Shown: positions 1 to 64,000 of the stretch, in pieces | Position numbering within the stretch: the stretch's first letter is position 1 | Layout of the letters: every line of letters starts with the position of its first letter | Source of the DNA: an uncultured Candidatus Pelagibacter sp. | GTDB lineage: Bacteria; Pseudomonadota; Alphaproteobacteria; Pelagibacterales; Pelagibacteraceae | Reading direction: 5' to 3' | NCBI RefSeq assembly: GCF_943788075.1 | Contig: NZ_CALSOW010000001.1 | Coordinates: 231,128 to 295,127, forward strand | DNA length: 64,000 nucleotides | Notes under the pieces: model-generated | Database searches by the model: none | Seen by the model: the letters and a program-made list of their open reading frames with translations, nothing else | What the model was told of the DNA's origin: nothing | Program-made: the position numbers and the translations under genes

Positions 1-116
1 TATTTTCCTGCCTGTTCTATTGGAGACATTTTGTATTCCGTTTTATTATCAAAATCTCCTTTGATCAACCTCACACATTTTTTGTCTTTAATATCAATTG
101 CAGGAAAAATCTTCAT
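1..116 (-). CDS. hisA: HisA, phosphoribosylformimino-AICAR ribotide isomerase (5' end only)
   Basis: Only the first 38 codons are present; the gene continues beyond the left edge. The translation starts MKIFPAIDIKDKKCVRL, the typical first beta strand of the HisA/HisF TIM barrel, with the catalytic-type Asp in PAIDI. HisA isomerises ProFAR to PRFAR in histidine synthesis. It follows hisH on the same strand with only 1 bp between them, so it belongs to a hisB-hisH-hisA operon. HisF starts differently (usually with a CLD motif), so HisA is preferred. Confidence 0.85.
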   Translation of the reverse strand, partial: MKIFPAIDIKDKKCVRLIKGDFDNKTEYKMSPIEQAGK

Positions 117-117
117 T

Positions 118-744
118 TTATAAATTTATAAAATTAGCAATTATTTTAAGTCCAATTTTATCACTCTTTTCTGGATGAAATTGTGTTCCAAAAATATTTT
201 CTTTCTCAACAGAGCAGACAATATTTGAAGAGTAATCTGTAGTAGCTGAAATTACACTTTTATCTTCTGGAACAAATTCATAGCTATGTACAAAATACAT
301 ATGTGATTTATCTTCTATATCCTTAAAAATTTTGCTTTCTTTAACAATACTAATTTCGTTCCAACCAATGTGTGGGAGTTTGAATTTATTATTTTGATTA
401 TTGATCTTTGAAACTTTTCCTGAAATCCAACCAAGTCCTTTTGTTTCAGTTTCTTCATAACCAAGATCTGCAAACATCTGCAAACCAACACAAATTCCTA
501 GAAGAGGTTTTTTATTAGTTATTGCAAACTCATTGAGTGTCTCTACTAAGCCATTTATGCTATTTAATGCATCAAAGCAGCTCTTAAACGATCCCTGCCC
601 TGGTAAAACTATTTTATCACTTGATTTAATCTTATTTAAATCCGAGGTCACTTCGATATTAACCTTGTCTTTAGCAACTTCTTTAAAGGAATTTATTACT
701 GAGCTTATATTACCCGAATTATAATCAACAATCGTGACATTCAT
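118..744 (-). CDS. hisH: HisH, glutaminase subunit of imidazole glycerol phosphate synthase
   Basis: A class I glutamine amidotransferase of 208 residues, the normal HisH length. The nucleophile Cys85 lies in GICVGLQMF, and His190 and Glu192 in QFHPEKS complete the triad. The oxyanion region LPGQGSF is near residue 47. HisH releases ammonia from glutamine and passes it to HisF, which makes imidazole glycerol phosphate and AICAR. It lies between hisB (5 bp away) and hisA, so the three are probably co-transcribed. Confidence 0.95.
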   Translation of the reverse strand: MNVTIVDYNSGNISSVINSFKEVAKDKVNIEVTSDLNKIKSSDKIVLPGQGSFKSCFDALNSINGLVETLNEFAITNKKPLLGICVGLQMFADLGYEETETKGLGWISGKVSKINNQNNKFKLPHIGWNEISIVKESKIFKDIEDKSHMYFVHSYEFVPEDKSVISATTDYSSNIVCSVEKENIFGTQFHPEKSDKIGLKIIANFINL

Positions 745-749
745 TAAAC

Positions 750-1340
750 TTATAGTGAGCCTTTAGTGGATGGAATACTTTTCTTGCTTCTTGGGTCCAT
801 CTCTAATGCTTCTCTCAATGATCTTGCTAATGCTTTATAGCAAGATTCTATGATGTGGTGACTATTGTCTCCATAAATATTTTCAACGTGCATCGTAATG
901 CCTGCAGATTGAGAAAATGCTTGGAACCATTCTTTGAATAATTCTGTATCCATTTCACCTAGTTTCTCAACTTTTAATTTTACCTTCCAAATTAGATAAG
1001 GTCTGTTTGAAACATCAATTGCAACTCTAGTTAAAGTTTCATCCATTGGAATAACTCTGTGGGCATATCTTTTTATTCCAACAAATTTTTTAGCAGCTTT
1101 TTTTAAAGCTTCTCCAATTGCAATACCTGTGTCTTCAGTAGTGTGATGAAGATCAATGTGAGTATCTCCTTTTGCTTTAACTTTTAAATCTATTAAAGAA
1201 TGCTTTGAAAGTTGCTCAAGCATGTGATCTAAAAAACCAATACCTGTATCGATTTGATATTTACCTTTGCCATCTATATTAACTTCAACGCTAATACTGG
1301 TTTCTTTAGTTTTTCGAGATACTTTTCCTTTTCTAGACAT
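750..1340 (-). CDS. hisB: HisB, imidazoleglycerol-phosphate dehydratase
   Basis: A 196-residue protein matching the monofunctional IGP dehydratase. It has the metal-binding His/Glu motifs expected: [13 protein letters not shown] near residue 36, [16 protein letters not shown] near residue 63, and [19 protein letters not shown] near residue 161. It dehydrates IGP to imidazole acetol phosphate. It is the first gene of the leftward his cluster and stands back to back with hslV across 88 bp, as in many alphaproteobacteria. Confidence 0.96.
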
Positions 1341-1393
1341 AATTTTTAAAGGTATACATACATAATCAGTCTATATCAATATTAGTATGAACA

Positions 1394-1422
1394 CTTGAAG
1401 TATTTAAAATAATAACCATTTA
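1394..1422 (+). promoter_or_regulatory. Candidate RpoH (sigma-32) promoter of hslVU
   Basis: The -35 element CTTGAA (1394-1399) is separated by 15 bp from ACCATTTA (1415-1422), close to the sigma-32 consensus CTTGAA-N13-17-CCCATnT. The downstream genes are the classical heat-shock protease hslVU. The -10 element ends only 6 bp before the hslV ATG and no Shine-Dalgarno sequence is visible, so the transcript may be leaderless. Assigned by eye from the sequence. Confidence 0.5.
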
Positions 1423-1428
1423 TCAATC

Positions 1429-1944
1429 ATGACAACAATTGTATTAGTTAGAAAAAATAATGAAGTAGTTGTTGCTGGTGATGGACAAGTTAGTATGGGA
1501 AATACTGTTGTCAAAAGCACAGCTTCAAAAATTAGAAAAATTGAAAAAAGAGATGTAGTAGCAGGATTTGCAGGATCAACTGCAGATGCACTTACTCTAT
1601 TTGAGCGACTAGAAGCAAAAATTGAAAAACATGCTGGTAATCTATCAAGAGCTGCCGTTGAATTGGCAAAAGATTGGAGAACTGATAAATACTTGAGAAG
1701 ATTAGAAGCTTTGATGGCCATTGGTGATAAAGATAATAGCTATATAATTTCTGGAACTGGAGATGTTTTAGAACCTGAGGGAGATGTTATTGGAATAGGC
1801 TCAGGTGGAAATTATGCTTTAGCTGCTGGAAAAGTTTTGATGGAGACAGATAAAAGTGCAGAAGAAATTGCAAAAAAAGCAATTAAAGTAGCTTCTGAAA
1901 TTTGTGTATTTACAAATGATAATATCAAGGTTCTAAAGATATAA
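1429..1944 (+). CDS. hslV: HslV, ATP-dependent protease proteolytic subunit
   Basis: 171 residues, typical of HslV (ClpQ). It begins [10 protein letters not shown], giving the N-terminal catalytic Thr after Met removal, followed by the conserved [14 protein letters not shown] stretch and [11 protein letters not shown]. It forms the peptidase rings of the HslUV proteasome-like complex. The stop codon of hslV overlaps the start of hslU (TAATG), so the two are translationally coupled. No ribosome binding site is visible upstream; see the promoter entry. Confidence 0.96.
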
Positions 1945-3317
1945 TGGAAAAAACTAACGTAACTCCTTTAGTTCCGAGGGATAAAAAAGATAAAGAAGAA
2001 AGTTCTTTAGTGAGTTCACTTTCTCCAAGAGAAATAGTTTCTGAATTAGATAGATTTGTAGTTGGACAAAACAAAGCAAAAAAAGCAGTTGCTGTTGCTT
2101 TAAGAAATAGATGGAGAAGACAAGCAATAAAAGGTGAAATGAAGAATGAAGTTTTGCCAAAAAATATTTTAATGATTGGGCCAACTGGGGTTGGTAAAAC
2201 AGAAATTTCTAGAAGATTATCAAAATTAGCGGAAGCGCCGTTTGTTAAAGTGGAAGCTACAAGGTTTACTGAAGTTGGATACGTTGGAAGAGATGTTGAA
2301 CAGATAGTAAGAGATTTGATTGAAATAGCTATTAGTATGGAAAAAGTAAAAATGAGGAAAGAAGTCCACGCTCAAGCACAAAAATCTGCTGAAGAAAAAG
2401 TCTTAGATGCTTTAGTTGGTAAAAAAGCCAGTTTAGCAACAAGAGAAAGTTTTAGAAAAAGATTAAGAAATGGTGATCTAGATGATAATGAAATAGAAAT
2501 TGCTGTAAGCGATACTGGATCAAATAACACTTCTTTTGAAATTCCTGGAATGCCTGGAGCTAATGTTGGGATGATTAACATTGGAGAAATGATTGGTAAA
2601 TCTATGGGCAACAAAGAAAAAAAGAAAAAAATGACTGTAAAAGAATCACATGAAATTTTAATTAATGATGAATCTGATAAATTAATTGAGCAGGATAAAA
2701 TTGTTAAGGCCGCAAAACTATCAACAGAAAATAATGGTATAGTTTTTTTGGATGAAATTGATAAAATCTCTGCAAGAACTGATAGAGTTGGAGGAGATGT
2801 ATCTCGTGAAGGTGTTCAAAGAGACCTATTACCCTTGATAGAGGGTACTACAGTTAATACTAAACATGGACCGATTAAAACTGATCATATCTTATTTATT
2901 GCATCAGGTGCTTTCCAGCTTGCAAAACCTTCGGACTTACTTCCTGAGTTACAAGGTAGATTGCCTATAAGAGTTGAACTGGAAGCATTAACTAGTGATG
3001 ATTTTAAAAGAATTCTTAGAGAGCCAGATTTTAGTTTAATCAAACAATATGTTGCATTATTGAAAACTGAAAATGTTGAGCTTGAATTCTCAGACGATGG
3101 GATTGATACAATTGCAAATATTGCATCTGAAGTAAATGCAACTGTAGAAAATATTGGTGCCAGAAGATTACACACAATAATAGAAAAAATTTTAGACGAG
3201 ATAAGTTTCACAGCAACTGATCGCTCTGGGGAAAAAATTATTATTAATAAAGAATATATTGATAAAAATTTAGATAATTTGGTAAAAGATACAGATCTAT
3301 CAAAATTTATATTATAA
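1944..3317 (+). CDS. hslU: HslU, ATPase subunit of the HslUV protease
   Basis: An AAA+ unfoldase of 457 residues. Walker A is GPTGVGKTE (residues 79-87), Walker B is [11 protein letters not shown] near residue 265, and there is an Arg-rich sensor region ([13 protein letters not shown]). The I-domain between Walker A and B is rich in Lys and Glu. The C-terminus ends DLSKFIL, the conserved tail that docks into HslV. It unfolds substrates and feeds them to HslV. It converges with the sulfotransferase gene 3 bp downstream. Confidence 0.97.
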
Positions 3318-3319
3318 AA

Positions 3320-4141
3320 TTATAAATAACCAAGTTCTTCCATTTCTAATTTAAAAGCTTTTTCTAATTTTTTTACAATTTTAATATCTAAATTTTTTTT
3401 CCAATTATTTTTAGGTCCTAAGTAGAAAAAAGGTATCTTTTTACCAGTTTTTTCATCTACCCACGTCTCGCTAAAACCTTTTTCTTTTTCTAAATTTTGC
3501 ATATTTTCAAAGCTTGTTGTTTTAATTACGTTTTCAAATTTTTTTTTATCCAATTCAAAATTAGATTTGTTAATTCTATAAATAAATTTTAAGACATTAA
3601 GAAAAGTTAAATCTGGATTGGTAATCAAATCCTCATATTTTATAAGCAGGTACTTTTCATATTCCTTAAATAGTTTCCAACTATGATAATTAACAGCCCA
3701 ATTATTTGTCCAAACCAAACCATCGCCCGTTCCCTTTATCATAAAATCTGCTGAGTTATCTAATGTTAAACTTTTGAATTTGGATAAAGATGTTACAATA
3801 TTTCTTGGATCTCTTACAATATAAATTACCCCTAGAGTGTTATCAAAATTTGTAAAAGGATAATTTTTATTAAAGTTAAAAAGAAAACTATGTGTTTTTA
3901 AAAATTGAATTGCATCTTTTTTATTGAAAGCCTCTTGAGCTTTAATATAATTTTTAATTGTCTCATTTTGATTGTTTATATCAATTCCCATCTTTAAAAA
4001 AAAACCACCGTGGGGAAATTGTTTTATATTTTTAATTAGATTAAAATTATAATTTCCATCTTCAGAAAATAAGTATGCTGCTAACATTGATCTTAACAAT
4101 GTATTCCCGCTCTTAGGATATGACGCAAGCCAAATAATCAT
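3320..4141 (-). CDS. Sulfotransferase-domain protein
   Basis: A 273-residue PAPS-dependent sulfotransferase-fold protein. The 5'-phosphosulfate loop YPKSGNT is at residues 8-14, and the 3'-phosphate motif VRDPRNIVTSLS is around 109-120. The acceptor substrate cannot be read from sequence; sulfation of surface polysaccharide or a lipid is an inference. Its ATG overlaps the stop of the upstream Smr gene (ATGA). It lies between hslU and smr, a position usually without such a gene in related genomes, so it may be an accessory insertion. Confidence 0.8.
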   Translation of the reverse strand: MIIWLASYPKSGNTLLRSMLAAYLFSEDGNYNFNLIKNIKQFPHGGFFLKMGIDINNQNETIKNYIKAQEAFNKKDAIQFLKTHSFLFNFNKNYPFTNFDNTLGVIYIVRDPRNIVTSLSKFKSLTLDNSADFMIKGTGDGLVWTNNWAVNYHSWKLFKEYEKYLLIKYEDLITNPDLTFLNVLKFIYRINKSNFELDKKKFENVIKTTSFENMQNLEKEKGFSETWVDEKTGKKIPFFYLGPKNNWKKNLDIKIVKKLEKAFKLEMEELGYL

Positions 4142-4548
4142 TTTTTTTTTAAATATATATAAAATGCTCCAGCCCCACCATCTTCTATTTCTGCATCTTT
4201 AATTTCTATAATTTTTTTCATTATTTCTTTGTTTTTTCTAATAAATTCAGGAACTGAATATTTTAAGATACTCAAGTCTTTTGAAACATATGGGTTTTTT
4301 TGATTATTCGAATGAAGACCTTTTCCTGTAACAATTATCAATTTATTTATTTTATCTTCATAAGATCTAATAATAAAGTCTTCGATAGATTTATTTGCTT
4401 CCTCAAGAGATTGTCCGTGTAAATCAAGAGATTTTATTTTTAAAATTTTTTTTTCTTTAAATTTATTGTCTTTATTTGGAAGTTTATCCTCACTGGAAAT
4501 AAAATTTTCCCAATCTTTTTTATCTTTGTCTGAAATTTTGTCTGTCAA
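4138..4548 (-). CDS. Smr-domain protein (MutS2-type C-terminal domain)
   Basis: 136 residues. A charged N-terminal tail of about 35 residues is followed by an Smr domain with LDLHGQSLEEA (41-51) and the IVTGKGLHS motif (72-80), the family's hallmark. Stand-alone Smr proteins are thought to be nucleases, and some act on mRNA in stalled ribosomes; the activity here is not known. The reading frame opens with TTG directly after the stop of the Tim44-like gene (TAATTG), so a TTG start with coupling is assumed. Confidence 0.8.
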   Translation of the reverse strand: MTDKISDKDKKDWENFISSEDKLPNKDNKFKEKKILKIKSLDLHGQSLEEANKSIEDFIIRSYEDKINKLIIVTGKGLHSNNQKNPYVSKDLSILKYSVPEFIRKNKEIMKKIIEIKDAEIEDGGAGAFYIYLKKK

Positions 4549-5145
4549 TTATGTTAGGGTGTCAACTAATTGCCAATTAGGGTTAGCTGATGTCATGTCT
4601 CTTGAAAATACCCATGTATCATAAATTTTTTTAATTTTTTCAGGATCACCAGAAATAATTTTTTTATTTTTATCTTTTATACAAGTAATAACCTCAGCTA
4701 TAAAATTTACCGTTACATTTAGAATTTTATCCTCTTTTTTATGCTCCTTAATGACTGCTGAATTAATGCCTATAAAAGTGATTTCTGCATAATATCCTCT
4801 AGAATTTCTTTCCTTTAAAGCTTCGTTAAATTGATTATAGATATCTTTATTAAGTAACGGTTTACTTGTCGTTATTTTATTATCATTATCGCTAAAATCG
4901 GTAATTATAGTTTCATACGCAATTTGTGCACCTTTTAAAAATTCTTTTTGTGCTTCTTCATCAAAAACATTGGCTTGTTTTGGAACTTGTTTAACAACTG
5001 TTTCTTTTAAAATTTTATCAAATTGAGCTGGGGCTTTTCCCTCAAATCCTGTTCTTTTACCAAGAATTCCTCTTAATCTTAAAAAAATAAAACCAGCAAT
5101 CATTGCAAGCAGAATGATATCTATGTACTCGAAACTATAATTCAT
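4549..5145 (-). CDS. Tim44-like domain protein, membrane anchored
   Basis: The chosen start (MNYSFEYIDIILLAMIAGF) gives 198 residues with one N-terminal membrane segment (about residues 8-26), a basic linker (RLRGILGKRTGFEG) and a C-terminal Tim44/MlaL-type domain ending in NPNWQLVDT. An upstream in-frame ATG at 5181 would add 12 hydrophobic residues and is less likely. Alphaproteobacterial TIM44-domain proteins resemble the mitochondrial import motor anchor. This one is divergent from fxsA-secB, consistent with an envelope or export role, which is inference. Confidence 0.8.
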   Translation of the reverse strand: MNYSFEYIDIILLAMIAGFIFLRLRGILGKRTGFEGKAPAQFDKILKETVVKQVPKQANVFDEEAQKEFLKGAQIAYETIITDFSDNDNKITTSKPLLNKDIYNQFNEALKERNSRGYYAEITFIGINSAVIKEHKKEDKILNVTVNFIAEVITCIKDKNKKIISGDPEKIKKIYDTWVFSRDMTSANPNWQLVDTLT

Positions 5146-5204
5146 TATTATTATAGTAATTACTATGTTGATTAATTTCAACTAGCAATTTAGATTATGG
5201 ACAA

Positions 5205-5636
5205 ATGAACCTAATTTTATTATCTCTAATTTTAATTCCTGCTACTGAAATATTTCTTCTGATAAAAATTGGTTCTCAAATCGGTGCAATTACTACTATT
5301 TTACTCATATTTACTACGGCAATTGTTGGGGTTTACTATGCAAAATATGAAGGTTTAAATACTCTTAAATCTGGATTTGAACAGATAAGTAAGAATAAAT
5401 CACCAACATATGAGATGATTACAGGGGCAGCAATTGCTTTCGCTGCTCTTCTACTGATCATTCCTGGCTTTGCCACAGATGTTATTGGATTTTTAATAAT
5501 ATTTCCTATTTCTAGAAATTTTTTATTGGAAAAATTTTTTGGTAAATTTAAAAATAAAAAAAAAGAAACCGAAAAAAATAATTTCATTGATGGAGACTTT
5601 GAAGATATAGAAGAAGAAGATGACAGCAAAATATAA
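5205..5636 (+). CDS. fxsA: FxsA-family membrane protein
   Basis: 143 residues with a short hydrophobic N-terminus, the IGSQIGAITTILLIFTTAIVG membrane segment, the YYAKYEGL motif, and a further hydrophobic stretch ALLLIIPGFATDVIGFLIIFP that is the FxsA signature. The tail is highly acidic (DGDFEDIEEEDDS). FxsA in E. coli affects phage T7 exclusion by F plasmids; its cellular role is otherwise unclear. It overlaps secB by 17 bp, an arrangement that suggests coupled expression. Confidence 0.88.
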   Translation: MNLILLSLILIPATEIFLLIKIGSQIGAITTILLIFTTAIVGVYYAKYEGLNTLKSGFEQISKNKSPTYEMITGAAIAFAALLLIIPGFATDVIGFLIIFPISRNFLLEKFFGKFKNKKKETEKNNFIDGDFEDIEEEDDSKI

Positions 5637-6042
5637 AATTCTTGGCAAGTATATTAAGGATATGTCCAGTGAAACTCCTGATATTGAAACTCACATTTTT
5701 GTAAAAGATTATATATCAAAGTATCAACTCAATATTGATATAAACTCTAAGGCACTAAAGAATAAAATGATTGAAGTAAATACAATTTTAAAATTTGAAG
5801 ATAAACAAGAAAATAAAAAAAAATCTTATTTTGAAATAAATTATTCAACTATTGTAGAAATAAATAATGAGATTAAGGAAAAAAAGGACTTGGAAAAGAT
5901 AATACTATGTGATGTTCAAATTGAAATTTATCCTGAGTTAGAAAAATCATTTTTAAATTTACTTCATAATTCAGGGTATCCAGATGTTAAATTTGAGAAA
6001 AAAATTGATTTTGAACAACTTTATAATCAAAGATTGAACTAG
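5620..6042 (+). CDS. secB: SecB export chaperone
   Basis: 140 residues. The family pattern is clear: KYIKDMSSETPDIE near the N-terminus, then alternating beta strands and a C-terminal region LEKSFLNLLHNSGYPDVKFEKKIDFEQLYNQRL. SecB tetramers keep preproteins unfolded and deliver them to SecA. The sequence is quite diverged from E. coli SecB, as is usual in this lineage. It overlaps fxsA upstream and converges with dnaQ by 4 bp. Confidence 0.88.
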   Translation: MTAKYKILGKYIKDMSSETPDIETHIFVKDYISKYQLNIDINSKALKNKMIEVNTILKFEDKQENKKKSYFEINYSTIVEINNEIKEKKDLEKIILCDVQIEIYPELEKSFLNLLHNSGYPDVKFEKKIDFEQLYNQRLN

Positions 6043-6701
6043 AAGAAATTTTTTTTTAAATTATTTTTTAAATAATCTTTGTGTTTTTTTAATTCTTCGG
6101 CTGTTGGTGAAATAACTTTTTTAAAATAATTTACTACTGTACTATTTTTTTGATCAATTTTTGTTTCATCTGTTTGAAAATTTAATGTCGGTTCTTTTTG
6201 ATCAATTAAATTAATGTAAACTTTGGCTAACAAATCACAGTCAATTAATGCGGTATGCTGGGTTCTCTTTGAATTATCTACTCTGTATCTTTTACAAAGA
6301 GCATCTAAACTAACAGGTGATCCAGGAAATTTATCTCTTGCTAGAATTAAGGTATCGACAATTTCATTATCAATCTTTTTTTTTCCCAATATAGCCAATT
6401 CATTATTTAAATGACCCAGATCAAAATCAGCGTTGTGAATAATAAGTCTCTTGTCTTGTATAAATTCCAGAAATTGCTCACCAATATCACTAAATTTTTT
6501 TTGTGTGGCTAAAAATTCATCTGTATAACCATGAACTTCTAATGCCTTTTCTGAAACTTTTCTTTCTGGGTTTAAATAGCAATGGAACTTATTTTTCGTT
6601 GGTACCAAATTTTCAAGTTCTATACAGCCAATTTCAACAATTCTGTGTCCCTCTCTTATTGATATACCTGTTGTTTCTGTATCTAGGACTATTTCTTTCA
6701 T
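6039..6701 (-). CDS. dnaQ: DNA polymerase III epsilon subunit (3'-5' proofreading exonuclease)
   Basis: A DEDDh exonuclease of 220 residues. Exo I has Asp7 and Glu9 in LDTETTG, Exo II has HNADFDLGHLNNEL (Asp92), and Exo III has His149 and Asp154 in QHTALIDCDLL. All catalytic residues are present. The C-terminal tail (about 175-220) is Lys-rich and would hold the polymerase-binding peptide. It follows coaE by a single base and belongs to the leftward coaE-aroE-maf-ppsR block beside the origin. Confidence 0.95.
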   Translation of the reverse strand: MKEIVLDTETTGISIREGHRIVEIGCIELENLVPTKNKFHCYLNPERKVSEKALEVHGYTDEFLATQKKFSDIGEQFLEFIQDKRLIIHNADFDLGHLNNELAILGKKKIDNEIVDTLILARDKFPGSPVSLDALCKRYRVDNSKRTQHTALIDCDLLAKVYINLIDQKEPTLNFQTDETKIDQKNSTVVNYFKKVISPTAEELKKHKDYLKNNLKKNFF

Positions 6702-7271
6702 TTATGTAATTTCTTTTAGAATATTGTTTATACCATCATTAACAGATTTCTTGGTAAAATTATTTTTAATAACAAAGTGCGCTCTTTTCTTTTTATAAAT
6801 AGTTGAATATTGAATAGCTCTAAATATTTTTAAAATTCTTTGATTGAAATTTTTTCTTTTTTTTAATCTTTTCAAAATATGTGTTTTTTTAGATTGCACA
6901 TAAACCAATATATCTTTTTTGTTATTAATTTTATTCTCTAATAATAGTGGAATATCTAAAATTACAATTTTCTTATTTTTGTTTTTTTTGAGAAAATTAT
7001 TCAATTTATTTCTTATTTCTATATGAACAATTTTAACTATTTTATTTAAATTATTTTTATTACCTAGAATTGCATTAGAAATTTCTATTTTTTTAATTGG
7101 AAATGAGTAAATATATTTTGGTAATTTTGCTTTTAACTTATTAAAAACGTTTTTGTTTTTTTTATATAATTTAGCAACTTCATAATCTGCATTAAAAACG
7201 GGATAACCAAAATTTTGTGCAACGAAACTTTTACCAGAACCTATGTCGCCTAAAATTCCAATTTTGATCAT
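6702..7271 (-). CDS. coaE: Dephospho-CoA kinase
   Basis: 189 residues with an N-terminal P-loop GDIGSGKS (8-15), the VFNADYEV motif that holds the Asp thought to act as base, and VILDIPLLLENKIN in the CoA-binding lid. It phosphorylates dephospho-CoA, the last step of CoA synthesis. The protein is unusually Lys/Asn/Ile-rich, in line with the low GC content. Its start overlaps the aroE stop (ATGA), and the aroE-coaE-dnaQ order is usual in alphaproteobacteria. Confidence 0.93.
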   Translation of the reverse strand: MIKIGILGDIGSGKSFVAQNFGYPVFNADYEVAKLYKKNKNVFNKLKAKLPKYIYSFPIKKIEISNAILGNKNNLNKIVKIVHIEIRNKLNNFLKKNKNKKIVILDIPLLLENKINNKKDILVYVQSKKTHILKRLKKRKNFNQRILKIFRAIQYSTIYKKKRAHFVIKNNFTKKSVNDGINNILKEIT

Positions 7272-8063
7272 TTATCTAATAGTTTGGTAACGTTTTCATC
7301 AATATCTGGCTCAAGTCCATGCCAAATTTTAAAAGCTAAATGGGCCTGATAAATAAACATTAATTTTCCATTTAAAGTTGTGTTACCTAATTTTCTACCA
7401 ATCTTTAAAAAATTAGTCTCTACAGGATTATAAATAACGTCATAAAAAAATTTATTCTCGGAAATTGATAAAAAATCAAGATTAAAGTTATCTGTCGTTT
7501 TTAAACCTAAACTTGTAGCATTAATAATCATATCAAAATTTGAAGACTCTCCCCATTCTAATATTTCTATATTTTTAAAAATTTTTTTTAAGTTTTCTGC
7601 TTTTTCTTTTGTTCTGTTGCATATTCTTATTTTTGAAACATTCATTTTAATTAAAGCAAAAATTATTGAGGGAACTACCCCTCCAGCCCCTAAAATTAAA
7701 ACTTCTTTGTTGTTAAGATTATATTTTGATTTTTGAATACTCGTTTCAAAACCGAATATATCTGTATTATGCCCTGTTACTCTGTTATTTTTTAAATAAA
7801 TAGTATTAACTGATTGTGTATTTTGAGCTTCGGTGCTTAGTTCTTCAAGATAAGGAATGACTGCTTTTTTGAATGGTACGGTAACATTAATACCATTAAT
7901 TTTTTTTTCTTTAACTTGTGAAATAATTAAGTCTAATCCTTCCATCATTTAGTTTTTTCTTTTCATAAATTGCATCGATACCATTTTTCTTAATCCAATA
8001 ATTGTGTAAAACAGGAGACAACGAGTGTTCAATTGGATTTCCTATTACTAAAAATTTTTTCAT
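7268..8063 (-). CDS. aroE: Shikimate dehydrogenase, frameshifted near 7945
   Basis: The N-terminal part (ATG at 8063, [17 protein letters not shown], the shikimate-binding motif) and the remainder ([27 protein letters not shown] for NADP, INATSLG) are in different frames. One extra base around 7941-7949 (GATGGAAGG for an expected GATGAAGG) explains the break. AroE reduces 3-dehydroshikimate in aromatic amino acid synthesis. The ATG overlaps the maf stop codon (ATGA), which supports the long start. The gene is essential in prototrophs, so sequencing error is more likely than decay. Confidence 0.88.
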
Positions 8064-8647
8064 TGGTAATTTTCTAAATATTTCTTAATTTTAATAACTG
8101 GCAAGCCCATTATAGTATCTTTATCTCCAATAATATTTGAAAATAAACTTTTTCCCTCGCCCTCGATTTGATAGACATTATAAGCAAATAAAGCTTCATC
8201 TGATATTTTTGATAAATAATTTTTCAAACTTTCTTCTGAAAAATTTTTCATAGTTAATTCGGCCTTGTCGGTATAATTCCATACCATTGATCCATTCTTT
8301 GAAATACAAACTGAGCTTATTAAATTATGTGTTTTTCCATTGAGTTTCTTTAAAATTATTAAAGCATCTTCTCTAGTCTCAGGCTTAGATATTAATTCAC
8401 CCTCTAAATCTATCACGCTATCAGCACCTAAAACCATTTTATCTTTTTGACTCAAACTAACTTTGTTAGCTTTCAGTTCAGCCAAATTTTTTGAGATAAT
8501 TTCTGGTGAAGCTAGATCACGAATAAGTGCCACTTTAACAAGATCTTCATCTACGTTTGATGGTTTTACCTCACATATTATTTTATGTTTATCTAATATT
8601 TCTTTTCTAACTTTACTTTTGGAAGCAAGAATAATTTTATTTAACAT
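8060..8647 (-). CDS. maf: Maf-family nucleoside triphosphate pyrophosphatase
   Basis: 195 residues with the Maf signature: [12 protein letters not shown] at the N-terminus, [18 protein letters not shown] with the catalytic Asp near residue 75, and a C-terminal [21 protein letters not shown]. Maf proteins hydrolyse non-canonical or pyrimidine NTPs and have been linked to septum formation. It overlaps the ppsR end by 11 bp and the aroE start by 4 bp, so it is the middle of a tightly coupled operon. Which Maf subtype (YhdE or YceF) it is cannot be decided by eye. Confidence 0.92.
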
Positions 8648-9464
8648 TGTTTAAATATATATCGTGAATTTTTATTATCGATGCAGCTGTTTCTTCAACT
8701 GATTTTCTTGTTACATCTATTGATGGCCATCGGTATTTTTGAAAAGTTTTTTTTGCATCTATAATTTCTTTTTTAATATTGTCTATACTTGTATATTTGG
8801 TATTTTCTGTTTCTTTTAAAGAATTCATTCTATTTTTTCTTAAATCAACTAAACGTTCTGGTTCAGTGTTTAAACCAACAACACAAGTTATTTGTGGATT
8901 TTCTCTTAATTTCTTAGGTAAAGAATTTTCATTTACCAATGGTATGTTTGATGTTTTAAAACCTTTGTTCGCGAGATAAATTGATGTTGGTGTTTTACTT
9001 GTTCTACTCACACCCACTAAAACAATATCTGATTTTTCTATATCATTTAACAAGTTTCCATCGTCGTGATTCATTGTAAATTGAATAGCTTCTATTCTAT
9101 CATAATATTCTTCGTTAAGTACGTGCTGGCCGCTCGGTTCATGAGATGCTTTTTGATTAAGTATTTTAGAAAAGTTTAAAATTAAATTTCCTAGAACGCC
9201 AAAACAAGGTATTTTTTTTCTATCACTAGCATTAGCCAAACACTTAGCTAAATTGTTATCTACAATTGTATAAAGTATCACCGAGTTTTCATTTATTTTG
9301 GCATCCTCCAAAATTTTTAAAATTTGATTTTCTGTTCTGGTAAAAGAATAAGAATGAACTTTGTATTCAATATTTTTAAATTGGGCTTTTAACGCTAAAA
9401 AAATTCGGTCTAATGTCTCTCCCGTTGAGTCAGATATAAGATAAATTTGATATGTATTACTCAT
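8637..9464 (-). CDS. ppsR: Bifunctional kinase/pyrophosphorylase regulating PEP synthase or PPDK (DUF299)
   Basis: 275 residues of the DUF299 family: N-terminal YLISDSTGETLDRIF, ASHEPSGQHVLNEEYYDRIEAIQFTMNHDDG in the middle, and the nucleotide-binding LVGVSRTSKTPTSIYLAN near residue 150. The family phosphorylates and dephosphorylates a Thr of PEP synthase or pyruvate phosphate dikinase. This is the RP001 homologue that marks one side of the origin in Rickettsia and Caulobacter, and here too it faces hemE across an AT-rich gap. Confidence 0.93.
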   Translation of the reverse strand: MSNTYQIYLISDSTGETLDRIFLALKAQFKNIEYKVHSYSFTRTENQILKILEDAKINENSVILYTIVDNNLAKCLANASDRKKIPCFGVLGNLILNFSKILNQKASHEPSGQHVLNEEYYDRIEAIQFTMNHDDGNLLNDIEKSDIVLVGVSRTSKTPTSIYLANKGFKTSNIPLVNENSLPKKLRENPQITCVVGLNTEPERLVDLRKNRMNSLKETENTKYTSIDNIKKEIIDAKKTFQKYRWPSIDVTRKSVEETAASIIKIHDIYLNNVK

Positions 9465-9736
9465 GAATAAATTGTTAGTAAATTTGTATTATTTTACTAA
9501 ATTTGCACAATTTAAATATTGCTTAATTATTATTGTAAAATAAGGTTTTTATTAACATTAATAAATATATGTATAAAATTATACAATTTATTGGATAAAA
9601 ATTAAAAAAGCTTCAATTTTAACAATATTATTAACTATTAATTGTTATTAAGTTGTTAATAAAATGTTTAAAAAAACTTATCTTCATTATTCACAACACA
9701 TAATACTAATACAATAAATATTTATATATTTTTAAT
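9465..9736. other. Candidate chromosomal replication origin (oriC)
   Basis: This 272-bp gap between ppsR (leftward) and hemE (rightward) is the longest gene-free stretch in the window. It contains one consensus DnaA box TTATTCACA (9687-9695), a degenerate box immediately before it (TTATCTTCA, 9678-9686) and a possible box on the other strand (9590-9598). About 9541-9670 is nearly pure A/T (about 12% G+C by rough count), fitting an unwinding element, with several TTAA tetramers. No exact CtrA site (TTAA-N7-TTAA) was seen. The location between the DUF299 gene and hemE is that of the Caulobacter and Rickettsia origins; a parS lies 9 kb away. Confidence 0.7.
9687..9695 (+). promoter_or_regulatory. 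DnaA box
   Basis: TTATTCACA matches the TTATnCACA consensus exactly. It abuts a 7/9 match (TTATCTTCA) in the same orientation, giving two tandem boxes at the hemE-proximal edge of the AT-rich gap. Confidence 0.6.
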
Positions 9737-10741
9737 ATGACCCCTCTACACGAAGTAATAATAAATAAAAATACTAAGTTAAATCCAATCTGGATAATGA
9801 GACAAGCAGGAAGATATCTACCTGAATTTAGAGATATAAGGAAATTAAATCCAGATTTTATCAATTTATGTTTAAATGAAAATTTATCCTCAGAAATAAC
9901 TTTACAACCTTTGAAAAGATTTAATTTAGATGCTGCGATAATTTTTTCAGATATTTTAATGTTGCCATATGGTTTAAATCAAAAAGTTGAATTCGAAAAA
10001 GGTTTTGGCCCAAAACTTGGTAAAGTAAATATTGATGAAATGTCAAAATTAGATGAAATTGATTTTGTCCAAAAAATTTATCCAGTTTACAAAGCGATTA
10101 GAAAAGTAAGTTTAGACAATATTGTAAAAAACAAAAACATTATAGGTTTTGTGGGGGCACCTTGGACTTTATTAGTCTATATCATCAACCAACAATCTCC
10201 AAAAAAAAGCTTAAAGAAGGATTTTTTTAAAAATGACTTTTTAATAAACAGAATCTTATTAATTTTAGAAAAATTTCTAAAAATACATATTAAAAATCAA
10301 ATTGATAATGGTGCAAATGTAATACAAATATTTGATAGTTGGGCAGGTTTGTTGGAAGAAAAAGATTTACCAAATTATATCTATTCACCCACTTTAAACC
10401 TAGTCAATTATGTAAAATCACTAAATACCCCAGTTATTTGTTTTCCTAGAGAAATTAAAAATTATAAAGAATTTTGTAACATTGTAAAACCAGATGCAGT
10501 TGGCATTGATTATAATGTTGACCCAAAAAAAATTTTGCAGGACATAAAAATTCCAATTCAAGGTGGTCTAGACCCCAAAATATTACTTACAGATAAAGAA
10601 ACAATTAAAAGAGAAACAATTAAATATTTAGATATTTTTAAAGATCATCCTTATATTTTTAATTTAGGACATGGAGTTTTACCCGAAACAGATCCCAATA
10701 TGTTTGAACATATGGTGAATACAGTAAAAAATTATCAATGA
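9737..10741 (+). CDS. hemE: Uroporphyrinogen decarboxylase
   Basis: 334 residues with the N-terminal signature WIMRQAGRYLPEFRDIR (substrate-binding Arg residues), IIFSDILMLPYGL with the catalytic-type Asp, GFVGAPWTLLVYI, and a C-terminal FNLGHGVLPETDP. It removes four carboxyl groups from uroporphyrinogen III to give coproporphyrinogen. It is the first gene on the right of the putative origin and overlaps hemH by ATGA, so hemE-hemH-hemJ form a haem operon. Confidence 0.97.
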   Translation: MTPLHEVIINKNTKLNPIWIMRQAGRYLPEFRDIRKLNPDFINLCLNENLSSEITLQPLKRFNLDAAIIFSDILMLPYGLNQKVEFEKGFGPKLGKVNIDEMSKLDEIDFVQKIYPVYKAIRKVSLDNIVKNKNIIGFVGAPWTLLVYIINQQSPKKSLKKDFFKNDFLINRILLILEKFLKIHIKNQIDNGANVIQIFDSWAGLLEEKDLPNYIYSPTLNLVNYVKSLNTPVICFPREIKNYKEFCNIVKPDAVGIDYNVDPKKILQDIKIPIQGGLDPKILLTDKETIKRETIKYLDIFKDHPYIFNLGHGVLPETDPNMFEHMVNTVKNYQ

Positions 10742-11772
10742 AAAAAGCTGTAATACTTTTTAATTTAGGTGGGCCCGATAAATTAGAAAATGTTGAGCCA
10801 TTTTTATTTAATTTATTTAATGATCCTGCAATATTAAATTTACCATCTTTTTTTAGATATCCTTTAGCTAAATTGATCTCCAATAGAAGAGCACCGACGG
10901 CTAAAAAAATTTATCAAGAGCTCGGTGGGTCATCCCCTATTTTAAGATTAACGCAAGAACAATCAAAAGCACTAGAATTAAAACTTAATAATGATGATCA
11001 AAAATCAGAATATAAATGTTTTATTGTTATGAGGTGTTGGCATCCTAGAGCGGAGGAAGTTGTAAAACATGTAAAAAACTTTAATCCAGATGAGATTATA
11101 TTAATGCCTCTATACCCACAATATTCTGCAGCCACATCAGGATCATCAATTAAAGAGTGGAAGGATGTTTGTAAAAAAAATAATCTTAAAATTAAAACAA
11201 GCACAATCTGCTGTTATCCTACAGATGATAACTTCATATTAGCACATAAAGAAGAAATATTAAAAAAGATAAATAATCTTAAAAATTTCAAATTGATATT
11301 TTCCGCACATGGTTTACCAGAAAAAAATATAAAAAAAGGTGACCCTTATCAGTGGCAAGTAGAGCAATCAGTTAATAAAATTGTTAAGTCATTAAAAATT
11401 AAAGATCTTGATTGGATATTAAGCTATCAAAGTCGCGTTGGTCCTCTAAAATGGATAGGTCCGTCCACAGAAGATATAATTATAGAAAATTCAAAACTGG
11501 AAAAACACATTGTTCTAGTACCTGTAGCGTTTGTATCTGAACACTCAGAAACTTTAGTTGAATTAGATATAGAATATAAGGAATTGGCTGACAAAAATGG
11601 ATGTAAAAATTATACAAGAGTGCCAGCATTAGGTGTAAATGAAAATTATATAAAGGCGATATCTAATTTAATTATTAAAAAACAAGATTATAATTTTAAT
11701 GGAGAACTTTTTCCTCCAAAGATACAATGTCCCAATCAATTTACTAAATGTCCATGTTTAAATTATGAATAG
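10738..11772 (+). CDS. hemH: Ferrochelatase
   Basis: 344 residues. Conserved ferrochelatase motifs are FNLGGPDKLENVEPFLFNLF at the N-terminus, LMPLYPQYSAATSGSS, the catalytic His in LIFSAHGLPEKNIKKGDPY, SYQSRVGPLKWIGPST, and VPVAFVSEHSETLVELD. It inserts ferrous iron into protoporphyrin IX. The C-terminus carries several Cys (IQCPNQFTKCPCL), the position where some bacterial ferrochelatases hold an Fe-S cluster; whether this one does is open. The next ORF (hemJ) starts 8 bp before its stop. Confidence 0.96.
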   Translation: MKKAVILFNLGGPDKLENVEPFLFNLFNDPAILNLPSFFRYPLAKLISNRRAPTAKKIYQELGGSSPILRLTQEQSKALELKLNNDDQKSEYKCFIVMRCWHPRAEEVVKHVKNFNPDEIILMPLYPQYSAATSGSSIKEWKDVCKKNNLKIKTSTICCYPTDDNFILAHKEEILKKINNLKNFKLIFSAHGLPEKNIKKGDPYQWQVEQSVNKIVKSLKIKDLDWILSYQSRVGPLKWIGPSTEDIIIENSKLEKHIVLVPVAFVSEHSETLVELDIEYKELADKNGCKNYTRVPALGVNENYIKAISNLIIKKQDYNFNGELFPPKIQCPNQFTKCPCLNYE

Positions 11773-12198
11773 TTATTTATTATTTAAAAGTTTACATTTG
11801 ATAGCTGTTATCGCATGGATGGCTGGTCTTTTATATCTCCCAAGAATTTTCGTTTATCATGTTGAGAACAAAGAAAAAAAAGAAGCTACAGATATTTTTG
11901 AAGTAATGGAAAGAAAACTTTTTTATTATATAATGCGTCCTGCGATGCTTTTAACTTGGACTTTTGGTTTATTTTAATTTATTTAAATGGGCTAGAAATA
12001 TTTTCTCAACTTTGGATGCAAATAAAAATTGTCCTAGTTATTTTATTATCAGTTTATAATGATTATCTTGGGAAGTGCCTTGTATCTTTAAAAAATAATT
12101 CCAATACTAGATCTTCAAAATTTTTTAGAATAATTAATGAAGTTCCTACAATAATGCTAATTTTTATTGTTTTTATAGTTATTTTTAAACCAATCTAG
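11765..12198 (+). CDS. hemJ: HemJ, protoporphyrinogen IX oxidase, frameshifted near 11972
   Basis: The first part (LHLIAVIAWMAGLLYLPRIFVYH with the conserved His, then LTWTFGL) matches the N-terminal half of HemJ. The rest (LGKCLVSLKNNSNTRSSKFFRIINEVPTIMLIFIVFIVIFKPI) is one frame away. One missing T in the T-run near 11970-11975 restores a protein of about 144 residues with four membrane segments. HemJ oxidises protoporphyrinogen in the step before HemH, which fits its neighbours. Confidence 0.87.
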
Positions 12199-12262
12199 GG
12201 TTGAAATAACAATTTTAGTATATATATTCACATTATCTTTAGAGTCCTTAATAATAAAAATC

Positions 12263-13532
12263 ATGAACATCCAAGAGTTAAAACTTAAAATCATCTGAAC
12301 AACTTATTACCCAAGCTGAAGAACTAGGTATTGAGAATGCCAGTACATTAAGAAAGCAAGAAATTCTTTTTGCTATTTTAAAAAAAGTTGCAGAAAAAGA
12401 AGAGATCACCGGAGCAGGTGTTCTGCAATTATTACAAGACGGCTTTGGTTTTTTAAGAGCAATGGAGTCAAACTATTTACCAGGACCAGATGATATTTAT
12501 GTTAGCCCAAGTCAAATAAGAAAATTTGGTTTAAGAACAGGAGATACTGTTGAAGGACCAGTCAGAGCGCCTAAAGAAGGTGAAAGATATTTTGCTTTAC
12601 TTCAAGTTAGCAAAATTAATTTTGAGGAACCAGAAAAAGCGAGACATAAAATTGCGTTTGATAACTTAACACCTCTTTATCCAGATCAACAAATGGTGAT
12701 GGAAGTTGAGACAACAAAAATTGAAAAAAAACCAGATTTAACACCTAGACTAATCGATCTTGTAAGCCCAATTGGAAAAGGACAAAGATCTATTATTATT
12801 TCACCTCCTAAAGCAGGTAAAACGATGATCTTACAAAGTATTGCAAACTCAATTGCTAAAAATTATCCAAAAAGCTATTTGATGGTTTTGTTGATTGATG
12901 AAAGACCAGAAGAAGTTACCGACATGCAAAGAACAGTGAAAGGTGAAGTTATTAGTTCTACTTTTGATGAACCGGCTCAGCGTCATGTTGCTGTTGCCGA
13001 GATGGTTATTGAAAAAGCAAAAAGATTAACTGAGCATAAAAAAGATGTAGTTATTTTATTAGACTCAATCACAAGATTAGGAAGAGCTTATAATGCTGTT
13101 ATCCCAAGTTCTGGAAAAGTTTTAACTGGTGGTGTAGATGCTAATGCGCTTCAAAGACCAAAAAGATTTTTTGGTGCAGCGAGAAATATTGAAGAAGGTG
13201 GATCTTTAACTATTATTTCAACTGCTTTGATTGATACAGGTAGCAGAATGGACGAAGTTATTTTTGAAGAATTTAAGGGAACAGGAAATAGCGAAACTGT
13301 TCTTGATAGAAAAATAGCTGATAAAAGAATTTATCCTGCAATTGATATAACAAAATCTGGAACAAGAAGAGAAGAATTATTATTTGATAAAAATGATCTT
13401 CAAAAAATGAATGTTCTTAGAAGAATTATTGCCCCCATGGGAACTATGGATGCTATAGAATTTATTAATTCAAAATTAAAAGACACAAAAAATAATGCTG
13501 AGTTTTTTAATTCAATGAATAAACCTGCTTAG
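12263..13532 (+). CDS. rho: Transcription termination factor Rho, frameshifted near 12289
   Basis: A start at 12263 (MNIQELKLK) leads, after removing one A from the AAAA at 12287-12290, into [13 protein letters not shown] and a full 422-residue Rho. The RNA-binding cold-shock-like domain includes [33 protein letters not shown], and the ATPase has the P-loop SPPKAGKTM, the Walker [15 protein letters not shown] and the GGVDANAL loop. Rho is a hexameric RNA translocase that ends transcription. As printed, the longest open frame begins at 12462 and lacks about 66 residues, so the break looks artificial. Confidence 0.93.
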
Positions 13533-13576
13533 AAAATATCATTCTGTTTTAAGATTAGTTATTAAAAATACAATAA

Positions 13577-15505
13577 TTAATTTATTATTTTCTTATAGAT
13601 TTTTTCTAAATCTTTAGTGAAAACTTTACTATCAAATAATTTACTTAAGTTTTTCTCCTGAGCTAAATGGTTTTTTAAACTTTCAATCTCTTTATAGTTT
13701 TTTGCTAGAGATATAGCTTTCGTCTCATAATCTTTTAAATTTGAGACAATTAGTTTTTCTAGACCAATATTTATTAGAATACTGCTAGCAACTCTTGAGG
13801 GAAAAGATTTCCCTTTTAAAGTTAAAATAGGAACTCCTGCTCTAATGGCTTCGCTAGCAGTTGTATGAGCATTGTAAGGAAATGTATCAAGGAATAAGTC
13901 TATTAATTCAATTCTTTTCAAATGTTCTTTCGCTGGAAGCCTTTCAGCAAATATAATCCTTTCTTTATTTACTTCTTGTTTTTCAGCCTCTTCCCATAAA
14001 TTTTGTTTTCCCAATTTTTGGTCTTGCAATAACCATAAAACACTAGACTCATAATCTTTCAAAATATTCATCCAACTCTTAAAAATTAAAGGAGTTATTT
14101 TGTAGCTATTATTAAAACATCCAAAAATAAATTTATCTTGCGGTAGCCCAAAATCTTTTTTATTTAATTTTTTATTAGAAACTTCAATTTTTTCTTGATT
14201 TGCTTGATAGCAATTAGGCAAATATATTACTTCTTCAGAAAAATATTTTTTATTTTCTTCAGGTATGACAATCTTATCTGCAATTATGTAGTCATAAAAC
14301 TTTGAACCCATTGTGCCAGGGTAACCTAAATAATTTACTTGTTTTGGTGCCACCTGATTAAAGAAAATACTATTTCTAGCATTAAAGGTATGACCAGTTA
14401 AATTAATTGCAATATCTAATTTGAGTTTTTTGCTTAATGATTTTATCTCAGTATCAGACATATATGATACATCAATAAATTCATCAAAATAAACTTTTAC
14501 TTTTTTAGTCCATTCATCTTTTTTAGGACCAATACTAAATCCATAAATTTTAAATTCAGACTTGTTGTGATTTTTAAAAACATCTAGCATCAAATGCATT
14601 ACAGCATGATTATGAAATTCAGCTGAAAAATATCCTATAATTATTTTTTTATTTTTTAAGTTAATGTTTACTTTTGATGGAGTTAAATTATTGTTCTCTA
14701 AATATAGTTCTGTAATAATTTTTTGTTGCCCAGGATCATCTATTAATGACATGTGTGCAAATGGGTAAATTGTTTTTTTTTTATTTTTTATTTCATTTTT
14801 TATTGTTTTTAAGTCTTCATTATAAGTACTCCAATCATGTAAAGACATTTTAGCATGTAATATTTTCCCTTTTATGTAATCTAAATCTTTATTTATTTTT
14901 ATAGCACTATCAAAATCTTGAATAGCTTTTTCAAATTCATTAAAATTTAGTTGAAATAATTCACCTCTATTATTATAAGCTTCAGCAAAATTTTTATTTA
15001 ATCTAATTGACTCGGTGTAATATTTCTTTGCAGTGTTATATTTTTTTAAATCTTTACACAAATTTCCAAAATTATTGTAAATTTTAGAATCATTAGGTTT
15101 TAATCTAATACAAATTTCTAAATATTTTATTGACTCATCGAATTTAGAAATATTTCTTAAAGCAACTGCTTTATTTAAATTAGCATCAAAATAATCTTGT
15201 TTTAATGATAAGGCTTTATCATAATCTTTTATTGCATTTTGATATTCACCCTCTTCTGCAAAAATTATTCCTCTACTGTTATAGCTCTCTGGAAAATTAC
15301 TATTTATTTTAATGGATACATCTAAATAGCTTTTTCCTTTTTGGTAATTTTTTTGTTGCACATATGTGGTTCCAAGTAAAAATAATAAATTACTGTTGTT
15401 TGAATTTTTTTTTAGTAGCCGTAAATAAATTTCTTGGGCATCTATAATTTCTCCTTTTAAATGAAGCGCTTTAGCCTCGTTAAATAATACTTCATCTGAC
15501 TTCAT
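13577..15505 (-). CDS. TPR protein with a C-terminal GT41 (OGT/SPINDLY-type) glycosyltransferase domain
   Basis: 642 residues. About six tetratricopeptide repeats fill residues 1-230 (for example PESYNSRGIIFAEEGEYQNAIKDY). The C-terminal part resembles O-GlcNAc transferase: YFSAEFHNHAVMHL with the catalytic-type His, APKQVNYLGYPGTMGS, FIFGCFNNSYKITP, and DTFPYNAHTTASEAIRAGVPILTLKGKSFPSRVA that binds the UDP-sugar. The acceptor protein is unknown. It lies between rho and mnmE on the opposite strand to both, which breaks an otherwise uniform gene run and suggests insertion. Confidence 0.87.
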   Translation of the reverse strand: MKSDEVLFNEAKALHLKGEIIDAQEIYLRLLKKNSNNSNLLFLLGTTYVQQKNYQKGKSYLDVSIKINSNFPESYNSRGIIFAEEGEYQNAIKDYDKALSLKQDYFDANLNKAVALRNISKFDESIKYLEICIRLKPNDSKIYNNFGNLCKDLKKYNTAKKYYTESIRLNKNFAEAYNNRGELFQLNFNEFEKAIQDFDSAIKINKDLDYIKGKILHAKMSLHDWSTYNEDLKTIKNEIKNKKKTIYPFAHMSLIDDPGQQKIITELYLENNNLTPSKVNINLKNKKIIIGYFSAEFHNHAVMHLMLDVFKNHNKSEFKIYGFSIGPKKDEWTKKVKVYFDEFIDVSYMSDTEIKSLSKKLKLDIAINLTGHTFNARNSIFFNQVAPKQVNYLGYPGTMGSKFYDYIIADKIVIPEENKKYFSEEVIYLPNCYQANQEKIEVSNKKLNKKDFGLPQDKFIFGCFNNSYKITPLIFKSWMNILKDYESSVLWLLQDQKLGKQNLWEEAEKQEVNKERIIFAERLPAKEHLKRIELIDLFLDTFPYNAHTTASEAIRAGVPILTLKGKSFPSRVASSILINIGLEKLIVSNLKDYETKAISLAKNYKEIESLKNHLAQEKNLSKLFDSKVFTKDLEKIYKKIIN

Positions 15506-15585
15506 AATAATATTTTTTTAAATACAATAATTATAAATTTATAATATTTATTCGTTCATGTAAGGTGTATATTTATAAAATATTG

Positions 15586-16916
15586 ATGACTATTTATGCA
15601 TTATCTTCTGGACCAGGGATATCTGGAATTGCTGTTATAAGAATTTCAGGACAAGAAACTTCCAAAGCTATTAAATTATTAACTGGCAAAAGTGTCCCAA
15701 AACCACGGGTGGCAACACTTAGAAAAATCAATAAAATCAACACTTCTGAGCTAATTGATGAAGGCATAATACTATGGTTTCCTGGGCCTGAGAGCTACAC
15801 AGGTGAAGATATGGCTGAAATACAGGTACATGGAAGCAAGGCTGTATTGATGCTCTTCACACTTCTATTTCAAATATTGAAAATTGTCGTTTAGCAGAAC
15901 CAGGTGAGTTTACAAAACTTGCATTTCAAAATGGAAAAATAAATTTACTTAAAGCAGAGAGCATTGCAGATTTAATTTCTTCTGAAACTGAAATTCAAAG
16001 ACAGCAAGCAATTAAAATTATGAATGGAAAATCTGCTGATCAATTTAATTTTTTAAGAGAAAAACTTTTAAAAATTTTATCACACGTTGAAGCTAAAATA
16101 GATTTTCCAGATGAAGATTTACCAAATGATATTTTGAAAGAAATTAAAAAAAGTTCTGATGATGTTTTAAAAAATATTGAAAAAATTTTAAATGATCAAA
16201 AAGTTGGAGAAAGAATTAGAGAAGGTTTTAAGATTGCAATTCTTGGACCCACTAATGCAGGTAAATCTAGTCTACTAAATCATCTATCAAATAGAGATGT
16301 TGCAATAGTTTCAGAGATTGCAGGAACAACAAGAGATGTAATTGAAACTCATCTTAACATAGATGGTTATCCAGTAATTGTTTCTGATACTGCTGGGATA
16401 AGAGAATCTAAAAATGAAATTGAAAAGAAAGGTATTAAATTATCTTTAAATAGAGCAGAAGAAGCTGATTTAAAGTTGGTAGTTGTTGATGCTAAAAACC
16501 TTGATTTTACTGATGTTTTGAAGGGTTTGTTAGATCAAAATGCAATTTTAGTAATAAATAAATCAGATCTTTTAGAAGGAGATATTGATCCAGAAATCAA
16601 AAAATTAAATCATGTATTAATTTCAATTAAAGAAAATTTAAACATTGATGAATTAATTTTAAAAATAAAAAATAATTTAAAAAATAAATTTATAACAAGT
16701 GATGATATTTTAATTACAAGAGAACGACACAGACAACATCTTGAACAATGTTTAGAGCATCTTAAAAATTTTAATAAAAAAAATGAAGTTGAAGATTTTG
16801 ATAAAGCTGCAGAAGATTTAAGGTTAGCTACTAGACATCTTGGTATGATTGTTGGAAAAGTCGATGTTGAGGAGATATTAGGCAGTATTTTCAACGATTT
16901 CTGTATAGGTAAATAA
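15586..16916 (+). CDS. mnmE: MnmE, tRNA modification GTPase, frameshifted near 15846
   Basis: The first part (MTIYALSSGPGISGIAVIRISG ... AEIQVHGSKAV) and the second (beginning ALHTSISNIENCRLAEPGEFTKLAFQNGKINLLKAES) join if one A missing near 15846 is restored, giving 443 residues. The G domain has GPTNAGKSSLLN, DTAGI and NKSD, and the C-terminus ends in the conserved CIGK. With MnmG it makes the cmnm5 modification of tRNA wobble uridine. ATG 15586 is preferred over an upstream GTG, as it gives the family's usual N-terminus. Confidence 0.92.
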
Positions 16917-17032
16917 TACCCTATTTTCCTTGTTTTTAAGCCTTTTTTACTAAAAAACGTTGATAATTAAGCTTATTTAAGCAAAACTATACGTCACCTT
17001 GTAAATATAATAATCAGTTATAAATTTAGCTT

Positions 17033-18907
17033 ATGAAAAATGATTTATCATTTGATGTTGTAGTAATAGGTGGTGGTCATGCAGGATGTGAGGCAGCTGC
17101 AGCTTCTGCACGACTAGGTGTTAACACTGCTCTATTTACTCATAAGATAGAAACAATTGGAGAGATGTCATGTAACCCAGCAATAGGTGGTTTGGGTAAA
17201 GGTCATTTGGTAAGAGAAATAGATGCTCTTGATGGTGTTATGGGTGAGGTTGCAGATAAATCAGGTATTCAATTTAGATTATTAAACAGAAGTAGAGGTC
17301 CAGCTGTAAGAGGACCAAGAACTCAATCTGATAGATCATTATATCGTAAATATATGCAAGAAAAACTTGTAAACTACTGTAATTTAAGCATTTTTTCTGA
17401 TCCTGTAATAAAGTTTATTTTTGATAAAAATACAATAACTGGCTTTATAACTAAAGAAGGTAAAAAAGTTTTATGTTCTAAGCTAATACTAACAACGGGC
17501 ACTTTTTTAAATGGTTTGATACATATAGGCGATGAAAGAACACCTGCTGGAAGATATGATGAAAAACCTTCAACAGGATTAAGTGAACAATTAGAAAAAT
17601 ATAATTTTAAAATAGGAAGATTAAAAACAGGAACCCCTCCCCGACTTGATTCAAGAACAATTAATTATGAAAATTTAGAAGAACAGTTTGCAGATGATGA
17701 TCCTTATTTTTTTTCTTTCTTAACTAAAAAAAATATTAACAAACAAGTTTCATGTCGTATGACTTATACTAACGATAAGGTTCATAAAATTATTGAAAAA
17801 AATTTATCTAAGAGTGCTATGTACTCTGGTAGCATACAAGGTGTTGGACCAAGATACTGTCCATCGATAGAAGACAAAATCGTAAAATTTGCTGATAAGG
17901 GTCGACATCAGATATTTTTAGAGCCTGAAGGGCTTAATGACCATACAATTTACCCAAATGGTATCTCAACATCACTTCCAGCTGAAGTACAACAAGAAAT
18001 ATGTAATAATATCAATGGTTTAGAGAATGTATCTATTATAAGACCAGGATATGCCATAGAATATGACTATATAGATCCAAGAGAACTGTTTTTAACACTT
18101 GAAACTAAGAAGATTAGCAATCTTTACCTTGCTGGTCAGATTAATGGAACAACAGGATATGAAGAAGCGGCAGCTCAAGGTCTTATAGCTGGGATAAATG
18201 CTGCTCTATCTTTTAAAAAATTAGAACCTTTTATTCTTGATAGATCTGATGCTTACATAGGAGTAATGATTGATGATTTAGTAACCAAAGGTGTTGCTGA
18301 ACCATATCGAATGTTTACATCAAGAGCAGAATATCGATTAAGTCTTAGATCTGATAATGCAGATCAAAGATTAACTGCCAAAGGAATAGAGATAGGGTTA
18401 ATTGGTGATGTTAGAAAAAGTCTTATATTTAGATAAATTCGATAAAATTAGTCAAATAAATGTAAAAATGGAGTCAATCAACTATATCACCAAATAAAGC
18501 TGAGAAATTTGGTGTAAAAATAGCAAAAGATGGAGTTTTAAGATCTTCTAATGAAATATTAACTCAAAAAGGGGTTGATATGATCAAAATTAGAGAAATA
18601 TGGCCTGATATACCTTTTTTTAGCAAATGAAATAGATGAGCAGGTTGAAATTAATGCACATTATAGAGGTTATTTAAAAAAGCAAAAAGCTGATATTTTG
18701 GCTTTTAAAAGAGATGAAAACCTTATAATACCTGATAAAATTAATTATGATAGCCTTTCAGGGTTGTCAAATGAAGTAAAAGCTAAATTTAAAGAAATAA
18801 AACCAAAAACAATGGGACAAGCACTGAGAATTGATGGAATTACTCCAGCTGCTGTATATATTTTGTTGTCACACGTTAAAAGAAAGTCTATTAAGCATAT
18901 AGCTTAA
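17033..18907 (+). CDS. mnmG: MnmG (GidA), tRNA uridine modification FAD enzyme, with three frameshifts near 18.4-18.6 kb
   Basis: The N-terminal 460 residues are intact: FAD-binding [21 protein letters not shown], the two conserved Cys motifs, and [17 protein letters not shown]. Then three single extra bases (about 18415-18426; an A at 18480/18481; one T in the T-run 18615-18621) break the frame three times; their sum restores the original frame for the C-terminal MnmE-binding domain ([20 protein letters not shown]). Corrected length is about 623 residues. Its stop overlaps the rsmG start (TAATG). Confidence 0.92.
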
Positions 18908-19572
18908 TGGATCAAGAAATTTTAAATTCATACTCTAAACTTAATGACTTAAATGTTTCACGTGAAACATTTTTGGACTTTGAAAACTATATATCCATGA
19001 TTATTGAAAAAAATAAAAAAATTAACATAATCAGCCAAAAAACATCATCAAAAAAGTCTATAATTGAGCGTCATATTATTGATTCTGCACAAATTATTGA
19101 TTTTGTTGACTTTAATTGCAATACAACTACAGATTTAGGTTCAGGAGCTGGTATGCCAGGAATTGTAGTAGCAATTATACTTAAAAACATGAAAAATAGT
19201 ATGAATGTGCACCTTTATGAAAAAAGCTACCATAAAAGCCGTTTTTTAGAGGAAGTTTCAGAAAAACTAAATTTAAATACAAAAATTTTTCAAAAAAATA
19301 TTTTTGAAATAAAAAATTTAGAAACAGGCACTATAATGTCAAGAGCTTTCAAGCCAATGCCAGTAGTTTTAGATTTAGTTTATGAAAATTTTTCAAAATA
19401 TAAAAATTTAATTTTTTTTATGGGAAAGAGTGGAAAAAAAATATTTGAAAAATCTAAAAATGATTGGGATTTAGAGTACATAGAAAAAAAAAGTTTAACT
19501 AATGAGGATTCATTTTTATTAAATATAAAAAAAATTACTAAGAAAAATAAAAAAAGATATAACAAAAATTAA
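18907..19572 (+). CDS. rsmG: RsmG, 16S rRNA m7G527 methyltransferase
   Basis: 221 residues with LDFENYISMIIEKNKKINIIS near the N-terminus and the SAM motif TDLGSGAGMPGIVVAI near residue 76. It methylates G527 of 16S rRNA. Codons 16-21 (NVSRET) are encoded by a perfect parS palindrome, a known double use of this gene. The C-terminus is extremely Lys/Asn-rich. It links mnmG to parA in the classical origin-side gene order. Confidence 0.93.
   Translation: MDQEILNSYSKLNDLNVSRETFLDFENYISMIIEKNKKINIISQKTSSKKSIIERHIIDSAQIIDFVDFNCNTTTDLGSGAGMPGIVVAIILKNMKNSMNVHLYEKSYHKSRFLEEVSEKLNLNTKIFQKNIFEIKNLETGTIMSRAFKPMPVVLDLVYENFSKYKNLIFFMGKSGKKIFEKSKNDWDLEYIEKKSLTNEDSFLLNIKKITKKNKKRYNKN
18954..18969. promoter_or_regulatory. 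parS centromere site
   Basis: TGTTTCACGTGAAACA is a perfect 16-bp palindrome identical to the universal ParB-binding parS consensus. It is embedded in the rsmG coding sequence, just upstream of parA and parB and about 9.2 kb from the proposed origin. ParB binds here and ParA segregates the origin region. Confidence 0.95.
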
Positions 19573-20368
19573 ATGCAAATTATTTCAGTAATAAATCAAA
19601 AGGGTGGGGTTGGAAAAACAACAACCGTTATAAATTTAGCAGCTGGATTGACTCAACTTAATAAAAAAATTTTAGTTATTGATTTAGATCCTCAAGGAAA
19701 TGCCACAACAGGTCTTGGATTATCTAATGTAGATAACTCAAGTGACACAATTTATGGTGTATTGAATGGAACTAGAGAGATTAACGATATAATCAAGAAG
19801 ACACAGTTTGAAAATTTAGATATCATCACATCCAATGTAGATTTATCAGGACTTGAAGTTGAAACAGCTGATGATAGTAATAGAGCTTTCATATTAAAAG
19901 CTAAATTAAGCGCTTATTTAAACAATTCTAGAGGATTATATGATTATGTTATAATTGATTGTCCCCCTTCCCTAAGTCTTCTTACAGTTATGGCGCTTGT
20001 CTGCTCCAACTCACTTCTTGGTACCTTTGCAAACAGAATTCTTTGCTCTTGAGGGATTAACCCAATTGATGAAAACTATTGAAAGGATAAAAGTAAGTTT
20101 AAACCCAGACTTAAAAATCCGAGGGATTCTTTTGACCATGTATGACAAAAGAAATAAACTTTCTTCACAAGTTGAAAAGGAAGCTAGAGATTATTTTAAT
20201 GAAAAAGTTTACTCAACAGTAATTCCAAGGAATGTGAGATTGTCAGAAGCACCTTCACATGGGATGCCAGTTTTAATTTATGACAAATCTTGTATTGGAA
20301 GTAAATCTTATTTTAGTTTTACTGATGAATTTATAAATCAAGAGTCAACAATTGGGAGTGCTGCTTAA
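19573..20368 (+). CDS. parA: ParA chromosome-partitioning ATPase, frameshifted near 20020
   Basis: The first part has the deviant Walker A QKGGVGKTTTVINLAAGL and DLDPQGNATTGLG, up to IIDCPPSLSLLTVMAL. The rest (VPLQTEFFALEGLTQLMKTIERI ... IPRNVRLSEAPSHGMPVLIYD) is shifted by one. Removing one G at 20020/20021 (CTTCTTGGTACC) joins them into a ParA of about 264 residues. ParA forms the nucleoid gradient that moves ParB-parS complexes. The stop overlaps the parB start. Confidence 0.93.
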
Positions 20369-21209
20369 TGGATAAAATTAAAAAGGGTCTTGGAAGAGGT
20401 TTGTCATCATTAATTGGCGAAACTAAAGTAGAGGTTCAAAAAAATCAATTAGCGGTAAGTGACTTAACACCAAACAAATATCAACCAAGAAAGAATTTTG
20501 ATGAGCAAAACTTAGAGGATTTAACAAATTCTATAAAAGAAAGAGGAGTGATACAGCCGATCATAGTTAGAAAATCAAATAATGAAAATTCAAAGTTTGA
20601 AATAATAGCTGGTGAGAGAAGGTGGTTAGCAGCACAGAGAGCAGGTATTCACAATGTTCCTGTCGTAATCACAGAGGCCGATGATTTAAAATCTTTAGAA
20701 TTTGCAATAGTTGAAAATGTTCAAAGGCATGATTTAAACCCTTTAGAAGAAGCCGAAGGTTATAAAAGATTGATAGATGAATTTTCTTATGATCAGGCAA
20801 AAGTATCAAAATTTATAGGTAAAAGTAGGAGCTATATAACCAATTCATTAAGAATATTAACCTTACCAGTCGAAGTTATAAAACTAATGGAGACACAAAA
20901 ATTAACTGCTGGTCATGCAAAAATTTTAGTTGGATTAGAAAATGCTTCTTTTGTTGCGAATAAAATTATTGAAAAAAAATTATCTGTAAGACAAGCAGAA
21001 AAATTTGTTCAATTGTTTAAAAAGAAAGGCAAAAGTCAAAAACCACAAAAGATACAAATATTATTGCTCTTGAACTTTCTGTATCCAATAAAATTGGATT
21101 AAATGTAGAAATACAAAACAATATGAGAAATAAAGGAAAAATTTCTTTTGAGTATAAAGACCTAGATCAGTTAAATAAAATTATAGATATAATCAAATCT
21201 AACTATTAA
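20368..21209 (+). CDS. parB: ParB partition protein, frameshifted near 21048
   Basis: The N-terminus KKGLGRGLSSLIGE and the CTP-binding motifs IQPIIVRKS and AGERRWLAAQRAG are present, followed by VENVQRHDLNPLEEAEGYKRL and the helix-turn-helix (YDQAKVSKFIGKSRSYITNSLRIL). A missing A in CACAAAAG near 21047-21050 hides the C-terminal dimerisation domain (SVSNKIGLNVEIQNNMRNKG ... IIKSNY), recovered in the next frame to 21209. Corrected length is about 280 residues. It binds the parS inside rsmG. Its end overlaps holA by 11 bp on the other strand. Confidence 0.92.
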
Positions 21210-22188
21210 ATTCTGCTGAAGATTGGCTTAAAATAAAATCTGTAATTAAATTTATTGAATTATTTATATTCTTTTTAATTTGTAATTCCGTTTCATTTAA
21301 TGCGTAGATAAGTTGTTTAATATTTTTAGGACTCCATTTTTGAATCTGTTGCTTTGTTATTTCTTTCTCTTTCCAAAATATTGGTGGTTTTGCAGAGGAT
21401 ATTGTTAGTTCCATATTTTTATTAATTTCAAAAGTTGATGATAACGTAAGCAATTTTTTTGCTTTTATTAAAAAAAATCTAATAATCATAATGCAGTCTT
21501 CATTACTAAAATTATTTTCATTTAAAATGTTTATTATTTTCTTTTTGTTTTGCACTAGGCAATTATCAATAAGTTCTGATATGCCATGATTTTCTCTCAA
21601 ATTAATTAATTTCGATATATTTTTATCATTAATTTTTTTTCCATTTTTAACAAAATACTCAATTTTTTGAAGATCATTAAAAAGTGCTTCTCTTTCTCCA
21701 CTGCATTTATTTACTATTAAGTTTATATTTGAAGGTGAAATTGAAATATTTTTATCTCTTAAGAAATTATATGCTAGTTTTGATAATGTTTGATCATTAT
21801 CTGGATAAAAAGGAACACAAATTAATTCTTTATCTTTTTCAAAAAAAGTTCTTAATTTTGATTTTTTATCTAAATTTTCAGAGTTCAAGATAATTGTGAC
21901 TTCTTCTAATTTTTTTAAATGCAAATTTTGGATTATAATTAAAATTTTATCTGTAGCTCTTTTAATAACAACAGTTTTTTCTTGTTCAAAAAGAGATTTT
22001 GATAAAATACTTTCAATGAAATTATTTTCATTATCTAGAATTTCTTTTTCATCGTAATTTGAAATATTATTTTTATTTTTTATTAAGATATTAAGAGCTT
22101 CATTTTTTAAGCCCTCATTTTTTCCATAAAATAATATAAAATGATTAATATTTTCAATCTTATTAATTTCATAATTTTTTAAAATCAT
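21199..22188 (-). CDS. holA: DNA polymerase III delta subunit
   Basis: 329 residues, usual for HolA. Family features are ILFYGKNEGLKNEALNIL at the N-terminus (a P-loop-like region that does not bind ATP), PFYPDNDQTLSKLAYNFL and a C-terminal LIYALNETELQIKKNINNS. It opens the sliding clamp in the clamp loader. The sequence is diverged and Asn/Lys/Ile-rich, but the leuS-lptE-holA order is standard in alphaproteobacteria and supports the call. Confidence 0.88.
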   Translation of the reverse strand: MILKNYEINKIENINHFILFYGKNEGLKNEALNILIKNKNNISNYDEKEILDNENNFIESILSKSLFEQEKTVVIKRATDKILIIIQNLHLKKLEEVTIILNSENLDKKSKLRTFFEKDKELICVPFYPDNDQTLSKLAYNFLRDKNISISPSNINLIVNKCSGEREALFNDLQKIEYFVKNGKKINDKNISKLINLRENHGISELIDNCLVQNKKKIINILNENNFSNEDCIMIIRFFLIKAKKLLTLSSTFEINKNMELTISSAKPPIFWKEKEITKQQIQKWSPKNIKQLIYALNETELQIKKNINNSINLITDFILSQSSAEFNS

Positions 22189-22637
22189 TAATTAATAACT
22201 AGTTCTGACCAAAGCTTATTGGATATTGATAAGGCAAAATTTTGTTTAATAGCCCTTTCTTTTCTTGCTTCTTCAAATTTATCATCCAAAGTTTTTATAA
22301 TTCTTTCTTCAGTAATATTAATTTTTCTATTAGTTGATTTTATTAAAAATGTAACTTTTGCCACTAATTTGTAGTTTGTTACTTTACCTGCTGTGTTTTT
22401 AGTTAAAATGATTTTTTTATATTCACTTATAGCTTCAATATAAATTTTCTTACTTGCATCTGCATTTTTATATTTTTTTAAATCAGTTTTTAAAAAATTA
22501 TTAAGATCTCTATCTCCATTATAAATCACATTTTCAATTGAAAAATTATCATTTGTATTTTTCATATATATTGGGCTAAAACCACAATTTGCTAATAAAA
22601 ATATTAAAGATATGAATATAATTTTTATTTTTATCAT
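22188..22637 (-). CDS. lptE: LptE, LPS-assembly lipoprotein
   Basis: 149 residues with a lipoprotein signal peptide ending at Cys18 (LLANC), followed by GFSPIY, the typical start of mature alphaproteobacterial LptE. The remainder has the alternating pattern of the LptE fold, but similarity is low. LptE plugs the LptD barrel that inserts LPS into the outer membrane. Position between leuS and holA is the usual one; its stop and the holA start overlap by one base. Confidence 0.83.
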   Translation of the reverse strand: MIKIKIIFISLIFLLANCGFSPIYMKNTNDNFSIENVIYNGDRDLNNFLKTDLKKYKNADASKKIYIEAISEYKKIILTKNTAGKVTNYKLVAKVTFLIKSTNRKINITEERIIKTLDDKFEEARKERAIKQNFALSISNKLWSELVIN

Positions 22638-22638
22638 T

Positions 22639-25173
22639 TTAGTTAGTTATTATATTAATTAATTTGTTAGGGATAAATATCTTTTTTTGAATATTCTTAT
22701 TATCTAAAAACTCATTTAATTTACTATCTTCTTTAATTTTTTCTAATAACAAATCCTCACTAGTATCTTTTTTTGAAATTATAATTTTTCTAGTTTTGCC
22801 ATTAAACTGAATTATAAATTTAATATTTTCCTCTAATAAAAATTTTTCATTTATTTTTGGCCACAATATTTTTTCATTAGTGTTTAACATTGTCATACAT
22901 TCGTTTGAAAAATGAGGTATCACAGGACTGATAGCTATTAATATTTTTTTATAATTTTCAACCAATTTTTCTTTTTCAACTTTATTTAAAATTACTTTAT
23001 TTAGAGACGAATAAATTTCATGAAAATTAGCAATAATTTTATTGTATGCAAAATTTTCAATATTTTGAGTAACTTCTTTAAGAAATTTATTAGTTATTTT
23101 CTCCAAATCATTATTTGAATTAGATGGATGGTTGACTTCTATTTCTTCAATAATTTTTTGATTTAAAACCCATAATTTTTGAATAAATTTATAAGATGAT
23201 TTTATTCCCTCGTCTGACCACTGTACATCTTTTTCAGGAGGACTGTCAGATAGTATAAACAATCTCACAGAGTCTGCTCCATAGTCTTTTATAATTTTTT
23301 CAGGATCAATAGTATTTTTTTTCGATTTTGACATTGATTCTGAAGCACCAACTTTAATAAGCTCTTCTGTATCTTTTAAAAATTTTTTTCCATCTTTAGA
23401 AATTAATTCATCAGGACTTATCCAATTATTATTTTTATCTTTATATGTTTCGTGGCAAACCATACCTTGCGTAAACAAACCGCTAAATGGTTCCTTAATG
23501 TCAAATGTATTATTTTGATATGATAAAGCTTGCATAAAAAACCTAGAGTACAAAAGGTGTAGAATTGCATGTTCAACTCCACCAATATATTGATCTACTG
23601 GCATCCAATATTTTACTTCATCAATATTAAATCCATAATCTTGTTTCTGAGGTGAGCAAAATCTTAGAAAATACCATGAAGAGTCTACAAATGTATCAAG
23701 TGTATCCGTTTCTCTAGTATAATTTTTTCCATCAATAGTTATATTTTTCCACTCAGACATTTCATCAAGAGGATTTCCAATAGAACTAAGTTTATCAATT
23801 TTAGGTAATTCAACAGGAAGCATATCTTTTGGTATTTTTATTGGATTGCTATTTTCGTCATAAGCTATTGGTATAGGACACCCCCAATATCTTTGTCGTG
23901 ATATTCCCCAATCTTTTAATCTATAATTTATTTTTTTTTTACCAATATTATTCTTTTCTAAATAATCTATTGTTTTATCTATTGACTCATTTGGTACTTT
24001 TAAGTCGTTTAAAAATTTTGAATTAAATAAATAGCCAGAGTCTGTGAAAGCTTTTTTATCAATTAACAAATCTTTATCTTTTTCAGGTCTAACAACTGGT
24101 GTAACTTTTAAATTATATTTATTAGCAAAATCTAGATCTCTTTGATCGTGCGCAGGACAACCAAATACAGCACCTAAGCCATAATCCATTAAAACAAAGT
24201 TTGCAAAATAAACGGGAACTTTATTATTTTCATCCAGAGGATTAATAGCCAATAAATCAGTTTTAAAACCCAGTTTTTCAGCTGCTGCAATCGATTCTTC
24301 TGTGGTACCAGTTTTAGAGCATTCTGTCTTAAATTTAATAAATTCTGGATCATTTAAATAAAATTTTGCAATAGGGTGATCAATAGATAGTGCTAAAAAA
24401 GACATACCAAATAAAGTGTCCGGTCTTGTAGTGTAACATTTTATTTCATCAATTTCTCTGTCAGACTTAATCTTAAATTTAATTTCACAACCATAGGATT
24501 TTCCAATCCAATTTTTTTGCATAACTTTTACTTTATTTGGCCAATTATTTAGGCTGTCTAAACTTTCCAAAAGTTCCTTGGAAAAATTAGTAATTTTGAA
24601 AAACCATTGGTTAAGTTTTTTTCTCTCAACTATTGCACCTGAACGCCACCCTTTGCCATCAATTACTTGTTCATTGGCTAGAACTGTTTTATCAACTGGA
24701 TCCCAATTTACGTAACTTTCTTTTCTGTAGACCAATCCTTTATCATAAAGTTCTAAAAAAAATTCTTGTTGGTGTTTATAATAATCAGGTGAACAAGTAG
24801 ATATTTCTTTATCCCAATCAATTGATAGCCCTAGTTTTTTTAATTGACTTTTCATAACTGAAATATTTTTTTCAGTCCATGTCTTAGGATCTAATTTATT
24901 TTGTCTAGCAGCATTTTCAGCTGGCATACCAAAAGAGTCCCATCCCATAGGGTGCAGCACATTAAAATCTTGCAAGGTTTTGTATCTAGCCAACACATCA
25001 CCAATAGTATAATTTCTCACATGTCCCATATGAATTTTTCCAGATGGATATGGAAACATTTCAAGACAATAAAATTTTTTTTTATTTTTATCTACTTTGG
25101 TTGAGAATTTTTTTTCTTGATCCCAAATCTTTTGCCATTTGGTTTCTATTTCTTTAAAATTATAACGTTCCAC
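22639..25173 (-). CDS. leuS: Leucyl-tRNA synthetase
   Basis: 844 residues, a class I synthetase. The HIGH motif appears as HMGH in [18 protein letters not shown] near residue 48, and the KMSKS loop as SMSKSKKN near residue 620. The editing domain includes [16 protein letters not shown] and [17 protein letters not shown]. The [16 protein letters not shown] stretch is diagnostic for LeuRS. It charges tRNA-Leu. The gene heads the leuS-lptE-holA run. Confidence 0.97.
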
Positions 25174-25215
25174 AATTTGAATTATTTATTATTGCCACTA
25201 TGATTTAAAATATAT

Positions 25216-25776
25216 TTATTTTTTCTTTTTTTTCTTTTCTTTGTCTTCTATTTGAAACTTAGTTGCTCTTTTTAATATTTCTTTTTTAAGTTCTGCAACT
25301 AATGACTTGTTAGATTGAATATATTTACAGTTAATTAAACTTTCTTTACATTTTCTTGTAAAAATTTTAATGTTTAATGCATCCGATCTAATTTCGTTGG
25401 TTAGAAAACGAATTGTAATTTTTATACTTTCATTTTGAATTCTTTCATTCGTGTACCAATCAGTAATGATAATTCCTCCACTATAATTTACAGAAGCAAG
25501 TGGCATAAAATCAATTACATCAAGAGAAGCTCTCCAAAGTTCGTTTGAGCTTGCAAATTCAAAAACTCCTCCTTTAGATCCTGATTTAAGCATATCATTT
25601 AATTTAAATCCACGCCCTTCCTCAAGATTTTGTTTAACTCTTAATTTTGGATCATCAGGAAATTTTCTAGCATCACCACCAGGTAGTTTTCCATTGCAAC
25701 CATATTGAAAAAAGCCAAATAAAGTTACAAAACTTAAGATTTTAAAGATTTTGATAAAATAGTATTTTGAATTCAT
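25216..25776 (-). CDS. DUF3576 lipoprotein
   Basis: The chosen ATG (MNSKYYFIKIFKILSF) gives 186 residues with a signal peptide ending at Cys27 (FFQYGC), followed by NGKLPGGDARKFPDDP; an ATG seven codons upstream is possible. Motifs DVIDFMPLASVNYSGGIIITDWYT are characteristic of DUF3576, found next to leuS in many alphaproteobacteria. Function is unknown; an outer-membrane lipoprotein is inferred. The C-terminus is a Lys tract. Confidence 0.82.
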   Translation of the reverse strand: MNSKYYFIKIFKILSFVTLFGFFQYGCNGKLPGGDARKFPDDPKLRVKQNLEEGRGFKLNDMLKSGSKGGVFEFASSNELWRASLDVIDFMPLASVNYSGGIIITDWYTNERIQNESIKITIRFLTNEIRSDALNIKIFTRKCKESLINCKYIQSNKSLVAELKKEILKRATKFQIEDKEKKKKKK

Positions 25777-25930
25777 TTTTTCATGCTTATACATCATAAA
25801 TTTCTAGAGATTAGTAATTTTATATCAATTTCATAAAAAAGATGATGTAAAAATACAACACATTTAAATTTATTCAATAAAATAGTATTTTTTAGGAAAA
25901 TTATTGATCTAAATGGTAAACACACAGCGT

Positions 25931-25946
25931 TTATTATTAATAATAA
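25931..25946. repeat. A/T palindrome in the porin leader
   Basis: TTATTATTAATAATAA is a perfect 16-bp inverted repeat starting 42 bp before the porin ATG and upstream of its AAGGAG ribosome binding site (25959-25964). It could be an operator or an mRNA leader structure; in such AT-rich DNA a chance origin is possible. Confidence 0.4.
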
Positions 25947-25972
25947 CAATTAAACAATAAGGAGTAATTAAT

Positions 25973-26917
25973 ATGAACAACTTTAAAAAAATAGGACTTA
26001 CTGCATTAGCAGGTTCTTTAGTTGCTACTTCAGTATACGCTGGCGAAATGTCAGTTGCTGGTTCTGCTTCATGGACAATGAGTAACCACGCTGGTACTGA
26101 AGGTGGTAAAACAATGGCTATGGGTAACCAATTAACTTTCACTGGTGGTGGTGAAATGGATAATGGTATGAATGTATCTTTATCTTTCATCTTAGACCAA
26201 GGTGATAACGCTGAGCTAGCTAACACGCTGGACAGTCCATTTGATCAGTCACTCAATCACTGTATGTTCAGATGCAATGGGAACAATTACATTTGCTGGT
26301 GAAGGTGCTTCAAGTGCGCAAAACACTATAGACACTACAGCTGCTGGTGATATCTGGGATAACACTTTCATGCTTATACACTAGGACCAACAAATGCAAG
26401 TGCAGGCTAAAACTTTACTTGGACTTTACCAGTCATATGGTTGATGGTTTAGCTGTACAACTTTCATACACTGGAAGTTCAGCTGGTGAAGAAGCAACAT
26501 TGGTTATGCTTTAACTTATACTGGTGTTGAAGGTTTATCAGTTAAGTTATGGTGCTGGTGAAGTTGAGGTAATACTGCTGGTACAACGGTGCTGATGTAA
26601 CACTATGAAAGCTTCATTTGCTTTTGGTCCAGTTACAGCTGCTATGTCAATTAATGATTATGACATAACTAGTGCATCTAATGAGGAACAAAGTTCTTAC
26701 AAACTTTCTTACACAGTAAGTGATGAACTTTCAGTTTCTTACGGATCTGAAACTCATGAAACAACTGGTCAAGTACTGACGAAGAGTTCGACAAATTTCA
26801 GTTTCATACACTACTGGTGGTTTAACAGCTTCTGTTAGCAAACAATGCTGAAAATGTTACTGGTTCAGGCTATCAGAGCAATCAAAATGGAACGTAGGTC
26901 TTTCATTTGCATTCTAA
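25973..26917 (+). pseudogene. Outer-membrane porin gene, broken by many indels
   Basis: A strong ribosome binding site (AAGGAG) precedes MNNFKKIGLTALAGSLVATSVYAGEMSVAG, a clear signal peptide cut after VYA and the start of an alphaproteobacterial porin. Gly/Thr/Ser-rich beta-strand sequence continues in all three frames: TVCSDAMGTITFAGEGASS, VQLSYTGSSAGEEAT, MKASFAFGPVTAAMSIND, YKLSYTVSDELSVSYGSE, and a final VGLSFAF with the terminal Phe expected for an outer-membrane barrel. At least six to eight indels separate these pieces. About 314 residues would be restored. A strong terminator follows, so the locus looks highly expressed. Either the assembly failed here or the gene is dead. Confidence 0.8.
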
Positions 26918-26940
26918 TTTAATTTAGATTTAAATTATTA

Positions 26941-26970
26941 AAAGGGCCCCTTTTTAGGGGCCTTTTTTTT
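26941..26970. terminator. Rho-independent terminator after the porin gene
   Basis: GGCCCCT and AGGGGCC form a GC-rich stem around a TTTT loop, flanked by an A-run on the left and eight T on the right. It ends porin transcription and, reading leftward, sits at the end of the ThiE-like gene, so it may work in both directions. Confidence 0.9.
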
Positions 26971-27487
26971 ATTCAAAATAAGATATACCTGCAAAATCTG
27001 ATTGATCTAAAAAATTAAGTTTTTTAAGATTACTTTTAGAAATCCCACCTAAAGCAACAACATTTAATTTAGTTAAATTTGATAGTATCTTAAATTTATT
27101 AATTCCTAGAAAATTTTTGTTTTTTTTAAATAAAGAAGATAAAAAAATTTTTTGAACACCCTGTTTTTCTTTTATTCTTATTTCTTTAAGGTTGTGTGCA
27201 GATCCAATGATATTAAAATTTTTTTTATAAGAGTAAGCTAAGTGATTTGTGTTTTTATTAAAAGAAGGAATATATGCTCCATCTAAATTAAGTTTAATTG
27301 CAAGTTTTATGTCATTAGATAAATAAAATTTTATTCCTCTTTTTTTACAATGATTTTTGATTTTTAAAATGAGATCTTTATTTTTTATATTTAAAGTATA
27401 GTTCCTATAGATAATAACAGTTTGCTTGTCTTGTTTATTGATAATATTTGTATCAAATTTATTTATAAAGTAATATTTACTAATCAT
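26969..27487 (-). CDS. ThiE/TenI-like protein (thiamine phosphate synthase family)
   Basis: With the start at MISKYYFINKF the protein has 172 residues. It shows a shortened TIM-barrel pattern of ThiE/TenI: IIYRNYTLNIKN, IKFYLSNDIKLAIKLNLDGAYIPS, NIIGSAHNLKEIRIKEKQGV, and VVALGGISKSNLKKL followed by DFAGISYF. The ThiE phosphate-binding Ser/Thr loops are not well kept, so true TMP synthase activity is doubtful; a TenI-like or other role is possible. It is divergent from the YggS gene by 6 bp. Confidence 0.65.
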   Translation of the reverse strand: MISKYYFINKFDTNIINKQDKQTVIIYRNYTLNIKNKDLILKIKNHCKKRGIKFYLSNDIKLAIKLNLDGAYIPSFNKNTNHLAYSYKKNFNIIGSAHNLKEIRIKEKQGVQKIFLSSLFKKNKNFLGINKFKILSNLTKLNVVALGGISKSNLKKLNFLDQSDFAGISYFE

Positions 27488-27493
27488 ATTTGT

Positions 27494-28154
27494 ATGCATA
27501 ATACTGTAAAAAATTTATTAGATATTGAGAATAATATTAATACTTATCTTAATAAATTAAATATCAATAATAATCCCAAAATTATTGCTGTATCAAAGAC
27601 TTTTAAAATTGATAAAATTTTACCACTTATAGAACATGGCCATATAGATTATGGTGAAAACAAAGTCCAGGAAGCAATTGAAAAATGGACAGAAATTAAA
27701 AAGATAAATTCAAATATAAAATTACATATGATTGGTAAATTGCAAACAAATAAAGTGAAATTTGCTGTTCAAATATTTGATTATATCCATTCGGTAGATA
27801 GTGAAAAACTTGGCTAAAAAAATTGCGGATGAACAAAATAAGATAAATAAAAAAATCAAAATATTTTTACAGGTTAATATTGGTGATGAAAATCAAAAAT
27901 CGGGTATTAATAAAAATGATATTAACCAACTAATTTTATACTGTAAGGAGATTGGTTTAGATTTAATTGGCTTGATGTGTATTCCTCCAGTAAATATTGA
28001 TCCAGAAAACTGCTTTGATGAGATGAACCAACTAAATAAGAATTCAGGTTTTAATGAATTAAGTATGGGGATGTCTTCAGATTTTCTTAAAGCAGCAAAA
28101 CATTTTTCAACATATGTAAGAATTGGTTCAAGTATTTTTGGCAAGAGATATTAA
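27494..28154 (+). CDS. yggS: YggS-family PLP-binding protein, frameshifted near 27809
   Basis: The first part (IIAVSKTFKIDKILPLIEHGHIDYGENKVQEAIEKW with the PLP-binding Lys, then LHMIGKLQTNKVKFA) and the second (KIFLQVNIGDENQKSGI, LIGLMCIPP, LSMGMSSDFLKA, VRIGSSIFGKR) are separated by one extra base in GAAAAACTTGGCT near 27805-27812. The corrected protein has about 219 residues. The family keeps PLP homeostasis. The start MHNTVKNLL at 27494 was chosen because it leaves room for the divergent gene. Confidence 0.87.
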
Positions 28155-28645
28155 AAAATTTTTATTTTTGAATTTTTTTTGATTAATTTTAGCATAATCA
28201 AAAAATCTTTTTTCTTTAAAGCAACACATCCAGCTGTAGGCTTATAATCTTTAGTTAAGTGAATAAATATGCAGCTACCCAAACCAGAAATAGGTTTTTT
28301 GAAGTTGTATTTTATTGGAATTAGCAAATCGTACTTATGGTCTTTTCTATTTAACTTTTCATGTTTAATTTTTTTGTCGATTTTAATTATTTTGTTATAT
28401 TTTTTTGGAACAAAAATATCATCACACCAACCCATATCTTTTTCAATTTTGATGCATTTTAGAGAAGTAAGTGGTTTTTCTAAACGATCTTTCCTATAAT
28501 AAAGATTTTCAATCCCAAAAGTTCCTCTTGGTGTTTTTTTATCACCCTCTTTTTTATTTTTTGTTAATCCTCTTTTTCCAATACAACATCTAAATTTAAA
28601 TTGATCTATTTGAAGAGTATGTTTATTTTTAATTAAAATTGTCAT
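28151..28645 (-). CDS. L,D-transpeptidase (YkuD) family protein
   Basis: 164 residues. It contains KTPRGTFGIENLYYRKDR and the catalytic HLTKDYKPTAGCVALKKKDF, matching the YkuD His...(S/T)xGC motif with the nucleophilic Cys. No signal peptide is visible, as in the short YkuD proteins of this type. Such enzymes cross-link peptidoglycan or lipoprotein; the substrate here is not known. It converges with yggS (4 bp overlap) and diverges from a winged-helix gene. Confidence 0.82.
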   Translation of the reverse strand: MTILIKNKHTLQIDQFKFRCCIGKRGLTKNKKEGDKKTPRGTFGIENLYYRKDRLEKPLTSLKCIKIEKDMGWCDDIFVPKKYNKIIKIDKKIKHEKLNRKDHKYDLLIPIKYNFKKPISGLGSCIFIHLTKDYKPTAGCVALKKKDFLIMLKLIKKNSKIKIF

Positions 28646-28657
28646 ATTCTTTCTTTT

Positions 28658-29221
28658 ATGAACGTGCAGAATTTAATAATATACAAGTTTACTCCATTAT
28701 ATCACATTCTTGAAGAACTTAGTTTAGATCTTAATTTTAAGATCTGTTTTATTGATAGCGAGAGCTCTTTGAACAAAGAAGTAAAAAATCATAATAATTA
28801 TTTAATTATATCCAGTAAAAATTATCTAGATATTGAAAATCAATTTGTTTTAGAAAACAAACCAATTAAAATTTTTAAATTAATAGAAAAAATAAATATC
28901 GAATTTTTAAAACTTCAATTTAATAATCAATCCCAGGTTAAAGTTAAATCATATATTATAGATCTAAATTCAAGGGAAATGTTAATACAAAATACAAAAT
29001 TAAAATTAACTGAAAAAGAAATCAATACGATTATTTATTTGTCTAATTCAAATCAACCTGTTGGTATTGATGAGTTGCAAAAAATGGTGTGGAGTTATCA
29101 ATCTGATATAGAAACTCATACGGTCGAGACACATATTTATCGATTAAGAAAAAAAATTTTAAATACTTTTAATGATAATGAATTTATTGTTAGTAAAAAA
29201 AATGGTTATCAAATCAAATAA
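28658..29221 (+). CDS. Orphan OmpR/PhoB-type winged-helix protein
   Basis: 187 residues. The C-terminal 90 residues form a trans_reg_C winged helix (KLKLTEKEINTIIYLSNSNQPVGIDELQKMVWSYQ, then HTVETHIYRLRKKI). The N-terminal 85 residues have receiver-like length but no clear acidic pocket or phospho-acceptor Asp, so control by phosphorylation is doubtful. It starts 12 bp from the divergent L,D-transpeptidase gene, which could be a target. No histidine kinase gene is nearby. Confidence 0.7.
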   Translation: MNVQNLIIYKFTPLYHILEELSLDLNFKICFIDSESSLNKEVKNHNNYLIISSKNYLDIENQFVLENKPIKIFKLIEKINIEFLKLQFNNQSQVKVKSYIIDLNSREMLIQNTKLKLTEKEINTIIYLSNSNQPVGIDELQKMVWSYQSDIETHTVETHIYRLRKKILNTFNDNEFIVSKKNGYQIK

Positions 29222-29321
29222 GAAAAATCTAATAGCTAAAAACCTATTTACAAAAAAGTATAAGCCAAAAGTAGTTAAGCCCAAAAAAGGCAAGGGAAGT
29301 TTTAAAAGAAAAAAAAGTTAA
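29202..29321 (+). CDS. Small ArfA-like ribosome-rescue protein (39 aa)
   Basis: A very basic 39-residue ORF (starts MVIKSNKKNLIAKNLFTKKY) whose ending KKGKGSFKRKKS closely resembles the KKGKGSYxRK motif of ArfA, preceded by NLF like the ArfA LFR element. ArfA recruits RF2 to ribosomes stalled without a stop codon. The ORF overlaps the end of the winged-helix gene by 20 bp in another frame and lacks a Shine-Dalgarno sequence, so coupling is likely. A chance Lys-rich ORF or an ORF of other function remains possible. Confidence 0.55.
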   Translation: MVIKSNKKNLIAKNLFTKKYKPKVVKPKKGKGSFKRKKS

Positions 29322-29323
29322 AA

Positions 29324-30254
29324 TTAAAGTCTTGCACCGATTTGTTGTATTACTTTTGATGACAATTCAGTACCTTGTTCCAAACATTCTTTAACTGATA
29401 ACCCATTAATATATCCGTGAAGAAATCCAGCAGCAAATAAATCACCAGCACCTGTAAGGTCAACAATTTTTAGATTTTTTTTTATATCACACTCAAAAAT
29501 TTCCTCACCATTAATTGCTACCGATCCTTTTTCACCTCGAGTTACAACTATTAACTTATTAAGCTGTTTTGAAAAATCTATAACATCGTTAAAATTCTTT
29601 GCTTCAATTAATGACGTAATTTCTTGTTCGTTTGCAAAAGTTATATCTAGTTTATTTTTTACTAAGTTTAAAAAATGAGATTTATGTCTATCTACACAAA
29701 ATAGATCAGAAAGCGACATTGCTACTTTATTCGCATTATTAATTGCTTTATCAAATGCTTTTTTAGGCTCTCCCTCATCCCACAAATAACCCTCTAAAAA
29801 TATTAATTCACTTTTTTTAATAGCTTCAGAGCTAACATCATTTTCATTAATTTTTCCTGCTGTTCCAAGAAATGTACACATCGTCCTTTCAGAATCTGGA
29901 GTAACCAATATTAAACAAGTACCTGTCGGTAATTCTTCTTTCTTTTTTGAGTAAAAATACTCTACATTTTCTTTTTCTAAACCTTGCTCGTATTTGTCTA
30001 CCAAAGTCGTCATCAGAAACTTTTCCAATAAAACCTACCTTGTTACCAAGTTGAGCCAACCCAACTATAGAATTTGCTACAGAACCTCCAGAAACAGTTT
30101 TTTCAATTTTAAGATTAGTTAATAGATCTTTGAATTCTTTTTCATCAAAAAACAATTTCATTGTACTTTTTGTGAGATTATTTTTATCAATAAAACTGTC
30201 ATCTACTTTACAAATGACATCTACTATCGCATTTCCTATTCCTAAAATTTTCAT
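29324..30254 (-). CDS. PfkB-family sugar/nucleoside kinase, frameshifted near 30000
   Basis: The N-terminal part (MKILGIGNAIVDVICKVDD, VSGGSVANSIVGLAQLG, GFIGKVSDDDFG) and the C-terminal part (DKYEQGLEKENVEY onward, with VTRGEKGSVAI and VDLTGAGDLFAAGFLHGY holding the catalytic Asp and anion hole) are joined by removing one base at about 29999-30001. The corrected length is about 309 residues. It is closest in style to the adenosine kinase-like branch of PfkB; the substrate is not certain. It lies at the end of a leftward run dapB-nth-pfkB. Confidence 0.85.
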
Positions 30255-30255
30255 A

Positions 30256-30909
30256 CTAAGCTTTTTGGGTAATAACAGGTTTTTTTCTACTTGGGTAGCA
30301 AGTAGTACATATTTTACAGGTTAAACCATAACAATCTCTTGCTTTACAATATTCTCTTCCATAAAAAATTATTTGTAAATGAAGTTTAGACCAAGTTTTT
30401 TTAGGAAATATACGCTTTAAATCTTTTTCAGTTTCAACTACACTTTTTCCATTTGTTAGTCCCCATCTTTGTGCAAGTCTATGAATATGAGTATCAACCG
30501 CAAATGCTGGATATCCAAAACCTTGAGACATCACTACGCTAGCTGTTTTATGACCCACACCAGGTAATTTTTCTAGTTCTTCAAAGGTTTTAGGGACTTT
30601 TCCGTTGTGTTTTTCTAAAACTTGTTTTGACATTAAATAAATACTTTTAGCTTTAACTCTAAAAATACCAATTTTTTTTATCAATCTTTCAATTTTTTTT
30701 CTTCCTAATTTAACAAAATGTTCTGGTTTATAATGTTTTGGATATATATCTTTTGTTACATTGTTAACGTTTACATCAGTACATTGCGCTGAAAGAAGTA
30801 CAGAAATCAACAGCGTAAAAGTATTTTTACTTTTAAGAGGAATTGGTGTTTTAGGATAAATCTTATTTAGAATCTTAATTATTATTTTTGCTTTTGATCC
30901 TTCATTCAT
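30256..30909 (-). CDS. nth: Endonuclease III (DNA glycosylase/AP lyase)
   Basis: The chosen start (MNEGSKAKIIIKIL) gives 217 residues and overlaps the dapB stop by one base (TAATG). The helix-hairpin-helix LEKLPGVGHKTASVVMSQGFG holds the catalytic Lys, followed by the catalytic Asp in AVDTHIHRLAQRWGL. The C-terminal Cys cluster is EYCKARDCYGLTCKICTTC, five Cys in unusual spacing compared with the C-x6-C-x2-C-x5-C of E. coli Nth. It removes oxidised pyrimidines. Confidence 0.94.
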   Translation of the reverse strand: MNEGSKAKIIIKILNKIYPKTPIPLKSKNTFTLLISVLLSAQCTDVNVNNVTKDIYPKHYKPEHFVKLGRKKIERLIKKIGIFRVKAKSIYLMSKQVLEKHNGKVPKTFEELEKLPGVGHKTASVVMSQGFGYPAFAVDTHIHRLAQRWGLTNGKSVVETEKDLKRIFPKKTWSKLHLQIIFYGREYCKARDCYGLTCKICTTCYPSRKKPVITQKA

Positions 30910-31684
30910 TATGAAAAATTGAGCAAATCTCTCATAGAATATAATCCCGGTCTTTTTTTCATCAACCATTTGGCAGCTGTCAAAGCTCCATCCGAATAAA
31001 GCGCTCTATCAAAAGCTTCATGGTTTAGTGTAATTATTTCTTTACCACTTGAGAATTTTACTTCATGTTCTCCAATAATCTCACCTTTTCTTATTGAATT
31101 AAAATTAATTTTTTTCCCATATGGAAAAGATTTTTTATTTAAAAATTTGTTACCAATTAAACTATATAAGTTTTTATTTTTACCATCAGCAATTCCTTTT
31201 CCAAGCATTAACGCTGTGCCTGATGGATAGTCTTTCTTGTGTTTATGGTGCACTTCAAATATTTTACTTAAATATTCATCATTCAAAGATTTAGAAGCAA
31301 TTTCAGTTAAATACATTAACAAATTTACACCCAAACTCATATTTCCAGCTTTTAAGATAGGTATTTTTTTTGAAAATTTTTAATTTCATTTTCTTGGTTT
31401 TTATTGAAGCCTGTTGTTCCAATTACAATTTTTTTTTTGAGTTTGGCTGCTATTTTTAGTATTTCTAGGGTGCAATCAGGAACTGTAAAATCAATAATTA
31501 TATCTATATTTTTAAATGCTTTATCAGAATTTAATTCTGGTTTAACTCCATTAAATTTTTTGTTAACTAACCAATTCTCTGTAAGTGTTACTAGTCTAAA
31601 ATTTTTATTTTTTTTGGAAGACTTTATTAGTTGCTGGCCCATTCTTCCCATACAACCTGAAATCGCTAAATTAATTTTTTTCAT
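30909..31684 (-). CDS. dapB: 4-hydroxy-tetrahydrodipicolinate reductase, frameshifted near 31375
   Basis: The N-terminal half has AISGCMGRMGQQLIKSSKK (NAD(P) binding), IDFTVPDCTLEIL and VIGTTGFN. The C-terminal half has AGNMSLGVNLLMYL, FEVHHKHKKDYPSGTALMLG with the catalytic His pair and Lys, and FDRALYSDGALTAAKWL. One T missing from the run at 31373-31376 (four instead of five on the coding strand) separates them. The enzyme belongs to lysine and meso-DAP synthesis, so the break is likely an artefact. Confidence 0.92.
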
Positions 31685-31721
31685 TCCTCTAAATATTAAC
31701 CTTTTTTAGAAGATTAGTCTT

Positions 31722-32849
31722 TTAATTTTTCCAGAAATCTTTTGCTTTTTGAAAAAATTTTTTAATACTTGGATTTGATTTATCGTTTTCAATTTCTCTA
31801 AATTGTTCTAGTAATTCTTTTTGTTTTTTATTTAGATATACAGGCACCTCTGTTTTTACTTGAACATACAAGTCACCAAAATCACCTCTTCTCATATAAG
31901 GCATTCCTTTACCTTTTAATCTGAATTGTTTACCATTTTGAGTTCCATCAGGAATTTTTATTTTAGCTTTGCCTCCATCAATAGTTGGAATTTCAATGGT
32001 GGTTCCCAAAGCAGCATCTGCAAGAGAAATTGGAAATTCAAAAAATAAATTTTCATCTGATCTCTTAAATAAATCGTGGGAGTGAACATTAATAAACAAA
32101 TATAGATCACCCGTTGTACCACCTCTACTTCCAGCTTCGCCTTTACCTGCTAATCTAATTCTCGTTCCATCATCAACGCCTTTAGGAATTGTAACGGATA
32201 TTTTTTTAGATGCTTGCTTTTTTCCTTGTCCATTACAATCATTACAAGGATTTGTAATTTCCTCACCATTACCATTACATTGCGGACATGTTTGTTGTAC
32301 TGTAAAAAAGCCTTGATTAGACCTGATTTTTCCATTTCCTCCACAGTATGTACATCTATCAGGAGAATGACCAGGTTTTGAGCCATTACCTTTACAAGTA
32401 TTACATTTATCTGTAGTTGAAAATTTTATATCTTGTTTTTTGCCCTGGTAAGCTTCTTCAAGTGTAATTGATAAATCATATCTTAGATCTGAGCCTCTGT
32501 TATTAGAACTTCTTTTTCTTGATCTTCCGCCCCCACCAAAATCTCCAAAAAAATCTTCAAAAATATCTGAAAAATCTGCGCCACCAAAACCTCCAAAGCC
32601 ACCACTTTGTCTTCCACCACCATTTTCAAAGGCGGCGTGTCCAAAGTTATCATAATTTTGTTTTTTTTCTTTGTCTGATAGAATTCCGTAAGCTTCACTA
32701 GCTTCTTTAAACTTATCTTCTGCAACCTTATCCCCTGGATTTTTATCAGGATGATATTTAACAGCTTGTTTTCTATATGCTGATTTTAGCTCATCAGGAG
32801 ATGCATTTTTACCAACACCTAAAACTTCATAGAAATCTCTTTTAGACAT
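31722..32849 (-). CDS. dnaJ: Chaperone DnaJ
   Basis: 375 residues. J domain with HPD (YHPDKNPGD) near residue 32, a Gly/Phe-rich linker ([17 protein letters not shown]), four CxxCxGxG zinc repeats ([32 protein letters not shown]) and the C-terminal substrate domains. It stimulates the DnaK ATPase. It follows dnaK by 32 bp in the leftward grpE-dnaK-dnaJ cluster. Confidence 0.97.
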
Positions 32850-32881
32850 AAATTACCTTGAGATAATAGTCGTTGATAGTC

Positions 32882-34828
32882 TTAAGCGCTTTTTTCTTTA
32901 TCTTCTTCTTTGCCTTCTTCTTTACTCTCTTCTTTTACTTCCTCAAAATCTGCATCAACTACGTTATCGTCTTTTTTTCCTTCATCATTATTTTCACTAT
33001 TATCAGGTGAATCTGGTTTTTTTTCCTGAGCTTTATAAATAGCTTCACCTAATTTCATTGATGCTTGAACCAACGCTTCTGTCTTTTTCTTAATATCTTC
33101 ATTATCAGCTCCCTTTAGAGCTTCTTTTAAATCAGATGAAGCATCTTCAATTGCTTTTTTCTCAGCATCTGTAACTTTAGAGCCGTGCTCTTTAAGGTTC
33201 TTTTCGGTTGAATGAATTAAAGTGTCAGCTTGATTTCTAGTATCTACAGACTCTCTTTTCTTTTTATCTTCTTCTTTATTAGCCTCTGCATCTTTAACCA
33301 TTTTTTCTATTTCTTCTCCACTCAATCCACCTGAAGCTTGGATTTGAATTTTTTGTTCTTTACCAGTTCCTTTATCTTTTGCTGAAACACTGACTATACC
33401 GTTAGCATCAATATCAAAAGTAACTTCAATTTGAGGAACTCCTCTTGGTGCTGGAGCTATACCGACTAACTCAAAGTTTCCCAACATTTTATTATCAGTC
33501 GCCATTTCTCTTTCACCCTGAAGCACTCTAATAGAAACTGCAGGCTGATTGTCTTCTGCTGTAGAAAATACTTGGCTTTTTTTTGTTGGTATTGTTGTGT
33601 TTTTCTCTATTAATTTAGTTGATACACCTCCTAGAGTTTCAATACCAAGAGATAATGGAGTAACATCTAAAAGAAGCACATCTTTTACATCACCCTGAAG
33701 TACTCCAGCTTGAATCGCTGCACCCATAGCTACAACTTCATCTGGATTAACACTTTTATTTGGATCTTTTCCAAAAAAGTTTTTAACTTCAGCTAAAACT
33801 TTTGGCATTCTTGTCATTCCACCAACCATAACAATTTCATCTATATCACTCGCTGATATACCAGCATCACTCAAGGCTGTCTTACAAGGTGGCAATGTTC
33901 TAGCGATTAAATCTTCAACAAGAGCTTCGAGTTTAGCTCTAGTCATTTTTAAATTAATATGTTTTGGACCTGTTTTATCTGCAGTAATAAATGGTAAATT
34001 TATATCTGTTTGTTCAGCTGAAGAAAGTTCAATTTTAGCTTTTTCAGCAGCTTCTTTTAACCTTTGAAGTGCAAGCTTATCTGATGTTAAATCTATACCG
34101 TTATCTTTTTTAAACTCTGCAATTAAGTATTCAACAATTGTGTTATCAAAATCTTCACCACCTAAAAAAGTATCTCCATTAGTTGACTTAACTTCAAATA
34201 CACCATCTCCTAATTCAAGAATAGAAACATCAAATGTTCCTCCACCCAAATCATATACTGCAATTTTCTTATTTTCTTTTTTATCTAATCCATAAGCAAG
34301 TGATGCTGCAGTAGGTTCATTAATAATTCTTAAAACTTCTAGACCTGCAATTTTACCAGCATCTTTTGTTGCTTGTCTTTGTGCATCATTAAAGTATGCG
34401 GGAACTGTTATTACAGCTTTAGTTACTTCTTGTCCCAAATATTTCTCAGCTGTTTCTTTCATTTTTTGAAGAATGAAAGCAGATATCTGTGAAGGTGAAT
34501 ATTTTTCTCCCTTTGCTTCAATCCAAGCATCACCTTTTTCAGAGTTAACTATTTTAAAAGGAGCTGCGGCTATATCTTTTTTTACTGTCGGGTCTTCAAA
34601 ATTTCTTCCAATAAGTCTTTTAACAGCAAAAATTGTATTTTCAGGATTAGTTACAGCTTGTCTTTTAGCAGGTTGACCAACTAGTTTTTCTCCATCGTCA
34701 GTAAAAGCTACAACAGAAGGGGTTGTTCTTGCTCCTTCAGCATTTTCTAATACTTTAGGCTGGCTTCCTTCCATAATTGATACACATGAGTTTGTTGTAC
34801 CAAGATCTATTCCAATAATTTTGCTCAT
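32882..34828 (-). CDS. dnaK: Chaperone DnaK (Hsp70)
   Basis: 648 residues. It begins [21 protein letters not shown] and includes the conserved [49 protein letters not shown] and [12 protein letters not shown] motifs. The substrate-binding domain and helical lid follow, with a Glu/Lys-rich C-terminal tail ([18 protein letters not shown]). It is the central heat-shock chaperone, with grpE upstream and dnaJ downstream. Confidence 0.98.
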
Positions 34829-34847
34829 AACTTAAATACTCTCTTTC

Positions 34848-34880
34848 ATATATGTGTTAATATTAATTCTACAAGTTCAA
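34848..34880 (-). promoter_or_regulatory. Possible RpoH promoter of dnaK
   Basis: Reading leftward, TTGAAC (34880-34875) and CACATATA (34856-34849) are 18 bp apart, about 20 bp before the dnaK ATG. The match to the sigma-32 consensus is weaker than at hslV, and the spacing is long. dnaK could equally be read from the grpE promoter. Confidence 0.25.
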
Positions 34881-34889
34881 CAAATGTAA

Positions 34890-35525
34890 TTATTTGTCTA
34901 AATTTTCCTTATTTTCCTCACTTTTATTATCTTTGTTTTCGCTTTTTTTAGACACACCAACTAGGGATGGTCTTAGCAATCTGTCTTTTATCATAAAACC
35001 TTTTTGAACTTCTTGAACGATAGTTCCAGGTTCTTTTTGATTATCTTCTATTTCCATCATTGCTTGATGTAAGTTTGGATCTAATTTTTTATTAATACAA
35101 TCAATTGGTTTAATGTTATTCTTAGTAAAAATAGAGATTAAATCTTTATTAATTATATCAAAATGTTCTAAGGTTTTTTTTAATGCCTCAGTACCTTTAA
35201 GGGCCTCATCACTTTCTAAAATTAATTTTGATCTTGCAAGGTTATCAATCAAATTTAAAGCTTCTTTTGCAAATGTAAAACCTCCATAATCAAATGCATC
35301 ATCTTTTTCTTTTTCAAACCTTCTTCTTTGATTTTCCATTTCAGCAAAAGTTCTTGCTAATTTATCTTCTAATTCTTTTATTTTGTCTTCAGAAGATAAT
35401 TCTACTTTTTCTTCTGAGTCTTTGATTTCATCTTGCTTATCATCTGATTGTTTATCAGCTTCATTATTCTCATTTATTACTTCCGGTGAAGTATTTTCTG
35501 GGTTTAGGTTTTCTTCTTTTTCCAT
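34890..35525 (-). CDS. grpE: GrpE nucleotide-exchange factor
   Basis: 211 residues. An acidic N-terminal tail (about 60 residues) precedes the long coiled coil (ELEDKLARTFAEMENQRRRFEKEKDDAFDYGGFTFAKE), then the beta domain with LDPNLHQAMMEIEDNQKEPGTIVQEVQKGFMIKDRLLRPSLVGVSK. It releases ADP from DnaK. It is first in the leftward cluster and divergent from rdgB with 42 bp between. hrcA, often next to grpE in related bacteria, is absent here. Confidence 0.96.
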   Translation of the reverse strand: MEKEENLNPENTSPEVINENNEADKQSDDKQDEIKDSEEKVELSSEDKIKELEDKLARTFAEMENQRRRFEKEKDDAFDYGGFTFAKEALNLIDNLARSKLILESDEALKGTEALKKTLEHFDIINKDLISIFTKNNIKPIDCINKKLDPNLHQAMMEIEDNQKEPGTIVQEVQKGFMIKDRLLRPSLVGVSKKSENKDNKSEENKENLDK

Positions 35526-35532
35526 GAAAGCT

Positions 35533-35561
35533 TATATGGTAAGAAATTTCAGAATTGCTAG
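35533..35561 (-). promoter_or_regulatory. Candidate RpoH promoter of grpE-dnaK-dnaJ
   Basis: Reading leftward, ACCATATA (35540-35533) lies 7 bp before the grpE ATG, and 15 bp further upstream is CTAGCA (35561-35556), a 4/6 match to CTTGAA. The -10 element, spacing and nearness to the ATG copy the hslV promoter, which is the main support. Confidence 0.35.
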
Positions 35562-35567
35562 ATATTA

Positions 35568-36164
35568 ATGAAAAAAATTTCAAAATTGCTTATAGGCACT
35601 AATAACAAGGGAAAATATAAGGAAATTAAAGATTTATTACCAAAATACATCAAAACTTACTCAACCTCTGAATTTAAGCTTAAGAGCCCAAAAGAAGATG
35701 GGCTGACATTCAAAGAAAATTCAATCATAAAATCTAAGTATTTTTCAAAAAAAACAAAAAAAATTTGTCTTGCTGATGACTCGGGGCTTGAGATAGATAT
35801 TTTAGACAAAAGTCCTGGAATTTATTCAGCTAGATGGGCTGGGAAAAAAGGTAATTTTAAAAAAGCAATATCTAAGGTTTATAGAGAATTATCAAAAAAA
35901 GATAAAAACTGGAAGTACAAGAAAGTTAAAGCTAGATTTATTTGTGCATTATCGATTTGTTTTCTAAACAAAGTAATAGCATCTGTTTCGGGTAAAGTTG
36001 AAGGGTACATATCAACAACACCCAAGGGAAAGAATGGTTTTGGTTATGACCCAATTTTTATTCCAAAAAATAAAAGAAAAACTTTTGGTGAAATAGGTTC
36101 TATACAAAAATATAAAATAGATCATCGTTTTGATGCATTTAAAAAAATTAAAAAATTTTTATAA
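35568..36164 (+). CDS. rdgB: RdgB/HAM1 non-canonical purine NTP pyrophosphatase
   Basis: 198 residues with LIGTNNKGKYKEIKDLL at the N-terminus, CLADDSGLEIDILDKSPGIYSARWAG, and GFGYDPIFIPKNKRKTFGEI, the family signatures for Mg2+ and nucleotide binding. It hydrolyses ITP, XTP and dITP to keep them out of nucleic acids. It converges with and overlaps the LpoA-like gene by 17 bp. Confidence 0.95.
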   Translation: MKKISKLLIGTNNKGKYKEIKDLLPKYIKTYSTSEFKLKSPKEDGLTFKENSIIKSKYFSKKTKKICLADDSGLEIDILDKSPGIYSARWAGKKGNFKKAISKVYRELSKKDKNWKYKKVKARFICALSICFLNKVIASVSGKVEGYISTTPKGKNGFGYDPIFIPKNKRKTFGEIGSIQKYKIDHRFDAFKKIKKFL

Positions 36165-37302
36165 TTTTTTTATCTTCAATCTTATAAAAGTTTAAACGAT
36201 GATTAATTTTATTATTCTTAATATCAAAAATACCAATCTTGCCTTTAAAAGAATTCTTCTTTTTAAAAAGTTTGTTTAAATTAGATAGATTAGTTTTTAA
36301 TGATAAATAATAGACAAGTCCCACAAGATCGTAGCTTAATAAAGCCAAGTGTGAAGGATATTCTTTAAACTCACTAAAAAACTTATCTTTATAATTTTCA
36401 AAATTATCTTGATTAATTGACGGATAATATAAGGGTTGAATATCTGTTTCATTTAATAGGGCTTTATCAAACCACTGATTTAACGTAATAAAATATTTTT
36501 TTTTAGGAGATACATCCGTGTATAAAAGTGATGTAGATACACTTTTTAAGCTTTCATCAAAATCTGCAATAACAACTGCATCAAAATTTAAGCCTCCTAA
36601 AGTATATCTTTGTTCAAGTTTAGTAATTTTTTTTTCTTTGTTTGATTGATTAGACTTTTTTAATCTTAAAATTTCATCTTCTAAGTTTTGCTTTCTAACT
36701 CTGTAATTAGTAATTTCTTCAATTTGTTTAGTCAATTTTGTAGGCTCTGTACTATAATCATATTCTTTAAATATTTTAATTCTAGAGTCCTTAATTCCTT
36801 TTTTAACTTCAAATTCATAATCTTGAATTGGTGTTAAAAATATTGTTTTTTTTATATTATTTATTTCTATAAATTTTTTTATAGTATTGAATTGCGAAGT
36901 TGAATTTATTCCTGCAGAAATTACATTTTTTGGAAGATCTAATGTTTTGTTTGTTAAAGATAAAAAAGTTATGTCTTTTATTTCATCTAGATAAGATATG
37001 CTTTCATGAAAAACAGGACCAATTACAATCTTTACACCCATTTGTTTTAACTCAAACGCCGATTTAAGTGTTTTGTTTGCTTTAGAAGCTGTGTCTTTTG
37101 GAATTATTTCTAGCAAATTATTATCAATATCTTTCACAGCTAACCTAACTGCTTTGATAATTGATTGACCCAACTCTTTATTTGAGCCTGTTAATGGAAC
37201 CATGAGGCCAATCTTAATTTTTTCTGAAGCTTTTGTGGAAAATGAAAATAATAGAGAAAAATTTAATACTACCAAAAAAATAATTTTAATAAATTTACTC
37301 AT
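36148..37302 (-). CDS. LpoA-like periplasmic protein (penicillin-binding protein activator family)
   Basis: With the start at MSKFIKIIFLVVLNFSLLFSFSTKASEKI the protein has 384 residues and a signal peptide, and no lipobox Cys. The mature part is a periplasmic binding-protein fold (IKIGLMVPLTGSNKELGQSIIKAVRLAV, GVKIVIGPVFHES) with a coiled-coil insert around residues 190-220. Alphaproteobacterial proteins of this kind next to rsmI are annotated as PBP activators; activity on a PBP is not shown. It is divergent from rsmI. Confidence 0.75.
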   Translation of the reverse strand: MSKFIKIIFLVVLNFSLLFSFSTKASEKIKIGLMVPLTGSNKELGQSIIKAVRLAVKDIDNNLLEIIPKDTASKANKTLKSAFELKQMGVKIVIGPVFHESISYLDEIKDITFLSLTNKTLDLPKNVISAGINSTSQFNTIKKFIEINNIKKTIFLTPIQDYEFEVKKGIKDSRIKIFKEYDYSTEPTKLTKQIEEITNYRVRKQNLEDEILRLKKSNQSNKEKKITKLEQRYTLGGLNFDAVVIADFDESLKSVSTSLLYTDVSPKKKYFITLNQWFDKALLNETDIQPLYYPSINQDNFENYKDKFFSEFKEYPSHLALLSYDLVGLVYYLSLKTNLSNLNKLFKKKNSFKGKIGIFDIKNNKINHRLNFYKIEDKKIIKIF

Positions 37303-37336
37303 TTTAATGTTAGTATAATATTTTTTAAGCTTAATT

Positions 37337-38200
37337 ATGATCATAAAATCACAATCTCAAATAAAAAATAATGAAAATGGTCTTTATTTGGTATCAACAC
37401 CAATTGGTAATTTAAAAGATATTACTTTAAGAGCTATAGAAATATTAAAAAAATCAACTTATATCCTTTGTGAAGATACAAGAGTTTCTAGAATTTTATT
37501 AGATAGATATGAAATAAAATCACGTCTGATTTCAAACCATAAATTTAATGAAACAAAAAATTTAAATAAGATTATAGATCTTCTTAAATCTGGAGAAATA
37601 ATTTCATTAATTTCAGACGCTGGAACACCCAGCATTTCTGATCCAGGTGCAATACTAGTGAATGAATGTGTTAGAAATAATATTATAATTACACCAATTC
37701 CAGGACCTTCAGCTGTTGCAACAGCAGTATCAATAAGTGGTTTTTCAGAAAAATTTATTTTTCATGGATTTTTACCTGAAAAAAAACAGGCATTTATTAA
37801 CGTTTTCAATAAAATATCAAAATTTGATGAAACATGTGTTTTTTTTGTATCTCCAAAAAAAGTGAATAAAATTATTCCTGAAATAAAAAAAAACTTTAGT
37901 GGAAGAAAAATAATATTTTGTAGAGAAATTTCAAAAATATATGAGGAATTTATAAGAAAAAATGTGGATGATTTAGAAATATTTGATAAGGAGTTAAAAG
38001 GAGAGCTAACAGTAGTAATTTCTGAAAAAAAAATTGATAAAAATTATTCACAAGAATTAAGTGAATCAGATATGATAAGCATTAAAATGATGATTAATAA
38101 ATTAACTATAAAAGAGGTTACAGAAATTATTAGTCAAAATAGAGATATTTCAAAAAAAAAAATTTATAACTACTGTTTAAAAATAAAAAATGAAATTTAA
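37337..38200 (+). CDS. rsmI: RsmI, 16S rRNA C1402 2'-O-methyltransferase
   Basis: 287 residues with the tetrapyrrole-methylase-like fold: LVSTPIGNLKDITLRAIEIL, CEDTRVSRILL, LISDAGTPSISDPG and IPGPSAVATAVSISGF. It methylates the ribose of C1402 in 16S rRNA. The C-terminal part is Lys-rich and short of clear motifs. The end overlaps the BON lipoprotein gene by 11 bp. The order LpoA-like, rsmI, BON protein resembles the E. coli yraM-yraL...yraP locus. Confidence 0.94.
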   Translation: MIIKSQSQIKNNENGLYLVSTPIGNLKDITLRAIEILKKSTYILCEDTRVSRILLDRYEIKSRLISNHKFNETKNLNKIIDLLKSGEIISLISDAGTPSISDPGAILVNECVRNNIIITPIPGPSAVATAVSISGFSEKFIFHGFLPEKKQAFINVFNKISKFDETCVFFVSPKKVNKIIPEIKKNFSGRKIIFCREISKIYEEFIRKNVDDLEIFDKELKGELTVVISEKKIDKNYSQELSESDMISIKMMINKLTIKEVTEIISQNRDISKKKIYNYCLKIKNEI

Positions 38201-38783
38201 ATTTATATTATTTATTTTATTAAGTGTAATTTTATCTAGCTGTATTGGAGTGTCTTCAAAAGGTGTTTTTGGTACAGGAGTTAGTGTTGCTTTAGATCCT
38301 CGAACTCTTGGTACGCAAATGGACGACTCGATCATGCAAAAAAATTTAGCTGCACGTATTATCGTTAAAGATAAAAAATATCTATTATCAGTAAAATCCA
38401 AAGTATTAGATGGAAGAATTTTTTTAACAGGAAAAGTTGAAAGTCCTGAGGAAAAATTATTATTAACAAAATTAGCTTGGGAGACAAAAGGTGCTAGATC
38501 TGTTCGTAATGATATTAAGATAAAGGAAGAATTTAACTTTAAAAGATCTGCAAAAGATATTTTGATAACCTCTCAACTTAGAACAGCTATAATTTTAAAT
38601 AAGAATATTAAAGCAACTAATTATGAAATAGATACTTACAAGAAAAAAATTTATGTTTATGGAATTGCATTAACCTCTGAGGAAAAAGATTTGGTAATTA
38701 GTGAAGCTAAAGAAATATTGGATGTAGAAGATGTTATAGCAAGCATTATTCTTGTAGAAGATCTAAGAATTCAAAAAGAGTAA
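38190..38783 (+). CDS. BON-domain outer-membrane lipoprotein (DolP/YraP-like)
   Basis: 197 residues. The signal peptide ends at lipobox Cys18 (VILSSC). Two BON domains follow (about 50-115, with VLDGRIFLTGKVESPEEKLLLTKLAWETKGARSVRNDIKI, and 125-195, with KKIYVYGIALTSEEKDLVISEAKEILDVEDVI). BON lipoproteins such as DolP support outer-membrane integrity. It abuts the maeB end directly on the other strand. Confidence 0.87.
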   Translation: MKFKFILFILLSVILSSCIGVSSKGVFGTGVSVALDPRTLGTQMDDSIMQKNLAARIIVKDKKYLLSVKSKVLDGRIFLTGKVESPEEKLLLTKLAWETKGARSVRNDIKIKEEFNFKRSAKDILITSQLRTAIILNKNIKATNYEIDTYKKKIYVYGIALTSEEKDLVISEAKEILDVEDVIASIILVEDLRIQKE

Positions 38784-41069
38784 TTATTTTTTATAATCAA
38801 TCACATCTGCAGAATAAGCTGCAATAGACGCCAAATTAATAAGTTCTGATGTTGAAGATCTTAAAGGAGCAATCTCAACTGGCAATCCAAGCCCAATTAA
38901 TAAAGGTCCAATAACTTTAGTATCTCCCAATGTTTTCATCATTTTATAAGATATTGCTGCACTGTGTTGTCCAGGCATAATTAAAATATTTGCTTTACCA
39001 ACAATTTTTGAAAATGGATACAATTCCTCATACTCAGGATTTAAGGCAACATCTGGCTGCATGTCACCATCAAATTCAAAGTCTACTTTTTTTTCTTTTA
39101 ATATATCTACTGCGTTTCTAATATGCTTTGTTCTGCTTGTAAGAGGCTGGCCAAATGTAGAGTGGGAAACAAATGCCACCCTAGGTTCAAAACCAAATAG
39201 TCTTACCACCCTAGCTGTTGAAATTGCAATTTCTGCCATTTGTTCTGATGTTGGATATTCATGAACACTGGTGTCGCCAACAAAAATAGTTTTACCTTTA
39301 TGAACTACCATATTGAGTCCAAACATGATTTCACCATCTCTAACATCAACTACTTGTTTTATTTTATCTAAAGAAGCTCCAAACCGTCTTGTATTTCCAG
39401 TTACTGCACCATCCGCATCACCACATGCAACCATACTTGTTGCCCATATAACCCTGTCATTTCTAACAAGTCGGTCACAATCTCTTTCTAATAATCCTTG
39501 TTCTCTTTGTAATTTTTGAAATAAGTGTTTTACATATTTATTTCTTTTTTCTTCATCTTTAGAGTTAACTATTTCAATATCAAAATTATCACTGTAACCA
39601 ATATTTTTAATTTGTTCTCTTATCTTATCTTCTTTACCAACAAGAATTGGGATACCTAATTTAGAATTTTTAAATGCTATTGCAGCTTTAAGTGTGTTTT
39701 CATCCTCACCATCAGCAAATACTATTCTTTTTTGATTTTTTTTAATGTAAGAGTTTATACCTTGCATAATGGTTACTGTAGGATCTAATCTTTGTTTCAG
39801 TTGATCTTTATATAAATCAAAGTCATTAATATTTTTTCTCGCAACCCCACTATCCATTGCAGCTTTTGCAACGGCAGCTGGAATTATACTGATTAATCTT
39901 GGATCAAATGTAGAAGGAATAATATATTCTTTACCATAATGTGGTCTTTCACCTCCCATAGCAGCCACAACCTCGTCTGGCACATCTTCTCTTGCAAGTT
40001 TTGCAATCGCTTGAGCTGCAGCAACTTTCATTTCTTCATTTATTGTCTTTGATCTAACATCAAGAGCTCCTCTAAAAATATAAGGAAAACCAATTAAATT
40101 ATTTACTTGATTTGGATAGTCTGATCTACCAGTTGCAATAATAGCATCATTTCTTACTTCATTTATTTCTTCAGGAGTAATTTCTGGATCAGGATTTGCA
40201 CATGCAAAAATTATAGGATTTTTTGCCATTTTTTTTACAAATTCTTTTTTAAGCGCGCCCTTAGCGGACAAACCAAGAAAAACATCTGCACCTCTTATTG
40301 CTTCTTCAAGAGTCCGCAAATCAGTTTCAATTGCATATCTTGATTTCCACTGATCTATTCCATCAGGCCTTCCTTTATAAATCACACCTTTCCTATCCAA
40401 CATAATAATGTTCTCATTTGGTACACCTGAGTTTTTAAATAACTCTGTACATGCTTGAGCAGATGCGCCAGCTCCATTAACAACCACTTTAATTTCTTTT
40501 ATTGATTTACCACTTATGTCTAATGCGTTTATTAATGCTGCAGTAGTAATAATAGCTGTCCCATGTTGATCATCGTGAAAGACAGGAATATCTAAAATTT
40601 CTTTTAATTTTTGCTCAATAATGAAGCAATCAGGAGCAGCAATGTCTTCTAAATTTATTCCTCCAAAACTTGGAGCAAAGTTTTTAATTGAATTAATAAT
40701 TTCATCCGCATCAGAACAATCTATTTCAAGATCAATAGAGTCTATATCTGCAAATCTTTTAAAAAGTACTGCTTTCCCTTCCATTACAGGCTTTGATGCG
40801 AGGGCTCCTAAATTGCCCATTCCTAAAATTGCAGAACCGTTGCTTATAACAGCAACCAAATTACCTTTGCTTGTATAATCGTAAGCAGTCTCTGGGTTTT
40901 CACTAATCATCCTAACAGGAGCTGCAACACCTGGAGAGTATGCTAAAGCAAGATCTCTCTTAGTAGTCATATTTTTTGATGAAATGATCTCAATCTTTCC
41001 AGGTTTTTTGTCTTTATGAAAATCTAGAGCTTCTTTATCTGTATAGTGATTGATGTTAGTTTTTTTCAT
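38784..41069 (-). CDS. maeB: NADP-dependent malic enzyme (MaeB type)
   Basis: 761 residues with two parts. The malic enzyme domain (about 1-430) has LALAYSPGVAAPVRMI, DIEDIAAPDCF-like GGINLEDIAAPDCFIIEQ, FHDDQHGTAIITTAALINAL and VVNGAGASAQACTELF for NADP. The C-terminal part (about 430-761) is a phosphotransacetylase-like domain (RIVFADGEDENTLKAAI, IMPGQHSAAISYKMMKTLG), normally regulatory in this family. It converts malate to pyruvate with NADPH production. Confidence 0.96.
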   Translation of the reverse strand: MKKTNINHYTDKEALDFHKDKKPGKIEIISSKNMTTKRDLALAYSPGVAAPVRMISENPETAYDYTSKGNLVAVISNGSAILGMGNLGALASKPVMEGKAVLFKRFADIDSIDLEIDCSDADEIINSIKNFAPSFGGINLEDIAAPDCFIIEQKLKEILDIPVFHDDQHGTAIITTAALINALDISGKSIKEIKVVVNGAGASAQACTELFKNSGVPNENIIMLDRKGVIYKGRPDGIDQWKSRYAIETDLRTLEEAIRGADVFLGLSAKGALKKEFVKKMAKNPIIFACANPDPEITPEEINEVRNDAIIATGRSDYPNQVNNLIGFPYIFRGALDVRSKTINEEMKVAAAQAIAKLAREDVPDEVVAAMGGERPHYGKEYIIPSTFDPRLISIIPAAVAKAAMDSGVARKNINDFDLYKDQLKQRLDPTVTIMQGINSYIKKNQKRIVFADGEDENTLKAAIAFKNSKLGIPILVGKEDKIREQIKNIGYSDNFDIEIVNSKDEEKRNKYVKHLFQKLQREQGLLERDCDRLVRNDRVIWATSMVACGDADGAVTGNTRRFGASLDKIKQVVDVRDGEIMFGLNMVVHKGKTIFVGDTSVHEYPTSEQMAEIAISTARVVRLFGFEPRVAFVSHSTFGQPLTSRTKHIRNAVDILKEKKVDFEFDGDMQPDVALNPEYEELYPFSKIVGKANILIMPGQHSAAISYKMMKTLGDTKVIGPLLIGLGLPVEIAPLRSSTSELINLASIAAYSADVIDYKK

Positions 41070-41198
41070 TCTAGTTAAATTATATTAAATTTAATTCTAT
41101 CTTTACTCTTTTTAAAAATTTTTATTATTTATAATATTTGATCTATATATTCTTATAATAATTGTACAATTAGGGTAAAATTAAGACTAATATGATTT

Positions 41199-42728
41199 AT
41201 GAACATAGTTAAGTCAACAGGTACATTTGGTTTTTTTACTATAATAAGCAGGTTGCTTGGTTATCTAAGAGATATTCTTATTGCAGTATTTTTAGGAACA
41301 GGGGTATTAGCTGATGCTTTTTTTGTAGCATTTAGAATCCCCAATACTTTTAGAAGGTTATTTTCGGAAGGAACTTTTAATGCAGCTTTTGTACCCAGCT
41401 ATTCTTCAGAGTTAGCAAAAGGAAAAAAAAAATCAAATGAGTTTGCTAATAATATTTTTAATCTTTTATTCTTAGTCTTATTTTTTTTAGTTCTAATTGT
41501 TCAAATCTTTATGCCTACATTTGTGACAATGATAGCTCCTGGCTTTGTTGATGATGATAGTAAAATGAATTTGGCGATAAATCTAACAAGAATAACTTTC
41601 CCCTTTTTGTTATTTATATGTATAGCTTCATTTTTTGCAGCAATACTGAATTCCCACAATAAATTTGCAGCCGCTTCAGCTGCTCCTATTATTTTAAATA
41701 TCGTTTTAATCATAATTTTATTTTTTTCAAAATTTCTTGGTGATGAACTTGTTTATTATTTATCTTACGCTGTTTCGTTTGCTGGCCTCTTGCAACTGTT
41801 ATTTTTGTATAAAATTGTAGGTCAATTTTATTCCTTAAAATTTAATTTTAAAATAAAAGTCGACAAACAAGTTAAAATTTTTTTTAAAAAACTTTTACCA
41901 AGCATTTTTGCATCTGGAGTAACTCAAATTAATATTTTAGTTGGAACTATAATCGCTTCATTTCAAGCTAGTGCTGTATCTTATTTATATTATGCAGATA
42001 GAATTTATCAAATAAATTTAGCGTTAGCAGGTATTGCAATTAGTGTCGTGATATTACCTCAGCTTTCAAAACATATTCAGTCTAAAAAAAAAAATAAAAT
42101 TTTATTGATTCAAAATAAAGCTTTAGAATTAAGTTTATTCCTAAGCATTCCGGCGTCAATTGCTTTAGTTGTTGGTTCTGAATATATAACCTCAGCTTTA
42201 TTTGGTTATGGTTCTTTCAATGAAGTGGCTGTTCAAAATTCAGCTAAAGCACTTTATTTTTTTGCATTAGGACTTCCTGCATTTTCATTAATAAAAATTT
42301 TTTCTAGTTTTTTCTTTGCTAACCACAACACAAAAACTCCGTTTTATATTTCATTGTTGTCAGTGGCTTTAAACATAGTTATTAGCCTTTATTATTTCAA
42401 AGAAATAGGTTTTATTATTATCCCCATAGCAACATCAGTTTCCTCATGGATCAATGGAATGTTATTATTTATTCTTTTAAAGAAAGATAATTTATTTAAT
42501 TTTAATAAAGAATTCGTTTTAAGATTTATAAAAATAATTTTTGCTTCTGTATTCATGGGAGTTTTATTTAATTTTTTATTAATTTATTTTAAAGACCAAT
42601 TAGCTTTTGAACAAAATATGAAATCATTTTATTTAATTCTAAGTGTTATGATGAGCTTATTATTTTATTTATTCTTTTCATATATGATCAAAGCTTTTAA
42701 AATAAGCGATTTTAAACTAAACTATTAA
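41199..42728 (+). CDS. murJ: MurJ lipid II flippase
   Basis: 509 residues with about 14 hydrophobic segments. The N-terminus TGTFGFFTIISRLLGYLRDILIA and FRIPNTFRRLFSEGTFNAAFVPSYS are MurJ (MviN) hallmarks, including the conserved Arg residues of the cavity. It flips lipid II across the inner membrane for peptidoglycan synthesis. trpS follows after 6 bp. A 129-bp spacer separates it from divergent maeB and holds their promoters; no clear motif seen. Confidence 0.95.
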   Translation: MNIVKSTGTFGFFTIISRLLGYLRDILIAVFLGTGVLADAFFVAFRIPNTFRRLFSEGTFNAAFVPSYSSELAKGKKKSNEFANNIFNLLFLVLFFLVLIVQIFMPTFVTMIAPGFVDDDSKMNLAINLTRITFPFLLFICIASFFAAILNSHNKFAAASAAPIILNIVLIIILFFSKFLGDELVYYLSYAVSFAGLLQLLFLYKIVGQFYSLKFNFKIKVDKQVKIFFKKLLPSIFASGVTQINILVGTIIASFQASAVSYLYYADRIYQINLALAGIAISVVILPQLSKHIQSKKKNKILLIQNKALELSLFLSIPASIALVVGSEYITSALFGYGSFNEVAVQNSAKALYFFALGLPAFSLIKIFSSFFFANHNTKTPFYISLLSVALNIVISLYYFKEIGFIIIPIATSVSSWINGMLLFILLKKDNLFNFNKEFVLRFIKIIFASVFMGVLFNFLLIYFKDQLAFEQNMKSFYLILSVMMSLLFYLFFSYMIKAFKISDFKLNY

Positions 42729-42734
42729 AATATA

Positions 42735-43736
42735 ATGAGTAAAAAAATTTTTTCAGGTGTGCAACCTACAGGGAATCTTCATTTGGGGAATTACCTAGGG
42801 GCAATAAAAAATTTTGTAGATTTAAATAATGATAATACAAATGATTGTATATTTTGTGTTGTAGACTTACATGCCATCACAGTTAAACAAGAGCCTAAGG
42901 AGTTAAGAAGCAATATTCAAGAAACAGTAGCCACATTTATTGCTAGTGGGATAAATCCTAAAAAAAGTATAATTTTTAATCAATCTAGAGTACCAGCTCA
43001 TGCTGAAGGTGCGTGGATATTAAGCTGTGTTGCAAGAATGGGATGGCTAAATAGAATGACTCAATTCAAAGAGAAAGCTGGCAAAGACAAAGAAAAAGCA
43101 AGTGTAGGTCTTTATTCGTATCCTGTTCTTATGGCGTCTGATATTCTGCTCTATGATGCAACACATGTTCCTGTTGGTGATGATCAAAAGCAGCATTTAG
43201 AGTTATGCAGGGATATTGCCCAAAAGTTTAATAGTGATTTTGAAGTAGAAAATTTTTTACAAGTCCCAGAGCCCCTAATCCAAAAAAACTTTTCAAGAAT
43301 AATGAGTCTTAAAGATGGTTCAAGAAAAATGAGTAAATCAGAATTATCAGATTTAAGTAGAATAAATCTAACAGACAATAAAGATATGATTATTAATAAA
43401 ATTAAAAAAGCAAAAACAGACCCTTTGCCAATGCCCACTACTTTAAGAGATCTTGAGGAAAGACCAGAGGCAAAAAATCTTTTAGGAATATATTCAAGCT
43501 TAACAAATTCTTCTTTAGAAAAAAGTGTAGAAATGTTTGCTAGTAAAAATTTTTCAGAATTTAAGGATAAATTATCTGAAGTTCTTGTAGATAAAATTCA
43601 ACCTATTTCAGAAGAGATAAAAAAATTACTTAATGATAAATTGTATTTAGATAATATACTTCTAGAAGGAGTTGAAAGAGCAAATATAATAGCTTCAAAA
43701 AAGATCGAAAAAATTAAAGAAATAGTGGGTTTTTAA
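42735..43736 (+). CDS. trpS: Tryptophanyl-tRNA synthetase
   Basis: 333 residues, class I. The first signature is [22 protein letters not shown], the second is the KMSKS loop in [15 protein letters not shown] near residue 200, and [20 protein letters not shown] binds Trp and adenylate. Length is normal for TrpRS. murJ-trpS is a common alphaproteobacterial pair. Confidence 0.97.
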
Positions 43737-43789
43737 ATAAAATTTACTAACAAGTTTAAATTTTTTGAATATTCAACTATATATAATTC

Positions 43790-44329
43790 ATGTTTGTTCA
43801 AACCGAAGTAACACCAAACCCTAATTCGCTTAAGTTTCTACCTGGAAAAAAAGTGTCTAATAGTGGACCTTATGAAATTACCAACAAAGATGAAACTCAA
43901 AATATACTTGTTAGAAATCTGCTCTCCATAAATGGAGTAGAGGGAATTTTTCTAGGCGATGATTTTATCTCTATTAATAAAAAAGAAATAACTGAATGGG
44001 ATGAAATAAAACACATTGTTATTTCATTTATTAATGATTTTTATTCTGAAGGAAAAGAATTTGTTATTGATGAAAGTATAAATGAGAAAAATTCAAATCT
44101 AAGTGAACTTGAAGAAAGAATAGTAAAAATTTTAGATCAAAAAATAAGACCAGCTGTAGCAAGAGATGGTGGTGATATTAAATTTAAAGAGTTCAAAGAT
44201 GGGGTGGTAAAGGTTCAACTACAGGGAAGTTGTTCTGGATGCCCAAGTTCAACTATGACTTTGAAACAAGGTGTTCAAAACCTTCTATGCCATTATTTAC
44301 CAGAAGTAAAAGAAGTTATCGCAATATAA
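43790..44329 (+). CDS. nfuA: NfuA-type Fe-S cluster carrier (NifU family)
   Basis: 179 residues. An N-terminal Nfu domain (MFVQTEVTPNPNSLKFLPGKKV, residues 1-85) and a C-terminal NifU domain (LDQKIRPAVARDGGDIKFKEF, 108-179) with the cluster-binding CxxC in GSCSGCPSS. Nfu proteins deliver [4Fe-4S] clusters to targets. It follows trpS by 53 bp and precedes the glucosaminidase by 3 bp. Confidence 0.93.
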   Translation: MFVQTEVTPNPNSLKFLPGKKVSNSGPYEITNKDETQNILVRNLLSINGVEGIFLGDDFISINKKEITEWDEIKHIVISFINDFYSEGKEFVIDESINEKNSNLSELEERIVKILDQKIRPAVARDGGDIKFKEFKDGVVKVQLQGSCSGCPSSTMTLKQGVQNLLCHYLPEVKEVIAI

Positions 44330-44332
44330 ATC

Positions 44333-45481
44333 TTGGATATGAAAATAAAAGTAAGTAAAAAAAAAAAATCAAAAATAACAACTCATAATAATAGCCAACT
44401 AGAGTTAACTTTTGTTGAAAGCCCAAAGAAAAAAAATAAAGTTATCTCTCCAACTCAAACTATTAATTCTATATCAAGAATATTTTTAAGTAGTTTTGTG
44501 CTGGTTTCATTTTTTTATATTGCTCCAATTTTGATCAATTTTGCTGATAAAAATTTTAATACAAAAGAATATACAAATAATTCAAAAAAAATATTAGCCT
44601 ATACACTTAATAAAAGAGATAAGAATAAAAAAGAAAGTGATGCCTTAAAAGAAGAAGATTTACTGTTAGATATTTTCAGTTTGAATAATCTAGAGACTGA
44701 CTCTGTGAGATTGAGCGCTTCAACCATCAAGCAGTTATTCGAAGATACTGGTTATGACCTTAATGATGTTCGAAAAAAGAAGTTAGTTAAACCGGTCGCA
44801 CTAACTTTATTGCCTCAAGAAATTAAAATGATTGAAAATACAAAAAAGAGAAAAGAATTTTTTATTCAAATCGTCCTACCTCTGATTATCCAAGAGAACA
44901 ACAATATTAAATTAGATAGAAAAACTCTTTTTAATATTATAAATAAAAGCAATAACACGAATTCAGAAAAACAATGGCTTAATAAAAAATATAAACAATA
45001 TGGTATTAAATCTAAAGATTTATCCACATTAAAAATAAGAATGGATGAAATACCTGTATCCCTAGCAATTGCCCAAGCTGCTAAAGAAACAGGCTGGGGA
45101 ACTTCTAGATTTGCCCAAGAAGGTAACGCTTTATTTGGTCAATGGACCTGGTCAGGAGAGGGTTTAAAACCAAAAGAAGCAAAAGAAGGAGAAGGCCATA
45201 AAGTTATGAAATTCAACATCCTTCAAGCATCAGTTAGGGCTTACCAAAGAAATTTAAACACTCATTCTACTTATAAAGGTTTTAGAAAAGCTAGAGCTAA
45301 ATTAAGAGACTCTAATAAACCATTAGATAGCATAGAGCTTTCAAAATACCTTAATAAATATGCTGAGACAGGAAATCAATATGTTGATGTATTACAAAAA
45401 ATAATCAAGCAGAATAAATTACAAGATTTTGATGATGCTAAATTATTACCTTCAAGTGTTGATTTAGAAAGTCTTATTTAG
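44333..45481 (+). CDS. Bax-like glucosaminidase-domain protein
   Basis: 382 residues (a second ATG at 44339 is possible). A basic cytoplasmic N-terminus (KVSKKKKSK) leads to one membrane segment around residues 55-75 (IFLSSFVLVSFFYIAPILINF). The C-terminal glucosaminidase domain holds the catalytic-type Glu in IAQAAKETGWGTSRFAQEGNALFGQWTWSGEGL and ends with YAETGNQYVDVLQKIIKQN, matching Bax. It likely cuts peptidoglycan glycan strands in the periplasm. It overlaps the convergent deacetylase by 4 bp. Confidence 0.82.
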   Translation: MDMKIKVSKKKKSKITTHNNSQLELTFVESPKKKNKVISPTQTINSISRIFLSSFVLVSFFYIAPILINFADKNFNTKEYTNNSKKILAYTLNKRDKNKKESDALKEEDLLLDIFSLNNLETDSVRLSASTIKQLFEDTGYDLNDVRKKKLVKPVALTLLPQEIKMIENTKKRKEFFIQIVLPLIIQENNNIKLDRKTLFNIINKSNNTNSEKQWLNKKYKQYGIKSKDLSTLKIRMDEIPVSLAIAQAAKETGWGTSRFAQEGNALFGQWTWSGEGLKPKEAKEGEGHKVMKFNILQASVRAYQRNLNTHSTYKGFRKARAKLRDSNKPLDSIELSKYLNKYAETGNQYVDVLQKIIKQNKLQDFDDAKLLPSSVDLESLI

Positions 45482-46539
45482 TTTTCTTTAATTGGAAATT
45501 GGATCCCAAACCATCTCCATTTTCCATTATCATTAAGAGAACAATTTATTCTACCTCTTCTAGGTTTAAATGGACCCCTGAATTTTATGGTTAACACATC
45601 ATTATCAAAAATAATATTAGATTTTTCCCACTTATCTAATTCATTAGAATAACAATTAATATTTTTAATGTTATTTTGTTCTTTAAAGAACTTAACTTTA
45701 AAATCAGGTGGATTAATTTCTGCAGATAATTTCTTTTCAAGAGGAAGCAATTTTTCATATTCAAGTGGAAACGAATTTATAATGGAATTAAATCTTTTTA
45801 ATTTTCCATAATTTTCATTTATTGGGAATCTGGGTAGTTCAAATTTATCTTTATTTAAATCAATTACTCCAGAGTGCTGACCAAAAGCATAATCAAAATT
45901 TCGAGAAATATAATCCCTCATGAATTTTGAGTATTCACCAAAAGGATAAGAAAATATATTTGGTATATATCCTAAATTTTTCAAAAACAACTCATTTGCC
46001 TTTTTTATATCTGAGATAAAAAAATCATTATCTTTATCAACAAGATATCCATGGGAATGTGAGTGGTGACCTATCGCTGTAAATTTTTCAGCTTCAACTT
46101 CCTTGATTTGTTCCCAAGTCATGTACCCCTTCTTCCCAATTGGTTCTGTTGAAACAAACAAGATAAAAGGAATCTTGTTTTTTTTTAAATATGGCCATGC
46201 TTCAAGATAAAAAGATAAAAATGCATCATCAATCGTTATAAGAATTTCCTTATTTATTTTTGGGTAATTAAAATTTTCTTCAAATTTTTTTGGATAAGAA
46301 AAATCATAATTAGAGTTTTTAACTATTTCCATTTGTTTTTTAAAAACATTCATTTGAATGTTTGTAGAAGGATATTTATGTTCGTTAAAACGATGGTACA
46401 TTAATGATAAAATACCTTCATCACTAGAATAGTATTTGATATTATTTTCATCTGAAATAGAATTTGAACATACAAACAGAATAAAAATGAACAAACTTAT
46501 TATAGATGTTGCTAATGAAAAAATTTTTTTAATGATCAT
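45478..46539 (-). CDS. Polysaccharide deacetylase-family protein
   Basis: 353 residues with a signal peptide (about 1-27, SIISLFIFILFVCSNSISD). The NodB-like core has the metal motif ITIDDAFLSFY (Asp pair) and GHHSHSHGYL, and a later FSYPFGEYSKFMRDY. A C-terminal domain of about 100 residues after the catalytic core has no clear assignment. It probably deacetylates an extracellular or cell-wall glycan. Its first 53 bp overlap the start of tsaB on the other strand. Confidence 0.84.
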   Translation of the reverse strand: MIIKKIFSLATSIISLFIFILFVCSNSISDENNIKYYSSDEGILSLMYHRFNEHKYPSTNIQMNVFKKQMEIVKNSNYDFSYPKKFEENFNYPKINKEILITIDDAFLSFYLEAWPYLKKNKIPFILFVSTEPIGKKGYMTWEQIKEVEAEKFTAIGHHSHSHGYLVDKDNDFFISDIKKANELFLKNLGYIPNIFSYPFGEYSKFMRDYISRNFDYAFGQHSGVIDLNKDKFELPRFPINENYGKLKRFNSIINSFPLEYEKLLPLEKKLSAEINPPDFKVKFFKEQNNIKNINCYSNELDKWEKSNIIFDNDVLTIKFRGPFKPRRGRINCSLNDNGKWRWFGIQFPIKEN

Positions 46540-46873
46540 TACTAATGCTGGTATTTATAATATTACACAAGAGAATACTAAAATTAATTATGAAAAATTA
46601 AGCATAATTATTAAGGATTTTCTCTTCTCAAAAAATCTTAAAATTGCAGAAATTAATGAAATTTACATCAATAAAGGACCAGGAAGCTTTGCTGGTATAA
46701 GAAATTCAATATCAGTTGTTAAAGCCTTTAATGTAGCGAAAAATATTGATTATTACTGTTATAATTTTGATGATTTTAAAGATGAAAAAGATTTGAGATA
46801 TGAAAATATCCCCAATTTATGTAAAAAATATAAAATTAAAAAAAATTTGATTAATCCTATTTATATAAGTTAA
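46487..46873 (+). CDS. tsaB: TsaB-like protein, short form
   Basis: With the start at MNKLIIDVANEKIFL it has 128 residues, against about 200-230 for most TsaB. The key motif INKGPGSFAGIRNSISVVKAF of the N-terminal ASKHA lobe is present, while the second lobe is missing. TsaB is the dimer partner of TsaD in tRNA t6A synthesis. Its location before fur-miaB fits. The stop is clean, with no sign of a frameshift, so a truncated but working form is inferred. Confidence 0.78.
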   Translation: MNKLIIDVANEKIFLMIITNAGIYNITQENTKINYEKLSIIIKDFLFSKNLKIAEINEIYINKGPGSFAGIRNSISVVKAFNVAKNIDYYCYNFDDFKDEKDLRYENIPNLCKKYKIKKNLINPIYIS

Positions 46874-46881
46874 AATTAAAT

Positions 46882-47292
46882 ATGTCAGAAACTATTGAAG
46901 AAAAATGCTTGTCAAAGGGTGTAAAGTTAACCGATCAACGAAAAGTAATTGCGCAAGTGATGTCTCAATCATCGGATCATCCTGATGTGGATGAATTATA
47001 TAACAGAGTTTCCAAAATTGACCCAAAGATAAGCATCGCAACTGTTTATAGAACTGTAAAATTATTTGAAGAGTCAGGAATATTAGCTAAGCATGAATTC
47101 AAAGGTGGAAAAGCAAGATACGAGGAGTTAAATGAAGGACACCATGATCATTTAATAGATGTTAAGTCAGGTGAAATTATTGAATTTGTGGATGAGGAAA
47201 TTGAAAAACTTCAAAGAAAAGTAGCAGAAAAATATGGTTACAAATTAGTAGACCACAAACTTGAATTGTATGGGATAAAGAAAAAATCCTAA
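46882..47292 (+). CDS. fur: Fur-family metal regulator (Fur/Mur)
   Basis: 136 residues: winged helix with GVKLTDQRKVIAQVMSQSSDHPDVDELY and ISIATVYRTVKLFEESGILAKHEF, then the metal-sensing EGHHDHLIDVKSGEIIEF. The zinc CxxC pairs of gammaproteobacterial Fur are missing, as usual in alphaproteobacterial Fur/Mur. Whether it senses iron or manganese cannot be read from sequence. It sits between tsaB and miaB in the usual order, although rimI is absent. Confidence 0.88.
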   Translation: MSETIEEKCLSKGVKLTDQRKVIAQVMSQSSDHPDVDELYNRVSKIDPKISIATVYRTVKLFEESGILAKHEFKGGKARYEELNEGHHDHLIDVKSGEIIEFVDEEIEKLQRKVAEKYGYKLVDHKLELYGIKKKS

Positions 47293-47295
47293 TTA

Positions 47296-48624
47296 ATGAA
47301 ACAAAAAATTTTTATCAAAACATTTGGCTGTCAAATGAATGAGTATGACTCGAATAGAATATATGACTCAGTTAAAAAAATTGGCTATGAAAAAACAGAA
47401 AATTATGAGGATGCAAATTGTTATTTGCTAAATACATGTCATATCCGAGATAAAGCAAAAGAAAAAGTTTATCATGAAATTGGAAGAGTTAAAAAAATTT
47501 TTAGATTAAAAAAAAAACCACTAGTAATCATAGCTGGATGTGTTGCACAGGCAGAAAATCAGGAAATGCTTAAAAGAGAACCTTACATTGATCTTGTTAT
47601 TGGACCCCAAGCATATCATAAAATTAATGATACAATTTTAAATCATATAGAAAAAAACAAAAAAGTTGAAGAAACAGAATTTGATGCAATTTCAAAATTT
47701 GAATATTTTAATAAAATTAAAAATAATTCTGGAAAAATTTCTTCATTTTTAACAATTCAAGAAGGTTGTGATAAGTTCTGCCATTTTTGTGTGGTGCCAT
47801 ATACAAGGGGACCAGAATATTCTAGACCATTTAAACAAATTTTAGATGAGGCTAAATATTTAGCAGAGTCAGGTACTCAAGAAATAATTTTGCTTGGACA
47901 AAATGTTAATGCTTACAATAATGAAAAGTATAGATTGTCAGATTTAATATTAGAGATAGAAAATTATCCAAACATTAAAAGGATAAGATATACAACATCC
48001 CATCCAAAAGATATGTCGGATGACTTAATTGAAACCTATAAGCATTCAAAAAAACTTATGCCACTGGTACATTTGCCAGTTCAAAGTGGATCTAATAAAG
48101 TTTTAGACCTTATGAATAGAAAACATACTATTGATGAATATTATCAAATATACGATCAACTAAAAGAAATTAACTCTAATATACAATTTTCTAGTGATTT
48201 TATAATAGGCTACCCAGGTGAAGAAGAAAAAGATTTTAACGATACTTTTAAACTAATTCAAAAGATTAAGTTTATAAATTCCTATTCTTTTATTTTTAGC
48301 CCAAGACCAGGCACAGTCGCAGCTGATTTAAAACTGATTGATAAGAGTATTTCCATGGAAAGATTAGAAAAAATTCAAAACCAGTTATATGATAATCAGG
48401 TGCATATGAATAAATCAATAGAGAGTAAAACAATTAACGTTTTAGTTGAAAATTTAACAGACGATAAATCCAAAGTTTTTGGTCGATCTGAATATATGAC
48501 ATCAGTTATTTTTAATGGTAAAAAAGATGACATTGGAAAAATTGTGCCTGTGAAAATAAATAGAAGTAATCGAAGTACTTTGTTTGGTGAAAGAGATTAT
48601 AGCTCTAATCAAAAGGTAGCATAA
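47296..48624 (+). CDS. miaB: MiaB, tRNA-2-methylthio-N6-dimethylallyladenosine synthase
   Basis: 442 residues. Cys residues of the auxiliary cluster are in FIKTFGCQMNEYDS, LLNTCHIRDKA and IAGCVAQAE. The radical-SAM cluster motif is GCDKFCHFCVVPYTRGPE, followed by LLGQNVNAY and the SGSNKVLDLMNRKHT stretch; a TRAM domain closes the protein. It thiomethylates A37 of tRNAs. It directly precedes phoH. Confidence 0.97.
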   Translation: MKQKIFIKTFGCQMNEYDSNRIYDSVKKIGYEKTENYEDANCYLLNTCHIRDKAKEKVYHEIGRVKKIFRLKKKPLVIIAGCVAQAENQEMLKREPYIDLVIGPQAYHKINDTILNHIEKNKKVEETEFDAISKFEYFNKIKNNSGKISSFLTIQEGCDKFCHFCVVPYTRGPEYSRPFKQILDEAKYLAESGTQEIILLGQNVNAYNNEKYRLSDLILEIENYPNIKRIRYTTSHPKDMSDDLIETYKHSKKLMPLVHLPVQSGSNKVLDLMNRKHTIDEYYQIYDQLKEINSNIQFSSDFIIGYPGEEEKDFNDTFKLIQKIKFINSYSFIFSPRPGTVAADLKLIDKSISMERLEKIQNQLYDNQVHMNKSIESKTINVLVENLTDDKSKVFGRSEYMTSVIFNGKKDDIGKIVPVKINRSNRSTLFGERDYSSNQKVA

Positions 48625-48627
48625 AAA

Positions 48628-49624
48628 TTGAGTAGTTTAACAAAAAAAAATAGTCGATACTTCATTAAAGTTTGTTTACTCTGATAATAATTCTCTAAGT
48701 GTTATTTTCCATGATAATGAACTCTTGATTGGTGTGGTAGGGGAGTTTAATAAAAATTTAAAAGAATTAGAAAAAATCACTAAAACAAGTTTATATTCTA
48801 GAGGTAATTCTATTTTAATTAAGTCTAATCCTGAAAAAAATGAAATAGTTAAAAATGCTATAAAGTTTCTATCCAATCAATTTATTAACAATGGTAGTAT
48901 TGAAAACAAGGATATAGTTTCTTCAGTAGATAATTTTATGATTAATGAAAAAGTTAAAAATAATAATGTTACAGATATAATTAAAACTCCAAAAAAATCA
49001 ATTATACCAAGATCAGAAAAACAAAAGGATTATGTAAGAGCTTTAAGACAAAGTGACATAATAATTTCAGCAGGTCCAGCAGGAACTGGTAAAACCTTTT
49101 TAGCTGTAGCCGTAGGACTTACGATGTTGTTGGAAAAAAAAATTGAAAGAATAATTTTATCGAGACCTGCTGTTGAAGCTGGAGAAAGATTAGGATTTTT
49201 ACCCGGTGATATGAAAGAAAAAGTTGATCCTTATTTAAGGCCCTTATATGATTCTTTGTACGACCTTTTTGATTTTGAAAAAATTCAAAGAATGATTGAA
49301 ATTGGTGATATAGAAATAGCTCCACTCGCTTTTATGAGAGGAAGAACCTTAAAAAACTCATTCGCAATCTTAGATGAGTCACAAAATGCAACTGATACCC
49401 AAATTAAGATGTTTTTAACTAGAATAGGAGAAAACTCTAAAATAGTTGTTAATGGAGATCCAACGCAAATTGATTTACCAAATAAAAAAATGTCCGGCCT
49501 AGTTAGATCAAAAGAATTATTAGGTCATTTAAATGAAATATCTGTTGTTGATTTTGATCATTCTGACGTAGTTAGACACCCACTTGTTTCCAAAATAGTT
49601 AAAGCCTACTCAAAAAATGATTAG
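48628..49624 (+). CDS. phoH: PhoH-like ATPase, frameshifted near 48645
   Basis: A TTG start at 48628, 3 bp after the miaB stop, reads LSSLTKK and then, after removal of one A from the nine-A run at 48642-48650, continues IVDTSLKFVYSDNNSLSVIFHDNELLIGVVGEFNKNL. The ATPase domain has SAGPAGTGKTFLAVAVGLTML (Walker A), VEAGERLGFLPGDMKEK and FAILDESQNAT (Walker B). The corrected protein has about 331 residues. PhoH of this operon works with YbeY in RNA handling. The start is an inference. Confidence 0.88.
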
Positions 49625-50078
49625 TGTTGAAGTTTTCTCAGAGGAGAAAGCTTGGTCAAAAAAACTTAGAAAAAAAGAAATTTTTTTCAAAGAAATTTGT
49701 AAATTCTTTCCAAGAAAATATCGATTTCCTAATAAGAAAATAACCCTCACTTTACTTCTTTCAAATAATAGATGTATCAAAAAATTAAATAAAAATTTTA
49801 GAAACAAAAATAAGCCTACAGATATTTTGTCATTTCCTTTATCTAAAAAAATATTGATATCTAAAAAAACTTATATTGGAGACATGATAATTAGTTATAA
49901 CTTTATGGATAAACCCAGATCACAAAATATTAAAAATTTTAAGGAAAAAGTAATACAAACTTTTATACATGGATTTCTTCACTTACTGGGTTTTGATCAT
50001 ATTAAAGATAAAGATTATAAAAGAATGCTTAGTGAAGAAGAAAAAATATATAAATCAGTAATTTCAAAGATTAACTAG
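49617..50078 (+). CDS. ybeY: YbeY endoribonuclease
   Basis: 153 residues with the zinc motif FIHGFLHLLGFDHIKDKDY (HxxxHxxxxxH) near residue 122 and NKPTDILSFPL. YbeY acts in 16S rRNA 3' end maturation and ribosome quality control. It overlaps phoH by 8 bp and is followed by lnt; the corC/tlyC gene that often sits between them is absent. Confidence 0.93.
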   Translation: MISVEVFSEEKAWSKKLRKKEIFFKEICKFFPRKYRFPNKKITLTLLLSNNRCIKKLNKNFRNKNKPTDILSFPLSKKILISKKTYIGDMIISYNFMDKPRSQNIKNFKEKVIQTFIHGFLHLLGFDHIKDKDYKRMLSEEEKIYKSVISKIN

Positions 50079-50079
50079 A

Positions 50080-51624
50080 TTGATAAAAAAAAATTACATT
50101 GAAATAGTTTTTTTAATTACTTTAGGTGCAGCCTCATCTTTAAGCTTACCTCCTTACAACTACTTGATAATAAATTTTTTTACTTTTAGTGCTTTTTTTG
50201 TATTCCTATTTAAAAAATCTAAAATTAATCGAAGTAAAAAATATTTCTTTTTTTATGGATGGTTATTTGGATTTGGTTATTTTTTATCAAGCTTATATTG
50301 GATATCAATATCATTAACATTTGATCAAAATTTCAAATTTTTAATTCCTGTAACTATTATTTTGATACCTTCATTTCTAGGAATTTTTTATGGATTGGCT
50401 ACATTCTGTTTTATAATTTCAAAACCTAAAAAAGTAGTAAGTTCTTTTTTTGTTTTTTCATTATTTTTAGGAGTTTTTGAATTTATAAGAGGTTCAATCT
50501 TAACTGGTTTTCCTTGGAACTTAATAGCTTATAGTTTTGTTAATCATTTAGAAATATTAAGCATTACCTCTTTAATAGGAACTTATGGATTTAATTTATT
50601 TTGTATTTCACTGTTTGCTAGTCCTGCAATTTTCATATTGAGAGAAAAAAAAAAAGATATTGGAGTGTGTGTTATTTTTCTAATTTTACCATTTCTGTTT
50701 TATTCGTATGGATCATTCTACAAAAAAAAATTTAGTTCATCAGAAGTTACAAATTACGATTATAAAATAAGAGCTATAGGTTCAAATATTAGTCTTGATA
50801 GATTTTATTCAAATATTGATCCGATCTCAGTTATAAGGGAATTGATTGATATAAGTAAGCCGCAAAAAAATGATAAAACTATATTTATTTGGCCGGAAGG
50901 AATTCTGCCTAATGTCTCTCAAGATGAATTAATTGAATATAAGTGGTTGTTTGAAAACACTTTTAGTAAAAATCATTTCTTATTTATTGGGATTAATAGT
51001 CAAAAAATGATCAAAGAAAAGATTAATTATTTTAATTCCCTTTCTATTTATGATCATAATTTAAATATATTAAATTTTTACAACAAGATTAATCTAGTTC
51101 CATTTGGTGAATTTTTACCTTTTGAAAATTTTTTAAAAAATTTTGGTTTAAGTGTAATTACAAATAATTATCAATCATTTTCAAATGGAAAGGAGAGAAA
51201 AATCATAGAGATAAAAAGAGATGATTTTTCCTTAAAGATATTACCATTGATTTGCTATGAAGTAATATATTCAGGTAAAATATTTAAAAATCCAAGCTTT
51301 GATTTGATAATTAATATTTCAGAGGATGGATGGTTTGGTGAATCAATAGGACCAAAACAACACTTTACGCATAGCATTTTTAGAGCAATTGAAAGTGGAA
51401 AATATTTAATACGTTCAGCAAATAATGGAATTGCAGCTATTGTTAATCCTTTAGGCATTGTTGAACAAAGTGTTGAGTATGGAAAATCAGGCTACATTGA
51501 CTTTAAAAAAGTTCAAAAAATACAATCAACACTATTCTCTAAATATGGAAATAAAATTTTTATAACATTAATTTTATTCTATATTTTTATAATATTTTCA
51601 TTTAATAGATTTAAAAATGAGTAA
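50080..51624 (+). CDS. lnt: Apolipoprotein N-acyltransferase
   Basis: 514 residues, TTG start 1 bp after the ybeY stop. About six to seven membrane segments occupy residues 10-215, followed by the nitrilase domain with the catalytic triad: Glu in [11 protein letters not shown], Lys in [17 protein letters not shown], and Cys in [13 protein letters not shown] final membrane segment is at the C-terminus. It adds the third acyl chain to lipoproteins. The end overlaps metK by 8 bp. Confidence 0.94.
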
Positions 51625-52786
51625 TTTAAAAAATTTTCTTTTTACAAGTGAGTCGGTATCTGAGGGTCATCCAGATAAAGTTTCAGATAGAATTTCAGAT
51701 ATGGTTGTTGATAGTTATCTCTCTGGAGATCCATTATCAAGAGTTGCATGCGAAACACTTACGACAACTAATAAAGTAGTTTTAGCAGGAGAAGTTAGAG
51801 GTCCTGAAATAAAACAAGATGAATTAATTGAAAAAGTTAGAAATTGCATAAAAGATATTGGATATGATCAAGAAGGTTTTACCTGGAGAGAAGCAACAAA
51901 AATAGAAAGTCATCTTCATTCTCAATCTGCTGACATAGCAATGGGTGTAGACTCCTCTGGAAATAAAGATGAGGGAGCTGGAGATCAAGGTATTATGTTT
52001 GGATATGCTTGTAATGAAACGGATGTTTTAATGCCAGCACCTATTCATTACTCACATAAAATCTTAAGATTAATGGCAGAAGATAGAAAGTTAGGAAAAT
52101 TAAAAAATATAGAACCAGACAGTAAGAGCCAAGTTACCTTTGAATATGTAGATGGAAAGCCTACCAAAGTAAAATCAGTAGTAATATCTTCTCAACACTC
52201 TGCTGATGTTAATCAATCACAAGTTAGAGATTTATTGAGACCTTATATGCTACAATCTATTCCATCAAATTTTCTTAAGGGTTTTAGTGAAGATGAGTTT
52301 TATGTTAATCCAACTGGTAACTTTGTAATTGGAGGTCCAGATGGAGATTGTGGATTAACTGGAAGAAAAATTATAGTAGATACTTATGGTGGAGCCGCAC
52401 CTCATGGTGGAGGAGCCTTTTCGGGAAAAGATCCTACGAAAGTAGACAGATCTGCAGCTTATGCGGCAAGATATATTGCAAAAAATGTTGTTGCCTCCAA
52501 AATTGCAGACAAGTGTTTAATTCAATTAGCTTATGCAATTGGTGTGTCTAAACCATTATCAATTTACGTTGATTTATTTGATAATGATTTAGATAAAAAT
52601 AAATTTGTTTTAGATAAGATAAATGAAAATTTTGACTTAAGTCCTCGAGGAATTAGAGAGATGTTAAATTTAAATAAGCCGATATACGAGAAAACAGCTG
52701 CCTATGGCCACTTTGGAAGAACACCGGATGAAAACGGTTCATTTTCATGGGAAAAAACTGATAAAACAAGCCATTTTTCTAAATAG
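51617..52786 (+). CDS. metK: S-adenosylmethionine synthetase
   Basis: 389 residues. Motifs are [54 protein letters not shown] and [23 protein letters not shown]. It makes SAM from methionine and ATP. The ATG lies inside the lnt end, so there is no room for a SAM riboswitch between them. trmB, a common next gene, is not present. Confidence 0.98.
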
Positions 52787-52792
52787 TTTCTG

Positions 52793-52820
52793 TTGAATTA
52801 AAAAAAAACTTTACTATATT
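52793..52820 (+). promoter_or_regulatory. Possible promoter upstream of nusA
   Basis: A -35-like TTGAAT and a -10-like TATATT (52815-52820) are 16 bp apart, just after the metK stop and upstream of the nusA leader hairpin. It would give a short leader of about 60 nt. In AT-rich DNA such matches are common, so the support is moderate. Confidence 0.4.
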
Positions 52821-52842
52821 GCCCTTACATTATTGGATTTAC

Positions 52843-52869
52843 AAAATGGGCATTAGCCCATTTTTTTTT
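52843..52869 (+). terminator. Terminator/attenuator hairpin in the nusA leader
   Basis: AAAATGGGC, loop ATTA, GCCCATTTT form a 9-bp stem followed by nine T in total (52861-52869). The T-run runs directly into the GGAG ribosome binding site (52870-52873) of nusA, whose ATG is at 52885. The shape is that of a Rho-independent terminator placed so that read-through decides nusA operon expression. Confidence 0.7.
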
Positions 52870-52884
52870 GGAGCAAACAAAAAC

Positions 52885-54438
52885 ATGTTAAATAAAAGAG
52901 CAGACAAACTAGAATTATTAAGAATTGCTGAAGCGGTAGCTTTAGAAAAATCTATTGATAAAGAACTAATTATTAGTTCTATGGAAACAGGAATTGCAAA
53001 AGCGGCTAAGTCTAAATTTGGTCAGGAAAATGAAATAAAAGTTTCAATCAATAGAGATAATGGTGATATTGAAATTTTTAGAAAATTAATTGTAGCTGAA
53101 AATCCAGAAAATTCTAACACAGAAATTAAACTTGAAGATGCTATAAATCTAAATGAGACCAACAAAGATAAAGCAGTTGGAGATGAGGTATTACAACCAT
53201 TACCATCATTTGATTTTGGAAGAATTGCTGCTCAAACAGCTAAACAAGTAATTAGTTTTAATGTCAGAGAAGCTGAAAGAGAAAGACAATACAATGACTT
53301 TATTGATAAAAAAGATTCAATTTTAAGTGGTATTGTTAAAAGATTAGAATTTGGAAATGTAATTGCTGATCTTGGGCGTACTGAAGCGATCATTCAAAAA
53401 AACGAGATGATACCACGAGAAAATATTAAAGCTGGAGATAGAATTAAAGCTTATTGTTATGATGTAAGAAGAGAGCCAAGAGGTCAACAAATTTTTTTAT
53501 CAAGAGCGCATCCAAAATTTATGGAAAAGCTTTTTGTACAAGAGGTTCCAGAAATCTACGATGGACTAATTGAAATTAAATCATCATCAAGAGACCCAGG
53601 TAGTAGAGCAAAAATTTGTGTTAAAGCAGTTGATACATCTCTCGATCCAGTAGGAGCTTGTGTGGGTATGAGAGGTTCTAGGGTTCAAGCTGTTGTAAAT
53701 GAATTACAGGGTGAAAAAATAGACATTGTAAATTGGTCAGAAGATCCAGCAATTTTAGTTTCTAATGCTTTATCGCCAGCAGAAGTTCAAAGAGTAAATG
53801 TAGATTCTGAAAGGAAAAAATTAGATGTAATTTTAACCGAAGAAAATTTGAGTAAAGCTATTGGAAGAAGAGGTCAGAATGTAAGACTTGCAACTAAGTT
53901 ATTAAATTATGAAATTAATATAATGACTGATGCAGAAGATTCTGAAAGAAGACAATCTGAATTTAAAGAAAAAACAGAAAACTTTGTAAAAAACTTAGAG
54001 TTAGATGAAACATTGGGTCAACTACTTGTTGCGGAAGGGTTTTCATCAATAGACGATATAAAAGATACTACTGCAGAAAGCTTAATGAAAATTGAAGGTA
54101 TCGAAGAAGATACAGCAAAAGCTCTAATAGAAAGAGCAAAAGAATTTCATCAAAAAGACCAAGAGGATATTTCTGAGAGAATTAAAGAATTAGGTCTTCA
54201 AGATGCTTTAATAAATTTAAAAGGACTAACCCCTGGAATGCTGATGACTTTAGGTGAACAGAAAATTCTTACATTAGAAGATTTTGCTGATCTAGCATCA
54301 GATGAATTAACAGGTGGATTTGATATCGTCAAAGGTGAAAGAGTAAAAATCCAAGGTTACCTGGAAGATTTTGCTTTATCAAAAGAAGAAGCAGATGAGT
54401 TGGTAATGTCTGCGAGAAATATTGTCTACAAAGATTGA
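52885..54438 (+). CDS. nusA: Transcription factor NusA
   Basis: The ATG preceded by GGAG was chosen (MLNKRADKLELLRIAEAVALEKSID); an open frame continues 22 codons upstream, but those codons lie in the leader hairpin. 517 residues: N-terminal RNA-polymerase-binding domain, S1 domain (about 130-200), two KH domains (VGACVGMRGSRVQAVVNELQGEKIDIV and LSKAIGRRGQNVRLATKL), and C-terminal helix-hairpin-helix repeats. It controls pausing, termination and antitermination. It begins the nusA-infB-rbfA-rpsO-pnp operon; rimP is missing upstream. Confidence 0.96.
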   Translation: MLNKRADKLELLRIAEAVALEKSIDKELIISSMETGIAKAAKSKFGQENEIKVSINRDNGDIEIFRKLIVAENPENSNTEIKLEDAINLNETNKDKAVGDEVLQPLPSFDFGRIAAQTAKQVISFNVREAERERQYNDFIDKKDSILSGIVKRLEFGNVIADLGRTEAIIQKNEMIPRENIKAGDRIKAYCYDVRREPRGQQIFLSRAHPKFMEKLFVQEVPEIYDGLIEIKSSSRDPGSRAKICVKAVDTSLDPVGACVGMRGSRVQAVVNELQGEKIDIVNWSEDPAILVSNALSPAEVQRVNVDSERKKLDVILTEENLSKAIGRRGQNVRLATKLLNYEINIMTDAEDSERRQSEFKEKTENFVKNLELDETLGQLLVAEGFSSIDDIKDTTAESLMKIEGIEEDTAKALIERAKEFHQKDQEDISERIKELGLQDALINLKGLTPGMLMTLGEQKILTLEDFADLASDELTGGFDIVKGERVKIQGYLEDFALSKEEADELVMSARNIVYKD

Positions 54439-54448
54439 GTGATGAGCT

Positions 54449-56665
54449 ATGGAAAAGAAAACAAAATTAACAATATCTGGCACTGCCAAAAAATCCTTCA
54501 AAAATATTGAGATTGCGAAAACTCAAGGAAAAAACTCAGTAGTAATAGAAAAACAACCAAGCAAATTTCCAAGTAGAGGTGGATCGTCTAGACCTGGAGG
54601 TTTTAAGCCAAAAACTACCTCAACATTTAACAGGGGTGCTGCAGTAAAGCCATCGTTTGCACCTAAATCACCTCCAATAACAAATGATTTTGAGCGAAGA
54701 AAGCTAGCAGAGCAAAGAGCCACAAAGAGACTTAAAGGAGATGATAATAAGGATAAGAAAACATTAAAAGCAGGTGCAAAGAAAAGAGAATTAAAATTAA
54801 CAGTCTCAAGAGCTTTAAGTGATGAAATTGAAGCAAGAGCAAGAAGTGAAGCTTCTGTTAAGAGAGCAAGGCAAAAAGAAAATAAAAATTTAACTAAAGA
54901 GGAAGCTCAAGAAAATTTAAAACCTGTTAAACGAGACGTAAATATTCCAGAAGCTATTACGGTTAGAGAACTTGCTAATAGAATGGCCGAACAATCGAGC
55001 AATGTTATTAAATTTTTATTTGGAATGGGCGTTACTGTAACTATCAATCAAACTTTAGCTGCTGATACTGCTGAGTATTTAGTAAAAGAATTTGGACACA
55101 ATCCGGTAAGAGAAGAAAAAGCTGAAGAAATAATTCAGAAGATTAAAGCTACCAGAGTTGAAAATTTAAAAAATAGACCACCAATTATTACTGTAATGGG
55201 TCACGTAGATCATGGTAAAACTTCAGTATTAGATGTTTTAAGAAGTGCGAATGTTGTTTCAGGAGAATTTGGTGGAATTACTCAGCACATCGGAGCTTAT
55301 CAAATAGAAAGCCAATCTAATAAACTAACTTTTATTGATACACCTGGTCACGCAGCCTTTACTGAAATGAGAGCAAGAGGATCAAAATTAACTGATGTTG
55401 TTGTTCTGGTTGTTGCGGCTGATGATGGCGTTAAACCGCAAACAGTGGAGTCTATTAAACATGCTAAAGCTGCAAATGTTCCAATCGTCGTAGCAATTAA
55501 TAAATGTGATTTGCCAGATGCAGATCCACAAAAAATAAAAAACCAGTTATTAGAACATGAGCTAATTGCTGAAGATTTATCTGGTGACACCTTAATGGTC
55601 GAAATTTCAGCAACTACTAAAAAGAATTTAGACAAATTAGTTGAAGCGATAGTTTTACAAGCTGAAATATTAGATTTAAAAACTGATTTTGAGTCAAAGG
55701 CCACAGGAATTGTATTAGAATCTAAAATTGATGTTGGAAGAGGACCTGTTGCAACAATCATAGTAACTACGGGAACTTTAAAAAAAGGTGATTTTTTTGT
55801 AAGTGGTTTGAAATGGGGAAAAGTTAGAGCGATAATTGATGATAAAGGAAAAAATATTAATGAAGCACCCCCATCAGCTCCAGTCGAAATTTTAGGGATT
55901 AACGGTGCAGCTAAATCTGGAGATGATTTTATTGTAGTTGATAATGAAAAAGAGGCAAAAACTTTAAGTGAAAATAGAGCACAAGAAAGCAAAGATACTA
56001 AAAACCCACTAACATTTGCCACTCAAGACTCTGCCTTTTCAGATAATTCAGCAGAAGAATTAAATTTGATAATTAAATCAGATGTTCATGGGTCATCAGA
56101 AGCAATTAAGAATGCAATTAGTCAAATCAAACATGATGAAGTTAAACCTAAAATAATCTTAGCAGATATTGGAATGGTAACCGAAACAGATGTTACATTA
56201 GCAAAGGCTTCAAATGCAGTTTTAATAGCGTTTAATGTTAAGCCAAGTAAAGAAGCAAAAAAATTAGCTGAAAATGAAAAAATAAAAATTTCTTCTTATA
56301 ATATTATCTATGAAGTTCTAGATTACATCAAACAAAAGATGTCAGGTTTGTTATCACCTGATATTCAAGAAACTGTTACAGGCACAGCTCAAATCTTAGA
56401 AATATTTAAAGTTTCAGGAGCTGGAAAAGTTGCAGGATCAAAAGTTATGGAGGGAGAAATTTCTACTGCTTCAGATGTTAGAATAATAAGAGATGGAGCA
56501 ATCATTTATACGGGTAAAGTTGGAACTCTGTTTAGAGAAAAAAATCAGGTAAAACAGGTTAGCAACGGTCAAGAATGCGGAATTACTGTAAAAGATTATA
56601 TGGATTTTCAAAAAAACGACACAATAGAAGCGTTTAGTGTAACATCAACTGATAGAATGATTTAA
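54449..56665 (+). CDS. infB: Translation initiation factor IF-2
   Basis: 738 residues. The N-terminal 150 residues are basic and low in complexity (GGSSRPGGFKPKTT, KRARQKENKNLTKEEAQENL). The IF2_N domain precedes the G domain with GHVDHGKTSVLD (about 251-262), DTPGHAAF and NKCDLPDAD. Domains II to IV follow with the fMet-tRNA-binding C-terminus. It starts 10 bp after nusA, leaving no space for ylxR, and its stop overlaps the rbfA start (TAATG). Confidence 0.97.
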   Translation: MEKKTKLTISGTAKKSFKNIEIAKTQGKNSVVIEKQPSKFPSRGGSSRPGGFKPKTTSTFNRGAAVKPSFAPKSPPITNDFERRKLAEQRATKRLKGDDNKDKKTLKAGAKKRELKLTVSRALSDEIEARARSEASVKRARQKENKNLTKEEAQENLKPVKRDVNIPEAITVRELANRMAEQSSNVIKFLFGMGVTVTINQTLAADTAEYLVKEFGHNPVREEKAEEIIQKIKATRVENLKNRPPIITVMGHVDHGKTSVLDVLRSANVVSGEFGGITQHIGAYQIESQSNKLTFIDTPGHAAFTEMRARGSKLTDVVVLVVAADDGVKPQTVESIKHAKAANVPIVVAINKCDLPDADPQKIKNQLLEHELIAEDLSGDTLMVEISATTKKNLDKLVEAIVLQAEILDLKTDFESKATGIVLESKIDVGRGPVATIIVTTGTLKKGDFFVSGLKWGKVRAIIDDKGKNINEAPPSAPVEILGINGAAKSGDDFIVVDNEKEAKTLSENRAQESKDTKNPLTFATQDSAFSDNSAEELNLIIKSDVHGSSEAIKNAISQIKHDEVKPKIILADIGMVTETDVTLAKASNAVLIAFNVKPSKEAKKLAENEKIKISSYNIIYEVLDYIKQKMSGLLSPDIQETVTGTAQILEIFKVSGAGKVAGSKVMEGEISTASDVRIIRDGAIIYTGKVGTLFREKNQVKQVSNGQECGITVKDYMDFQKNDTIEAFSVTSTDRMI

Positions 56666-57033
56666 TGACGGATAGAATTGGAAAACCTATATCACAAAGA
56701 CAGCTAAGAGTTGGGGAAATGATTAAACAGTCTTTAAGCATGATTTTTATAAAAAATGAGGCTAAGGTCCCGAATTTAGAAACTAATACTATAACGGTTA
56801 CAGAGGTGAGAATGAGTCAAGATTTGAAAATAGCTAAAGCATATGTGCTTCCACTTGGAGGAAAAAATGCCGAGGAAGTTATTGCTGTGTTAAAAAAATA
56901 CTCATTTTTGATCAGAAAAATATTATCACAAAAAGTGGTTATGAAATTTTTACCAAAATTACTCTTTAGAAAAGACGAGTCTTTTGAGTATGCGGAAAAA
57001 ATAGAAAACTTAATAAAACAAACAAATAAATAG
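56665..57033 (+). CDS. rbfA: Ribosome-binding factor A
   Basis: 122 residues. The KH-type fold has RQLRVGEMIKQSLSMIF, TVTEVRMSQDLKIAKAYVLPLGG, and LPKLLFRKDESFEYAEKIENLIKQ, the family's conserved C-terminal pattern. RbfA helps mature the 30S subunit 5' region and cold adaptation. It leads directly to rpsO (12 bp); truB, which usually lies between them, is absent. Confidence 0.94.
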   Translation: MTDRIGKPISQRQLRVGEMIKQSLSMIFIKNEAKVPNLETNTITVTEVRMSQDLKIAKAYVLPLGGKNAEEVIAVLKKYSFLIRKILSQKVVMKFLPKLLFRKDESFEYAEKIENLIKQTNK

Positions 57034-57045
57034 GAAAAAAGAGGC

Positions 57046-57294
57046 ATGAACAAAAAGGCACAAGAATTAGCAATGCACGAAAAAGATACTGGATCTTCAG
57101 AGGTACAGATTGCCTTGCTAACAGAGAAAATTGAAACTCTCTCTACACATATTAAGCAATTCAAGAAAGATAAACATTCATCTGTTGGATTGTTGAGAGC
57201 GGTAAATAGAAGGAAGAAATTGTTAGAATACCTAAAAAATACAAAAATGGATTCTTACAAAAATGTACTGTCGAAATTGGGATTAAGAAAATAA
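57046..57294 (+). CDS. rpsO: Ribosomal protein S15
   Basis: 82 residues, a few fewer than the usual 89 because of a short first helix. The core DTGSSEVQIALLTEKIETLSTHIKQFKKDKHSSVGLLRAVNRRKKLLEYLK is clear, with a C-terminal LGLRK. It binds 16S rRNA as a primary assembly protein. The ATG is preceded by GAGG. It is followed by pnp across a 52-bp purine-rich spacer. Confidence 0.97.
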   Translation: MNKKAQELAMHEKDTGSSEVQIALLTEKIETLSTHIKQFKKDKHSSVGLLRAVNRRKKLLEYLKNTKMDSYKNVLSKLGLRK

Positions 57295-57310
57295 AGATCA
57301 AGATAGATAG

Positions 57311-57349
57311 AATGGAACGAAACGAACGAAACGAAATGGAAATGAAATG
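57311..57349 (+). repeat. Purine-rich degenerate tandem repeat (AACGA-type units) in the rpsO-pnp spacer
   Basis: The spacer between rpsO and pnp contains repeated GAACGA/AACGAA/ACGAAA units followed by ATGGAA/ATGAA/ATG, a run of about 40 bases of almost only A, G and C with T only in the ATG trinucleotides. Three ATG triplets precede or include the pnp start at 57347. It could be a binding site for S15 or PNPase in autoregulation; this is inference. Confidence 0.5.
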
Positions 57350-59419
57350 TTTAAAGTATACAAGAAGGAAATAGAAGTAGCAGGAAAGAAAATAAGTTTA
57401 GAAACGGGAAAAGTAGCAAGACAGGCAGACGGAGCAATCATCGCTTCATGTGGTGAAACAGTTATTTTAGCAACAGTGGTAGGGGCAAAAAAAGTTAATC
57501 CTGATATGGATTATTTTCCTTTATCTGTAAATTATCAAGAAAAATATTATGCAGGTGGAAAAATTCCAGGTGGATTTTTTAAAAGAGAAGCAAGACCAAC
57601 TGAAAGTGAACAATTAATATCAAGATTAATTGATAGACCTATCAGACCTTTGTTTCCTGGTGAGTTTAAAAATGAAGTTCAGTTGCTACCAACAGTAATT
57701 TCATATGATAAAGAAAATCAACCAGACATCCTAGCAATCACTGCATCTTCAGCAGCGTTAGCTATCTCAGGAATGCCATTTATGGGCCCTGTAGGCGCTT
57801 CCAGAGTAGGTTATATTGATGGTAAGTATATTCTTAACCCATCAAAAGCTGAATTAGAAAATTCAAGCTTAGATCTAGTTGTGGCAGGTACTAAGGATGC
57901 TGTTCTTATGGTTGAATCTGAAACATCAGGTTTAACAGAAGAAGTAATGTTAGATGCAGTTAAATTTGGTCATGAGGGATTTGTTCCAGTTATTGAAATG
58001 ATAGAGGAACTTGCAAAAGAATGTAGAAAACCCGAGTGGACTGTTGAAAAGAAAGATTTATCTGAAGTTAAGCAAAAACTTGAGAGTGAATTTACTGAAG
58101 ATCTAACCAAAGCTTTTGGGACAATAGATAAGCAAGATAGATCAAATCAAATTTCAGAAATATCTGAAAAAGCTAAGCAGCTTTTTGCTGATAATGAAAA
58201 TTATTCTGATTTTAATGTTAATGATGAGTTAAAAAATCTTGAAAAGAAAATTGTTAGAACTGATATTCTTAAAAATAAAAAAAGAATTGATGGTAGAGGT
58301 TTAGCCGATGTAAGAGCTATCGAGTGTGAAGTTGGTGTTTTACCAAGAACTCATGGTTCAGCATTATTTACTAGAGGGGAAACACAAGCAATTGTAGTTA
58401 CTACTTTAGGCACCTCTGATGATGAACAAAGAATAGAAAGTCTAGATGGACAGTCCAGAGAAAGATTTATGCTTCATTACAACTTTCCTCCCTTTTCAGT
58501 TGGCGAAACTGGAAGAATTGGAACTGGAAGACGTGAAGTTGGTCATGGAAAATTGGCATGGAGAGCAATCAATTCTTCACTTCCTTCAAAAGAGGCCTTT
58601 CCCTACACTTTTAGAATAGTATCAGAGATTACTGAGTCTAATGGCTCTTCTTCAATGGCTACTGTTTGTGGTGCATCTCTAGCATTAATGGATGCTGGCG
58701 TTCCAATTAAAGAGCCAGTGGCAGGTATTGCGATGGGTTTAATCAAAGAAGGAGATGATTTTAGTGTCCTATCAGATATTTTAGGTGATGAAGATCACTT
58801 GGGAGACATGGACTTTAAAGTTGCTGGAACTAAAGATGGTATTACTTCACTTCAAATGGATATCAAAATTACTGGTATTACTTTTGAAATCATGGAGCAG
58901 GCTTTAAAACAGGCTAAAGATGGAAGAGTTCATATCTTAGGTGAAATGAATAAAGCTTTAAGTGAATCAAGAGCCGATGTTGGACAACACACTCCAAAAA
59001 TGGAACAGATTACAGTTGATAAAAAAGATATCGCCGCTGTGATTGGTAAAGGTGGTGCAACAATCAGAGAGATTGTTGAAAAATCAGGTGCAAAAGTTGA
59101 TGTGAATGATGAAGGGGTTGTAACAGTTGCTGCACCTGATGAAGAGTCTAGAAACATCGCTATGCAGTTTATTAAAGACATCACTGCAAAAGCTGAACTG
59201 AATAAAATTTATTCAGGTAAAGTTATGAAGATTATGGAATTCGGTGCATTTGTTAATTTCTTAGGAAAACAAGATGGACTTGTTCATATTTCTGAACTAG
59301 CAGATAAAAGAGTTGCTAAAGTTACTGACGTTGTCAAAGAAGGTGACGAGGTAAAAGTTAAAGTAATTGGTTTCGATAGAGGTAAAGTTAAGCTTTCTAT
59401 GAAACAAGCTGCTGAATAA
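57347..59419 (+). CDS. pnp: Polynucleotide phosphorylase
   Basis: 690 residues. Two RNase PH domains ([45 protein letters not shown] and [36 protein letters not shown], the latter with the catalytic region) flank a helical linker. A KH domain ([22 protein letters not shown]) and an S1 domain ([30 protein letters not shown]) follow. It degrades RNA from the 3' end with phosphate. A clear terminator ends the operon. Confidence 0.98.
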
Positions 59420-59438
59420 TATCTTAAACTAAAATTCT

Positions 59439-59473
59439 AAACCCCTAGAATAAAAGTTCTGGGGGTTTTTTAT
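59439..59473 (+). terminator. Rho-independent terminator of the nusA-pnp operon
   Basis: AACCCCTAGAA and TTCTGGGGGTT pair across a short loop, followed by a T-run. It lies 20 bp after the pnp stop. The T-run borders the end of the convergent DUF1737 gene. Confidence 0.88.
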
Positions 59474-59676
59474 ATTGAGGCTAAACTAATTTTTTTTGTA
59501 TATTTTTTCTTTGGGGAGTTTTTGATAACTGCTTGACCACAACGCATTACACCTCGTTTTTTATCAAAAGTCATTTTTGGTTCACCGTATAGTTTCCATC
59601 CATTTGATAAGGCTTCCGTTACACGATGACAAAATTTTGATGTATCGTCGTCTGTGATAAATCTATAGCCTTTCAT
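59470..59676 (-). CDS. DUF1737 small protein
   Basis: 68 residues: MKGYRFITDDDTSKFCHRVTEALSNGWKLYGEPKMTFDKKRGVMRCGQAVIK, the full DUF1737 pattern ending in GQAVIK, plus a Lys-rich tail. Function unknown. It lies alone between pnp and fabI, in the leftward direction like the fab genes, 50 bp downstream of the fabI end. Confidence 0.8.
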   Translation of the reverse strand: MKGYRFITDDDTSKFCHRVTEALSNGWKLYGEPKMTFDKKRGVMRCGQAVIKNSPKKKYTKKISLASI

Positions 59677-59726
59677 ACATTGTTCCCTTTAAGTCTTTTT
59701 TGTTTTTAATTAAATTTAACTATATT

Positions 59727-60512
59727 TTAAGTAATATTCTTAGGATCTGGCATCCCAACCTTGTTATATCCAGCATCTACATAGTGAATTTCACCAGTAA
59801 CACCGTTTGCAAGGTTACTTAATAGATATAATGCTGAGTTTCCAACATCATGGATATCTACGTTTCTTTTTAAGAAAGAATGATCTTCATTCCATTTATA
59901 TAAAAATTTTGCATCTCCGATGGCAGAAGCTGCTAGTGTTTTAATAGGTCCTGCACTTATTGCATTAACCCTCATGCCTTTAGCACCCAAATCTCTTGCT
60001 AGATACTTAACACTAGACTCTAAAGCTGCCTTACATACACCCATTACATTGTAATTTGGAATAGCTTTGCTTGCTTCATAGCTTAAGGTAATTAAACTTC
60101 CGCCTTCTTTCATTACCTTAGAGGCTTCTTTTGCAACTTCTGTAAATGAGAAACATGAAATTAACATACTTCTTAAAAAGTTTTCTCGTGATGTATTTAA
60201 ATATTCACCTGATAATTCTGACTTGTCAGAAAATGCAATTGCATGAACCACAAAATCAATTTCACCCCATTGAGATTTAACATCTTCAAATAATTTTGTT
60301 ACATCTTCTTTTTTTTCAACATCACAGCTAAATGTAGTTTTTGAATTTAATTTTTCTGCCAAAGGGATTACTCTTTTTTTTAGAGCATCACCTAAATAAG
60401 TAAACGCAAGTTCAGCACCAGCTTCAGCAAGTTTTTGTGAAATACCCCAAGCAATAGATCTCTCATTTGCAACGCCCATGATTAATCCTTTTTTACCTTT
60501 CATCAAACTCAT
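59727..60512 (-). CDS. fabI: Enoyl-ACP reductase (NADH), FabI
   Basis: 261 residues of the short-chain dehydrogenase fold. GLIMGVANERSIAWGISQKLAEAGAELAFTY is the FabI cofactor region, and the catalytic Tyr-x6-Lys is in PNYNVMGVCKAALESS. It completes each elongation cycle of fatty acid synthesis. It is third in the leftward fabA-fabB-fabI cluster, 3 bp after fabB. Confidence 0.97.
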   Translation of the reverse strand: MSLMKGKKGLIMGVANERSIAWGISQKLAEAGAELAFTYLGDALKKRVIPLAEKLNSKTTFSCDVEKKEDVTKLFEDVKSQWGEIDFVVHAIAFSDKSELSGEYLNTSRENFLRSMLISCFSFTEVAKEASKVMKEGGSLITLSYEASKAIPNYNVMGVCKAALESSVKYLARDLGAKGMRVNAISAGPIKTLAASAIGDAKFLYKWNEDHSFLKRNVDIHDVGNSALYLLSNLANGVTGEIHYVDAGYNKVGMPDPKNIT

Positions 60513-60515
60513 AGT

Positions 60516-61727
60516 TTAAACCTTTTCAAAAACTAAAGCAGCGTTAGTTCCACCAAAACCAAAACTATTAGACATTACTGTGTTTAAAGTTGCACCAGTT
60601 TCAGTTTTTGCAACTATTGGAAACTTTTTAGCTTCTTCATCAATCTCACTGATGTTTGCTGAGCCAGCAATAAAATTATTTTTCATCATGATCAAACAAT
60701 AGATTGCCTCATGAACAGATGCAGCACCTAGTGGATGGCCCGATAAAGATTTAGTTGAACTAATCTTAGGAATATTTTCTCCAAAAGTATTTTTAACTGC
60801 ATTAAGTTCTGTAATATCTCCAACTGGAGTAGAAGTTCCGTGAGTATTGATATAATCAATTTTATTTTTAGTAGTAGACATAGCCATCTGCATACATCTT
60901 ACTGCCCCTTCTCCTGATGGTGCCACCATGTCGTATCCATCTGAAGTTGCTCCATAACCAGTTAATTCCGCGTATATTTTCGCACCTCTTGATTTAGCAT
61001 GTTCGTATTCTTCAAGTACAAGCACTCCTGCACCACCAGCGATAACAAAACCATCTCTTGTTTTGTCATATGCTCTCGATGCAGTTTCAGGCGCATCATT
61101 ATATTTTGATGATAATGCAGTCATAGCATCAAACATAGCAGTCATTGCCCAGTGCACTTCCTCACTTCCACCTGCAAAGACAACATCTTGTTTACCCATT
61201 TGAATCAATTCCATTGAATTTCCAATACAGTGTCCACTCGTAGCACATGCTGAGCTCATTGTGTAATTTGTTCCTTTTATTTTAAATGGAACAGCAAGTG
61301 TTGCTGACGCCGTACTTGCCATTGTTCTTGGAACAATAAATGGCCCCATTAATTTTGGAGTTTTAGCTCTAGTTTTGTCTGCTGCTAAAATTACATTTTC
61401 AATTGAAGGTCCTCCAGAACCCATAACAATACCAGTTTTAAAATTACTAACCTCAGTTTCTTCTAACCCCGAGTCCTCAATTGCCTCTTTCATTGCAATG
61501 TAATTGTAAGCTGAACCTGAGCCCATAAATCTAATTGTTTTTCTATCAATGTGATCTTCCAATTTTATATTTGGTTTGCCATGGACATGGCTTTTAAGAT
61601 TATGTTCTTTATATTCTTCTGCATAAGAAATTCCTGATTTGGAATTTAATAATGATTGGTGAACTTCTTCTTGATTGTTTCCTAAACAAGACACAATCCC
61701 CAAACCTGTTATTACTACTCTTCTCAT
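60516..61727 (-). CDS. fabB: 3-oxoacyl-ACP synthase I, FabB
   Basis: 403 residues. N-terminal [21 protein letters not shown], catalytic Cys in [16 protein letters not shown] near residue 162, and the two His in [11 protein letters not shown] and [16 protein letters not shown]. It is of the FabB type that elongates the unsaturated chain made by FabA. Its start overlaps the fabA stop by one base. Confidence 0.96.
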
Positions 61728-62227
61728 TATTTAAATAACCCCACTTTTAAACTTTCTGCTGAATATATTTTTTTATCATCTGCGAATACCAAACCATTTG
61801 CTAAACCAACTGTAGTCCCACCAGGCGACATAATTTTTTTCATATCAATTTCGTACCTAACATTTTTTACACTTTTAATAACTTCACCTGTAAACTTTAC
61901 TGTGCCCACTCCAAGAGCTCGTCCTCTACCTGGATTTCCAAGCCATCCCAAATAAAATCCTACTAACTGCCACATTGCATCTAGACCTAAGCAACCAGGC
62001 ATGACTGGATCTTCCTTAAAGTGACATTCAAAAAACCACAGCTCATCTTTGATATCTAGTTCAGCTTTTAACGATCCCTTATTAAAACTGCCATTATTAT
62101 CATTGATCTCTGTTATTCTATCAAACATAAGCATTGGAGGAAGTGGTAATTTTGCGTTCCCCGGACCAAAAAGCTCACCATTTCCACATGTTATGAGGTC
62201 ATTGTAGGTATATGAGTTTTTTTTCAT
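61727..62227 (-). CDS. fabA: 3-hydroxydecanoyl-ACP dehydratase/isomerase, FabA
   Basis: 166 residues, hot-dog fold, with catalytic His69 in [25 protein letters not shown] and Asp83. It introduces the cis double bond for unsaturated fatty acids. It faces irr across 93 bp, an arrangement known in Rhizobiales where irr lies beside fabAB-fabI. Confidence 0.96.
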
Positions 62228-62298
62228 AAAATTTGAGTTCCCTTAATACTTGATTTAATGATAATATAATATAATAAAACAGTATAATTTATTCTTAG

Positions 62299-62315
62299 TT
62301 TAGAATTATTATAAA
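62299..62315. promoter_or_regulatory. Candidate Irr operator (ICE-like) at irr/fabA
   Basis: TTTAGAATTATTATAAA is an imperfect inverted repeat (TTTAGAA-N3-TTATAAA), one mismatch from the ICE pattern TTTAGAA-N3-TTCTAAA bound by Irr. It lies 5 bp before the irr ATG, where binding would block transcription or translation start of irr and could also act on fabA. Confidence 0.5.
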
Positions 62316-62320
62316 CAATT

Positions 62321-62749
62321 ATGACAAAAAACTGCAATTTTATTGATAAATTAAGAGAAGCTGGATTAAGACCCACTAAGCAAAGGGTAAAAATTTGTGA
62401 AATATTATTTAATAGAGAAAAAACTTTTCATTTTACAATTAATGATCTTGCAAAAAAAATATCAGAAGATTTAAATGAAAAAATATCTTTAGCTACTGTT
62501 TATAATACAGTTCACGCCATTCAAAAAAAAGGCTACCTTAAAGAGATCGCAATAAATAGCGATAAAAGCTATTTTGATACAAACACAACAGCTCACCATC
62601 ACTTTTATGATGAGGATACTCACGAATTAATAGATTGTGACCAAAGCAACATTGATTCTATTAATGTTAAAAACAATATTACTGGAAAAAAAATTAATTC
62701 AGTAGAAGTTTTGATTAAAGTTGCGAGTGATAATCAAAATCATAATTAA
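62321..62749 (+). CDS. irr: Irr, iron-responsive Fur-family regulator
   Basis: 142 residues: winged helix REAGLRPTKQRVKICEILF and ISLATVYNTVHAIQKKGYLKEI, then the haem/metal-binding AHHHFYDEDTHELIDCD with three consecutive His typical of Irr. Irr senses haem status and controls haem synthesis and iron genes in alphaproteobacteria. The Bradyrhizobium-type N-terminal haem motif (GCPW) is not present. Divergence from fabA supports the call. Confidence 0.87.
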   Translation: MTKNCNFIDKLREAGLRPTKQRVKICEILFNREKTFHFTINDLAKKISEDLNEKISLATVYNTVHAIQKKGYLKEIAINSDKSYFDTNTTAHHHFYDEDTHELIDCDQSNIDSINVKNNITGKKINSVEVLIKVASDNQNHN

Positions 62750-62778
62750 TTCAATAAAATCAATAACTTAAATTATAC

Positions 62779-62795
62779 ATTATAATTATTCTAAA
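62779..62795. promoter_or_regulatory. Candidate Irr operator upstream of rubrerythrin
   Basis: ATTATAATTATTCTAAA matches the reverse complement of the irr site (TTTATAATAATTCTAAA) at 15 of 17 positions. It ends just before the -35-like TTGACT (62799-62804), which is followed 16 bp later by TATATG. This placing suits an activator or repressor; the rubrerythrin ATG is at 62856 behind a clear AAGGAG. Confidence 0.5.
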
Positions 62796-62855
62796 CTATT
62801 GACTTTAATTTTATAAGTATTATATGTTCTCAATCATTAAATTAAGGAGAATAAA

Positions 62856-63272
62856 ATGTCATTAAAAGGAACAAAGACAAAAGAAAATCTAGAAGCAGCA
62901 TTTGCAGGCGAAAGTCAAGCAAATAGAAGATATCTTTATTTTGCTCAAAAAGCAGACATCGAAGGTTACAATGATGTTGCATCAGTATTTAGATCAACAG
63001 CAGAAGGTGAAACAGGTCACGCACATGGTCACCTAGAATACTTGGAAGAAGTTGGTGATCCAGCTACTGGTTTACCAATAGGTGAAACAAAAGCTAATCT
63101 AGCATCAGCAGTACAAGGTGAAACACATGAATATACAGACATGTACCCTGGTATGGCTAAGACAGCTAGAGAAGAAGGTTTTGAAGAAATTGCTGATTGG
63201 TTTGAAACTTTAGCTAAAGCTGAAAAATCTCATGCTGGTAAATTCCAAAAAACTTTAGAATCTATTAGCTAA
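62856..63272 (+). CDS. Rubrerythrin (diiron domain only)
   Basis: 138 residues with a good ribosome binding site (AAGGAG). The four-helix ferritin-like core has [51 protein letters not shown] and [17 protein letters not shown], carrying the Glu/His diiron ligands. The C-terminal rubredoxin domain of classical rubrerythrin is missing. It probably reduces peroxide. It is followed by an Fe-S protein gene in a common alphaproteobacterial pair. Confidence 0.9.
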
Positions 63273-63280
63273 TAAATTAC

Positions 63281-63308
63281 TTTAGTGGGCACTAACTTGC
63301 CCACTAAA
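63281..63308 (+). other. Perfect stem-loop between rubrerythrin and the GlpC-like gene
   Basis: TTTAGTGGGC and GCCCACTAAA form a perfect 10-bp stem around an 8-base loop, with no T-run behind it. It sits 8 bp after the rubrerythrin stop and 25 bp before the next ATG. It may protect the upstream mRNA 3' end or partly reduce read-through. Confidence 0.6.
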
Positions 63309-63333
63309 TACTCAAAAAAATTCAATTTAAATT

Positions 63334-64000
63334 ATGAGCAAAGAAGGAAGCTTAGACGCCCCTATTCGACATCCAATAGATTTTGAACATCCTGATTTTT
63401 TAAATCCTGAAAAGTTAGATGCTGAAATGAGAAGAGCATTTGACATCTGCCATGGCTGCAGAAGATGTTTTAATTTATGTGACTCGTTTCCAAAACTATT
63501 CGATATGATTGATGAGTCTGAAAATGAGGATGTTGAAAGCTTAAAAAGTGAACAATTTGAACCTGTTGTTGATGCGTGCACTTTATGTGATATGTGTTTT
63601 ATGACTAAGTGTCCGTATGTGCCTCCTCATGATTTTGATTTAGATTTTCCTCACTTGATGTTGAGATATAGAACAGCTCAGAAAAAATTAGGAAAATTGC
63701 CGAGTGTACCAACACAATTAGCCCAAATAGATAGAAATGCGAAAATTGGTGTCATGTTTTCAAAATTAGTTAACTGGGCTTCTAGCATTAAAAACAAATT
63801 TTTTAGAAAAATTTTAGAGATTGTTGCTGGAATTGATAAAAGAGTTCAACTACCAAAATATAATTCAGAAACATTTTCGAATTTTTTTAAAAAAAATAAA
63901 GATCAAATAAATTTTCAAACTCTAAATAAAGATAGAAAGGTTGTAATTTATACTACTTGCTTCGTGAATTTTAATAAAAAAAATACAGGAGTTGCAGCTC
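63334..64000 (+). CDS. GlpC-like / heterodisulfide reductase-related Fe-S protein (5' part)
   Basis: The first 222 codons are present; the gene runs past the window end. Two 4Fe-4S motifs are CHGCRRCFNLCDSFP (about 40-54) and CTLCDMCFMTKCPYVPPH (about 85-102), followed by DLDFPHLMLRYR. The region near the end (VVIYTTCFVNFNKKNTG) begins the first CCG-type domain of the GlpC/HdrB family. Proteins of this kind next to rubrerythrin probably pass electrons to it; the electron donor is unknown. Confidence 0.82.
   Translation, partial: MSKEGSLDAPIRHPIDFEHPDFLNPEKLDAEMRRAFDICHGCRRCFNLCDSFPKLFDMIDESENEDVESLKSEQFEPVVDACTLCDMCFMTKCPYVPPHDFDLDFPHLMLRYRTAQKKLGKLPSVPTQLAQIDRNAKIGVMFSKLVNWASSIKNKFFRKILEIVAGIDKRVQLPKYNSETFSNFFKKNKDQINFQTLNKDRKVVIYTTCFVNFNKKNTGVAA

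Follow-up and report, generated by a model that had tools for sequence, protein, structure and literature searches.

A short ArfA-like gene, probably for a ribosome-rescue factor, in SAR11 bacteria and on viral contigs

Results

A small gene between a regulator and a sugar kinase gene

The window analyzed here, a stretch of 64,000 nucleotides, comes from an uncultured Candidatus Pelagibacter sp. of the SAR11 bacteria, with a genome of 1.26 Mb in 9 contigs that is 85% complete. At the locus under study, a gene for a winged-helix protein is followed by a small open reading frame (ORF) and by a convergent gene that presumably encodes a PfkB-type sugar kinase (Table 1). A sequence-only reading of this DNA had proposed that the ORF, with its basic motif KKGKGSFKRKK, encodes a 39-residue candidate for the ribosome-rescue factor ArfA and overlaps the preceding gene in another frame. 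Translation (MVIKSNKKNLIAKNLFTKKYKPKVVKPKKGKGSFKRKKS) and conservation bear out the ORF, the motif occupies residues 28-38, and the first 20 bases lie within the end of the preceding gene. An alternative in-frame ATG at 29172 would extend the protein to 49 residues; the start at 29202 appears likelier, because the other 29 aligned same-genus loci give proteins of 34-42 residues, the range spanned by the starts chosen in all 30.

Table 1. Features of the locus in the window, and related viral ORFs.
Feature	Position or locus	Strand	Remarks
Upstream gene, 187 aa, winged-helix Trans_reg_C domain at the C-terminus	28658..29221	+	Last 20 nt shared with the beginning of the ArfA-like ORF
ArfA-like coding sequence, 39 aa, ATG to TAA	29202..29321	+	Pfam ArfA match, conservation, dN/dS
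Conserved core, residues 9-37 (N9 to K37)	29226..29312	+	Gapless alignment with E. coli ArfA 14-42
KKGKGSFKRK tail	29283..29312	+	Counterpart of E. coli ArfA 33-42 (mRNA-tunnel segment; PMC5378476, available text)
Convergent PfkB-type sugar kinase gene, two overlapping frames	29324..30254	-	Single frames in 27 relatives
Viral ORFs with the motif inside a longer protein	L242, L245, L246, L251, L252, L255, L260, L267-L269, L275, L280, L283, L287, L289, L292, L294

The winged-helix domain is the sole Pfam domain of the upstream regulator, the N-terminal half of which has no match to a receiver domain. The two frames of the PfkB-type gene (29324-30028 and 29889-30254) correspond to one open frame in the relatives, and the split is likely a sequencing or assembly indel. 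Two further neighbors, at 27422-28154 (+) and 30909-31684 (-), which we take to resemble YggS and DapB, are also broken into overlapping frames. Since three neighboring genes are thus interrupted, indel errors may be frequent in the window assembly.

The gene order recurs across the order. The regulator adjoins the ArfA-like gene in 28, the PfkB gene in 23 and both in 21 of 30 same-genus loci; the corresponding counts are 74, 69 and 65 for 80 loci kept from a motif pattern scan (of at least 406) and 30, 29 and 29 for the best 30 of 222 order-wide loci, three sets that share some genomes and in which contig ends cut some loci. Among genera g7-g10, the regulator is present in 7/7 loci and the PfkB gene in 6/7 (once at a distance); in genera g5 and g6, neither is near the ArfA-like gene.

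Conservation and selection

Strong homologs (E <= 2.3e-8) occur in 30 of 37 same-genus genomes, the window genome included; six lack a match and one has a weak match only, many of the 37 being incomplete. A profile of 30 SAR11 members that includes no ArfA from elsewhere (A1) matched, at E <= 0.01, 222 of the 297 genomes drawn from the order and 120 of the 150 that are of high quality. For 197 of these 222, E was at or below 1e-10, with tails read in the fetched loci only. The other 25 matches are weak (E 3.7e-5 to 6.4e-3) and originate from another family of the order (21), genus g6 (3) and one same-genus genome (1); the weak-match loci that were fetched have a shortened tail lacking GKGS. 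The motif pattern scan confirmed at least 406 homologous loci, and the 80 kept all belong to Pelagibacteraceae, Pelagibacterales or Candidatus Pelagibacter.

The ORF is under purifying selection. Over the 29-codon core of the 30 same-genus loci, mean dN divided by mean dS is 0.14 (272/435 pairs usable), and third codon positions hold 5679 of the 10241 differences. Close pairs among 138 distinct cores give a dN/dS of 0.097 (3521/4442 pairs usable), in a set to which 80 loci were admitted through the motif itself, so that part of the tail conservation in this set is built in by the choice of loci. Stops interrupt both other core frames, at 0.07 and 0.17 per codon. The 30 aligned members share the tail residues KKG, S and R without exception; the place of the ArfA tyrosine is occupied by F in the window protein and most members and by Y in a minority. 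Conservation in close relatives and dN/dS had been named as checks on the original proposal: the ORF, the motif and usually the position are kept in SAR11, and the ratio is about 0.14. The overlooked gene is real and conserved.

It is also dispensable. Among 20 same-genus genomes without an ArfA-like match that we followed, 17 possess the PfkB gene, and in 16 of these the coding ends of the regulator and the PfkB gene are at most 38 nt apart with no ArfA-like ORF between them; the exception, G033, has a gap of 611 nt. Because no fewer than 16 same-genus genomes lack the gene where it normally lies, with no visible replacement, it is non-essential. On a PfkB tree of 137 rows the presence label changes six times, the tree being weakly resolved and its strongly supported branches forcing one change only. 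Presence is the usual state, and loss (or gain) has occurred, probably more than once. We do not claim a remnant in G063, where the likeness may stem only from the overlapping frame of the regulator.

Sequence match to ArfA

The Pfam ArfA family (PF03889) matched the window protein over residues 20-38 only, at E 1.7e-5 and 24.6 bits. It matched all 30 aligned members at E <= 0.01 (best E 2.6e-8) and was the only Pfam family to do so. The search with the ArfA family suggested by the sequence-only reading matches 30/30 members and places the window protein itself just under the gathering score of 25.5. A member from a sister genus (g5) reaches 32.8 bits, above that cut-off, and in sister-genus and viral members the match extends over profile positions 12-43. 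A phmmer search of the PDB with the window protein returned six sequences, all ArfA and all weak (E 0.088-0.25). NCBIfam had no match to the window protein and none to E. coli ArfA either, and is thus uninformative.

In the reverse direction, A1 scores E. coli ArfA at 28.4 bits, compared with a maximum of 17.7 among 20,000 shuffles of that sequence; in six-frame translations, no locus has a second-best match above 8.4. Comparison of A1 with E. coli ArfA alone by hhalign gave 90.6% over 34 columns with no gaps, the accompanying E-value being that of a single pair and uncalibrated for basic sequences. Ahead of the tail, the residues aligned include N, I, L, Y/F and V. Because the match runs gapless through the core, homology to ArfA looks likelier than convergence, judging from these alignments.

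Common to the SAR11 proteins and E. coli ArfA (b4550) are the KKGKGS[YF]xRK tail, an invariant L with a conserved N six residues ahead of it, an aromatic residue at the place of Phe25 and Val/Ile at that of Val29, as well as a 3' end that meets a convergent gene. They differ in length (34-42 residues in the 30 same-genus loci versus 72 encoded in E. coli) and in genomic neighbors. An NLF element (residues 14-16) had been named as part of the upstream likeness. It is not the counterpart of E. coli PLF, an assignment ruled out by the gapless alignments, which place Phe25 on Tyr20 in 'KKY'.

RF2 contacts

The RF2 of the window genome (L325) keeps GWGHQIRSYVL, GIHRLVRISPF and RRHTSF, with its residues numbered on our assumption of how they compare with E. 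coli RF2. According to the available text of PMC5378476, the tail of E. coli ArfA (residues 31-48) occupies the mRNA tunnel, residues 25-29 pair with a strand of RF2, Leu19, Leu24 and Phe25 contact RF2 around Trp319, and Ala18 packs in the N-terminal fold. The RF2 elements that ArfA contacts in E. coli, namely the switch-loop WG and the strand RRHTSF, are kept (contacts from the same text). On the ArfA side, Phe25 and Val29 correspond to Tyr20 and Val24 and Leu20 is kept, whereas Ala18, Leu19 and Leu24 are replaced by K13, N14 and K19 in the window protein and by K, N/D/E and K across SAR11 members. Among the counterparts of Ala18, Leu19, Leu24 and Phe25, the aromatic place alone is thus kept (contacts as given in the available part of PMC5378476). 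With the tail nearly identical letter by letter and much of the N-terminal patch changed, these sequences suggest that tunnel sensing is probably the same as in E. coli ArfA, and that docking of RF2 probably uses a different N-terminal surface.

Expression control

In E. coli, arfA is controlled through a hairpin and a non-stop mRNA, whereas no such arrangement was seen in the SAR11 gene: its 3' end has no hairpin, the RNA fold is average (z 0.02), and there is no terminator-like site at the gene. The fold value and the lack of such a site indicate that non-stop-mRNA control of the E. coli style is absent. Promoter-like sites are no more frequent around the gene than expected by chance. Where our script found an upstream ORF, the start overlaps it by 1-29 nt in 23 of 25 loci, which suggests translational coupling to the upstream gene. 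As the protein stops with the tunnel motif, truncation is predicted to be superfluous.

Rescue systems in SAR11

Alpha-tmRNA was detected in 55 of 57 SAR11 genomes, the misses (G081, G131) having arisen under strict filters. The RF-1 domain model, which scores E. coli ArfB at 91 bits as a positive control, found two matches in 54/57 and one in 3/57 of these genomes, all of RF1 or RF2 size; a third match, as would be given by an ArfB candidate, was absent from 57/57. Three or more matches occur in 25 of 80 other alphaproteobacterial genomes. Because genomes of 1-2 Mb among those 80 mostly have two, SAR11 is not alone in lacking ArfB. With tmRNA and RF2 encoded and ArfB candidates missing, SAR11 would have in this gene an apparent backup to tmRNA.

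Relatives beyond SAR11

Across 385 genomes of the class, PF03889 matched 10 (3 of them SAR11), DUF7230 (PF23876) matched 5, and a further profile, A2, matched 30 at E <= 0.01, including 3 SAR11 and some chance-like rows. Several of the class matches are short ORFs that follow the pattern R[NP]PxAxxL...[FY]+x+VxxxKK(GKGS)YxRK. Scattered non-SAR11 alphaproteobacteria (L182, L183, L184, L185, L177, L180) have ArfA-like ORFs in which the tail is complete or almost so. Small basic ORFs that share the N-terminal half and lack GKGS are found in g6, one same-genus genome and a second family of the order (L194, L206, L214, L195-L205, L207-L213).

The short-tailed g6 protein L214 passes the DUF7230 model with 27.8 bits (cut-off 27), and a short-tailed ORF of G618 scores 41.7 bits. 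The window protein has no DUF7230 match at E <= 10, and E. coli ArfA reaches E 0.11 only. Compared profile to profile, A1 and a hand-made short-tail set (A3) align with 96.1% probability and a deletion of GKG. The DUF7230 tail is three residues shorter (KKxYxRK versus KKGKGSYxRK). That ArfA-like and DUF7230 proteins form one family is, on these comparisons, reasonable but unproven.

Viral copies

IMG/VR contains at least 168 confirmed relatives, of which 80 were kept. The core is present in 77 of these 80 viral ORFs, with up to 26/28 core residues identical to a host copy, and in 17 the motif lies inside a longer protein of 117-142 aa (Table 1). The flanks of one such ORF, L242, match PHROGs 2423 and 17747, both function-unknown groups. 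Neighbors were examined in three viral contigs: L219 carries a T4-type clamp-loader gene, L217 an M15 peptidase together with DNA like that of pelagiphage HTVC010P, and L241 genes for chaperonin-10 and an M15 peptidase. No canonical match was found in stretches of HTVC010P, HTVC028P (first 18 kb), HTVC202P, HMO-2011, HTVC103P and HTVC033P, where the best A1 score is 8.0 bits. A tblastn search of phages with P0001 gave no match and, with the low-complexity filter on, is uninformative. Earlier annotations of viral copies, as given in the available parts of two papers, are gp30 of pelagiphage HTVC027P (PMC12753301) and g10 of Citromicrobium phage RXM (PMC8953757). The viral claim rests on the IMG/VR contigs and these two annotations, not on the six named-phage isolates. 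A short-tailed-like ORF in Pelagibacter phage HTVC033P (L344, 1540-1710) scores 15.9 bits with A2.

Discussion

We regard it as quite probable, from the alignments, profile matches and accompanying rescue components, that the product of the gene is a short ribosome-rescue factor of the ArfA family, which in SAR11 apparently backs up tmRNA. Once a ribosome has run to the 3' end of an mRNA that lacks a stop codon, its small subunit has an empty mRNA tunnel, into which the basic tail KKGKGSFKRKK would be inserted; the N-terminal half (N..A..L....Y) would then help RF2 to dock, and RF2 would hydrolyze the peptidyl-tRNA. Translational coupling to the upstream gene could make expression constitutive.

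Short basic proteins are prone to chance likeness, and several other explanations were weighed. That the ORF is spurious, a product of the regulator end overlapping AT-rich lysine-coding sequence, might be suspected from the AT-rich genome, the start within another gene and the basic, low-complexity sequence; it is ruled out by conservation at 30 same-genus loci, the concentration of change at third positions and a dN/dS of 0.14, to which the stops in both other core frames (0.07 and 0.17 per codon) can be added, and we give it almost no credence. A small protein that associates with ribosomes or RNA for a different purpose, for instance in assembly or hibernation, could carry a lysine-rich tail that only resembles ArfA: the protein is short and strongly basic, has no link to a known rescue gene, and has relatives without GKGS in g6 and the second family. 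Against such a role, which we deem highly improbable, stand the invariant KKG, S and R of the tail in 30 aligned members and the fact that ArfA is the sole Pfam family found for them at E <= 0.01.

A convergent factor, i.e., an unrelated basic peptide that has acquired an ArfA-like tail and recruits RF1 or RF2 through other contacts, is the rival to which we assign somewhat more weight, albeit as an unlikely one. It would account for the changed hydrophobic patch that contacts RF2 in E. coli and for a Pfam match restricted to residues 20-38 of the window protein, and it has a precedent in ArfT, which is also about 40 residues long and is regarded as independently evolved (PMC6299226, available text); independent origin has likewise been proposed for BrfA. 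However, the 34 gapless columns shared with E. coli ArfA extend beyond the tail to N, I, L, Y/F and V on its N-terminal side, Pfam matches in sister-genus and viral members reach profile positions 12-43, and shuffles of equal composition fall short of 28.4 bits. Homology to ArfA, as opposed to convergence, therefore remains our favored explanation. Of the two outcomes foreseen by the sequence-only reading, a wider range or convergent design, the former is supported against two surveys and the latter looks less likely.

These surveys, in the parts available, report arfA in 0 of 2,376 alphaproteobacterial genomes (PMC11633108) and the absence of ArfA from Alphaproteobacteria (PMC10070815), in samples that may or may not include SAR11. 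The open-licence papers searched, as far as their text was available, do not describe an ArfA encoded by SAR11 cells. Comparison with other small rescue factors was by description only. ArfT of Francisella tularensis, which recruits RF1 or RF2, resembles the SAR11 protein in its length of about 40 residues, a basic C-terminal motif and freedom from hairpin control, and differs in the motif itself (KKGGSTNKK versus KKGKGSFKRK), following the available text of PMC6299226. BrfA of Bacillus subtilis is likewise a small RF2-dependent factor (PMC8012679, available text), a dependence that we infer for SAR11, and differs in that it is reported to have no kinship with ArfA and to occur in Bacillus only.

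If the gene is an ArfA, its reported range reflects profiles and gene calls that miss proteins of 35-40 residues, and SAR11, among the most abundant bacteria of the ocean, has an unrecognized backup to tmRNA. The scattered loss within one genus offers an opening to ask when a streamlined cell can forgo backup rescue, and the close copies on viral contigs to ask why phages bring their own; a testable function for DUF7230 would follow as well. More tentatively, ArfA might be one branch of a family that spans Alphaproteobacteria and phages and ends in either KKGKGSYxRK or KKxYxRK tails, DUF7230 included; SAR11 would then use ArfA in place of ArfB, and marine phages would carry ArfA, in part as a fusion with another small phage protein, so that ribosomes stay available during mRNA breakdown in infection. 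We hold this joint proposal to be possible and, as a whole, rather doubtful.
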